DNA of 33,230 nucleotides, taken from assembly GCA_017504625.1 (NCBI GenBank), contig JAFVQU010000010.1, positions 1 to 33,230 of the forward strand, written 5' to 3'. Of the stretch, positions 1 through 33,230 are shown one piece after another (the first letter of the stretch is position 1; each line of letters opens with the position of its first letter). The stretch is from Clostridia bacterium (GTDB taxonomy: Bacteria > Bacillota > Clostridia > Oscillospirales > CAG-272). The translations under genes were made by a program, and so were the position numbers. A model generated the notes under the pieces. That model was given only the letters and a program-made list of their open reading frames with translations. It was not told the origin of the DNA and searched no databases.

Positions 1-955
1 ACTCGGCGTTAGCTATCGCGGGCGCGCCGTAATTTTCGTCAACGCTGAGCATAAAGTTGATGTATCTCTCGGCGATCAGCTTGTTTTCGCTGGTCTTGGG
101 AATACACATAGCGTCGATATAGAGGTTAGTGCCTTCCTCAGGGTAGAAGAAATCGAGGTTTTCGTTGTTCTCGTACATGGTAAGGAAGTCGCCTGCGTAA
201 TACGCCGCGATTGCCGCGCTGCCGCCTTCCATCTTGTTGAATATCTCGTCCATAACGTAGCCCTGAACGATGCTCTTTTGAGTCTTGAGCAGCTCAAGAG
301 CCTCACGCCATTCGCTCTCGTCGTCGGTGTTTACGTCAATTCCGAGATAATACTGCGCCGTACCGAAGGCATCACGCGAGTTGTTGAACTGAAGTATGTT
401 GCCCTTGTACTTCTCATTCCACATAAGGCTCCACGAGCCGATATCGGCTTCGTCAACCATTTCGGTGTTGTAGATGATGCCGATCATACCGTAGAAGTAG
501 GGAACCGAGTATACGTTGCCCTCGTCGTAGTAGTCAAATTCTGCGTCCTCACCGAAGAATGCGGGAGAGAGGTTTTCCTTAGCCAAGGGAATATTTGAGT
601 AGTCAAGGGGAGCGAGCGCGTCTTCCTCGATAAGTCGCTCGATCATATAGTCCGAGGGAACGATAACGTCGTAATTGACCGCACCGCCCGAGAGCTTTGC
701 GTACATATCCTCGTTTGACGAGTACGTCGAGTAGCTGACCTTTACTCTCTCGCCGTAGGTATCAAAGTACCACTCCTCAAACGCCTTGTTTGAGTCAAGC
801 GAGTCCTCGCTGCCGTCGGAGATATATTCGCCCCAGTTGTAAACGTATATGGTGGTAACCTCTCCGCCGTCGCTTTTACACGAGGTCATAAGGAAAGCTG
901 CCGCAAGGATAACAAGACACAAGGAAACGGCAATTATCTTTTGAATTTTCTTCAT
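1..955 (-). CDS. potD: Spermidine/putrescine-binding lipoprotein PotD (partial, C-terminus off the left edge)
   Basis: This is the extracytoplasmic substrate-binding protein of a polyamine ABC importer. The reading frame is open from the ATG at 955 to the window edge, giving about 318 residues; E. coli PotD is near 350, so a few dozen C-terminal residues are missing. The N-terminus is a lipoprotein signal: a KK-containing start, a hydrophobic core and a Cys at residue 26 after LMTS. The mature protein begins with a TIYVYNWGEYI stretch and later has VNYDVIVPSDYM and VPYFYGMIGIIYN, all typical of the PotD/PotF family. The start codon overlaps the potC stop by one base (TGATG), indicating translational coupling. 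Polyamine specificity is inferred from family and operon; putrescine versus spermidine cannot be decided from sequence alone. Confidence 0.93.
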   Translation of the reverse strand, partial: MKKIQKIIAVSLCLVILAAAFLMTSCKSDGGEVTTIYVYNWGEYISDGSEDSLDSNKAFEEWYFDTYGERVKVSYSTYSSNEDMYAKLSGGAVNYDVIVPSDYMIERLIEEDALAPLDYSNIPLAKENLSPAFFGEDAEFDYYDEGNVYSVPYFYGMIGIIYNTEMVDEADIGSWSLMWNEKYKGNILQFNNSRDAFGTAQYYLGIDVNTDDESEWREALELLKTQKSIVQGYVMDEIFNKMEGGSAAIAAYYAGDFLTMYENNENLDFFYPEEGTNLYIDAMCIPKTSENKLIAERYINFMLSVDENYGAPAIANAE

Positions 956-1770
956 CAGTTTGCCCCTCCTTTGCTCTTTTTCTTGCTGTTTACAGAGCCT
1001 GTGAAGTTGACCGCGAGCAAAATTACAAGAATTATGGCAACGATCAGGGCGCAGAGCGCGTACATACTGAACTTGACGTTATGCACGGTCTGGTTGTAAA
1101 CGTAAAGGGGAAGCGTCTGGAAATTCGGCGAGCTTACGAAATGGCTGATTACGAAATCGTCAAGCGAGAGTGTAAAGCTCATCATAAGTCCCGATACGAT
1201 ACCGGGGATTATTTCGGGAAGCTCAACCGAGAAGAATGCGCGCGCGGGTGTGCAACCGAGGTCCTGCGCCGCTTCGGAAAGCGATTTGTCGAGCTGATTG
1301 AATCTCGGCGTGATCGAAAGAAGCGCGTAGGGAAGGTTGAAGGTCGTGTGCGCGATAAGCATAGTTCCAAAGCCGAAGAACTGCTTTGCGTGAATGAAAT
1401 TAGCTACCGCAACGAAAAGGAGCATCATAGATACGCCTGTTACGATATCGGGGTTCATCATAGGAACGTTTGTGATCGAGGTTATCGTGCCCTTGATAAG
1501 CTTGTTCTTCATGTGGTGAAGTCCGAGAGCCGCAAAGGTTGCGATGATCGTTGCGATAACCGACGAGCTTACCGCGAGGATAAGCGAGTTTTTGAGCGCA
1601 GTCAATGCCTCTTCGTCGCGGAAAAGCTCACCGTACCATTTAAGCGAGATTCCTGTAAATTCGCTGAGTGAGCCGCCGTCGTTAAAGGAAAAGACGATAA
1701 GCACGACGATGGGTGCGTAGAGAAGCGCGAAAATGATGAACATATAAGATTTTTGCAAAAATTTCATCAT
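955..1770 (-). CDS. potC: Polyamine ABC transporter permease PotC
   Basis: Inner-membrane permease subunit of the polyamine importer, 271 residues, the normal length for PotC. It has about six hydrophobic segments, beginning with a strong one near residues 9-29. The binding-protein-dependent transport (EAA) loop that docks on the ATPase is visible as SEAAQDLGCTPARAFFSVELP. The gene overlaps potB by four bases and potD by one, so the four pot genes are one coupled operon. Among the two permeases this one matches PotC by its position next to potD and its FNDGGSLSEFTGISLKWY stretch after the first membrane segment, a pattern familiar from PotC/PotI proteins. Confidence 0.94.
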   Translation of the reverse strand: MMKFLQKSYMFIIFALLYAPIVVLIVFSFNDGGSLSEFTGISLKWYGELFRDEEALTALKNSLILAVSSSVIATIIATFAALGLHHMKNKLIKGTITSITNVPMMNPDIVTGVSMMLLFVAVANFIHAKQFFGFGTMLIAHTTFNLPYALLSITPRFNQLDKSLSEAAQDLGCTPARAFFSVELPEIIPGIVSGLMMSFTLSLDDFVISHFVSSPNFQTLPLYVYNQTVHNVKFSMYALCALIVAIILVILLAVNFTGSVNSKKKSKGGAN

Positions 1771-2588
1771 ATGATCACACCTCCCTCGTCGTCTGAGAAC
1801 TTGTTCATTATCCAGACGGAGATAAGGATAAGCACCATCATAACGAGCGAGATTACCGCGCCGACGTTATAAGTGCTGGTGTTTTTGAAGAGTCGCTCGA
1901 TAGTGTCGCCGACAAGGTCGATCTTGCCCGCGCCGAGCTTCTGAGAAATATAGAAGGTGCTGATCGATGGCACGAATACCATCGTAACACCCGAAATAAC
2001 GCCCGACATGGTAAGGGGAATGACTACCTTCGTCATAGTCTGAATGCCCGTACAGCCGAGGTCGTGCGCCGCCTCGATATATCTCTTGTCGAGCTTTGTC
2101 ATCGCCGTAAATATCGGAAGCACCATATAGGGCAAGAAGTCGTAGACCATACCGAGAATTACGCCTGCGTCAGAGCCGACGATATAGAGCTTGTCAAGTC
2201 CGAGACTTTCAAGGAGGGAGTTGAGCAAGCCGCCGTTGTCAAGCAGAGCCATGAGCGCGTAGGTACGGATGAGCAGATTGCACCACATAGGGAGCATGAT
2301 AAGCACCATAAGTATCTTTTGCGTCGAGGGCTTTGACCTTGACATAAAATACGCGAGAGGGTAGCCGATAATCAGGCATACCACGGTAGCTATCAGCGCA
2401 AAGCCGATAGAGAGAACGAATACGTTTCCGTACTGTGAGAGCGTTGAGATATTGGATAGGGAGAAGTGTCCCTCGTTATCGGTGAACGCGAAATACAGCA
2501 CGAAAAGCATCGGCGCGACGATAAAGAGGATCATCCACAAGATATGCGGAGCCGCCGCGAGTCTTTGGAAAACCGATCTGCTTTTCAT
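1767..2588 (-). CDS. potB: Polyamine ABC transporter permease PotB
   Basis: Second permease subunit of the polyamine importer, 273 residues, with about six predicted membrane spans. The EAA loop reads [20 protein letters not shown], and an adjacent proline-containing segment resembles PotB/PotH. The gene overlaps potA by four bases at its start and potC by four bases at its end, so translation of the ATPase and both permeases is linked. PotB and PotC would form the heterodimeric channel that receives polyamine from PotD. The PotB/PotC assignment rests on gene order potA-B-C-D and general sequence character. Confidence 0.94.
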
Positions 2589-3721
2589 TCTTCCTCGTCC
2601 TCCTCACCGGGTTCGGTGGGATCCGAGAGCAGCTCAAGCTCGTCGGAGAAAGAAGAATAGTCGCCATACATACCCGAAAATTCGGATTTGTGCATTATAT
2701 GTATTGCCTCGGGCTCAATGAAAAGTCCGATGTGCGCGCCTTCGGCAACGAAGTCGGTGGTCTGGATCATCCACTTGAAGCCGCCGATATCTACGATGAT
2801 CTCCCAGTGAACGCCCTTGAAGGTGACCGAGGTAACGGTGCCCTGAAGCATTCCCTTGTCGACGGCGACGACGTCAACGTCCTCGGGGCGAACAACTACG
2901 TCGACCTTCTGATTCTTGCCGAATCCCGCGTCAACGCACTCAAAGGTGTGGCCAGAGAATCGAACCTTATAGTCGTCAAGCATAATGCCGTCAACGATAT
3001 TGGATTCTCCGATAAAGTCGGCAACGAAAGCGTTTTCGGGCTCGTTGTATATGTCGGTGGGGCTGCCTATCTGCTGGATCTGTCCGTTTGCCATAACGAC
3101 TACGACGTCGGACATGGAAAGCGCCTCCTCCTGATCGTGAGTGACGTAGATAAAGGTGATGCCCGTAGCCTTCTGTATTTTCTTAAGCTCATTTTGCATA
3201 TCCTTGCGGAGCTTCAAGTCAAGTGCGCCGAGAGGCTCGTCAAGAAGAAGCACCTCAGGCTCGTTGATAAGCGCGCGAGCAATAGCGACTCTCTGCTGCT
3301 GACCGCCCGAAAGAGTGCTTACTCGTCTGCGCTCAAAGCCTTTGAGATTGACCATTGAAAGCATTTCCTTGACTCTCGTTCTTATCTCGTCCTCGGGCGT
3401 TTTTTTGAGGCGCAGACCGAAGGCTACGTTTTCAAAAACGTTCAGGTGAGGGAAGAGAGCGTATTTTTGGAAGACGGTGTTGACCGATCTCTTGTGAGGG
3501 GGAACGTCCTTGACGCTTTTTCCGTCAAAGCATACGTCACCCGTGTCGGGAGATTCAAAACCGCCTATGATTCTGAGGGTGGTGGTTTTACCGCAGCCCG
3601 AGGGGCCGAGGAGAGTCACGAACTCTTTGTCGTGAATTTTGAGATTGATATGGTCGAGAACCATTTCTCCGTCAAAGGATTTTGACACGTCGGTCAGATC
3701 AATTATTACTTCCTTTTCCAT
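2585..3721 (-). CDS. potA: Polyamine ABC transporter ATPase PotA
   Basis: ATP-hydrolysing subunit of the polyamine importer, 378 residues. Walker A is GPSGCGKTT at residues 39-47, the Q-loop follows near residue 85 ([10 protein letters not shown]), the signature is LSGGQQQR at 137-144, and Walker B with the catalytic Glu is VLLLDEP at 157-163. A TOBE-type domain occupies roughly the last 140 residues, as in PotA/MalK ATPases. The extreme C-terminus is very acidic (EPGEEDEEE), which is not a core family feature. The annotated ATG lies 12 bases after a GGAG; an out-of-frame ATG sits only 5 bases after the same GGAG (see findings). First gene of potABCD. Confidence 0.95.
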
Positions 3722-3728
3722 TACACAT
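3699..3728 (-). other. Possible 9-codon upstream ORF overlapping the potA start
   Basis: An ATG at 3728 lies 5 bases downstream of GGAG, better spaced than the potA ATG at 3721. It opens a short frame (MCNGKGSNN, stop at 3701-3699) that overlaps the first codons of potA out of frame. Whether it is translated is unknown; the arrangement could dampen potA translation. Confidence 0.25.
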
Positions 3729-3889
3729 AAAAACTCCTTTTAAAATCTGAGATTAGCGTTCCCCGATGCGTCGGGTATCGCCGAAATTTTTGATGCGTTT
3801 TTCGACAATGTGACCAAGGTCTTGCCTTTCTGTATCCGTCTTAGAACGACAATGCTTCTCCGTAATTTATAGATAAACAGAGAATGACA
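3722..3889 (-). promoter_or_regulatory. potA 5' leader, about 168 nt, with local hairpins
   Basis: Between the predicted transcription start and potA there is no convincing gene. A short hairpin (CCCGA / TCGGG around a 4-base loop) lies at 3762-3775, with a possible weak one at 3816-3828. I do not recognise a riboswitch class here. The rest of the gap, up to the cysteine desulfurase stop at 4093, is AT-rich and shows nothing else. Confidence 0.3.
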
Positions 3890-3895
3890 AAATAC

Positions 3896-3924
3896 ATTGT
3901 ACCATATATTTTTTATATTTGCAA
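3896..3924 (-). promoter_or_regulatory. Predicted sigma-A promoter of potABCD
   Basis: Read on the minus strand: -35 TTGCAA at 3924-3919, a 17-base spacer, and -10 TACAAT at 3901-3896 preceded by TGG (extended -10). It points into potA and predicts a start near 3889. Confidence 0.7.
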
Positions 3925-4092
3925 TAGTTTTCGCAAAAAAAGCCGAAATCTGCCGATTTTCTGCAAAAAATCTTTGATTTGCCCCTGCCAATTGTAAAAA
4001 TCTGGGATTATTTTTGAAAAAACTCGCAAAATCTCTCAAATTCTCTTGAAAACTCTCTTTTTCTCATTTTTTTCTCAGCGTGAAATCACGGT

Positions 4093-5259
4093 TTAAATAT
4101 TTACGATATCCTTGACGGCGGTGCATAATGACTCAACGTCGTTTTCGGTGTTGAAAATGCCAAAGCCTATCCGCACGCCTCCTGTCTTTTCAGTGCCGAG
4201 AGATCTGTGCGCAAGGGCGGAGCAATGAAAGCCCGTGCGCAGACAAAAGCCTTTTGATGAAAGCAATTCTCCGACCTTGTCGGGAGATATGCCGTCAATG
4301 TTGAAAAGCATAACGCCACCCGCGTCCTCGGCGTCGTAGACCTTGACGCGCCGTATGCTGTCAAGGCGCTCGAGCGCCAGCTGCCAGAGGTGCTTTTCAT
4401 GCGCGCAAATTCGGTCAATACCAATTTGTCTGACGAATTCTATACCCTTGGAAAGTCCTACTATCGCGGGAAGGCATAGCGTGCCGCCCTCGTATCTTTC
4501 GGGCGCGCTGTCGCCCATTGATATATCGAGCGATCTTACGCCGTTGCCGCCCTCAACGAGAGTGTCAAGCCGCAATCCGCGTCGAAGGAGCATAATTCCA
4601 AGCCCTTGCGGAGAGTAAAGTCCCTTGTGCGCGGGCATACAAAGAATATCGATGCAGTCCTTTTCCATATCAATAGGCAAATGTCCCGCGGATTGCGCCG
4701 CATCTACGATGAAGATAAGTCCGTGACGGCGGCAAAATTGTCCTATCTCGCGTATCGGCAGAGAATGGGAGCATATATTTGACGAATGAATGCAGGCAAT
4801 CGCCCTCGTGTCGTGTCGCAGACGAGAGGTTATGTCGGACAAGATATCTTTTACCGTAAGCCTTTTGCGGTTTGAATAGGCCGTGAAGATATCGTAGTAT
4901 ATTTTTTTATCGTTTGCAAGCCTGGCGATCGGGCGGAGCATCGAGTTATGCTCCATATTACTGATCAGGATATGACCTGTGCGCCCCATAACTCCTTTTA
5001 TCGCCATATTGAGCGCGTAGGTCGTGTTGAGCGTAAAGATGACGTTATCAGGCTCGCCGCCAAAGAGCGACGCGACGGCTTCGCGCGCGTTGTACACCTC
5101 CTCGGCAGAGCGCATGGCGAGGAGGTGAGAGCCTCTGCCCGCGTTTCCGCAATAGCTCTCCATGCAGTTGATCGTCGCGGCAATCACGCTTTGCGGCTTT
5201 GGAAAGGTGGTTGCGGCGTTGTCAAAATAAATTATCCTTTGGTCTTGCGAGGCGTTCAT
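4093..5259 (-). CDS. Cysteine desulfurase family protein (PLP-dependent, EF2568 type)
   Basis: Class V aminotransferase-fold enzyme, 388 residues, expected to take sulfur (or selenium) from cysteine or selenocysteine. The N-terminus carries IIYFDNAATTFPKP, the hallmark of the NifS/SufS superfamily. The PLP lysine is in MPAHKGLYSPQG after DAAQSAGH. The catalytic-loop cysteine is in RTGFHCSALAHRSLGT, the short-loop form seen in the TIGR01977 (EF2568) subfamily rather than in IscS. I chose the ATG at 5259 because AGGAG lies 6 bases upstream; an in-frame upstream ATG at 5295 has no such site. The gene follows a DUF3343-like gene on the same strand, separated by a hairpin. The exact sulfur or selenium acceptor is not evident. 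Confidence 0.88.
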   Translation of the reverse strand: MNASQDQRIIYFDNAATTFPKPQSVIAATINCMESYCGNAGRGSHLLAMRSAEEVYNAREAVASLFGGEPDNVIFTLNTTYALNMAIKGVMGRTGHILISNMEHNSMLRPIARLANDKKIYYDIFTAYSNRKRLTVKDILSDITSRLRHDTRAIACIHSSNICSHSLPIREIGQFCRRHGLIFIVDAAQSAGHLPIDMEKDCIDILCMPAHKGLYSPQGLGIMLLRRGLRLDTLVEGGNGVRSLDISMGDSAPERYEGGTLCLPAIVGLSKGIEFVRQIGIDRICAHEKHLWQLALERLDSIRRVKVYDAEDAGGVMLFNIDGISPDKVGELLSSKGFCLRTGFHCSALAHRSLGTEKTGGVRIGFGIFNTENDVESLCTAVKDIVNI

Positions 5260-5306
5260 AAAATTCTCCTTAATGTGTGAAAATGTGGATTGCAAACGAT
5301 AAAAGA

Positions 5307-5335
5307 CCCAAAGCCCCGAAAAAAGAGGCTTTGGG
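5307..5335 (-). terminator. Hairpin between the DUF3343-like gene and the cysteine desulfurase gene
   Basis: A perfect 9-bp inverted repeat, CCCAAAGCC / GGCTTTGGG, with an 11-base loop. On the minus strand the stem is followed by TCTTTTATC, so it can act as a weak terminator or attenuator between the two genes. There is no T-run on the plus side. Confidence 0.55.
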
Positions 5336-5354
5336 AGGGAAGGATAAGCGGCGG

Positions 5355-5609
5355 TCAGGGGTGGCTTAAGCGGATGCCTGCAGACTCAAGCGTTGTGCGG
5401 ACGTTACCCGAGTAAACGCAGGGAAATTCTATGCCGTAGATACAGCCCCGTCCCTCCTCCGACGAGCTTATCTTGACCACGTTGACCTTTATGGCGTTGC
5501 GCGCAAGCGCTCTCTGTGATTTCATCGCCGCGGTCATGCTGCCCGCGGAAAGACGGCAGAGGGCGCCGCTTCTGTATAAGCCGTAGCCCGTGCCTTGAGA
5601 GGTGTTCAT
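5355..5609 (-). CDS. Small DUF3343-like protein (putative Se/S carrier-like)
   Basis: An 84-residue protein with no signal peptide or membrane segment. The core resembles the DUF3343 / Se-S carrier-like family: a segment with hydrophobic and basic residues (AAMKSQRALARNAIKVNVVK), then ISSSEEGRGCIYGIEF with a cysteine in the usual place, then a second cysteine in FPCVYSGN. Members often sit beside EF2568-type cysteine desulfurases, and one follows here, so a role as a small sulfur or selenium relay is plausible. The ATG at 5609 has only a distant AAAGGA (14 bases), so the exact start is uncertain. The family call is by recalled pattern, not a search. Confidence 0.6.
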   Translation of the reverse strand: MNTSQGTGYGLYRSGALCRLSAGSMTAAMKSQRALARNAIKVNVVKISSSEEGRGCIYGIEFPCVYSGNVRTTLESAGIRLSHP

Positions 5610-5647
5610 CTTTTGTGTCCGTCCTTTCGGGATTGCGCGGATATGCG

Positions 5648-5663
5648 CGAGGAGTTCTCCTCG
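5648..5663. promoter_or_regulatory. Perfect 16-bp palindrome upstream of the DUF3343-like gene
   Basis: CGAGGAG / CTCCTCG arms around a TT centre, 39 bases upstream of the gene's ATG. It could be a protein-binding operator or form a hairpin in the 5' leader. The gap 5610-5742 otherwise holds nothing I can name. Confidence 0.4.
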
Positions 5664-5742
5664 TTACATTTTATGCGCCAAGGGTAAAAATGCTATTGCA
5701 CGCGTCCTGCGAAAAATATTTCGCACTTTATAATTAAAGGTC

Positions 5743-5771
5743 TTGATTTTTTGCTCGGTATAAGTTATAAT
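5743..5771 (+). promoter_or_regulatory. Predicted sigma-A promoter of the dCMP deaminase-rimI-tsaD genes
   Basis: -35 TTGATT at 5743-5748, a 17-base spacer, and a perfect -10 TATAAT at 5766-5771. The predicted start near 5778 leaves a leader of about 79 nt. Confidence 0.75.
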
Positions 5772-5856
5772 TACTATGTATATTTGTCGAATGGGGAAGA
5801 AAATCCCCAAAAAGACTTGATTTTTATTTCACGGCGCTGGGCGCGGGAGGCTTTTT

Positions 5857-6351
5857 ATGAGCGGAGAAAGAGTTTCAAAGCACAACTATTATCTTGATAT
5901 AGCACAGACGGTTGCCGAGAGAGCGACCTGTATGCGCCGTCATTTCGGCGCGATCATCGTAAAGGACGACGTTATCGTATCAACGGGCTACAACGGCGCG
6001 CCCCGCGGCAGAAAAAACTGCACCGATATCAATTTCTGCATCCGCGACGAGCTTAAGATCCCGCGCGGTGAGAGATACGAGATGTGCCGCTCTGTTCACG
6101 CGGAGGCTAACGCTATCATTGCTGCGCCCCGTGACAGAATGCTCGGCTCAACGCTTTACATGGTCTGCGTCAACCCCAAGGACGGCTCGCTTTACGACGG
6201 CACTAACAGCTGTATGATGTGCAAGCGCCAGATCATCAACGCGGGCATTGAAACGGTCATCGTAAGAGACACCAAGGAGGATTACAGAATAATTCCCGTA
6301 TCGAGCTGGATCGAGGACGACGATTCGCTCTCGGGCAAGTTCGGTTATTGA
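5857..6351 (+). CDS. dCMP deaminase / ComEB-type cytidine-deoxycytidylate deaminase
   Basis: Cytosolic zinc enzyme of 164 residues that would convert dCMP to dUMP, feeding thymidylate synthesis. The zinc site is complete: SVHAEANAI supplies the His and catalytic Glu, and SCMMCKRQIINAG supplies the paired cysteines. The N-terminal RATCMRRHFGAIIVKDD and the TGYNGAPRG segment are typical of the dCMP deaminase family rather than free cytidine deaminases. GGGAGG lies 6 bases before the ATG. It is the first gene after the promoter at 5743-5771 and is followed 14 bases later by rimI. Confidence 0.9.
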   Translation: MSGERVSKHNYYLDIAQTVAERATCMRRHFGAIIVKDDVIVSTGYNGAPRGRKNCTDINFCIRDELKIPRGERYEMCRSVHAEANAIIAAPRDRMLGSTLYMVCVNPKDGSLYDGTNSCMMCKRQIINAGIETVIVRDTKEDYRIIPVSSWIEDDDSLSGKFGY

Positions 6352-6365
6352 TTGAGGTTTTTAAG

Positions 6366-6827
6366 ATGGAAGATAACAAGAAAAAGAGAATATATCCCGA
6401 AAGACTCGGAGATGGCGATCTTGAGGGTGCGGCAGAGCTTGAAAAGCTTTGCTTCAGCTCGCCTTGGAGCAAGGACAGCCTGAAGCTTCTGACAAACGAG
6501 GGGATCGGCGTCGGTATGGTCTGTCATAAGGACGGCAAGGTGTGCGCCTACGGCGGTATGCTTATCGCGGTTGACGAGGGACAGATAACCAATATAGCGA
6601 CACATCCCGATTACAGACGTCAGGGCTACGGTAAGGCGATAGTCGAGGCACTTATCAAGCACGCAAAGAACAACAGGCTTGATTCGATCTCGCTTGAGGT
6701 GAGAGTGTCGAACAAGGCGGCGATCGATCTTTATACCGCGCTTGGCTTTAAGATCGAGGGCAAGAGAAAGGACTTTTATACCATGCCTCGCGAGGACGCG
6801 CTGGTTATGGTATATAAGGTCAAGTAA
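6366..6827 (+). CDS. rimI: Ribosomal-protein-alanine N-acetyltransferase RimI
   Basis: GNAT-fold acetyltransferase of 153 residues. The acetyl-CoA binding motif is RRQGYGKAIVEALI, and the C-terminal block SLEVRVSNKAAIDLYTALGF, followed by a KRKDFYTMPREDALVM-like stretch, matches RimI. The start was set at 6366 because GAGG lies 8 bases upstream; an in-frame codon at 6348 overlaps the previous stop and lacks a site. RimI acetylates the N-terminus of ribosomal protein S18 in E. coli; the substrate here is inferred. It lies directly before tsaD, the usual rimI-tsaD neighbourhood, although tsaB and tsaE are not in this window. Confidence 0.88.
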   Translation: MEDNKKKRIYPERLGDGDLEGAAELEKLCFSSPWSKDSLKLLTNEGIGVGMVCHKDGKVCAYGGMLIAVDEGQITNIATHPDYRRQGYGKAIVEALIKHAKNNRLDSISLEVRVSNKAAIDLYTALGFKIEGKRKDFYTMPREDALVMVYKVK

Positions 6828-6848
6828 ATCACAGGTAAGGAAGACTTT

Positions 6849-7856
6849 ATGTATATTTTGGGAATGGAGAGCTCGTGCGACGAGACCTCCGCGGCTGTCG
6901 TTGAATACAAGGACGGCAAATTTGAGATAAGATCGAATATAGTCGCCTCGCAGATAGAAACGCACCGTCTTTACGGCGGAGTTGTGCCCGAGATTGCGAG
7001 CCGCGCTCATATCGAGGCGGTCAGCCGCATTACCACCGAGGCGCTCGCACAGGCGAATATCACTCTTTCGGATATAGACTGCGTGGCGGTGACAACTCAC
7101 CCCGGACTTATCGGAGCGTTGCTCGTCGGAGTGAATTTCGCAAAATCCTTGGCTTTTGCAAACAATATACCGCTCGTATCGGTAAATCATATTCACGGAC
7201 ATATATCGGCGGCGTATCTTGAGGACGACACGCTTGAGCCTGAATTTCTCTCGCTCGTAGTGTCGGGCGGACACACCTCGATATATATTTGCCGCGACCA
7301 CCTCACGCTTGAGGAAATAGGCACCACGCGCGACGACGCGGCGGGCGAGGCGTTTGACAAGATAGGCAGAGTTATCGGTATGCCGTACCCCGGCGGCGCG
7401 GCGCTTGACAAGCTCGCTTACGAGGGCGACGCAAAGGCGATAAAGCTCCCATCTCCCGCGCTTCACGGAAGCCTTGATTTCTCGTTCAGCGGAATCAAGA
7501 CCGCGGCTCTCAATTACATCAACTCGGCAAACCAAAAGGGCGAGGAGATAAACCGCGCGGATCTTGCGGCGTCTTACACAAAGGCAATAGTCGACGCTGT
7601 TGTCAAGCAGACCTCGGCGGCGATAGATCAGACCGGACTTAAGAGATTGGTCCTTGCGGGCGGCGTTGCGGCAAACTCGCATCTGCGCTCGGCACTTGAA
7701 ATGATGTGCAAGAAAAAGAAGGTCACCTTCACAGTCCCATCGCGCGCGCTTTGCGGCGATAACGGCGCGATGATAGCCGTTTCAGGCTGCTTTGAGTATC
7801 TTGCGGGTAGATTTGCCGACACCTCGCTTAACGCGTCGGCGCTTGACGAGATTTAA
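6849..7856 (+). CDS. tsaD: tRNA N6-adenosine threonylcarbamoyltransferase TsaD
   Basis: Catalytic subunit of the complex that puts threonylcarbamoyl on A37 of ANN-decoding tRNAs, 335 residues, the standard length. The N-terminus ILGMESSCDETSAAVV is diagnostic. The metal-binding histidines are H114 and H118 in VNHIHGHISA. ASKHA-fold nucleotide motifs follow: VVSGGHTSIY, LVLAGGVAANSHLR and CGDNGAMIA. AGGAAG precedes the ATG. It follows rimI by 21 bases. The stop is followed by the DnaA-box cluster rather than by an obvious terminator. Confidence 0.97.
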   Translation: MYILGMESSCDETSAAVVEYKDGKFEIRSNIVASQIETHRLYGGVVPEIASRAHIEAVSRITTEALAQANITLSDIDCVAVTTHPGLIGALLVGVNFAKSLAFANNIPLVSVNHIHGHISAAYLEDDTLEPEFLSLVVSGGHTSIYICRDHLTLEEIGTTRDDAAGEAFDKIGRVIGMPYPGGAALDKLAYEGDAKAIKLPSPALHGSLDFSFSGIKTAALNYINSANQKGEEINRADLAASYTKAIVDAVVKQTSAAIDQTGLKRLVLAGGVAANSHLRSALEMMCKKKKVTFTVPSRALCGDNGAMIAVSGCFEYLAGRFADTSLNASALDEI

Positions 7857-7895
7857 GGAGCGATTTAACTTGCTAAAGAAACTTTTCACACAGAG

Positions 7896-8057
7896 TTTTC
7901 CACAAATGTGGAAAACTGTTCAAATGTAAATTTTTACTAACAAAAATCTATAAATATTCACTCGTGGCGACGCTCAAAACGCTTATTCGACAAGAAAATA
8001 TGTGGATAAAGCTGTGGATACTGTGGAAAAGTAGAACACTTGGACTGTTGTGGAAAA
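7896..8057. promoter_or_regulatory. Cluster of six DnaA-box-like 9-mers between tsaD and rex
   Basis: Six sites match TTATCCACA or differ by one base: TTTTCCACA at 7896-7904 (plus) and, on the minus strand, sites at 7907-7915, 8001-8009 (exact consensus, read as TGTGGATAA), 8013-8021, 8022-8030 and 8049-8057. The first two face each other inside a perfect 11-bp inverted repeat with a 2-base centre (7894-7917). An AT-rich stretch (about 7921-7961) lies between the pair and the other four. The gap 7857-8085 holds no ORF I believe. Likely a DnaA-binding region controlling the rex/dnaD/dnaC genes or titrating DnaA; an origin is possible but unproven. Confidence 0.75.
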
Positions 8058-8085
8058 CTAAAAATTAACGATTGGAAGTAACAAA

Positions 8086-8781
8086 ATGAACAACGACGTA
8101 AAGAACGAAGTGGAGATAAAGGGCAACGAAAGACCCGATCCCTCACCTGCCGTAATTCGCAGATTGCCGAGATATTACCGCTATCTTTGCGAGCTTATCG
8201 CGCGCGGAATTACGAGGATCAGCTCAAACGAGCTTGCTCATATGATGCACGTTACCGCATCGCAGATAAGACAGGACTTAAACTGCTTCGGCGGCTTTGG
8301 TCAGCAGGGCTACGGATATAACGTAAACTATCTTTTTGCAAAGATAAGTGACATTCTCGGTGTTTCCGCGGGCTTTAAGGCGATAATCATCGGCGCGGGC
8401 GACCTTGGTCGCGCGCTCGTTCACCTTTCTATGTTTGAGAAGCGCGGAGTTGACATTTGCGCCCTCTTTGACACCTCAAATGAAGCTGAGGGAAAGGATT
8501 GCGCGGGCGTTCCCGTGTATTCTATTGATGAGCTTGAAAAATTCTGCGAGGAAAATCAGGTGGATATTGCCGTTCTCGCATGCCCCAAGCATCTTGTTAA
8601 GGATATTGCCGCAAGATGCGTGTCGCTTGGACTTAAAGGACTTTGGAACTATATGGGCGTTGAGCTTGAATATTCCGACAAGGATATTATCGTCGAGAAT
8701 ATGCACCTTGGCGACTCGCTTATGATACTTAACTGCCGTATCTGCCGCAATATTTCTTGCGACGACGGAGAATCAGAATAA
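8086..8781 (+). CDS. rex: Redox-sensing transcriptional repressor Rex
   Basis: NADH/NAD+-sensing repressor, 231 residues. The N-terminal winged helix (about residues 20-85) contains LPRYYRYLCELIARGITRISSNEL and the DNA-recognition segment TASQIRQDLNCFGGFGQQGYGY, characteristic of Rex. The Rossmann domain starts with AIIIGAGDLGRAL (GxGxLG at 103-108), and the C-terminal swapped helix region has NMHLGDSLM. Rex typically controls fermentation and NADH-reoxidation genes; no clear Rex operator was found in this window. The gene is preceded by the DnaA-box cluster and followed 16 bases later by a DnaD-domain gene, so redox sensing and replication-loading genes may share a transcript. Confidence 0.95.
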   Translation: MNNDVKNEVEIKGNERPDPSPAVIRRLPRYYRYLCELIARGITRISSNELAHMMHVTASQIRQDLNCFGGFGQQGYGYNVNYLFAKISDILGVSAGFKAIIIGAGDLGRALVHLSMFEKRGVDICALFDTSNEAEGKDCAGVPVYSIDELEKFCEENQVDIAVLACPKHLVKDIAARCVSLGLKGLWNYMGVELEYSDKDIIVENMHLGDSLMILNCRICRNISCDDGESE

Positions 8782-8797
8782 AAAAGGAAACTTTGAC

Positions 8798-9799
8798 GTG
8801 AAATATAAAATAAATTACGGAAACGGAGTCGGCGTTTTCCCAAAAAGCGTTTTTGACGTTATAGCGCGCACGGGAAGCGTTGAGCTCAAGGTGCTTCTCG
8901 GCGTATGCTCGCTTGAGGGAAGCGTTGATATAAAAAAGCTCTCAAAGCTGATCTCATGCCCCGAGAGCGACGTGAAGGACGCGATATCCTTCTGGAGAGG
9001 CGCGGGAATTGTTGAGGTGCTTGACGGAGAGGCTAAGACGGAGGCTGAAGCTGAGGACGTCGCGGTCGTGACGGCATCAAAAAAGAAGGAAAATGACGCG
9101 CCCGCCGCGCCTGAAAAGAGCGAGGACAAGGAAAAGAAGCTTAAGAAAAGCAACGAGCTGCCCCGATACACCTCCGAGGAGCTGGCGGTAATACTTGAGA
9201 GCAGAGAGGATATCGTTTCGCTCATCAACGAGAGCCAGAATATTATAGGCAAGGTATTCAACCTCAAGGAGATAAGCGTTATTATCGGTCTTATCGACTA
9301 TTTGGGACTTGATTCGGAGTACATCCTTATACTTCTGACCTATTGCGTTTCAATTGACAAAAAATCGCTTCACTACATAGAAAGCACCGCATTCTCGCTT
9401 TACGATGCTGGTGTTACCGAGCCTGCGCAGCTTACCGAGGAGATACGCCGCCGTGAGCTTGCCGCCTCAAGCGAGGGACAGATAAGAAAAATTTTCGGAA
9501 TCGGCACACGCGCGTTCACCTCAAAGGAGAAGAAGTTTATATACTCGTGGCTCAACGATATGAGATACACAGTCGAGATAATCACGAGAGCATACGAGGT
9601 ATCGGCTAACGCAACGGGCAAGGCATCATTCCCCTATACCAACGCCGTGCTTGAGCGTTGGAACAGCGAGAATCTCCGCACTCTTGAAGAAATTGAGGCG
9701 GCGGATAAGAAGAATCAGGAGAGCACCGCAAACGATGGCAGCAGCTTTGACACCGATGATTTCTTTGCGGCGGCGGTCAGACGAAGCCTTGGCAAATAA
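8798..9799 (+). CDS. DnaD-domain replication initiation protein
   Basis: A 333-residue protein starting with GTG at 8798, with AAAGGAAA just upstream. Residues 1-75 form a winged-helix-like N-terminal region; 76-125 are a charged, low-complexity linker rich in Lys, Glu and Ala; about 126-215 look like a first DnaD-like helical domain. The C-terminal part (about 220-305) contains IRKIFGIGTRAFTSKEKKFI and AYEVSANATGKASFPYTNAVLERW, the usual DnaD/DnaB2 signature ending in the YxxxILxxW-like segment. DnaD proteins remodel origin DNA and help recruit the helicase loader, which matches the DnaC-like ATPase encoded next. Residue boundaries are approximate. Confidence 0.85.
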   Translation: MKYKINYGNGVGVFPKSVFDVIARTGSVELKVLLGVCSLEGSVDIKKLSKLISCPESDVKDAISFWRGAGIVEVLDGEAKTEAEAEDVAVVTASKKKENDAPAAPEKSEDKEKKLKKSNELPRYTSEELAVILESREDIVSLINESQNIIGKVFNLKEISVIIGLIDYLGLDSEYILILLTYCVSIDKKSLHYIESTAFSLYDAGVTEPAQLTEEIRRRELAASSEGQIRKIFGIGTRAFTSKEKKFIYSWLNDMRYTVEIITRAYEVSANATGKASFPYTNAVLERWNSENLRTLEEIEAADKKNQESTANDGSSFDTDDFFAAAVRRSLGK

Positions 9800-9845
9800 T
9801 CAGTTTCAGAACACTTCTGCGGTTTGACCGCGAAAGGATATTTTT

Positions 9846-10814
9846 ATGGGATATAACAGAGCGAATTACAAGCGCATAAAAGAGGAATACGACGGCAAAT
9901 ATCTTCGCGCGACCGAGGCGGCTGATTTCAGACGCGCAGAGGTCATGGCGGTAGTGCCGGGAGTTGCCGAGATAGAAAAGCTCCTTTCCTTGACCGGCTT
10001 TAAAATATTTGACGCGACATTGCGAGGAGATAAGGAAGAGCTTGAAAGGATAACCGCGGAAAACCGTGAGCTTAATTCTCAGAAGGCGGCGCTTCTTATT
10101 GCCGCAGGCTATCCTGCCGACTACACCGAGATAAAGTACGAGTGTAGCGAGTGCGGAGATACCGGCGTTGTAGATAACAAAATGTGCATATGCATGAAGA
10201 AGAAGCTTGTCGAGGCGGGAATCGAATCCTCGGGAATGAGCGATCTTATAAAGTGTCAGAGCTTTGATAATTTCAGTCTGGACTACTACAAGCAGTCAAG
10301 AGAAAATCACGAGCGCATGAGCACTATTCTTGCGATAGCGAAACAGTACGCGGATGATTTTGATGCGGCGACCTCACCCAATATCGCAATGTTTGGCGGC
10401 ACGGGACTTGGCAAGACGCATCTTTCAAGCGCAATGGCAAGCGTTATCATTGAAAAGGGAAACGACGTTTATTATACGGGTGCAAATTCAATGTTTGCGG
10501 ACTTTGAGCAAAAGAGATTCGGCAACAGCGCAGACCCTGATGCCGAGGGGGATATTGAAAAGTATTTCTCCTGCGACCTGCTTATAATCGACGACCTCGG
10601 CACCGAGGTTACCAATCAGTTTACGACCTCCTGCCTCTACAATATCATAAACACTCGACTTAACAGAAAAAAGCCGGTTGTGCTTAGCACCAATCTTACC
10701 AAGGACGAGTTCAAGAAGAGATATTGGGACAGAATTGCAAGCCGAGTTTTCGGTGAATATACGATATTGCCCTTCTGCGGAGTTGATATCAGAGCGCAAA
10801 AGCTTGGCAAATAA
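9846..10814 (+). CDS. DnaC/DnaI-like ATP-binding helicase loader
   Basis: AAA+ ATPase of 322 residues, expected to load the replicative helicase. An N-terminal helical region is followed by a Cys motif (C100, C103, C114, C116 in YECSECGDTG and KMCICMKK), a likely zinc-binding module as in DnaI. Walker A is GGTGLGKTHL at 184-193, Walker B is LLIIDDLGTE at 245-254, and sensor motif STNLT follows. AAAGGA precedes the ATG. Together with the preceding DnaD-domain protein this is the usual clostridial primosome pair. An IstB-type transposition ATPase is less likely: there is no transposase nearby, and the Cys motif favours DnaI. Confidence 0.87.
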   Translation: MGYNRANYKRIKEEYDGKYLRATEAADFRRAEVMAVVPGVAEIEKLLSLTGFKIFDATLRGDKEELERITAENRELNSQKAALLIAAGYPADYTEIKYECSECGDTGVVDNKMCICMKKKLVEAGIESSGMSDLIKCQSFDNFSLDYYKQSRENHERMSTILAIAKQYADDFDAATSPNIAMFGGTGLGKTHLSSAMASVIIEKGNDVYYTGANSMFADFEQKRFGNSADPDAEGDIEKYFSCDLLIIDDLGTEVTNQFTTSCLYNIINTRLNRKKPVVLSTNLTKDEFKKRYWDRIASRVFGEYTILPFCGVDIRAQKLGK

Positions 10815-10822
10815 TAAGAAAG

Positions 10823-10853
10823 AAACGGTATTTACAAAAAATACCGTTTTTTT
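10823..10853 (+). terminator. Intrinsic terminator after the DnaC-like gene
   Basis: A perfect 11-bp stem, AAACGGTATTT / AAATACCGTTT, with a 5-base loop and a run of T's to 10853. It ends the rex-dnaD-dnaC transcript 9 bases after the stop codon. Confidence 0.9.
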
Positions 10854-10916
10854 ATCGTATTTTTCTCTTTTTGTTGCGCATACTATGACCGAAGCACTTT
10901 GAAAGGCGGTTAAAAT

Positions 10917-11363
10917 ATGCAACAGACAAAAACTCGCGAAGCAGAAATGCTTGAAGAATTGTATAAAAACGTAAAAATGGGCTCTGATTCGATAATCAAG
11001 CTCTTAAATAAGGTAAGCGACGGTAAATTCAAGACCGATCTTACCGACCAGCTTGACGGCTACGAAAACTTTGCGGCAAAGGCAAAGGACAGACTGAAGT
11101 CACTCGGCTGCGAGGCAAAGGAAGAAAACGTGATGACGAAGATGTGGAGCAGTATTGGTATGGCAATGAGCACTCTCACCGATTCGAGCGACTCTCATAT
11201 CGCGCAGATGGTAGCCGAGGGCTCTACTATGGGTATCACCGATGGCATCAAGCTCCTCCGCGACTATGAAAACACGGGAGTGTCCGAGCACGCGCTCGCG
11301 CTCGTCCGTGACGTTATCAAGTTTGAAGAAAACAACCTTGAGAGAGCAAAAAAATATATCTGA
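10917..11363 (+). CDS. Ferritin-like four-helix protein (DUF2383-like), unknown function
   Basis: A 148-residue, wholly helical, soluble-looking protein. Amphipathic helices near residues 10-33, 39-65, 75-110 and 118-147 suggest a ferritin-like four-helix bundle. Possible metal ligands are scattered Glu/Asp residues and a DSHIAQM stretch resembling the DxxHxxQM/ExxH arrangement of ferritin-like folds, but I cannot place a full diiron site. AAAGGCGG precedes the ATG at 10917. It stands alone between two terminators, so it has its own transcript, although no convincing promoter was seen in the short gap. The DUF2383 assignment is a pattern-based guess. Confidence 0.7.
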   Translation: MQQTKTREAEMLEELYKNVKMGSDSIIKLLNKVSDGKFKTDLTDQLDGYENFAAKAKDRLKSLGCEAKEENVMTKMWSSIGMAMSTLTDSSDSHIAQMVAEGSTMGITDGIKLLRDYENTGVSEHALALVRDVIKFEENNLERAKKYI

Positions 11364-11376
11364 CAAAAAACAAAAG

Positions 11377-11409
11377 AAAATGCACCGCTTATACGGTGCA
11401 TTTTTCTTT
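11377..11409. terminator. Bidirectional terminator between the ferritin-like gene and aroQ
   Basis: Stem AAAATGCACCG / CGGTGCATTTT with a 6-base loop, flanked by A-rich and T-rich tracts on either side, so it can stop transcripts from both converging genes. It also marks the 3' end of the aro operon. Confidence 0.88.
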
Positions 11410-11842
11410 ATTTAGACAGATATTCAACAAGATATTCAAGCGCGACTTTGTAGCCGTCAAAGCCAAGACCCATAACGGTTTTTATCGCGGCGAGAGAAAC
11501 GTAGGAGAGCTGTCTGAAGTCCTCGCGCTTCGACACGTCGGAGATGTGAACCTCAACGGTCGGAATAGATACAGACTTGAGCGCGTCAAGGATTGCAATC
11601 GAGGTGTGAGTATATGCGGCGGGATTGATAACGATTCCGTCAAAGACGCTGTAAGCGTCCTGAATCTTATCAACTATCGCGCCCTCGTGATTAGACTGAT
11701 ATATCTCACAGTCAACACCGAGATCGTTGCAGGTCTTTTTTATAAGACGGCAGAGCGCGGAATAGTTCTTGTCACCGTATATCTCAGGCTCGCGCAGACC
11801 GAGCATGTTGAGATTTGGGCCGTTGATTATCAGAATTTTCAT
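11408..11842 (-). CDS. aroQ: 3-dehydroquinate dehydratase, type II
   Basis: Third shikimate step: 3-dehydroquinate to 3-dehydroshikimate. The 144-residue length is typical of the dodecameric type II enzyme. The N-terminus ILIINGPNLNMLGLREPEIYG contains the family signature with the catalytic Tyr. The other catalytic block NPAAYTHTSIAILDAL supplies the His, and VEVHISD the substrate-binding end. It is the last gene of the aro operon and overlaps the aroEK gene by four bases. It is unrelated to the type I (aroD) enzyme. Confidence 0.96.
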   Translation of the reverse strand: MKILIINGPNLNMLGLREPEIYGDKNYSALCRLIKKTCNDLGVDCEIYQSNHEGAIVDKIQDAYSVFDGIVINPAAYTHTSIAILDALKSVSIPTVEVHISDVSKREDFRQLSYVSLAAIKTVMGLGFDGYKVALEYLVEYLSK

Positions 11843-13098
11843 TTGTCTGTCCCCCCTCGAAAGATATTTAATATTTCCTTGGCACAGTCAATGGCGGTTG
11901 TGCCGTTTTTTACCTTGTAGTCGCAAAACGCCTCGTACATTGGGCGTCTTTTTTGGAACATTTCTTCAAGATCTCCGTTTTGCGAGAGCGGTCTGCCGTC
12001 GCGCGATAGGAAATTGATATTCCGTTGAATATAAAAGATAACGCCGTTTTGCTTAAGCGAGCGGTAGTTTTCGCCGCGAGTGACGACACCGCCGCCGGTT
12101 GAGATTATAAGTGAGCTTTGCTTACCCACCTCGGCTACTGCCTTATGCTCGGCGGAGCGGAAATAATCCTCGCCGTCGCTCTTGAAGATCGTGGGAATGT
12201 CGCGCCCTTCGCTTTTGGATATCATCTCGTCGGTGTCAACGAGCTTTCGTCCCGTCATTTCGGACAAGATCGCGCCGACCGTGCTTTTACCGCAACCGGG
12301 CATACCTACAAGCACGATATTTTTTGTTGTTTTTTCAATTTCTGCCGTTATTTCGTCAATAACGCCGTTGTCTATCGTCGTATCAAGGAAAAGCTCGCAA
12401 GCCCGCTTTGCCTGCGCGACGAGCATTGAAAGTCCGTTCGTGCAAGGGATTTTCAGGCTCTGCGCCTCAAAAAGAAGCTCGGTTGTGGCGGGATTGTAAA
12501 CCATATCCGCAACACCCGAAAGATGCTCAAAGCTCGAAAGGCTTATAGGTGATACCTGGTTATTCGGATACATGCCGACGGGCGTGCAGTTGATTATCAC
12601 CTCGCCGTCGGGGTGCTTTTCATACACGTTTTCGTAATTCACATCGCCATTTCGCGATACCAATACGATCTCACACGCTCCGAGGTCGGAGCATACCGCC
12701 TGAGCCGTCAATGATGCGCCGCCCGTGCCTAAAATAAGCACCTTTTTGCCTTCTATCGCTATATTTGCCTTTTTCAGCATATATGTAAAGCCGAAATAGT
12801 CGGTATTGTCGCCGCGAAGTCGCCCGTTGGAAAGACGAGTGACCGTGTTTACCGAGCCTATGCGCCTTGCCTCCTCGGATATCTCGTCAAGATAGGGTAT
12901 CACCGTTTTTTTATAGGGGATAGTTACGTTAAGCGCATCAAAATCGCCGCCGCGGATAAACTTGCCTACCTCGCATTCGCTCATTTCAAAGAGTTTATAC
13001 GAATAGTCGGCAAGAAGACCGTGTATCCTGGGCGAAAAGCTATGCGAAAGCGTTTTGCCGATAAGACCGCACCGCAAATTGTTTTTACCTGTTATCAT
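11839..13098 (-). CDS. aroE-aroK: Bifunctional shikimate dehydrogenase / shikimate kinase (AroE-AroK fusion)
   Basis: One 419-residue polypeptide carries two consecutive pathway enzymes. Residues 1 to about 255 are shikimate dehydrogenase: GLIGKTLSHSFSPRIH, catalytic Lys in NVTIPYKK (K63), Asp in DNTDY (D100), the NADPH loop GTGGAS at 124-129 and a C-terminal VAQAKRACELFL. Residues about 258-419 are shikimate kinase: P-loop GMPGCGKST at 265-273, DTD at 288-290, substrate-binding R314 in GEDYFR, GGG at 335-337 and the lid RDGRPLS. Both active sites look intact and the join is short (about 10 charged residues). The frame is continuous, so this is a genuine fusion rather than two genes. ATG at 13098 follows GGAG at a long 12 bases. 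Confidence 0.94.
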   Translation of the reverse strand: MITGKNNLRCGLIGKTLSHSFSPRIHGLLADYSYKLFEMSECEVGKFIRGGDFDALNVTIPYKKTVIPYLDEISEEARRIGSVNTVTRLSNGRLRGDNTDYFGFTYMLKKANIAIEGKKVLILGTGGASLTAQAVCSDLGACEIVLVSRNGDVNYENVYEKHPDGEVIINCTPVGMYPNNQVSPISLSSFEHLSGVADMVYNPATTELLFEAQSLKIPCTNGLSMLVAQAKRACELFLDTTIDNGVIDEITAEIEKTTKNIVLVGMPGCGKSTVGAILSEMTGRKLVDTDEMISKSEGRDIPTIFKSDGEDYFRSAEHKAVAEVGKQSSLIISTGGGVVTRGENYRSLKQNGVIFYIQRNINFLSRDGRPLSQNGDLEEMFQKRRPMYEAFCDYKVKNGTTAIDCAKEILNIFRGGTDK

Positions 13099-13121
13099 AA
13101 GAAAATATTACTCCGTAAGGG

Positions 13122-14270
13122 TTATATTATCTCGGAATACGCGCCGAGAAGTCTGAACTTTTCTCCTCTTGCTTCAAGCTCGCAAAGCAGACGCTTGAGC
13201 GTGTCGGAATATACCGAAACAGTAAAATCAAAATAGAACATTGACTCAAAATCTCGCTCGGGGATCGGGCAGGATTCAAGCTTCGTCATATTGACACCGA
13301 GGGAATTGAAGCAGGAAAGCACGTGATAGAGCGCGCCGGGGCGGTTGGGAGTTACGAGCATAAGCGAGAGCTTATCCGCGCCTGGATAGACCTCGGGGTC
13401 TTTGGAAATGCAGATAAATCTTGTGAAATTGTTGCCCGTATCCTGAAGCGAGGGCATAATATTTTCAAGACCGTAAAGCTCTGCGCAGAAGCGCGAGGAT
13501 AGTGCCGCAACGTCGTCACGGTCAGACTCTGCTACCATTTTCGATGCGAGCGCGGTATTTGCGACAACGGTCACCTTTATCTGAGGATTTGCCTTGAGGA
13601 ATTCCGAGCATTGACTTATCGCCTGCTCGTGTGAGAAAATTTCCTTTATATCTTCAAGCCTTCTGCCCGATTTTGCGAGCAGATTGTGGTCTATTTTGAG
13701 CCTTACCGAGCGCACGATGCTGAAGTTGTGGCAGAGCATAAGCTCGTAGACCTTTTTAACCGATCCCGCCGTGCTGTTTTCAATAGGAAGTACGCCGTAT
13801 TTGCAATCTCCGCGCTCGATAGCCGAGAAAACCGAGTCAAACGAGGGGCAATATGTGATGGTGGGAAGCTCAAAGAGCTTTTCCGCCGCTATCTGCGAAT
13901 ACGCGCCCTCAACGCCCTGACATGCGACCTTTGCGCGAGAGGGGAAGATGGGAGGCGTTATTTCAAGAGCCTTTGCTATCTCGTCGTAGCAAAGTGAGCT
14001 TTGGTGAAGCTTGGTGTACTGATAAGCACGTGAAACGTCAAGCATTGTGCGATAGAGCGTGCGCGCGTAGCCGTCAAGCTCATCACCCGCAAGGCTTGAG
14101 ATTTTTTCAAGCAGCTCACGCTCGCGTGCCGCGTCAAGCACGGGAAGAGAGCGTTCCTTTTTGTACTCTGCAACGCACGCCGCGATAGCCATTCTCTTTT
14201 TGAAAAGCTCGACTATCTCTTCGTCGGTCGCGTTTATTTCTTCTCTTAATTTTTTGAGATCAAGTTCCAT
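13122..14270 (-). CDS. pheA: Bifunctional chorismate mutase / prephenate dehydratase (P-protein)
   Basis: Converts chorismate to prephenate and prephenate to phenylpyruvate, 382 residues. Residues 1-88 are an AroQ-fold chorismate mutase (LREEINATDEEIVELFKKRM, then YKKER). Residues about 112-290 are prephenate dehydratase, starting at VACQGVEGAYS and containing the catalytic TRF motif at 283-285. Residues about 300-378 are an ACT domain with RPGALYHVL and LESCPIP, positions that normally bind phenylalanine, so feedback inhibition is likely; the usual ESRP reads ESCP. GGAG lies 7 bases before the ATG. It sits between aroC and aroEK. Its mutase also supplies prephenate for TyrA, which lacks one. 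Confidence 0.95.
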   Translation of the reverse strand: MELDLKKLREEINATDEEIVELFKKRMAIAACVAEYKKERSLPVLDAARERELLEKISSLAGDELDGYARTLYRTMLDVSRAYQYTKLHQSSLCYDEIAKALEITPPIFPSRAKVACQGVEGAYSQIAAEKLFELPTITYCPSFDSVFSAIERGDCKYGVLPIENSTAGSVKKVYELMLCHNFSIVRSVRLKIDHNLLAKSGRRLEDIKEIFSHEQAISQCSEFLKANPQIKVTVVANTALASKMVAESDRDDVAALSSRFCAELYGLENIMPSLQDTGNNFTRFICISKDPEVYPGADKLSLMLVTPNRPGALYHVLSCFNSLGVNMTKLESCPIPERDFESMFYFDFTVSVYSDTLKRLLCELEARGEKFRLLGAYSEII

Positions 14271-14288
14271 TTTAAAACTCCAATTTAC

Positions 14289-15365
14289 TTATCTATCAAG
14301 CAACAAATCAAAAATTGCGATTGCACATGCCGCCTCAAAGACGGGGATGGCGCGGGGAAGTATGCAGGGGTCGTGTCTGCCCGTGATTTTGAGCTTCACG
14401 TTTTCCATTTTGGATAGAGAAACGCTGTCCTGCTCCTTTGCGATAGAGGGTGTCGGTTTAATTGCCGCGCGGAAGATAATAGGCATTCCGCTCGTCATAC
14501 CGCCAAGTATTCCGCCCGCGTTGTTTGTTTTGGTGTAAACCTTTTTGCCGTCGGTATAAAACGCGTCGTTGTTGGACGAGCCGCGCAGAGCGGCAGAACC
14601 GAAACCGCGTCCGAATTCAATGCCCTTGACCGCGGGAATTCCAAAGATTATAGACGAAATTCTACCCTCAACACCAAGGAATATATGCTCGCCAAGCCCT
14701 GCGGAAAGTCCCGTAGCCGCGCATTCGATAATGCCGCCGACCGAGTCGCCGTCAAGACGCGCGTCCTCAATGATTGCGCGCATTTTTTCTTCTGCTGACG
14801 GGGAAATAGTGGCGAATTTCTTTGCTTTTATAGAATTAAAGTCGGCAGATGCGGGGTCAACGAGGTCAAAGCTCTCGTCATAAGCGTCCGCAACCGAGAG
14901 AATGTGGGCGCATACATCAATTCCTTTACGCGCAAGTATTTGCAGGCATATACCGCCCGCAATACACATAGGAGCCGTAAGTCTGCCCGAAAAATGACCG
15001 CCGCCGCGCAGATCGACATTCTCGCCGTACTTCATCCTCGCCGCAAAATCGGCGTGCGAGGGGCGGGGAATATCGGAGAGCGACGAGTAGTCACCCGAGC
15101 GCTGATTTTTATTGTAAATTACCGCTTCAATTGGCTCGCCGTTCGTGACGTTGCCGTCAAGCCCAGAGAGAAAAACAGGCTCGTCGGGCTCTTTTCTTGC
15201 AGTTGAGAATTGATCGTTTCCGGGGGCGCGGCGCGCCATAAACGCGCGGAGCGCGTCAAGATCGATCACCTCACCCGCAGGGATTCCCGAGAGGATCATG
15301 CCGATCCTCTCGTCGTGGGAGCCGCCGTATATTTTGAGTTTAAGATTTACACCGTAAGCGTTCAT
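14289..15365 (-). CDS. aroC: Chorismate synthase
   Basis: Last shikimate step: EPSP to chorismate, using reduced FMN; 358 residues, the normal length. Recognisable blocks are IYGGSHDERIGMILSGIPAG near the N-terminus (equivalent to GESHG), ARRAPG, RPSHADFAARMKYG with the second active-site His, LRGGGHFSGRLTAPM and, late, GGILGGMTSGMPI. The first block reads GGSHDE rather than GESHG, keeping the His. GGAAGG precedes the ATG. It lies between aroA and pheA on the same strand. Confidence 0.96.
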   Translation of the reverse strand: MNAYGVNLKLKIYGGSHDERIGMILSGIPAGEVIDLDALRAFMARRAPGNDQFSTARKEPDEPVFLSGLDGNVTNGEPIEAVIYNKNQRSGDYSSLSDIPRPSHADFAARMKYGENVDLRGGGHFSGRLTAPMCIAGGICLQILARKGIDVCAHILSVADAYDESFDLVDPASADFNSIKAKKFATISPSAEEKMRAIIEDARLDGDSVGGIIECAATGLSAGLGEHIFLGVEGRISSIIFGIPAVKGIEFGRGFGSAALRGSSNNDAFYTDGKKVYTKTNNAGGILGGMTSGMPIIFRAAIKPTPSIAKEQDSVSLSKMENVKLKITGRHDPCILPRAIPVFEAACAIAIFDLLLDR

Positions 15366-15404
15366 AAAAATGCCTTCCGTTATCTTGTTTGTGTTTTGAA
15401 ATCC

Positions 15405-16649
15405 TTATTCCGTAAAGTTTTCCGCGAATGCGGGATAAGATTTGCTTATCGCCTCAAAGCGTGAGATCTTGACCTCACCGTCGCAGACGAGCGAGGCGAT
15501 AGCCGCGCTCATAGCAATTCTGTGGTCGTTGTATGAATCGACCGCTCCTCCGACAAGTCGGGGCTTTCCGACTATCACCATACCGTCGCTCGTCGGAGTA
15601 ATATCCGCGCCGAGATTTGATAGCATATTGCAAACGCTCTCGATTCGGTCGCTTTCTTTTAAGCGAAGGCGCGAGGCGTTAAATATCCTCGTTTTGCCCT
15701 CTGCGACCGATGCAACAGTTGCTAAGACAGGCACGAGGTCGGGTATCTGCGCCGCATCAATGTCAACGGCGCAAGGTCTTGAGGGGAAAACGGTTATGCC
15801 GCCGTCTGCAATTTCAATATGCGCGCCCATTTTTTTGAGAATTTCAAGCATTTCGCGGTCGCCCTGACGGGAATTTTTGTCAAGTCCGAGGACGGTTACT
15901 TTGTTTTGACCTATCGCGCCTGCCGCCAAAAAGAAGGCGGCGTTTGACCAATCTCCACCGACGGTCAGATCGCGTGGAGAGGTAAGCTTGTCCTTGCCAA
16001 TTATCGTGTAGGTTTGACTTTCTATATCAAAATTGATATCCGCGCCGAACTCATTGAGTGCGTCAAGCGTCATTTCAACGTATGGCGCGGATTCAAGCTT
16101 GCCTTCAAGCCTGAGGGTGCTTTCGCCCTCACAAATTGAGAGCGCGAAAAGCATTCCGCTTATAAACTGCGAGGATATATTCGCCGCGAGCGAGTAGCTG
16201 CCCGATTTAAGCTTTCCCTTTATGCTCAAAGGGCTTGTGCCTTGCGCGCCGAGTGTAATACCGTTAGATATCAACAGCTCGTAAAGCGGAGAGAGGGGGC
16301 GAAAGGCGAGTCTGCCGCGCATAATAAACGAGCAGTCAGCTCCAAGCGCCGCCGCGAGTGGCAGAAGAAAGCGCAGAGTCGAGCCCGATTCGTTGCAATC
16401 GAGCATTGCGCCCGTATTTGCCGTGTTTATAGGTTCTATTATAAAGTGTTCGCCATCACGGGTGATATTCGCGCCAAGGGCGTTCAGGCATGCCGCCGTC
16501 GCGTCAATATCGGCGTTCGTGTCGGTGCAAAGCAAACTGACATTTTTGTCACCGAGCGCGGAGCATATAAGGTATCTGTGTGCCTCGGATTTTGAAGAAA
16601 TGGCTCTTATCTCGCTTTTTACCCGCGCATTCTTAAAAATTTTATCCAC
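15405..16649 (-). CDS. aroA: 5-enolpyruvylshikimate-3-phosphate synthase
   Basis: Sixth shikimate step, joining PEP to shikimate 3-phosphate; 414 residues from the GTG at 16649. That start was chosen because AAGGA lies 7 bases upstream and it falls 13 bases after the aroB stop; the longer ATG start at 16691 would overlap aroB by 29 bases. Active-site blocks are SKSEAHRYLI, CNESGSTLRFLLPLA, PDLVPVLATVA with the catalytic Asp, LKESDRIESV and SYNDHRIAMS. The middle of the operon. Confidence 0.95.
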   Translation of the reverse strand: MDKIFKNARVKSEIRAISSKSEAHRYLICSALGDKNVSLLCTDTNADIDATAACLNALGANITRDGEHFIIEPINTANTGAMLDCNESGSTLRFLLPLAAALGADCSFIMRGRLAFRPLSPLYELLISNGITLGAQGTSPLSIKGKLKSGSYSLAANISSQFISGMLFALSICEGESTLRLEGKLESAPYVEMTLDALNEFGADINFDIESQTYTIIGKDKLTSPRDLTVGGDWSNAAFFLAAGAIGQNKVTVLGLDKNSRQGDREMLEILKKMGAHIEIADGGITVFPSRPCAVDIDAAQIPDLVPVLATVASVAEGKTRIFNASRLRLKESDRIESVCNMLSNLGADITPTSDGMVIVGKPRLVGGAVDSYNDHRIAMSAAIASLVCDGEVKISRFEAISKSYPAFAENFTE

Positions 16650-16662
16650 GTTTTTGTCCTTC

Positions 16663-17718
16663 TTATAATCCCTTTTCAAATATGCCCTCAAGCTCGCTTA
16701 CGTCTACCTTGTATATCTGCGAATTACCGATGCCGAAGGGAATAATGAGCGATATCTTATCTCCGCTGCGTTTCTTGTCTGAAAGCGCGGCTTCGTCAAG
16801 TGAATGAGCGTCAAAATCACAGCTTGTGGGAAGCTGGTACGCCGAGAGAATGTCAAGAATTTCGACAAGATCGGAGTCGGGGCAAAGTCCCATTTTGTTT
16901 GCCGCGCGGGAGATTATCGCCATACCGATAGCAACCGCGCTTCCGTGTGAAACCTCATAATTTGAAAGGGCTTCTATCGAGTGCGCCGCCGTGTGACCGA
17001 GGTTTAACAGCTGGCGGATTCCGACATCTCTTTCATCGGCGTTGACCACGTCGCGCTTGTCGCGTACGCAGTTTTCGATAACGTCCTCAAGCTGTTCCTT
17101 TATTGGCGTCGTCCTAAGCTTGTCGAAGAGGGGGCGGTCACTTATGATCCCGTATTTTATGACCTCGGCACATCCGTCGTTGAATATATTGTCGGGCAGA
17201 GTGTCAAGTGTTTCGCAGTCACAGATGACGAGCGAGGGTTGATAGAATGCGCCGACAAGGTTTTTGCCCTCGGGAATGTCAATTGCGGTCTTACCGCCGA
17301 CTGACGAGTCCACCATAGCGAGAAGCGTGGTTGGTATCTGGATAAAGTTCACTCCGCGAAGATACGTTGCCGCGCAAAAGCCCGCAAGGTCGCCGACAAC
17401 TCCGCCTCCAAGAGCGAAAATACAATCGGCGCGGGTTATATTGTTCTTTGCGAGAAATGAGAGAAAAGCGAGATAATTCTCGGCGCATTTTGATCCCTCT
17501 CCTGCGGGAATAACGTAGGAAACCGCCGAAAAGCCCGCCGACTGAAGTGATTTTTCAAGCCTTTCAAGATAAAGCGGCGCGACGTTTGAATCGGTAAGTA
17601 TCGCCGCCGCGCAAGGCGTTTTCAGTACCTCTGCCGCCAATTCTCCCGATTTGTCGAGTATTCCCTTGTCAATGATAATATCGTAAACGCGCGAGGCGTT
17701 AACAGCTACTTTTTTCAT
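16663..17718 (-). CDS. aroB: 3-dehydroquinate synthase
   Basis: Second shikimate step, cyclising DAHP to 3-dehydroquinate with NAD and a divalent metal; 351 residues. The start at 17718 has AGGAG 5 bases upstream; an in-frame ATG at 17736 lies in the tyrA-aroB junction without a site. Motifs: PAGEGSKC, the glycine-rich ALGGGVVGDLAGFCAATYLRGV-type NAD loop, DSSVGGKTAID, metal ligand Glu in GCAEVIKYG, and His in NLGHTAAHSIE and SHGSAVAIGM. It lies between tyrA and aroA. Confidence 0.96.
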   Translation of the reverse strand: MKKVAVNASRVYDIIIDKGILDKSGELAAEVLKTPCAAAILTDSNVAPLYLERLEKSLQSAGFSAVSYVIPAGEGSKCAENYLAFLSFLAKNNITRADCIFALGGGVVGDLAGFCAATYLRGVNFIQIPTTLLAMVDSSVGGKTAIDIPEGKNLVGAFYQPSLVICDCETLDTLPDNIFNDGCAEVIKYGIISDRPLFDKLRTTPIKEQLEDVIENCVRDKRDVVNADERDVGIRQLLNLGHTAAHSIEALSNYEVSHGSAVAIGMAIISRAANKMGLCPDSDLVEILDILSAYQLPTSCDFDAHSLDEAALSDKKRSGDKISLIIPFGIGNSQIYKVDVSELEGIFEKGL

Positions 17719-17738
17719 TTTGACTCCTAAAATCAAAT

Positions 17739-18587
17739 TTATCCGTCGATCTCTTCCTTGGCGATTCTACCTGCCTTGAGTATTTCCTGCATTTTTTCCT
17801 TGTCGCCTGACTCAAGCGCGTCGCGATATTCGCTAAGTGAGGAGATTATCTCGTCGATCTCGTAAAGCAAAGGCTCCTTGTTTTCAAAGAAAAGCTCTGT
17901 CCACATTTTTTCGTTGAGCCACGCCACTCTCGTCATATCCTTGTAGCTGCCCGCCGAAAATCCCTTGTGATTTTTAGCGGTCGGGCTTTTTACGTATGCG
18001 TTTGAAACTACGTGGGCAAGCTGTGAGGTGAAGGCGATCATTCTGTCGTGCTCGTCTGCCGTCGTGAACGAAAACTTGCCAAAGCCTGCGGGCTCAAGAA
18101 GCTTTTTTATATGTTCAAAGAGCGCGATATCGTCAAATCTCGGAGGAACGATAACCATAGGCGCGCCCTTGAACATAGTTGATCTTGAATATTTATATCC
18201 CGAAAAGTGCGTACCCGCCATAGGATGCCCGCCAACGAAGGTAAAGCCGTATTTCTCCGCAAGAGCAAAGCCTGTGCGGCATATTTCCTTTTTCGTTCCG
18301 CAAAGGTCGATCATAAACGCGCTCTTTTTGACGAGCGGCGCGATCTCTTCCATATATTCGATGCTCGATACGGGATAGAGTCCGACGAAGATAAGATCGC
18401 ACTCGGGAATTGTGCTTTCGTCAAGCTTGCCGTCAAGAACGCCCTGCAAAATAGCGAAATCGGTTATTGACTTACTTCTGTTGTATCCGTATATCTCGTA
18501 GCCGAGATCGTTTGCGACAGAAAATTCTCTGTACGCCTTTGCCATCGAGCCACCGATAAGACCGAGACCGACAATTCCTATTTTCAT
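17739..18587 (-). CDS. tyrA: Prephenate dehydrogenase
   Basis: Oxidative decarboxylation of prephenate to 4-hydroxyphenylpyruvate, the tyrosine branch; 282 residues. The N-terminal Rossmann fold has IGIVGLGLIGGSMAKAY, and the substrate region has FVGGHPMAGTHFSGYKYS with the catalytic His. There is no chorismate mutase or ACT domain, so prephenate must come from PheA in the same operon and feedback control is not evident in this chain. GGAGC lies 5 bases before the ATG. Arogenate specificity cannot be excluded from sequence. Confidence 0.93.
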   Translation of the reverse strand: MKIGIVGLGLIGGSMAKAYREFSVANDLGYEIYGYNRSKSITDFAILQGVLDGKLDESTIPECDLIFVGLYPVSSIEYMEEIAPLVKKSAFMIDLCGTKKEICRTGFALAEKYGFTFVGGHPMAGTHFSGYKYSRSTMFKGAPMVIVPPRFDDIALFEHIKKLLEPAGFGKFSFTTADEHDRMIAFTSQLAHVVSNAYVKSPTAKNHKGFSAGSYKDMTRVAWLNEKMWTELFFENKEPLLYEIDEIISSLSEYRDALESGDKEKMQEILKAGRIAKEEIDG

Positions 18588-18630
18588 AATAAGCTCCGTG
18601 ATTTGTATTTAAGAGTTGCGTCTGAAAAAA

Positions 18631-19629
18631 TCAGATCTCTCTTATATGATTTACGCTCTTCATGACCTCGTCAAACTGAGCGGGTGTGAGTGATTGCGCG
18701 CCATCGCAAAGGGCGGCCTTGGGGTTGTTGTGTACCTCGATCATAAGTCCGTGCGCGCCGCACGCGGTTGCCGCGAGAGCCATAGGCTTTACAAGTCTTG
18801 CAGAGCCTGTCGCGTGGCTCGGGTCAACGATTACGGGGAGATGAGTAAGCTCCTTAAGCACGGGGATAGCTGAAAGATCAAGCACGTTTCTTGTATACTG
18901 CGAATCGTACGAGCGGATTCCGCGCTCGCAGAGAATGATATTCTCGTTTCCGCCCGCCATAATGTACTCGGCGGACATAAGCCACTCCTTGATAGTTGCG
19001 GAAAGTCCCCGCTTGAGAAGAATAGGCTTTTTCGTTCTTCCAAGCTCCTTGAGCAGCTCAAAATTCTGCATATTGCGCGCGCCGACCTGGATAACGTCAA
19101 CCTCCTCGAAAAGAGGCAAGTGATTGGCGTTCATTATCTCGGTAACGATGGGCAATCCGGTTTCCTTCTTGGCGTGAAGGAGGATTTCAATACCGTCTGC
19201 TTTAAGTCCTTGGAAATCGTAGGGTGAGGTTCTCGGCTTGAACGCGCCGCCGCGGAGCATCGTCGCACCCGCCGCCTTGACCGCTTTTGCTATCTCAAGC
19301 ACCTGCTCCTCGCTTTCAACCGAGCAAGGCCCGGCCATCACGGCGAAGATATCGCCGCCCACGCTCGTATCTCCCACCTTAACGACCGAATTGTCGGGGT
19401 GGAACTTTCTGTTTGCGCTCTTAAAGGGCTCTGATATGCGCTTGACCGACTCAACTATGTCAAGACTGCGAAGCAGATCCTCGTCGACTCTTGAGGTGTC
19501 GCCGACAAGACCTACGATGGTCTGATAATCTCCGCGCGAGAGGTGGACGGTAAGTCCGAGCGATTCTATCCAATTAAGCAAGCCCTCAAGCTGCTTTTCA
19601 CTTGTTCCGTTTTTGAGTACTGCGATCAT
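18631..19629 (-). CDS. aroF: 3-deoxy-7-phosphoheptulonate synthase (DAHP synthase, type I beta)
   Basis: First committed step of the aromatic pathway, from PEP and erythrose 4-phosphate; 332 residues. Residues 1 to about 70 are a ferredoxin-like regulatory domain (MIAVLKNGTSE...GLTVHLSRGDYQTIVGLVGD) like that of the Thermotoga-type enzyme, which mediates aromatic amino acid inhibition. The TIM barrel has MAGPCSVES with a metal-binding Cys, RGGAFKPRTSPYDFQG, IQVGARNMQN, LKRGLSATIKEW and VDPSHATGS. AGGAAGGA lies about 11 bases before the ATG. It is the first structural gene after the leader peptide and attenuator. Confidence 0.96.
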   Translation of the reverse strand: MIAVLKNGTSEKQLEGLLNWIESLGLTVHLSRGDYQTIVGLVGDTSRVDEDLLRSLDIVESVKRISEPFKSANRKFHPDNSVVKVGDTSVGGDIFAVMAGPCSVESEEQVLEIAKAVKAAGATMLRGGAFKPRTSPYDFQGLKADGIEILLHAKKETGLPIVTEIMNANHLPLFEEVDVIQVGARNMQNFELLKELGRTKKPILLKRGLSATIKEWLMSAEYIMAGGNENIILCERGIRSYDSQYTRNVLDLSAIPVLKELTHLPVIVDPSHATGSARLVKPMALAATACGAHGLMIEVHNNPKAALCDGAQSLTPAQFDEVMKSVNHIREI

Positions 19630-19651
19630 TTTGTTAAAATTCCTTCCTGAT

Positions 19652-19699
19652 AAATAAAAACAGACACCCGGCAGAGCGATCTTGCCTGCGAAGTGTCCG
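19652..19699 (-). terminator. Attenuator terminator in the aro operon leader
   Basis: On the minus strand, CGGACAC (19699-19693) pairs with GTGTCTG (19667-19661), with an inner GGCA/TGCC stem (19686-19683 with 19673-19670), followed at once by TTTTTATTT (19660-19652). It lies between the leader peptide and aroF, where a conditional terminator is expected. Confidence 0.8.
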
Positions 19700-19769
19700 G
19701 TAAATATATTACACCGTTGTCGGAAAAAGCTCCGTTTTCATCTGCACAGCAAAAATCACCTTTATTATA

Positions 19770-19829
19770 TTACGCCGCGTAATAATAATAAAAGTAACGG
19801 TATGCAAATACGAAAGCCGATGCGAACAT
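19770..19829 (-). CDS. Phe/Tyr-rich leader peptide of the aro operon
   Basis: A 19-codon ORF reading MFASAFVFAYRYFYYYYAA, then TAA. Ten of 19 residues are Phe (4) or Tyr (6), including YFYYYY in succession. It has a good site, AAGGA 7 bases before the ATG at 19829, and begins about 26 bases after the predicted transcription start. About 70 bases separate its stop from the attenuator hairpin. The composition, place and terminator match ribosome-mediated attenuation leaders such as enterobacterial pheL: scarcity of charged tRNA-Phe or tRNA-Tyr would stall the ribosome and allow read-through into aroF. The mechanism is inferred; the antiterminator pairing (perhaps GGTGT upstream with ACACT of the terminator arm) is not certain. 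Confidence 0.85.
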   Translation of the reverse strand: MFASAFVFAYRYFYYYYAA

Positions 19830-19861
19830 GAATTTGTCCTTCTTTCCTTTAGTATATTAAC

Positions 19862-19890
19862 ATTTTAGCACCATAAAAGTGCTTTGTCAA
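19862..19890 (-). promoter_or_regulatory. Predicted sigma-A promoter of the aro operon, with an internal inverted repeat
   Basis: On the minus strand: perfect -35 TTGACA (19890-19885), a 17-base spacer, and -10 TAAAAT (19867-19862) with an upstream TGC. The spacer holds inverted arms AGCAC/GTGCT (19883-19879 and 19871-19867), a possible operator. The predicted start is near 19855, giving a leader of about 225 nt. Confidence 0.85.
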
Positions 19891-19923
19891 GATAAAGTTC
19901 CAAAAAAGTAGCAATAAATAATA

Positions 19924-19962
19924 AAAAGTCGAAGACTTTTTTGAAAAAAGTCCTCGACTTTT
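19924..19962 (-). terminator. Terminator of the zinc uptake operon
   Basis: A 19-bp stem (one G-U pair) with a one-base loop: AAAAGTCGAGGACTTTTTT against AAAAAAGTCTTCGACTTTT on the minus strand, then a T-rich tail. It lies 6 bases past the lipoprotein stop and insulates the aro promoter. Confidence 0.9.
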
Positions 19963-19968
19963 GTGTTT

Positions 19969-20751
19969 TTACTTAAATACGCACTCTACCTTGTTTACGG
20001 CATCGACCTCTATGCAGGCGTAAGGAGTTCCGTTTTCAAGATAAAAGCTCAGCGTTCCTATGACCTCGACGGGATTTACGAGATTGCCGCTTACCGTCGG
20101 GAAGCTTATCGTTCCGCTGTCATCGTGAAGCTCAATATACCAGGTCTGATATCCGTCGCCGTTAAGCCCCAAAAGGTAGGCATATCCGCTTTGATTTGCA
20201 AGATGACCGAAAATGCGGATCTTTTTTCCTGCGGATGCGCTCGTTTCATAATTGGAAACGAACTCGGCTATATATGCCTCAAGCTCGGATGCGTTCATTG
20301 TGAGCGTGTCAACGTCGTACTCGGCCTCGTTTGTAACGCTGCTCGCCCAATCGTAAAGGTCAATGTATCCGTCGGAGGTAAAGGTGCCGACGAAGGTGAC
20401 GTCTGAGCCGTTGACGGGATATTTTCCGTCCTCTGCGCGCACCTCGTAGGATGCGTTGCAGCAGCCGGTCGGGTCAAGACCGAGCATAATGTGCTTGACC
20501 ACCTTGTTCTGATCAAAATTATAAACGACGGATCCCAACGCGTCGATCTTTATATTCTGCCCCTGATAATTTTCGGGATTGATCATAAACTCGCATATCG
20601 TTCCGTACGGATCGTTAAGAAGCGAATAGTCAACCACGTTTTCAAGGGGCGGCTTTGTTAGCTCGTTATTGCCCGAGCCGTTTTCGGAGCAGCCTGCAAA
20701 AAGCGAAATTGAGAGAACGGCGCATAATGCCAATAAAAATATCTTTTTCAT
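19969..20751 (-). CDS. Lipoprotein of the zinc uptake operon, OB-fold/DUF1980-like
   Basis: A 260-residue lipoprotein of unknown function. The ATG at 20751 was chosen because GAGG lies 8 bases upstream and the protein then opens with a clean signal: KK, a hydrophobic core and SLFAGC with Cys21. The mature part seems to have two beta-rich modules. The first has ENYQGQNIKIDALGSV and LGLDPTGCCNASYEV, which resembles the CCxA motif of DUF1980/YcgQ-type proteins; the second has GKKIRIFGHLANQSG and VIGTLSFYLENG. It begins 8 bases past the znuB stop and is the last gene before the operon terminator, so a role in metal handling at the membrane is plausible but unproven. Confidence 0.7.
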   Translation of the reverse strand: MKKIFLLALCAVLSISLFAGCSENGSGNNELTKPPLENVVDYSLLNDPYGTICEFMINPENYQGQNIKIDALGSVVYNFDQNKVVKHIMLGLDPTGCCNASYEVRAEDGKYPVNGSDVTFVGTFTSDGYIDLYDWASSVTNEAEYDVDTLTMNASELEAYIAEFVSNYETSASAGKKIRIFGHLANQSGYAYLLGLNGDGYQTWYIELHDDSGTISFPTVSGNLVNPVEVIGTLSFYLENGTPYACIEVDAVNKVECVFK

Positions 20752-20761
20752 CGTCCGCACC

Positions 20762-21601
20762 TCAATTTCTCTTAAGTATCGCGCCGATAAGCGAGAAAAG
20801 TCCGAATGCGGCAACGTCCGCAACGACGATGGTCGATCCTACGGGAGTTTTCACCGCGAGAGATACAAGCACGCCGATAATAGCACACGCGATAGAAATT
20901 ACCGACGCGCAGATGATAACGCTCCTAAAGGTCTTGAAAACTCGCATAGCAGAAAGAGCGGGGAAGGTGATAAGCGCGGAAATAAGCAGCGCGCCGACCA
21001 TATTCATCGAAACGACGATGATAACGCCCGTGATGACGGCGATGAGAGTGTTGTAGACCTCGGCGCGCGTTCCCGTAGCGCGAGAGAAGCTCTCGTCAAA
21101 GGTGATGGCGAATATTTTGTTGTAAAAGAAAATAAAAATGAACAAAACGAGGGCGGAGAGGATAGCGCATATCGCGACGTCCTGCTTGTTGATGCCGAGA
21201 ATTCCCTGACCGAAGAGGTTTGTGCAGGCGTCACCGCTGATGCTTGAGCTCTTGCCGGGGAAAAGGTTCATTATAAGGTAACCGAAGGCAAGCGAGCCTG
21301 CCGAAACCATTGCGATCGCCGCGTCACCCTGGATCTTGGTGTTCGAGCGGATCTTCAGAAGAAGAACTGCCGCAAGCACGGTTATGGGCAGGGAAACGTA
21401 TATGGGGGTCACAAGTCCCATTGCGGTAGCAATTGCCGCCGCGCCAAAGGTAACGTGTGACAAGCCGTCGCCGATCATTGAAAATCTTTTAAGCACGAGG
21501 GTTACGCCGAGAAGCGCCGCGCAAAGAGAAATAAGAAGTAGCGCAAGCGTCGCGTATCTTATCGTCGGGAAGTTCTGGAAATAGAAAATGATCTTAGCCA
21601 T
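20762..21601 (-). CDS. znuB: Zinc ABC transporter permease ZnuB
   Basis: Membrane permease of the ABC-3 family, 279 residues, with about eight hydrophobic segments. Family features include FSMIGDGLSHVTFGAAAIA early on, GDAAIAMVSAGSLAFGYLI in the middle, and NMVGALLISALITFPALSA near the C-terminus, all typical of ZnuB/AdcB/MntB. It overlaps znuC by eight bases. Zinc rather than manganese is favoured by the His-rich loop of the partner ZnuA. Confidence 0.94.
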   Translation of the reverse strand: MAKIIFYFQNFPTIRYATLALLLISLCAALLGVTLVLKRFSMIGDGLSHVTFGAAAIATAMGLVTPIYVSLPITVLAAVLLLKIRSNTKIQGDAAIAMVSAGSLAFGYLIMNLFPGKSSSISGDACTNLFGQGILGINKQDVAICAILSALVLFIFIFFYNKIFAITFDESFSRATGTRAEVYNTLIAVITGVIIVVSMNMVGALLISALITFPALSAMRVFKTFRSVIICASVISIACAIIGVLVSLAVKTPVGSTIVVADVAAFGLFSLIGAILKRN

Positions 21602-22304
21602 TTTTTCTGCCTCCCTTCAAAAACGCGATACCGGCATCGCTTGAAAGGTAGTCCTCGGTAGTGCCGAAAAACTTTGGTGTGTGCGCCACGTGAAGAATGT
21701 GGGTCGAATATTTGATAGCTGCCTCGATATCGTGCGAAACCATAATTACGGTGACTCCCGATCTGTTGAGATCCTTGATGATCTCGTACATATCGGCTGT
21801 GACCTTGGGATCAAGTCCCGCTACGGGCTCGTCAAGTAAAATAAGCTTTGAAGAGGCGCAAAGTGCGCGGGCAAGCAGAACTCTTTGCTGCTGGCCGCCC
21901 GACAGCTCGCGGTAGCATCTTTTCTGAAGATGCGTGATTCCGAGAAGCTCCATATTGTCCCTTGCGCTCTTTTTCTGCTTTGCGGTGTAGAATGGAGCAA
22001 GTCCCGACCTGTTAAGGCAGCCTGAAAGCACGACCTCGTAAACCGACGCGGGAAAGTCCTTTTGAGCCGCAGTCTGCTGCGGAAGATATCCTATCTCGTT
22101 TTTTCGAAGGCCGTCACCGTAAGTAAGATAGCCCGACATGGGAGATTGCAAACGGAGGATGGTTCTGATCAGTGTGCTCTTGCCGGAGCCGTTTTCACCG
22201 ACTATGCAAAGATAGTTGCCTTGCTCTAAACAAAAAGTTAAATTTTCAACTATGGGTTTATTTTCATATCCTAAAACCACGTTTTCACAGCTTATAAGTG
22301 CCAT
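21594..22304 (-). CDS. znuC: Zinc ABC transporter ATPase ZnuC
   Basis: ATPase of the zinc importer, 236 residues. Walker A is GENGSGKST at 36-44, the Q-loop is GYLPQQ, the signature is LSGGQQQR and Walker B is LILLDEPVAGLDP, followed by the switch His in VSHDIEAA. Its ATG overlaps the znuA stop by one base (TAATG), and its end overlaps znuB by eight bases, so all three are translationally coupled. Confidence 0.94.
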   Translation of the reverse strand: MALISCENVVLGYENKPIVENLTFCLEQGNYLCIVGENGSGKSTLIRTILRLQSPMSGYLTYGDGLRKNEIGYLPQQTAAQKDFPASVYEVVLSGCLNRSGLAPFYTAKQKKSARDNMELLGITHLQKRCYRELSGGQQQRVLLARALCASSKLILLDEPVAGLDPKVTADMYEIIKDLNRSGVTVIMVSHDIEAAIKYSTHILHVAHTPKFFGTTEDYLSSDAGIAFLKGGRKNG

Positions 22305-23302
22305 TAACTCAACGCCTCCTTCAAAATATTGAGGTTTTGAGTCATTATTTCAATATAGTCAGCACCCGCTTTAATATCGGCGCGGGTTACAGATTGCATC
22401 GAATTTATCTCAAGTATCTGACAGCCGGTTTCGTTTGCGATAGCCTCTGCAAGCGATTTGTTGCTGCCCTCAATTGTAATAACGTATTTAAGGTTATTGT
22501 TCTTAACCGCGTTGATAAGATTTACCTGAGTTTCAAAGCTCGCGTTTACCTCGGTAGAACAACCGCTGAAAGCCGCCTTGTACGGAATTAAGTAGTCGTG
22601 CATAAGATAAACAAAGGGGAATCTATCTGCAAAAACGAGAAGATTTACCGACATGTTATCTGCCGCGGAGGCGTACTTTTCGTCAAGATCGTTGAGCCTT
22701 GCCACGTAGGTCTTTGCGTTTGATTCGTATTCGGTCGCACCCTTAGGATCCTTTTGCGTAAAGGCATTTCTTATGGTTTCAACCATCTTGATGACGTTCT
22801 TGGGCGAGCTCCAGATATGCTCGTCGCCCGCGTGCGTGTGACCGTCGTGACCGTGTTCGTCCTCATGCTCGTGGCTATGCTCTGCGTGATCGTGATCTTG
22901 CCAATTGTTTTCAAGCTCTGCGTGGATGATATCTATGCTGTCCATAAGGCAAACCGTTATAAGATCGGTGTTTCCCGATGCCGCGATAGCGTCGGAAACC
23001 CATTTTTCGTCCGATTCGCCGCCAATGTAGATGAAAACGTCGGCTTTTGCCAACGCTTCAAGCGTTGCAGACGTGGGGGTGTAGTTGTGGAGATCTGCTC
23101 CGTTATCCTGGAGGAGTGTTGCGGTTATTCTGTCGCCGCCAACCTCTCTTGCAAATTCAAAGGGGGCGAAAATGGTGCAAAGCACCTGAAGCTCGCCATC
23201 TCCCTCGCTGTAAAGCTCGTTTTCCTTGCACGATACCGCAAAAAGCGATATTGTTGAGAGAATAAGGGTAAATGCCAGAAGGCATGCTAATTTTTTCTTC
23301 AT
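22304..23302 (-). CDS. znuA: Zinc-binding lipoprotein ZnuA
   Basis: Extracytoplasmic zinc-binding protein, 332 residues from the ATG at 23302 (AAAGGAC 7 bases upstream; the frame extends further up without a good site). Residues 1-25 are a lipoprotein signal ending FAVSC. The first zinc His is H72 in NGADLHNYTPT. Residues 137-157 form a His/Glu/Asp-rich loop (HDHAEHSHEHEDEHGHDGH), the mark of zinc-specific binding proteins, followed by H162 in DEHIWSSPKN and later the His of MHDYLIPYKAAFSG. It heads the coupled znuACB block and lies 49 bases after the small membrane protein gene. Confidence 0.94.
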   Translation of the reverse strand: MKKKLACLLAFTLILSTISLFAVSCKENELYSEGDGELQVLCTIFAPFEFAREVGGDRITATLLQDNGADLHNYTPTSATLEALAKADVFIYIGGESDEKWVSDAIAASGNTDLITVCLMDSIDIIHAELENNWQDHDHAEHSHEHEDEHGHDGHTHAGDEHIWSSPKNVIKMVETIRNAFTQKDPKGATEYESNAKTYVARLNDLDEKYASAADNMSVNLLVFADRFPFVYLMHDYLIPYKAAFSGCSTEVNASFETQVNLINAVKNNNLKYVITIEGSNKSLAEAIANETGCQILEINSMQSVTRADIKAGADYIEIMTQNLNILKEALS

Positions 23303-23351
23303 TATTTTTGTCCTTTCCTGTGTATTGATGCCCGAAAAAAGTCTGACGGTA

Positions 23352-23633
23352 TCAACACAGCATGGGGAAAGACCTTGTTGTGAGTCTGAATGTTGGCGAA
23401 TGCGCCCTCCTTTCGTCGATTTTTGCGCAGGCTGTAACTGTAAATGCGACCAGGACGGGCAAAATTGCCTTCGAGAGAATATCTCCGAACGCGCAAAGCG
23501 CGCAGGTAAGCTCGTCACAGGTCGATTGTGTGTCGTGCGTGGGCGTTATGTCGTGCCACGCGACCGCAAAAATCGATAAAAGCAGAAGAATAAGCGCAAA
23601 ATAAGCCATTGATCTTCTGATTCTTGTGTTCAT
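23352..23633 (-). CDS. Small membrane protein with an outward-facing His/Cys loop, first gene of the zinc operon
   Basis: A 93-residue protein I do not recognise. The ATG at 23633 follows AAGGAAA at about 8 bases; a longer frame upstream runs through the promoter and is rejected. There are two membrane segments, about 9-25 and 55-72. Positive charges at the N-terminus (RIRRS) and after segment 2 (KIDERR) place both ends inside, so the loop WHDITPTHDTQSTCDELTCALC, somewhat over 20 residues with two His and three Cys, faces outward. That loop looks able to bind metal, and the gene lies between the operon's likely promoter and znuA. A role in zinc capture or sensing is inferred from this only. 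Confidence 0.65.
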   Translation of the reverse strand: MNTRIRRSMAYFALILLLLSIFAVAWHDITPTHDTQSTCDELTCALCAFGDILSKAILPVLVAFTVTACAKIDERRAHSPTFRLTTRSFPMLC

Positions 23634-23659
23634 AATATGTTTCCTTATGTAAAATAAAC

Positions 23660-23693
23660 AAGTGTAATTGTACTGTATAAGTGTATTGTAGCA
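23660..23693 (-). promoter_or_regulatory. Likely promoter and operator region of the zinc operon
   Basis: On the minus strand an extended -10, TGCTACAAT, lies at 23693-23685, without a good -35. It overlaps one copy of a direct repeat (23679-23690); the other copy is at 23660-23672 (AAGTGTAATTGTA versus AAGTGTATTGTA on the plus strand). Repeats over a start site suggest repressor binding, as by Zur, but they do not match the Bacillus Zur box. Confidence 0.4.
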
Positions 23694-23842
23694 CACCTTT
23701 TTAACAAAACATAATAAAAAATGTAAATTAGGTGTGAACTGCGTCAAAATCACGAAAAATGTAAAAAACTGTAAAAAAGAGCGTAAAACGCGGCTTTTGG
23801 GGATCAGAAATCGACGTCAAAACATTAATTTTGATTAAAAAC

Positions 23843-23871
23843 TTGATTTTTGGAAATAAAGGTGCTATAAT
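23843..23871 (+). promoter_or_regulatory. Predicted sigma-A promoter with no clear gene behind it
   Basis: -35 TTGATT at 23843-23848, a 17-base spacer, and perfect -10 TATAAT at 23866-23871 with an upstream TGC (extended -10). It drives transcription of a stretch without a convincing ORF. Confidence 0.7.
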
Positions 23872-23877
23872 ACCAAT

Positions 23878-24015
23878 TTGTGAGGTTTTAAAGGGTAATT
23901 TTAAAGTCGCTCAAAAAAGACGTGATCTTGAAATTCCTTTTACCGTATGGTTTGCCGTCTTTTTGCACCACCTGCATCCTTGTTGGCTGCGAAAAGCCGA
24001 GCGAAAACTATCATT
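23878..24015 (+). ncRNA. Candidate small structured RNA, family unknown
   Basis: Behind the promoter at 23843-23871, three helices can be nested: TCGCTC (23907-23912) with GAGCGA (23999-24004); AAAAAGACG (23914-23922) with CGTCTTTTT (23956-23964); GGCT (23985-23988) with AGCC (23995-23998). All are perfect Watson-Crick. A T-rich tract follows. I recognise no family. The 3' end and boundaries are guesses. A 77-codon frame crossing this region starts upstream of the promoter elements and looks non-coding. Confidence 0.45.
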
Positions 24016-24112
24016 TTTATTTATATATATATGCACGGCGAATAGCAATAAAATATCTGAATGATAAGAAATGGTAATTTGTTAACAAATTGTAAATTAC
24101 ACCTGTGTTTAG

Positions 24113-24141
24113 TTGACAATGTATATGAGTTGTGCTATAAT
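24113..24141 (+). promoter_or_regulatory. Consensus sigma-A promoter of the structured RNA
   Basis: Perfect -35 TTGACA at 24113-24118, exactly 17 bases, perfect -10 TATAAT at 24136-24141, plus TGC before the -10. Such full matches are usual for abundant RNAs. The predicted start is near 24148. It may also feed the surface-protein genes at 24466. Confidence 0.9.
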
Positions 24142-24147
24142 TCCTAC

Positions 24148-24398
24148 AGTAAACTTTAAATGGCTATCTATGCTATTTTTATGCATATTTATAGTTTCTT
24201 GAGGTTTTTAGTTTGAATCTGACGAATTCCTCTATCCGGTCGGGCCCGGCCGGGGAGGAGCTCGCTGATTATATAGTCGAAGAATTGAGATACGATCCTG
24301 CGAATCTGCGTAGGGAGCCCGTTTACACTAAAAGCAAGCGGGAGAACCCCGCGTCGTTTGTCTCACACACAAAGCTCGGGGGTTCTGATTGAGATTTT
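24148..24398 (+). ncRNA. Structured non-coding RNA, multi-helix (raiA-motif-like)
   Basis: A GC-rich island in AT-rich surroundings that folds by eye into a nested set of helices. Closing stem: AATC (24216-24219) with GATT (24387-24390), then GAATTCC (24224-24230) with GGGGTTC (24379-24385). Inside: hairpin CCGGTCG/CGGCCGG (24236-24253); GAGCT (24258-24262) with AGCTC (24373-24377); TGAGATACGA (24286-24295) with TCGTTTGTCTCA (24354-24365, 2-base bulge), which encloses hairpins CCTGCG/CGTAGG (24297-24314) and CCCGTTT/AAGCGGG (24318-24342). Five T's follow the closing stem. Size, architecture, promoter strength and clostridial host fit the raiA motif, a widespread complex RNA, but I name that family from memory. 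A TTG-started 59-codon frame (24213-24392) overlaps it and is considered chance. Confidence 0.72.
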
Positions 24399-24465
24399 TC
24401 GGATATGGGCTTATGGATTTGCCTTGAAAATCCAAATAACAAAACACATTTTTTATGGAGGAAAA

Positions 24466-27400
24466 ATGAAAAACACGTTTGTTAAAGTGCTCTCATTTTT
24501 GATGGCACTCACAATGATCGTGGGTATGTTCAGCGCAATCACCGTCTCCGCTGCTGACGAATGTACTCACACTAAGGGCGAAATCGTTAAGACTGTTCCG
24601 CCCACCTGCCAGACGTCCGGTTACACCGTTCGCCTTTGTGCAGATTGCGGCGAGGAGTATATTCCCGCTGATGAAATCGTTTTGGCTAGCCCCGAGTATC
24701 ATGACATTAAGCATACTGAGGCTACTGCTGCAACCTGTTTGAAGGATGCAACCACCGCTGGTAAGATATGCCAGGTTGAGGGTTGTGGCTATGTTCCTGA
24801 GAACGAGGGTGTTCAGGTTGTTGCTGGCTCTCAGAAGGAGCACTCCTTCAAGAGAGTAAAGGTTGCTGCTACCTGCGACGCTCCTGCAAGATACGAGTAC
24901 GTTTGTGCTGTTTGTAACAACACCGCTGAGAAGATCAACGAGCTTGTTAATAAGACGGACGAGGATGGTAATCCCGCTCCCGAGACCAAGTGGGTTGGTA
25001 CTCAGACCTATGAGCAGTTCAAGGCTACCGCAATTGCAGGCGAGGGTGCATTGAACCCCGACCACACTATCCTTACTTGGGAAATCGTAACTGTTCCCGT
25101 AATGGATAAGACTGCTAAGACCTGTACTGACGGTCTTATGAAGGGTTCTTGCGCACACTGTGACTACACTGAGGAAAAGGTTATTCCTGTTGCTCACGAG
25201 TTCACTATTAACCTTAACCCCAACAATTCCGCATGTGCTGACTACGTAAGCGGCTTTGCTTGTGCAATTTGTGGCGAGATTTCCTCTGACGCTGTTGTAA
25301 ACGAAGAGCCCACCGAACACGCAAATGCCGGTAACAAGGTCTTCACCGGTAAGTTCACCGCTACTCTTCCCACAAAGCTTGACGGCTCCAAGTTCACTTT
25401 CGCAGAGCTTGAGGCTCTTGGCTTCGAGCTTGGTGATGACTTCTACAAGGCATCTACCTGCACTGAGACCGGTTACGCTCTTACTGAGTGTCTCTGCGGT
25501 CAGATCTACATCGCTATTATTCCTGTTGATGCTGATGCTCACAAGGATGCAAACCTTGATTGGGGCGACACTCAGTGGCCCACCACTTGTACTGAGGCTG
25601 CTGTAAAGGTTGGCAAGTGCGTTAACTATGCAGTTTGTGGTTACGAGAAGACCACCGTTGTATATCCTGCAGCTGCATCTGCACACAAGATCGATAACAA
25701 GACTGAGGCTCCTACCTGTACTGATGTTGGTTACTCTACCGCTGCATGTACCAACAAGTTCGTTTCTGACGGCGTTGAGGTTACTTGTGCTCACGGTCGT
25801 GAGGCTGACGGTACTCCCTCTAAGTTCGCTTACAAGGATGAGCTTGGTCACACTTGGGGTGAGCCCACCTACAAGTCCGGCGTCTGCGGTTCCGCTGTTT
25901 ACGAGAAGCAGTGTTCCGTTTGTGAGGTTAAGGAAGACGTTGCTGAGCCCGAGGGTATCGAGCACGTTTATACTGAGATCGTTGTTCCTGCAAACTGCGC
26001 AAGCCCTGAGTTTGTAAGAAAGATCTGTACCATTTGTGAGCATACCGTAGACAACGCTCCTGCAGAGGGCGCTGAGAAGGACGAAACTGTTCACGTATAC
26101 GATATCACCGTTGCCGCTTCCATCGTAGCGGTTGTTAAGGCTCCCACCTGTACCGCTACCGGTATTACCACCATCAAGTGTGCTAATCCCGCTTGTACCG
26201 CTACAGCTGTTGAGACCTCTAAGAACGTAGAGACCGCTAAGATCGCTCATACCGAAGTTTCCGGTAGCAAGATCGAGTGGGATGAAGCGAATGAAACTTG
26301 GGTTGTAACCTCTGGTCAGACCAACGCTACTTGCCAGGCTGTAGGTTACAAGAACAACGGTAAGTTCTGTACCGTTTGTGGTGCTACTACTAAGGCTCCC
26401 ACCGAGATCAAGGTTGACGCTACCGCTCACGTAGGTACTAAGACTCTTATCGGTACTACCGCTTCTACCTGTCAGGCTGACGGTACCAATACTTACACCA
26501 CCACTTGCTGTGGTATCGTAACCGAAAAGAACGCTGCAGATCCTAAGTGGGATGCATGCTTCAAGGTTACTAAGAACGTTCCCTACAAGGCTCCTACTTG
26601 CACCGAGGCTGGTAACCATGCATACGTTGCATGTGCTGGCTGTGATGCATACAAGCCCTTGACTGTTGTTACTACCGGTTGTTCGCTTAACTGCTCCAAC
26701 CACCAGGCTATCAACGATAAGCAGACCAACGTTTACACCATCGCTGCTCTCGGTCACGACTGGGTTAAGCAGGATGCTGTTCCTGAAGACTGCGACACTA
26801 ACGGTACTAAGGAGTACTTCGACTGCTCCAGATGTACTCTCGTAACCTTCGATAAGGTTAAGACATATGACACCGCTGATGACGAGACCGACAACACCAA
26901 GAACGAGAACCTTCAGTTCCTTGCTGCTCTCGAGATCGTTGCTCACGGCGCAACTTACAACCAGAAGTTCACCGCTGTAGCTGCTACCTGTACCTCTACC
27001 GGTATCGCTGCTACTAAGGCTGACGGCTCTGCTTGGTGTACCAAGTGTGACGTAAACGCTGACGGAACCGGTAAGTGGATCACTCCTAAGGCTCCTCACA
27101 CCGACTCTACCGTTGAGCTCAACAAGACTACTGACGATAATTACGATTGTACCAAGCCCCACGCTGTAGTAACATCTTGTACCGTTTGTGGTAACGTTAC
27201 TGCTTACGATTTCGATGAGCCTGCTGAGGAAGCTCACGAATTCGCTAAGGATGCAGATGGCAAGGACATCTGGGTAGAGCAGGCACTTGCTACCGGTGAG
27301 TACTCTTGTAAGAACGACACCATGGAGACCAGAGCTTGTACTAACGCTAACTGTAAGTATACTGAAGAGCGCGTAAAGACCGCTAAGACCGGTTGTTGGA

Positions 27401-28605
27401 CCTACAAGGGTGCTACTCCCGCTCAGATCGCGGCAGGTGCTCAGAAGTACACTATCGACCTCAGCTGTGATAAGATTTCCGAATTCGTAGGCTTCACTTG
27501 TGGCGAATGCGGCGAGGAGATCAAGGCTGAAATGGCTGTACACACCATCGTTTCCGTTGACAAGGATGCTACTTGTGACGAGGACGGTTACCACATCGAA
27601 TACTGTAAGGTATGTAACTCCGATGAGGTTGCTGTTAACACTAAGTACAACAAGCTTGATGCTGACGGCAAGCACACCTTCGGTGCAGACAGCGTAGTTC
27701 TTGAGATCAAGCCCGCTACTCCTACCGAGGACGGCTTCAAGAAGTACACTTGTGCTCTCTGTGGCAAGGAAGCAGTTGAAGTTATTCCTGCATCCGCTAC
27801 TATCGTTATCACCGGTACCCTCTCCGCTGAGGAAGTTGCTGCCGGTACTACCGTAGAGTACGTTGTTAACTTCTCCGGCGTTGACTTCGAGTTCAACACC
27901 CTCAAGCTTAACATCGCTTACAACTCCAGCTACCTTACCTTCGTATCCGCTAGCACCACTCTTGAGGGCGCTAAGGTATACACCAACGTAAACGCTGACG
28001 GTCTTGGAATCACTCTCGCAGTTCCTTACTCTGCAGACGGTGAGGAGCAGAAGGCTATGACCTCTGTTGACGGTTCTGACGTTGTTACCGTTGTATTCCA
28101 GGCTAACAACTACGCTATCGGCCAGACCATCGTTGACGTAACTAAGCTCAACGACGCTGCATATGCATGCGAGGCAGCTGAGCTTAAGATCCTTGGCCGC
28201 GGTAACCTTAACGGTGACACTCTTGTAACCGTAGAGGATGCTCTCGCAGTTTCCAAGAAGTTCGGTACTGCTGACGTTTACGCTGATATCAATGGCGACG
28301 GAATCGTAGACGTTGATGACTTTGCACTCGTTGCAACCTTCGCAGCTTCTAACCAGACTGCTAAGGATTACCTCGTAATGGTTGGTACTTACGCTGAGAT
28401 CGCTGAAACTATTGAGACTCTCTATGAGACCAGCAAGCTTGCTGACGTTAACAAGGATGGCCGTCAGGATATCAATGACTACTGGTACATCACTCTTTAC
28501 ATTGAGGAAGCTCTCAATGATGCTGATTACGATGAACTCGGCTTCGCAAGCGTTTATGAGCTTGTAATCACCGTTATGAGCTACCTTGCTCTTGGAACCC
28601 CCTAA
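24466..28605 (+). CDS. Large secreted cysteine-repeat protein with cohesin-like and dockerin-like C-terminal modules
   Basis: A 1379-residue exported protein. The ATG at 24466 follows GGAGG by 4 bases; the frame upstream lacks a site. Residues 1 to about 31 are a signal peptide ending VSA. Residues about 33-1105 hold roughly 20 degenerate repeats of 40-80 residues built around a P/A-TC-x-x-x-G element, then a CxxC(G) pair about 6-15 residues on (for example PTCQTSGYTVRLCADCG). Residues about 1109-1244 are a beta-rich, cohesin-like domain. Then come three calcium-loop dockerin-type segments at about 1247 (NLNGDTLVTVED), 1274 (DINGDGIVDVDD) and 1327 (DVNKDGRQDIND). No sortase signal or membrane anchor is present. 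Codon use is much more biased than in the metabolic genes (GCT, GGT, ACC, AAG), suggesting high expression. The function is unknown; attachment to a cohesin partner such as the next gene's product is inferred. Confidence 0.88.
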   Translation: MKNTFVKVLSFLMALTMIVGMFSAITVSAADECTHTKGEIVKTVPPTCQTSGYTVRLCADCGEEYIPADEIVLASPEYHDIKHTEATAATCLKDATTAGKICQVEGCGYVPENEGVQVVAGSQKEHSFKRVKVAATCDAPARYEYVCAVCNNTAEKINELVNKTDEDGNPAPETKWVGTQTYEQFKATAIAGEGALNPDHTILTWEIVTVPVMDKTAKTCTDGLMKGSCAHCDYTEEKVIPVAHEFTINLNPNNSACADYVSGFACAICGEISSDAVVNEEPTEHANAGNKVFTGKFTATLPTKLDGSKFTFAELEALGFELGDDFYKASTCTETGYALTECLCGQIYIAIIPVDADAHKDANLDWGDTQWPTTCTEAAVKVGKCVNYAVCGYEKTTVVYPAAASAHKIDNKTEAPTCTDVGYSTAACTNKFVSDGVEVTCAHGREADGTPSKFAYKDELGHTWGEPTYKSGVCGSAVYEKQCSVCEVKEDVAEPEGIEHVYTEIVVPANCASPEFVRKICTICEHTVDNAPAEGAEKDETVHVYDITVAASIVAVVKAPTCTATGITTIKCANPACTATAVETSKNVETAKIAHTEVSGSKIEWDEANETWVVTSGQTNATCQAVGYKNNGKFCTVCGATTKAPTEIKVDATAHVGTKTLIGTTASTCQADGTNTYTTTCCGIVTEKNAADPKWDACFKVTKNVPYKAPTCTEAGNHAYVACAGCDAYKPLTVVTTGCSLNCSNHQAINDKQTNVYTIAALGHDWVKQDAVPEDCDTNGTKEYFDCSRCTLVTFDKVKTYDTADDETDNTKNENLQFLAALEIVAHGATYNQKFTAVAATCTSTGIAATKADGSAWCTKCDVNADGTGKWITPKAPHTDSTVELNKTTDDNYDCTKPHAVVTSCTVCGNVTAYDFDEPAEEAHEFAKDADGKDIWVEQALATGEYSCKNDTMETRACTNANCKYTEERVKTAKTGCWTYKGATPAQIAAGAQKYTIDLSCDKISEFVGFTCGECGEEIKAEMAVHTIVSVDKDATCDEDGYHIEYCKVCNSDEVAVNTKYNKLDADGKHTFGADSVVLEIKPATPTEDGFKKYTCALCGKEAVEVIPASATIVITGTLSAEEVAAGTTVEYVVNFSGVDFEFNTLKLNIAYNSSYLTFVSASTTLEGAKVYTNVNADGLGITLAVPYSADGEEQKAMTSVDGSDVVTVVFQANNYAIGQTIVDVTKLNDAAYACEAAELKILGRGNLNGDTLVTVEDALAVSKKFGTADVYADINGDGIVDVDDFALVATFAASNQTAKDYLVMVGTYAEIAETIETLYETSKLADVNKDGRQDINDYWYITLYIEEALNDADYDELGFASVYELVITVMSYLALGTP

Positions 28606-28629
28606 CCCCTGATTTTGTGAGGTGTAACT

Positions 28630-29877
28630 ATGCAACTTAAAAGAATATTCGTATCGCTTTTGGTTGCTATTATGATGCTCTCTTTGGCAGTTATCACAGC
28701 TGTTGCTGTTGATACTGCAAGCGCAACCTTTGACGTCGCAGTGGAGGTTTCCTCCGCTGTGGACGCAGAGGCTGTAACGCTTGTTTCCGCTGGTGATACC
28801 ATAGAGGTTAAAGTAGTAATTGAAAAAAACCCCGGTGCTGCATATACTCAGGTCACGTTCTTCTATGATGCAGACGTGCTCACTCCTGTAGATGCAGACG
28901 AAGATGGTTCTCCTGATATTACTCAGGGCGGTACATACAATTATACGTCTGTAACAAATACCCTTATCAAGGGTGAAAACGCTATCGTAGTTATTTCTGA
29001 CATTTCTGCAAAGAACAGCGTTGCTCTTGGTGATGCTTTCACCATTAAGTTCCGCGTTGCAGAGAATGTTAATGATAACGTTAAGCTCGAGTACGTCGTT
29101 AAGGCGTACAACGAGAAGAACGAAAAGTTGGCTGACGATACCAGAGTTGACATGAATCTCATCGCTACCAGCCACAATGTTGGTGCTGACAACGTATCTG
29201 TTGCAGCTCCCACTTGTACTGAGGATGGCAAGATCACTATTACCTGTGCTGATGCAGGATGTGATTTCGTAATGGTTGTTGACGGTGATGCAGCTCTTGG
29301 TCACGATATGGAAACTGTTGGCGAGGTTGCTGCAACCTGTACCGTTGACGGTCATTCCGCAGGTGAGAAGTGTAGCCGCTGCGATGAAACCACTTGCACA
29401 GTTTATCCCGCAACCGGTCACACCGAAGTCGTAGTTCCCGGCGTAGCTGCTACTTGCACTACTGATGGTACTAAGGACGGTAAGAAGTGCTCTGTTTGTG
29501 GCGAAACAACTCTTGCTAACGAGGTAGCTCCCGCAACCGGACACAGTATTGTAACTGTTGCTAAGGTTGATGCAACCTGTACAACTGCTGGTTCTACTGA
29601 AGGTACAAAGTGCTCCACTTGTGGAGTATATGTAGTTGAGCCCACCGTGATTCAGCCTCTCGGTCACACCGAAAAGGTTATTCCTGCTGAAGAGCCTACT
29701 TACTCTGAGCCCGGTTCTACCGAAGGTAAGGAGTGTACGGTTTGTGGTGCAATCACTGTTCAGCCCGTTGAGATCCCCGCTTTGTCTCTTACATGGCTTT
29801 GGGTTCTTATCGCTGCAGTTGTTGTAATCGGCGCTGGCGCTGTTGCAGTATTCTTCATCGTTAAGAAGAAGAAATAA
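28630..29877 (+). CDS. Membrane-anchored surface protein with a cohesin-like domain and cysteine repeats
   Basis: A 415-residue surface protein. Residues 1 to about 26-32 are a signal peptide. Residues about 33-175 resemble a cohesin/cohesin-like beta-sandwich (DTIEVKVVIEKNPGAAYTQV, FFYDADVLTPV, GDAFTIKFRVAEN). From C196 to about residue 383 there are five repeats with TC..G and CxxC elements; repeats 2-5 are about 41 residues each, and the last has Tyr for the first Cys. Residues about 387-411 are a membrane helix followed by KKKK, so the protein is anchored with its repeats outside. GAGGTG precedes the ATG, 24 bases after the preceding gene's stop. It shares that gene's repeats and codon bias and is probably co-transcribed. 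Confidence 0.87.
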   Translation: MQLKRIFVSLLVAIMMLSLAVITAVAVDTASATFDVAVEVSSAVDAEAVTLVSAGDTIEVKVVIEKNPGAAYTQVTFFYDADVLTPVDADEDGSPDITQGGTYNYTSVTNTLIKGENAIVVISDISAKNSVALGDAFTIKFRVAENVNDNVKLEYVVKAYNEKNEKLADDTRVDMNLIATSHNVGADNVSVAAPTCTEDGKITITCADAGCDFVMVVDGDAALGHDMETVGEVAATCTVDGHSAGEKCSRCDETTCTVYPATGHTEVVVPGVAATCTTDGTKDGKKCSVCGETTLANEVAPATGHSIVTVAKVDATCTTAGSTEGTKCSTCGVYVVEPTVIQPLGHTEKVIPAEEPTYSEPGSTEGKECTVCGAITVQPVEIPALSLTWLWVLIAAVVVIGAGAVAVFFIVKKKK

Positions 29878-29898
29878 TCTGAATTTCAGATAACTTTT

Positions 29899-29926
29899 AC
29901 CGCGGCTCTCACGAGCCGCGGTTTTT
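29899..29926 (+). terminator. Terminator of the surface-protein operon
   Basis: A perfect 10-bp stem, ACCGCGGCTC / GAGCCGCGGT, with a TCAC loop and TTTT tail, 21 bases past the stop codon. Confidence 0.92.
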
Positions 29927-29965
29927 GTATCTCTGTTTCCGCATCTGCGGTTATTCTGTTTGAAT

Positions 29966-29998
29966 AAAAAAAGAGCCCGTCCAGCGACGAGCTCTTTT
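29966..29998 (-). terminator. Terminator of the XRE regulator gene
   Basis: On the minus strand AAAAGAGCTCGTC pairs with GACGGGCTCTTTT (one G-U) around a 4-base loop, followed by further T's. It lies 64 bases past the XRE stop. Confidence 0.85.
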
Positions 29999-30062
29999 GC
30001 GTTGTATTATTTGCTTTACTTTTTCTACAGTAATCTCAACAACAATCATATTTAAGGTGTTT

Positions 30063-30362
30063 TTACTTGTTTTTGCTGTTTTTATATCGCAGAGAGGCGA
30101 CGAGTCGTTTCACAGTAATAATATCTTCTTCGTCAAGTCCCGATAGATCTATAGTTTCTTTTTTGTCAAGTCCTAAAAGATAATCGGCGGTGACGTGGAA
30201 TACGGATGCTAATTTAGTCAAGACCTCGGGCGAGGGATAACGCTCCTGAAGCTCGTAATAGCTGACAACAGACTTAGTAACTCCGAGTCTATCCGCAAGC
30301 TGTTGTTGTGTCAAGCCCTCCTGAAGTCTCATTTTTTTTAAATTGCTACCAAAATCAACCAT
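30063..30362 (-). CDS. XRE-family HTH transcriptional regulator
   Basis: A 99-residue DNA-binding protein of the Cro/C1 type. The helix-turn-helix spans about residues 6-60, with LTQQQLADRLGVTKSVVSYYE and the following PSPEVLTKLASVFHVTADYLLGL, the standard single-domain XRE layout. The C-terminal 35 residues are acidic then basic, without a sensor domain. The ATG at 30362 was chosen because AGGAGG lies 7 bases upstream. It is divergent from the zinc-ribbon membrane protein gene, so it probably controls that promoter and itself; inverted half-sites TATCACA (30390-30396) and TGTGATA (30454-30460) lie between them. Confidence 0.9.
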   Translation of the reverse strand: MVDFGSNLKKMRLQEGLTQQQLADRLGVTKSVVSYYELQERYPSPEVLTKLASVFHVTADYLLGLDKKETIDLSGLDEEDIITVKRLVASLRYKNSKNK

Positions 30363-30435
30363 AATCACACCTCCTGTCTAAATTGAGTTTATCACAATTA
30401 TGTTCAAATATGGTTGATTTTATGTATTAAAATAG

Positions 30436-30464
30436 TTGACAAATGTAGAAATGTGTGATATAAT
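30436..30464 (+). promoter_or_regulatory. Consensus sigma-A promoter of the zinc-ribbon membrane protein operon
   Basis: Perfect -35 TTGACA (30436-30441), 17-base spacer, perfect -10 TATAAT (30459-30464). A TGTGATA half-site at 30454-30460 overlaps the -10 and mirrors TATCACA at 30390-30396, a plausible target for the divergent XRE repressor. Confidence 0.85.
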
Positions 30465-30515
30465 GAGTTCATAGTTGATAAAACTAAATACTGTAATTTG
30501 CTAAGGAGTAGAATT

Positions 30516-30881
30516 ATGAAAGTTTGTTCAAAATGTGGAGCTCAGAACCAGGACGATGCTATTGTTTGCAGTGCTTGTAATAGAGTAATTTACAGCCAGT
30601 CTGCTAACGTTGCAGCTCAGCCGATCACTCAGCCCGCGCAGTCGGTTCGTCCTTCTGCACTCTCTGTCGTTGCCTTGGTCTTTATGATAATAGGTACTGT
30701 TGCGACGTCATTCTGCACTTTTGGTATTGGACTTGCATGGTGCTTGCCTATGACTATTTCATACGGCAGAAACAGAAAGAACGGAATACCTGTCAGCATT
30801 GGATTTAAGGTCTGCTCGCTTATTTTCGTTAATACGATTGCGGGTATACTTATGCTGTGCGATCGCTCGACATCTATATAA
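30516..30881 (+). CDS. Zinc-ribbon membrane protein, unknown function
   Basis: A 121-residue protein. Residues 1-25 form a zinc ribbon with two CxxC knuckles (VCSKCGAQNQDDAIVCSACN); a Gln/Ala/Pro-rich linker follows; two hydrophobic segments span about 48-70 and 87-112. GGAG lies 7 bases before the ATG at 30516; an in-frame codon at 30498 lacks a site. It is the first gene after a full consensus promoter next to an XRE repressor. Such short ribbon-plus-membrane proteins are common in Firmicutes but have no single known function. Confidence 0.82.
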   Translation: MKVCSKCGAQNQDDAIVCSACNRVIYSQSANVAAQPITQPAQSVRPSALSVVALVFMIIGTVATSFCTFGIGLAWCLPMTISYGRNRKNGIPVSIGFKVCSLIFVNTIAGILMLCDRSTSI

Positions 30882-30905
30882 ATTTTTTTCGGGGGAAAGA
30901 AGAGA

Positions 30906-31709
30906 ATGAATCAACAGCTTTATGATCAATTTCTTGATGCGGCATCCGTTATAGTCGGAGTCCAGGAGTTTGATGTAGCCATAACAAACAAAAAAGATGA
31001 ATGGGGAAATTTCTGCGAATTGTATGTTGACACGCAGAATAAAGTCAAAGAAGCTCACAAATCTTACGGAAAATGGCAGGGATGGGGAACCTTTTTCCTT
31101 ATCTTTGGATTATGTAACACTTTGCTCTTCAATATAGCTATCATAACTACAACGGCAGAGTTTATAATGAGTGGAAGACCTATTTCTTTAGCCGAGATGA
31201 TTCCGTTTGTAATTATTATGATCATTTTGCTTGTGATGGCTTTCTTTGGTATTTATCTCATTATCTCCGCGAAGACTAAACGGAAAAGACGCGTTAAGAA
31301 GGTAACCAAGGAAGTCAGTATCGCTGAGGTAGAATTGCAGCAGGAAATCGATAAAATTGAAAGTGACATTGACAAGCTCGAAGAAGGATTGCAGAAATTT
31401 GTTGACGAAAACTGTCATTTCCTTGATTTCCTTCCAAATAATTATCGCAATCCTCAAGCTGTTGGATTTATGCTCAAGGCGATTGAAAATCTTCGCGCGA
31501 ATACACTGACGGACGTAATCAATCTTTATGAGCAGGAATTGCATTTTATGGAGCAGAGACGAATTTTGGAGGATACTGCCGAAATGCAGCGCATACACAA
31601 CGAAAATATGATGTATGCTATGGAGTCTATTAACCGCAATCAAGAACGAACAAATGCTAATTTGAACGTCATTCAAGCAATGCAGTTTATTAGTATGTTG
31701 AGCGATTAA
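30906..31709 (+). CDS. Membrane protein with cytoplasmic coiled coil, unknown function
   Basis: A 267-residue protein I do not recognise. An N-terminal soluble region (about 1-57) is followed by two membrane segments, near 60-83 and 98-122, then a very basic patch (KTKRKRRVKKVTKE) that should face the cytoplasm. Residues about 137-170 are heptad-like (QQEIDKIESDIDKLEEGLQK), and the rest is helical, ending in an Asn/Gln/Met-rich tail. It lies 24 bases past the zinc-ribbon gene under the same promoter, so the two probably act together. A purine-rich GGGGGAAAGAAGAG precedes the ATG. Confidence 0.8.
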   Translation: MNQQLYDQFLDAASVIVGVQEFDVAITNKKDEWGNFCELYVDTQNKVKEAHKSYGKWQGWGTFFLIFGLCNTLLFNIAIITTTAEFIMSGRPISLAEMIPFVIIMIILLVMAFFGIYLIISAKTKRKRRVKKVTKEVSIAEVELQQEIDKIESDIDKLEEGLQKFVDENCHFLDFLPNNYRNPQAVGFMLKAIENLRANTLTDVINLYEQELHFMEQRRILEDTAEMQRIHNENMMYAMESINRNQERTNANLNVIQAMQFISMLSD

Positions 31710-31719
31710 AAGGATTTGA

Positions 31720-31756
31720 AAAAGGCATTGAAAACATTTAGGTTTCAATGCCTTTT
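31720..31756. terminator. Bidirectional terminator hairpin between converging genes
   Basis: A perfect 14-bp stem, AAAAGGCATTGAAA / TTTCAATGCCTTTT, with a 9-base loop. A and T tracts on the two flanks allow it to serve both the plus-strand gene ending at 31709 and the minus-strand gene ending at 31838. Confidence 0.75.
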
Positions 31757-31763
31757 AAAATAT

Positions 31764-31793
31764 ATGAGACTCGGAAAGATTTCCGAGGCTCAT
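31764..31793. terminator. Second hairpin downstream of the GGGtGRT gene
   Basis: Arms ATGAG-CTCGGAAA and TTTCCGAG-CTCAT pair with one internal mismatch and a 2-base loop. On the minus strand a T/A-rich tail follows, so it probably ends the GGGtGRT transcript, backed up by the adjacent hairpin. Confidence 0.6.
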
Positions 31794-31837
31794 TTCATTT
31801 ACCCCTTTGGGCAAATTTCATTGCAAATAATTTTCGA

Positions 31838-32836
31838 TTATTTGCTTGCTTCCTCAATAGCAACAGCAACGGCAACGGTCATTCCAACCATAGGATTATT
31901 TCCTGCGCCGATGAGACCCATCATCTCAACGTGTGCGGGAACGGAGGAGGAGCCTGCGAACTGTGCGTCGGAGTGCATTCTACCCATAGTGTCGGTCATA
32001 CCGTAGCTGGAGGGACCTGCAGCCATGTTATCGGGGTGGAGGGTTCTACCTGTACCGCCGCCCGATGCAACGGAGAAGTAGCCTACGCCGTTCTCCTGGC
32101 ACCACTTCTTATAGGTTCCTGCAACGGGGTGCTGGAATCTGGTGGGGTTAGTGGAGTTACCGGTGATGGAAACGCCTACGTTTTCCTTCTTCATGATAGC
32201 AACACCCTCGGGAACGTTGTCAGAGCCGTAGCACTTAACGTCAGCTCTGGGGCCCTTGGAGAAGGGAACCTCACGAACAACACTTACTTCCTCGGTGTAG
32301 GGATCAAACTTGGTCTCTACGTAGGTGAAGCCGTTGATTCTGGAGATGATGTATGCCGCGTCCTTGCCAAGACCGTTCAAAATAACGCGGAGGGGCTTTA
32401 CACGAACCTTGTTAGCGTTGAGAGCGATCTTGATAGCACCCTCTGCAGCCGCAAAGGACTCGTGGCCTGCAAGGAAGCAGAAGCACTCGGTCTCCTCGGA
32501 GAGAAGCATCTTACCGAGATTACCGTGGCCAAGACCAACCTTTCTGTTCTCTGCAACCGAACCGGGAATGCAGAATGCCTGAAGACCGATACCGATAGCG
32601 GCAGCGGCGTCAGCAGCCTTTACACAGCCCTTCTTGATTGCGATAGCTGCGCCTACAACGTAAGCCCACTTTGCGTTCTCGAAGCAGATAGGCTGAGTTT
32701 CTTCTACGATCTTGTAAGGATCAATGCCCTTAGCATCGCAGATCTCTTTACACTCGTCAATAGAGTTGATACCAAATTCCTTAAGCGCGGCGAGAATTTT
32801 CGCTTCGCGTCTTTCGTAACCTTCAAACTTTGCCAT
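31838..32836 (-). CDS. GGGtGRT protein
   Basis: A 332-residue soluble protein of the family named after its GGGTGRT motif, visible here at 259-265 within SVASGGGTGRTLHPDN. Other conserved-looking stretches are GHGNLGKMLLSEETE, FLAGHESFAAAEG, NGLGKDAAYIISRING and GNSTNPTRFQHPVAGTYK, with several cysteines (C89, C118, C120, C202, C246). GGAGG lies 9 bases before the ATG. It follows the Fe-S scaffold gene by 18 bases. The family's biochemical role is not established to my knowledge; the neighbour suggests a link to iron-sulfur or metal chemistry. Codon use is strongly biased, as in the surface-protein genes, implying high expression. Confidence 0.93.
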   Translation of the reverse strand: MAKFEGYERREAKILAALKEFGINSIDECKEICDAKGIDPYKIVEETQPICFENAKWAYVVGAAIAIKKGCVKAADAAAAIGIGLQAFCIPGSVAENRKVGLGHGNLGKMLLSEETECFCFLAGHESFAAAEGAIKIALNANKVRVKPLRVILNGLGKDAAYIISRINGFTYVETKFDPYTEEVSVVREVPFSKGPRADVKCYGSDNVPEGVAIMKKENVGVSITGNSTNPTRFQHPVAGTYKKWCQENGVGYFSVASGGGTGRTLHPDNMAAGPSSYGMTDTMGRMHSDAQFAGSSSVPAHVEMMGLIGAGNNPMVGMTVAVAVAIEEASK

Positions 32837-32854
32837 TATACATTACCTCCTTGA

Positions 32855-33230
32855 TTATTCTTTACGGGGGTCAATGTACTTTGCAGCATCATTGAATCTA
32901 CCGTATGTACCCTTAGCCTTTTCATATGCCTCGTTGGGCTCGATGCCCTTCTTGATCATATCGGTCATCTTGCCGAGAGATACGAACTCGTAGCCGATAA
33001 CCTCGTTGTTCTCGTCAAGAGCCATTCTGGTGCAGTAGCCCTCGGTCATTTCGAGGTATCTTACGCCCTTTTCCTTGGTGCCGTACATGGTACCTACCAT
33101 GCTTCTCTCGCCCTTACCGAGATCTTCCATACCTGCGCCGATAACAAGACCGCCCTCAGAGAACGCGGACTGAGATCTACCGTAAACGATCTGGAGGAAG
33201 AGCTCTCTCATTGCGGTGTTGATAGCGTCG
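32855..33230 (-). CDS. Iron-sulfur cluster assembly scaffold protein, NifU/IscU-like (partial, N-terminus off the right edge)
   Basis: The C-terminal 124 residues of a longer protein; the frame stays open to the right edge, so the Met at 33211 is internal. Segments such as AINTAMRELFLQIVYGRSQSA, GAGMEDLGKGERSMVGTMYG and EVIGYEFVSLGKMTDMIKKG match the scaffold-like protein that usually accompanies GGGtGRT genes. The cluster-binding cysteines expected near the N-terminus are outside the window, so function cannot be checked here. The chain ends KYIDPRKE. Codon bias is high. Confidence 0.75.
   Translation of the reverse strand, partial: DAINTAMRELFLQIVYGRSQSAFSEGGLVIGAGMEDLGKGERSMVGTMYGTKEKGVRYLEMTEGYCTRMALDENNEVIGYEFVSLGKMTDMIKKGIEPNEAYEKAKGTYGRFNDAAKYIDPRKE

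Follow-up and report, generated by a model that had tools for sequence, protein, structure and literature searches.

By what kind of element is the eight-gene aromatic operon in this 33,230-nt stretch of clostridial DNA (the whole stretch analysed, referred to below as the window) controlled? Aromatic amino acid genes of low-GC Gram-positive bacteria are usually described as being under T-box and TRAP control. The original prediction for this locus was a Phe/Tyr leader-peptide attenuator in front of a complete aromatic pathway operon, with no T-box. We conclude that the element before aroF is very probably a ribosome-mediated transcription attenuator that works by the textbook trpL/pheL mechanism, which is itself already known; the E. 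coli pheL and trpL attenuators use alternative hairpins. The claim of a complete eight-gene pathway operon stands, as all genes from aroF to aroQ were identified in the order aroF-tyrA-aroB-aroA-aroC-pheA-aroEK-aroQ (Table 1). Intergenic gaps are 43 nt or shorter with the start codons that we chose, and it is therefore fair to infer that the leader controls all eight genes via one transcript.

Every part of the leader that had been proposed, from the −35 and −10 hexamers and the AAGGA site to the 19-codon ORF with its ten Phe/Tyr codons and the terminator with a U-run before aroF, is present; the range originally given for the element (19652–19867) holds for the rest of it, and the −35 hexamer lies just outside. 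The promoter (TTGACA, a 17-nt spacer and TAAAAT) scores 11/12. The leader stop codon and the aroF ATG are 140 nt apart, with the terminator between them, and the 5′ arm and loop of this terminator could alternatively pair with segment 2. Judged from its sequence, the locus thus has the parts of an attenuator of the trpL/pheL kind: a putative short ORF with a ribosome binding site between promoter and operon; a run of codons for the end products of the operon (ten Phe/Tyr codons before an operon with tyrA and pheA); an intrinsic terminator before the first structural gene; and a candidate antiterminator that excludes the terminator, with a 1:2 hairpin over the control codons, for which covariation is modest and a swap test (see below) gives better evidence.

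Table 1. Features of the leader and of the downstream operon in the window
Feature	Position	Strand	Remarks
−35 hexamer TTGACA	19885..19890	−	perfect
−10 hexamer TAAAAT	19862..19867	−	preceded by TG
Shine-Dalgarno AAGGA of leader ORF	19837..19841	−	read from sequence
Leader ORF MFASAFVFAYRYFYYYYAA plus stop	19770..19829	−	19 codons, 4 Phe and 6 Tyr
Segment 1:2 hairpin	19755..19798	−	predicted, −16.2 kcal/mol; 5′ strand within Phe/Tyr codons
Segment 2 AGGTGATTTTTGCTGTG	19745..19761	−	candidate antiterminator strand
Intrinsic terminator stem-loop	19661..19699	−	segments 3:4
U-run of terminator	19653..19660	−	
aroF, DAHP synthase	18631..19629	−	ATG at 19629
tyrA, prephenate dehydrogenase	17739..18587	−	best models below curated cut-offs
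aroB, 3-dehydroquinate synthase	16663..17718	−	
aroA, 3-phosphoshikimate 1-carboxyvinyltransferase	15405..16640	−	
aroC, chorismate synthase	14289..15365	−	
pheA, chorismate mutase-prephenate dehydratase	13122..14270	−	
aroE-aroK fusion, shikimate dehydrogenase and shikimate kinase	11839..13098	−	
aroQ, type II 3-dehydroquinate dehydratase	11408..11842	−	

A strong 18-pair hairpin with a T-rich tail (19924–19962, minus strand) is located between the upstream ORF, which ends at 19969, and the leader promoter, and is probably the terminator of the upstream gene. Elsewhere in the window (24358–29877), two large Cys-rich repeat proteins are encoded; on visual inspection, a stretch close to the C-terminus of the first resembles a dockerin, and the second carries a membrane anchor at its C-terminus.

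Phe and Tyr are the expected end products of the operon because no match to a chorismate-binding enzyme (PF00425: TrpE, PabB, MenF) was found in the genome of the window (1.96 Mb in 30 contigs, 97% complete), in which chorismate probably feeds Phe and Tyr only. PF00425 is present in 19 of 196 family genomes and in 15 of the 117 most complete ones; the 177 family genomes with no match include some incomplete ones. Trp auxotrophy may be usual in this family. Co-sensing of Trp was considered and rejected: seven of 68 family leaders contain a Trp codon, but only two of those seven genomes (G057 and G112) have a chorismate-binding enzyme. The pathway itself is patchily distributed, with aroF found in six of the 12 genus genomes searched (the query had no match in the other six) and in 72 of 196 family genomes, one of these with merely a weak partial match.

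Among the 73 family regions before aroF, 68 have an aromatic leader (65 from a script list and three by eye), which bears out the conservation of the small ORF that the original prediction had asked for. These leaders encode peptides of 16 to 38 residues with 5 to 13 Phe/Tyr codons each, and 67 of the 68 contain both Phe and Tyr codons. The five regions without a leader comprise L035 and L064, with 32 and 235 nt of upstream sequence, respectively, L073, which holds the single aroF of its genome, and L066 and L067, which are second aroF copies in genomes (G117 and G198) where the other copy has a leader. L066 and L067 have a short Cys-rich ORF in place of the leader, similar between the two by eye. 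Six family aroF regions were left out of this set (G090, G175, G189, G029, G136, and the duplicate contig G152:C60).

The leaders were compared with chance using a fixed rule (an RBS-like site and at least six Phe/Tyr codons in 12 codons). Among family regions of at least 235 nt, 63 of 72 real sequences satisfied the rule, as compared to one of 72 reverse complements and 10 of 1440 dinucleotide shuffles; for public contigs, the corresponding figures were 57/79, 0/79, and 15/1580. In a sample of the class, 49 of 87 real regions, four of 87 reverse complements, and 17 of 1740 shuffles satisfied the rule, the first figure being a biased rate owing to the choice of sample, for which 89 regions (29 + 60 loci, 87 of them long enough) were taken with the best-scoring aroF first and then spread across families. 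The shuffles and reverse complements rule out a chance ORF. The other 38 class-sample regions fall outside the rule, and four regions of this sample (L204, L237, L257, and L262) look leader-like by eye though below it. At least one leader-bearing genome occurs in 26 of the 36 other Clostridia families sampled, counting the leader ORF alone; of the 39 family labels in the class sample, three denote second copies. A leader is also present in named isolates, among them Sporobacter termitidis DSM 10068, Emergencia sp. 1XD21-10, Yanshouia hominis BX1, and Angelakisella massiliensis. Counts for the named and class sets refer to leader ORFs; the analysis of terminators and antiterminators covered the 68 leaders of the family and 13 further ones. 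Some sequences belong to more than one of the named, family, and class sets (e.g., L074 is the contig of L003 and L139 that of L060), and kinship inflates every sequence count.

The original prediction had listed a transcription start downstream of the small ORF as evidence against it. A promoter-like site scoring at least 10/12 precedes 64 of the 68 family leaders (vs. 33 of 680 mononucleotide shuffles), with a median of 35 nt from the −10 box to the leader ATG, and transcription would therefore be expected to start upstream of the leader. The codons themselves behave as had been proposed, with Phe/Tyr codons retained and the remainder of the leader variable: across 13 pairs of comparable leaders, Phe or Tyr was kept in 17 of 32 changes at aromatic codons, as compared to 22% if single bases changed at random.

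The terminator finder detected an intrinsic terminator in every one of the 68 family leaders, with over-long hairpins in a few of them (e.g., L002, L012, L059, and L069). The candidate antiterminator is, in each sequence, the best duplex that the 5′ arm and loop of the terminator can form with the RNA preceding it; because a best duplex always exists, the antiterminator pairing counts given here lean in its favour. Its commonest form pairs GTGATTTTTGCTGCG against CGCAGTGAAAATCAC, and other lineages use quite different letters (e.g., TCGGTTTGGC against GCCGAACCGG). Covariation was scored on a sequence-only alignment of 64 regions, from which L028, L029, L033, and L038 were left out for length. 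In an unguided scan of this alignment, terminator pairs ranked top with scores up to 83, as compared to null maxima of 18.0–24.4 over 20 column-shuffled nulls; a few pairs outside any helix also exceeded the null, an effect to be expected among sequences of common descent, and the top-scoring antiterminator pair (columns 59–188, score 20.0) fell inside the range of the null maxima. In the 64 rows, 88.6% of terminator cells were paired (66.2% when shuffled, at most 46% when slid) and the covariation score was 0.700 vs. 0.264 for shuffles, none of 500 of which reached it, with the ten pairs scored having come from the scan of the same alignment; all ten changed on both sides, but 126 of 500 shuffles reached that number too. 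For the antiterminator, 75.8% of cells were paired vs. 71.0% when shuffled (reached by 0/500) and 25–47% when slid by 1–3 columns, the covariation score was a modest 0.307 vs. 0.250 (0/500), and eight pairs changed on both sides, a number matched by 132 of 500 shuffles. The covariation that the original prediction had called for in a terminator/antiterminator pair is hence strong for the terminator and modest for the antiterminator.

Complementarity between the antiterminator strands was more evident when segments were exchanged among leaders. With a fixed segment-2 window that had not been fitted to the pairing, the own window gave −17.4 kcal/mol and foreign ones −13.0 kcal/mol, and the foreign window was as good as or better than the own one in 858 of 4556 swaps (18.8%), vs. 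48.1% for a control window. The energy of the antiterminator duplex had a median z of −2.37 against dinucleotide shuffles, and was reached by at most five of 100 shuffles in 47 of 68 leaders and by more in the remaining 21. In 65 of 68 leaders a 1:2 hairpin is predicted that takes in 3 nt or more at the start of segment 2 (median z of −3.66 against mononucleotide shuffles), and 68% of its 5′ bases lie inside aromatic codons.

The distance from the leader ATG to the antiterminator strand (searched from nt 36) has a mean of 65 nt with an sd of 6 in the 68 family leaders, whereas the positions of the stop codon and of the terminator start vary more (sd of 19 and 20, respectively), and aromatic codons peak 6 to 13 codons before the antiterminator strand (60–87% per position), dropping on either side. 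Folding was modelled at equilibrium rather than co-transcriptionally, with the ribosome placed on the last Phe/Tyr codon that leaves the antiterminator strand clear, a stall site of our choosing. For RNA ending just past the terminator loop, the predicted probability of the antiterminator rose from a median of 0.01 in free RNA to 0.93 with the ribosome; it rose by more than 0.2 in 59 of 68 leaders and fell by that much in none, and was already at least 0.5 without a ribosome in 15 of 68. In the window's own element the predicted values were 0.00 free and 0.78 with a stalled ribosome. When the full terminator was included, the window's element retained it at every stall modelled, and the switch would therefore depend on timing. 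The predicted folding behaviour is that expected of a classical attenuator.

In the mechanism that we propose, a ribosome would pass through the leader when both tRNAs are charged; segment 2 would then be taken up by the 1:2 hairpin of aromatic codons and/or occupied by the ribosome, the 3:4 terminator would form, and transcription would stop before aroF. If either Phe-tRNA or Tyr-tRNA were scarce, the ribosome would stall on the aromatic codons and cover segment 1, leaving segment 2 free to pair with the 5′ arm and loop of the terminator, and with this antiterminator in place RNA polymerase would continue into all eight genes. Stalling, increased readthrough under scarcity of charged tRNA, a response to each of the two amino acids, and a single transcript over eight genes are what we infer from this design. 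We think it likely that the attenuator senses both Phe and Tyr; codon content and target-matched leaders elsewhere speak for dual sensing.

These target-matched leaders came from searches with a model of the element (R1), which matched 71 of 196 family genomes, mostly those used to build it. Three family genomes outside its training set (G090, G175, and G189) also gave a match at aroF, and 11 places matched by the model lie away from any aroF match. In two family genomes, tyrA alone is preceded by a Tyr-rich leader (4 Tyr/1 Phe and 6 Tyr/1 Phe), and leaders with 3 Tyr and 4 Phe codons precede aroB-aroA-aroC in the same two genomes; tyrA-aroB follows a leader in one further case. In four genomes of one genus of the same family (g42; L267, L268, L270, and L271), a leader precedes a gene for a sodium:solute symporter of 525–527 residues (PF00474; the nearest NCBIfam model, below its cut-off, is the proline symporter PutP). 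Three of these leaders are whole (6 Tyr/3 Phe, 6 Tyr/3 Phe, and 8 Tyr/1 Phe; one reads MNSFVFAYAYYYYYFVER) and the fourth is cut by a contig end; no aroF match was found in three of the four genomes. We predict that this symporter takes up Phe/Tyr, i.e., aromatic amino acids. Two further family matches (G183 and G051) resemble chance terminators and were excluded from the targets.

Among 342 class genomes, R1 matched 44 at 47 places, 35 of which adjoin a listed aroF; ten of the 12 places away from aroF were read, leaving out G338 and an antisense match in G360. The non-listed places include one aroF-tyrA-aroB operon and one pheA-aroB-aroC operon (6 Phe/4 Tyr). In three genomes of family f55, the leaders of pheA contain Phe codons only (9, 6, and 8 Phe, no Tyr; L289, L290, and L291), and those of aroF-tyrA in the same genomes contain 6 Tyr with 2–3 Phe codons (L295, L296, and L297). 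One genome has a Tyr-Tyr-Tyr leader (3 Tyr/2 Phe in all; L288:198-312) before tyrS, and a leader with seven Leu codons, a candidate antiterminator and a terminator precedes leuA at L292:200-310, found with the Phe/Tyr model, which suggests that the leader design is common to other amino acids in Clostridia. L287, L293, and L294 resemble chance terminators and were likewise excluded. Of 15 leaders outside aroF operons, 13 were folded, and each had a terminator and an antiterminator duplex, bearing in mind that a best duplex can always be found. Within aroF operons on public contigs, the Tyr share is 0.49 where tyrA is next to aroF (45 leaders) and 0.33 where aroB is (five leaders, two of them identical), a difference with a Mann-Whitney p of 0.005 that ignores kinship. 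As far as the codons tell, leader content follows the target gene, being Phe-only at pheA, Tyr-rich at tyrA and the symporter, Tyr-Tyr-Tyr at tyrS, and Leu at leuA.

T-boxes occur in the same lineage. A T-box (RF00230) senses tRNA charging by direct binding, has no leader ORF, and can control a terminator. The genome of the window has seven T-box matches, four of them above the Rfam cut-off; five of the seven precede leuS, trpS, tyrS, thrS, and ilvA, and those at tyrS (88.7 bits, E of 4.4e-20), thrS, and ilvA score below the cut-off. At the aro operon the T-box model has no match, and the scan of the window gave no match to any Rfam family at gathering score, with none in 19600–19920 at E up to 1, in agreement with the earlier claim that aroF lacks a T-box; the same scan found no known riboswitch and no covariance-model match to the Rfam leader families. 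Both devices are, by our reading, charging sensors, with T-boxes at tyrS and trpS of this genome and not at the aro operon; the charging of tRNA-Tyr would be read by direct binding at tyrS and by way of the ribosome at the aro operon. The tyrS of the window's genome (L282) has a T-box, whereas the L288 genome has its Tyr-Tyr-Tyr leader there. In five relatives (L274–L278), the PF00425 gene is preceded by a T-box-like element, recognised at Rfam gathering score in one and by the conserved core in three, with the sequence of the fifth ending before the core and its upstream part being alike; within one family, tRNA charging seems to be sensed by one device for the Trp branch and by another for the Phe/Tyr branch. 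A T-box-like core was recognised by pattern in one class region (L252), and an Rfam scan of 20 other class regions gave no match.

Codon conservation, terminator covariation, a complementary antiterminator and the lack of a T-box match all support the attenuator interpretation, against which four alternatives were weighed. The one to be taken most seriously, though we consider it unlikely, accepts the attenuator and holds that just one of Phe and Tyr is sensed, the other codons being filler or structural. It gains from the aroR leader of Corynebacterium glutamicum, whose Phe-Tyr-Phe leader, according to the available part of one report, answers to Phe alone and not to Tyr (PMC11802643), and from the 1:2 hairpin described above; because aromatic codons make up strand 1 of this hairpin, some of them could be kept for RNA pairing. 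The retention of both residues in all but one of the family leaders argues for sensing of both, as do split pathways, in which Phe-only pheA leaders and Tyr-rich tyrA or aroF-tyrA leaders fit sensing of each amino acid.

The other three alternatives are far less probable than the attenuator reading. A short terminated RNA or peptide that acts in trans in addition to attenuation is improbable: the element is predicted to yield both a terminated transcript and a peptide, and the trpL leader peptide of Sinorhizobium meliloti is reported to act in trans (PMC7298713), but beyond the aromatic run both the length and the ends of the peptides vary. It is very improbable that the leader ORF chiefly boosts translation of the next gene by re-initiation, with the hairpin being an ordinary terminator; such a boost has been proposed for leader genes lying close to structural genes (PMC4833913), but the distance and the terminator between the leader stop and aroF stand against it, and the aromatic run, its constant spacing from the antiterminator strand, and codons that match the target would be left unexplained. 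Least probable, with hardly any weight, is a T-box or other tRNA- or metabolite-binding RNA next to a chance ORF: T-boxes are common in this genome and family, but the Rfam result around the leader already contradicts such an RNA here, and few shuffles or reverse complements contain an ORF like this one.

Attenuation of this kind has precedents with which the leader described here can be compared. E. coli pheL serves pheA and has Phe but no Tyr control codons, whereas the leader described here mixes Phe and Tyr and is followed by the whole pathway. The aroR leader of the C. glutamicum aroF operon was reportedly described by Neshat et al. 2014. In the accessible parts of PMC11802643 and PMC4046766, it is a leader peptide with Phe-Tyr-Phe upstream of the aroF operon; like the leader described here, it lies before a DAHP synthase gene and is assigned to attenuation by ribosome stalling. 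It differs, on that partial account, in belonging to Actinobacteria and in its three-residue motif and Phe response, as compared to 5–13 Phe/Tyr codons, Tyr-rich variants, and further targets in Clostridia, and the similarity between the two is one of layout alone. A leader ORF with end-product codons and a biosynthetic operon downstream is shared with E. coli pheL/pheA and trpL (PMC11802643, available text). The uORFC-13-1 motif of Acholeplasma is a uORF with at least one Phe codon upstream of aroF with an adjoining terminator, for which the excerpt of PMC8632094 gives 24 representatives from Acholeplasma and unassigned environmental sequences; it is described there without Tyr or other targets, and our leaders are set apart from it by this description. 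In Bacilli, His leader peptides at hisS-type genes (PMC2965389) are likewise ordinary leader-peptide attenuators in Firmicutes that replace T-boxes, with His codons and hisS/hisZ as targets, and the accessible text of that 2010 survey, which termed leader peptides outside Proteobacteria and Actinobacteria new, does not mention phenylalanine, tyrosine, or aroF. Other reports note hisZ attenuation for C. difficile (PMC4833913) and a T-box at the tyrosine operon of the B. cereus group (PMC2494555); an earlier survey of Actinobacteria saw no RNA element conserved among the Phe or Tyr operons of these bacteria (PMC1262725). Among the literature matches listed, as far as their text goes, none reports a Phe/Tyr leader in Clostridia; the attenuator survey of Lopatovskaya et al. 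2010 (Mol. Biol.) could hold cases. As far as the searched literature shows, the spread in Clostridia, the mixed Phe/Tyr control of a full pathway, the target-matched codons, and the Tyr-type leaders are new.

Taken more widely, we lean towards the view that Clostridia hold a large unnamed regulon of attenuators of one design, in which the codons are the target code, including Tyr-responsive ones beside tyrS T-boxes. If so, the code would read Phe plus Tyr for the whole pathway, Phe only for pheA, Tyr-rich for tyrA, tyrS, and the symporter, and Leu for leuA, and the match between leader codons and targets could predict substrates of genes of unknown function, such as that symporter. The lineage with these aromatic leaders also has T-boxes for tyrS, trpS, and TrpE-type genes, and offers a natural experiment on why one pathway is sensed through the ribosome and another by direct binding of tRNA. 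The f55 genomes, with a Phe-only pheA leader and a Tyr-rich aroF-tyrA leader side by side, offer a natural test of the codon code.
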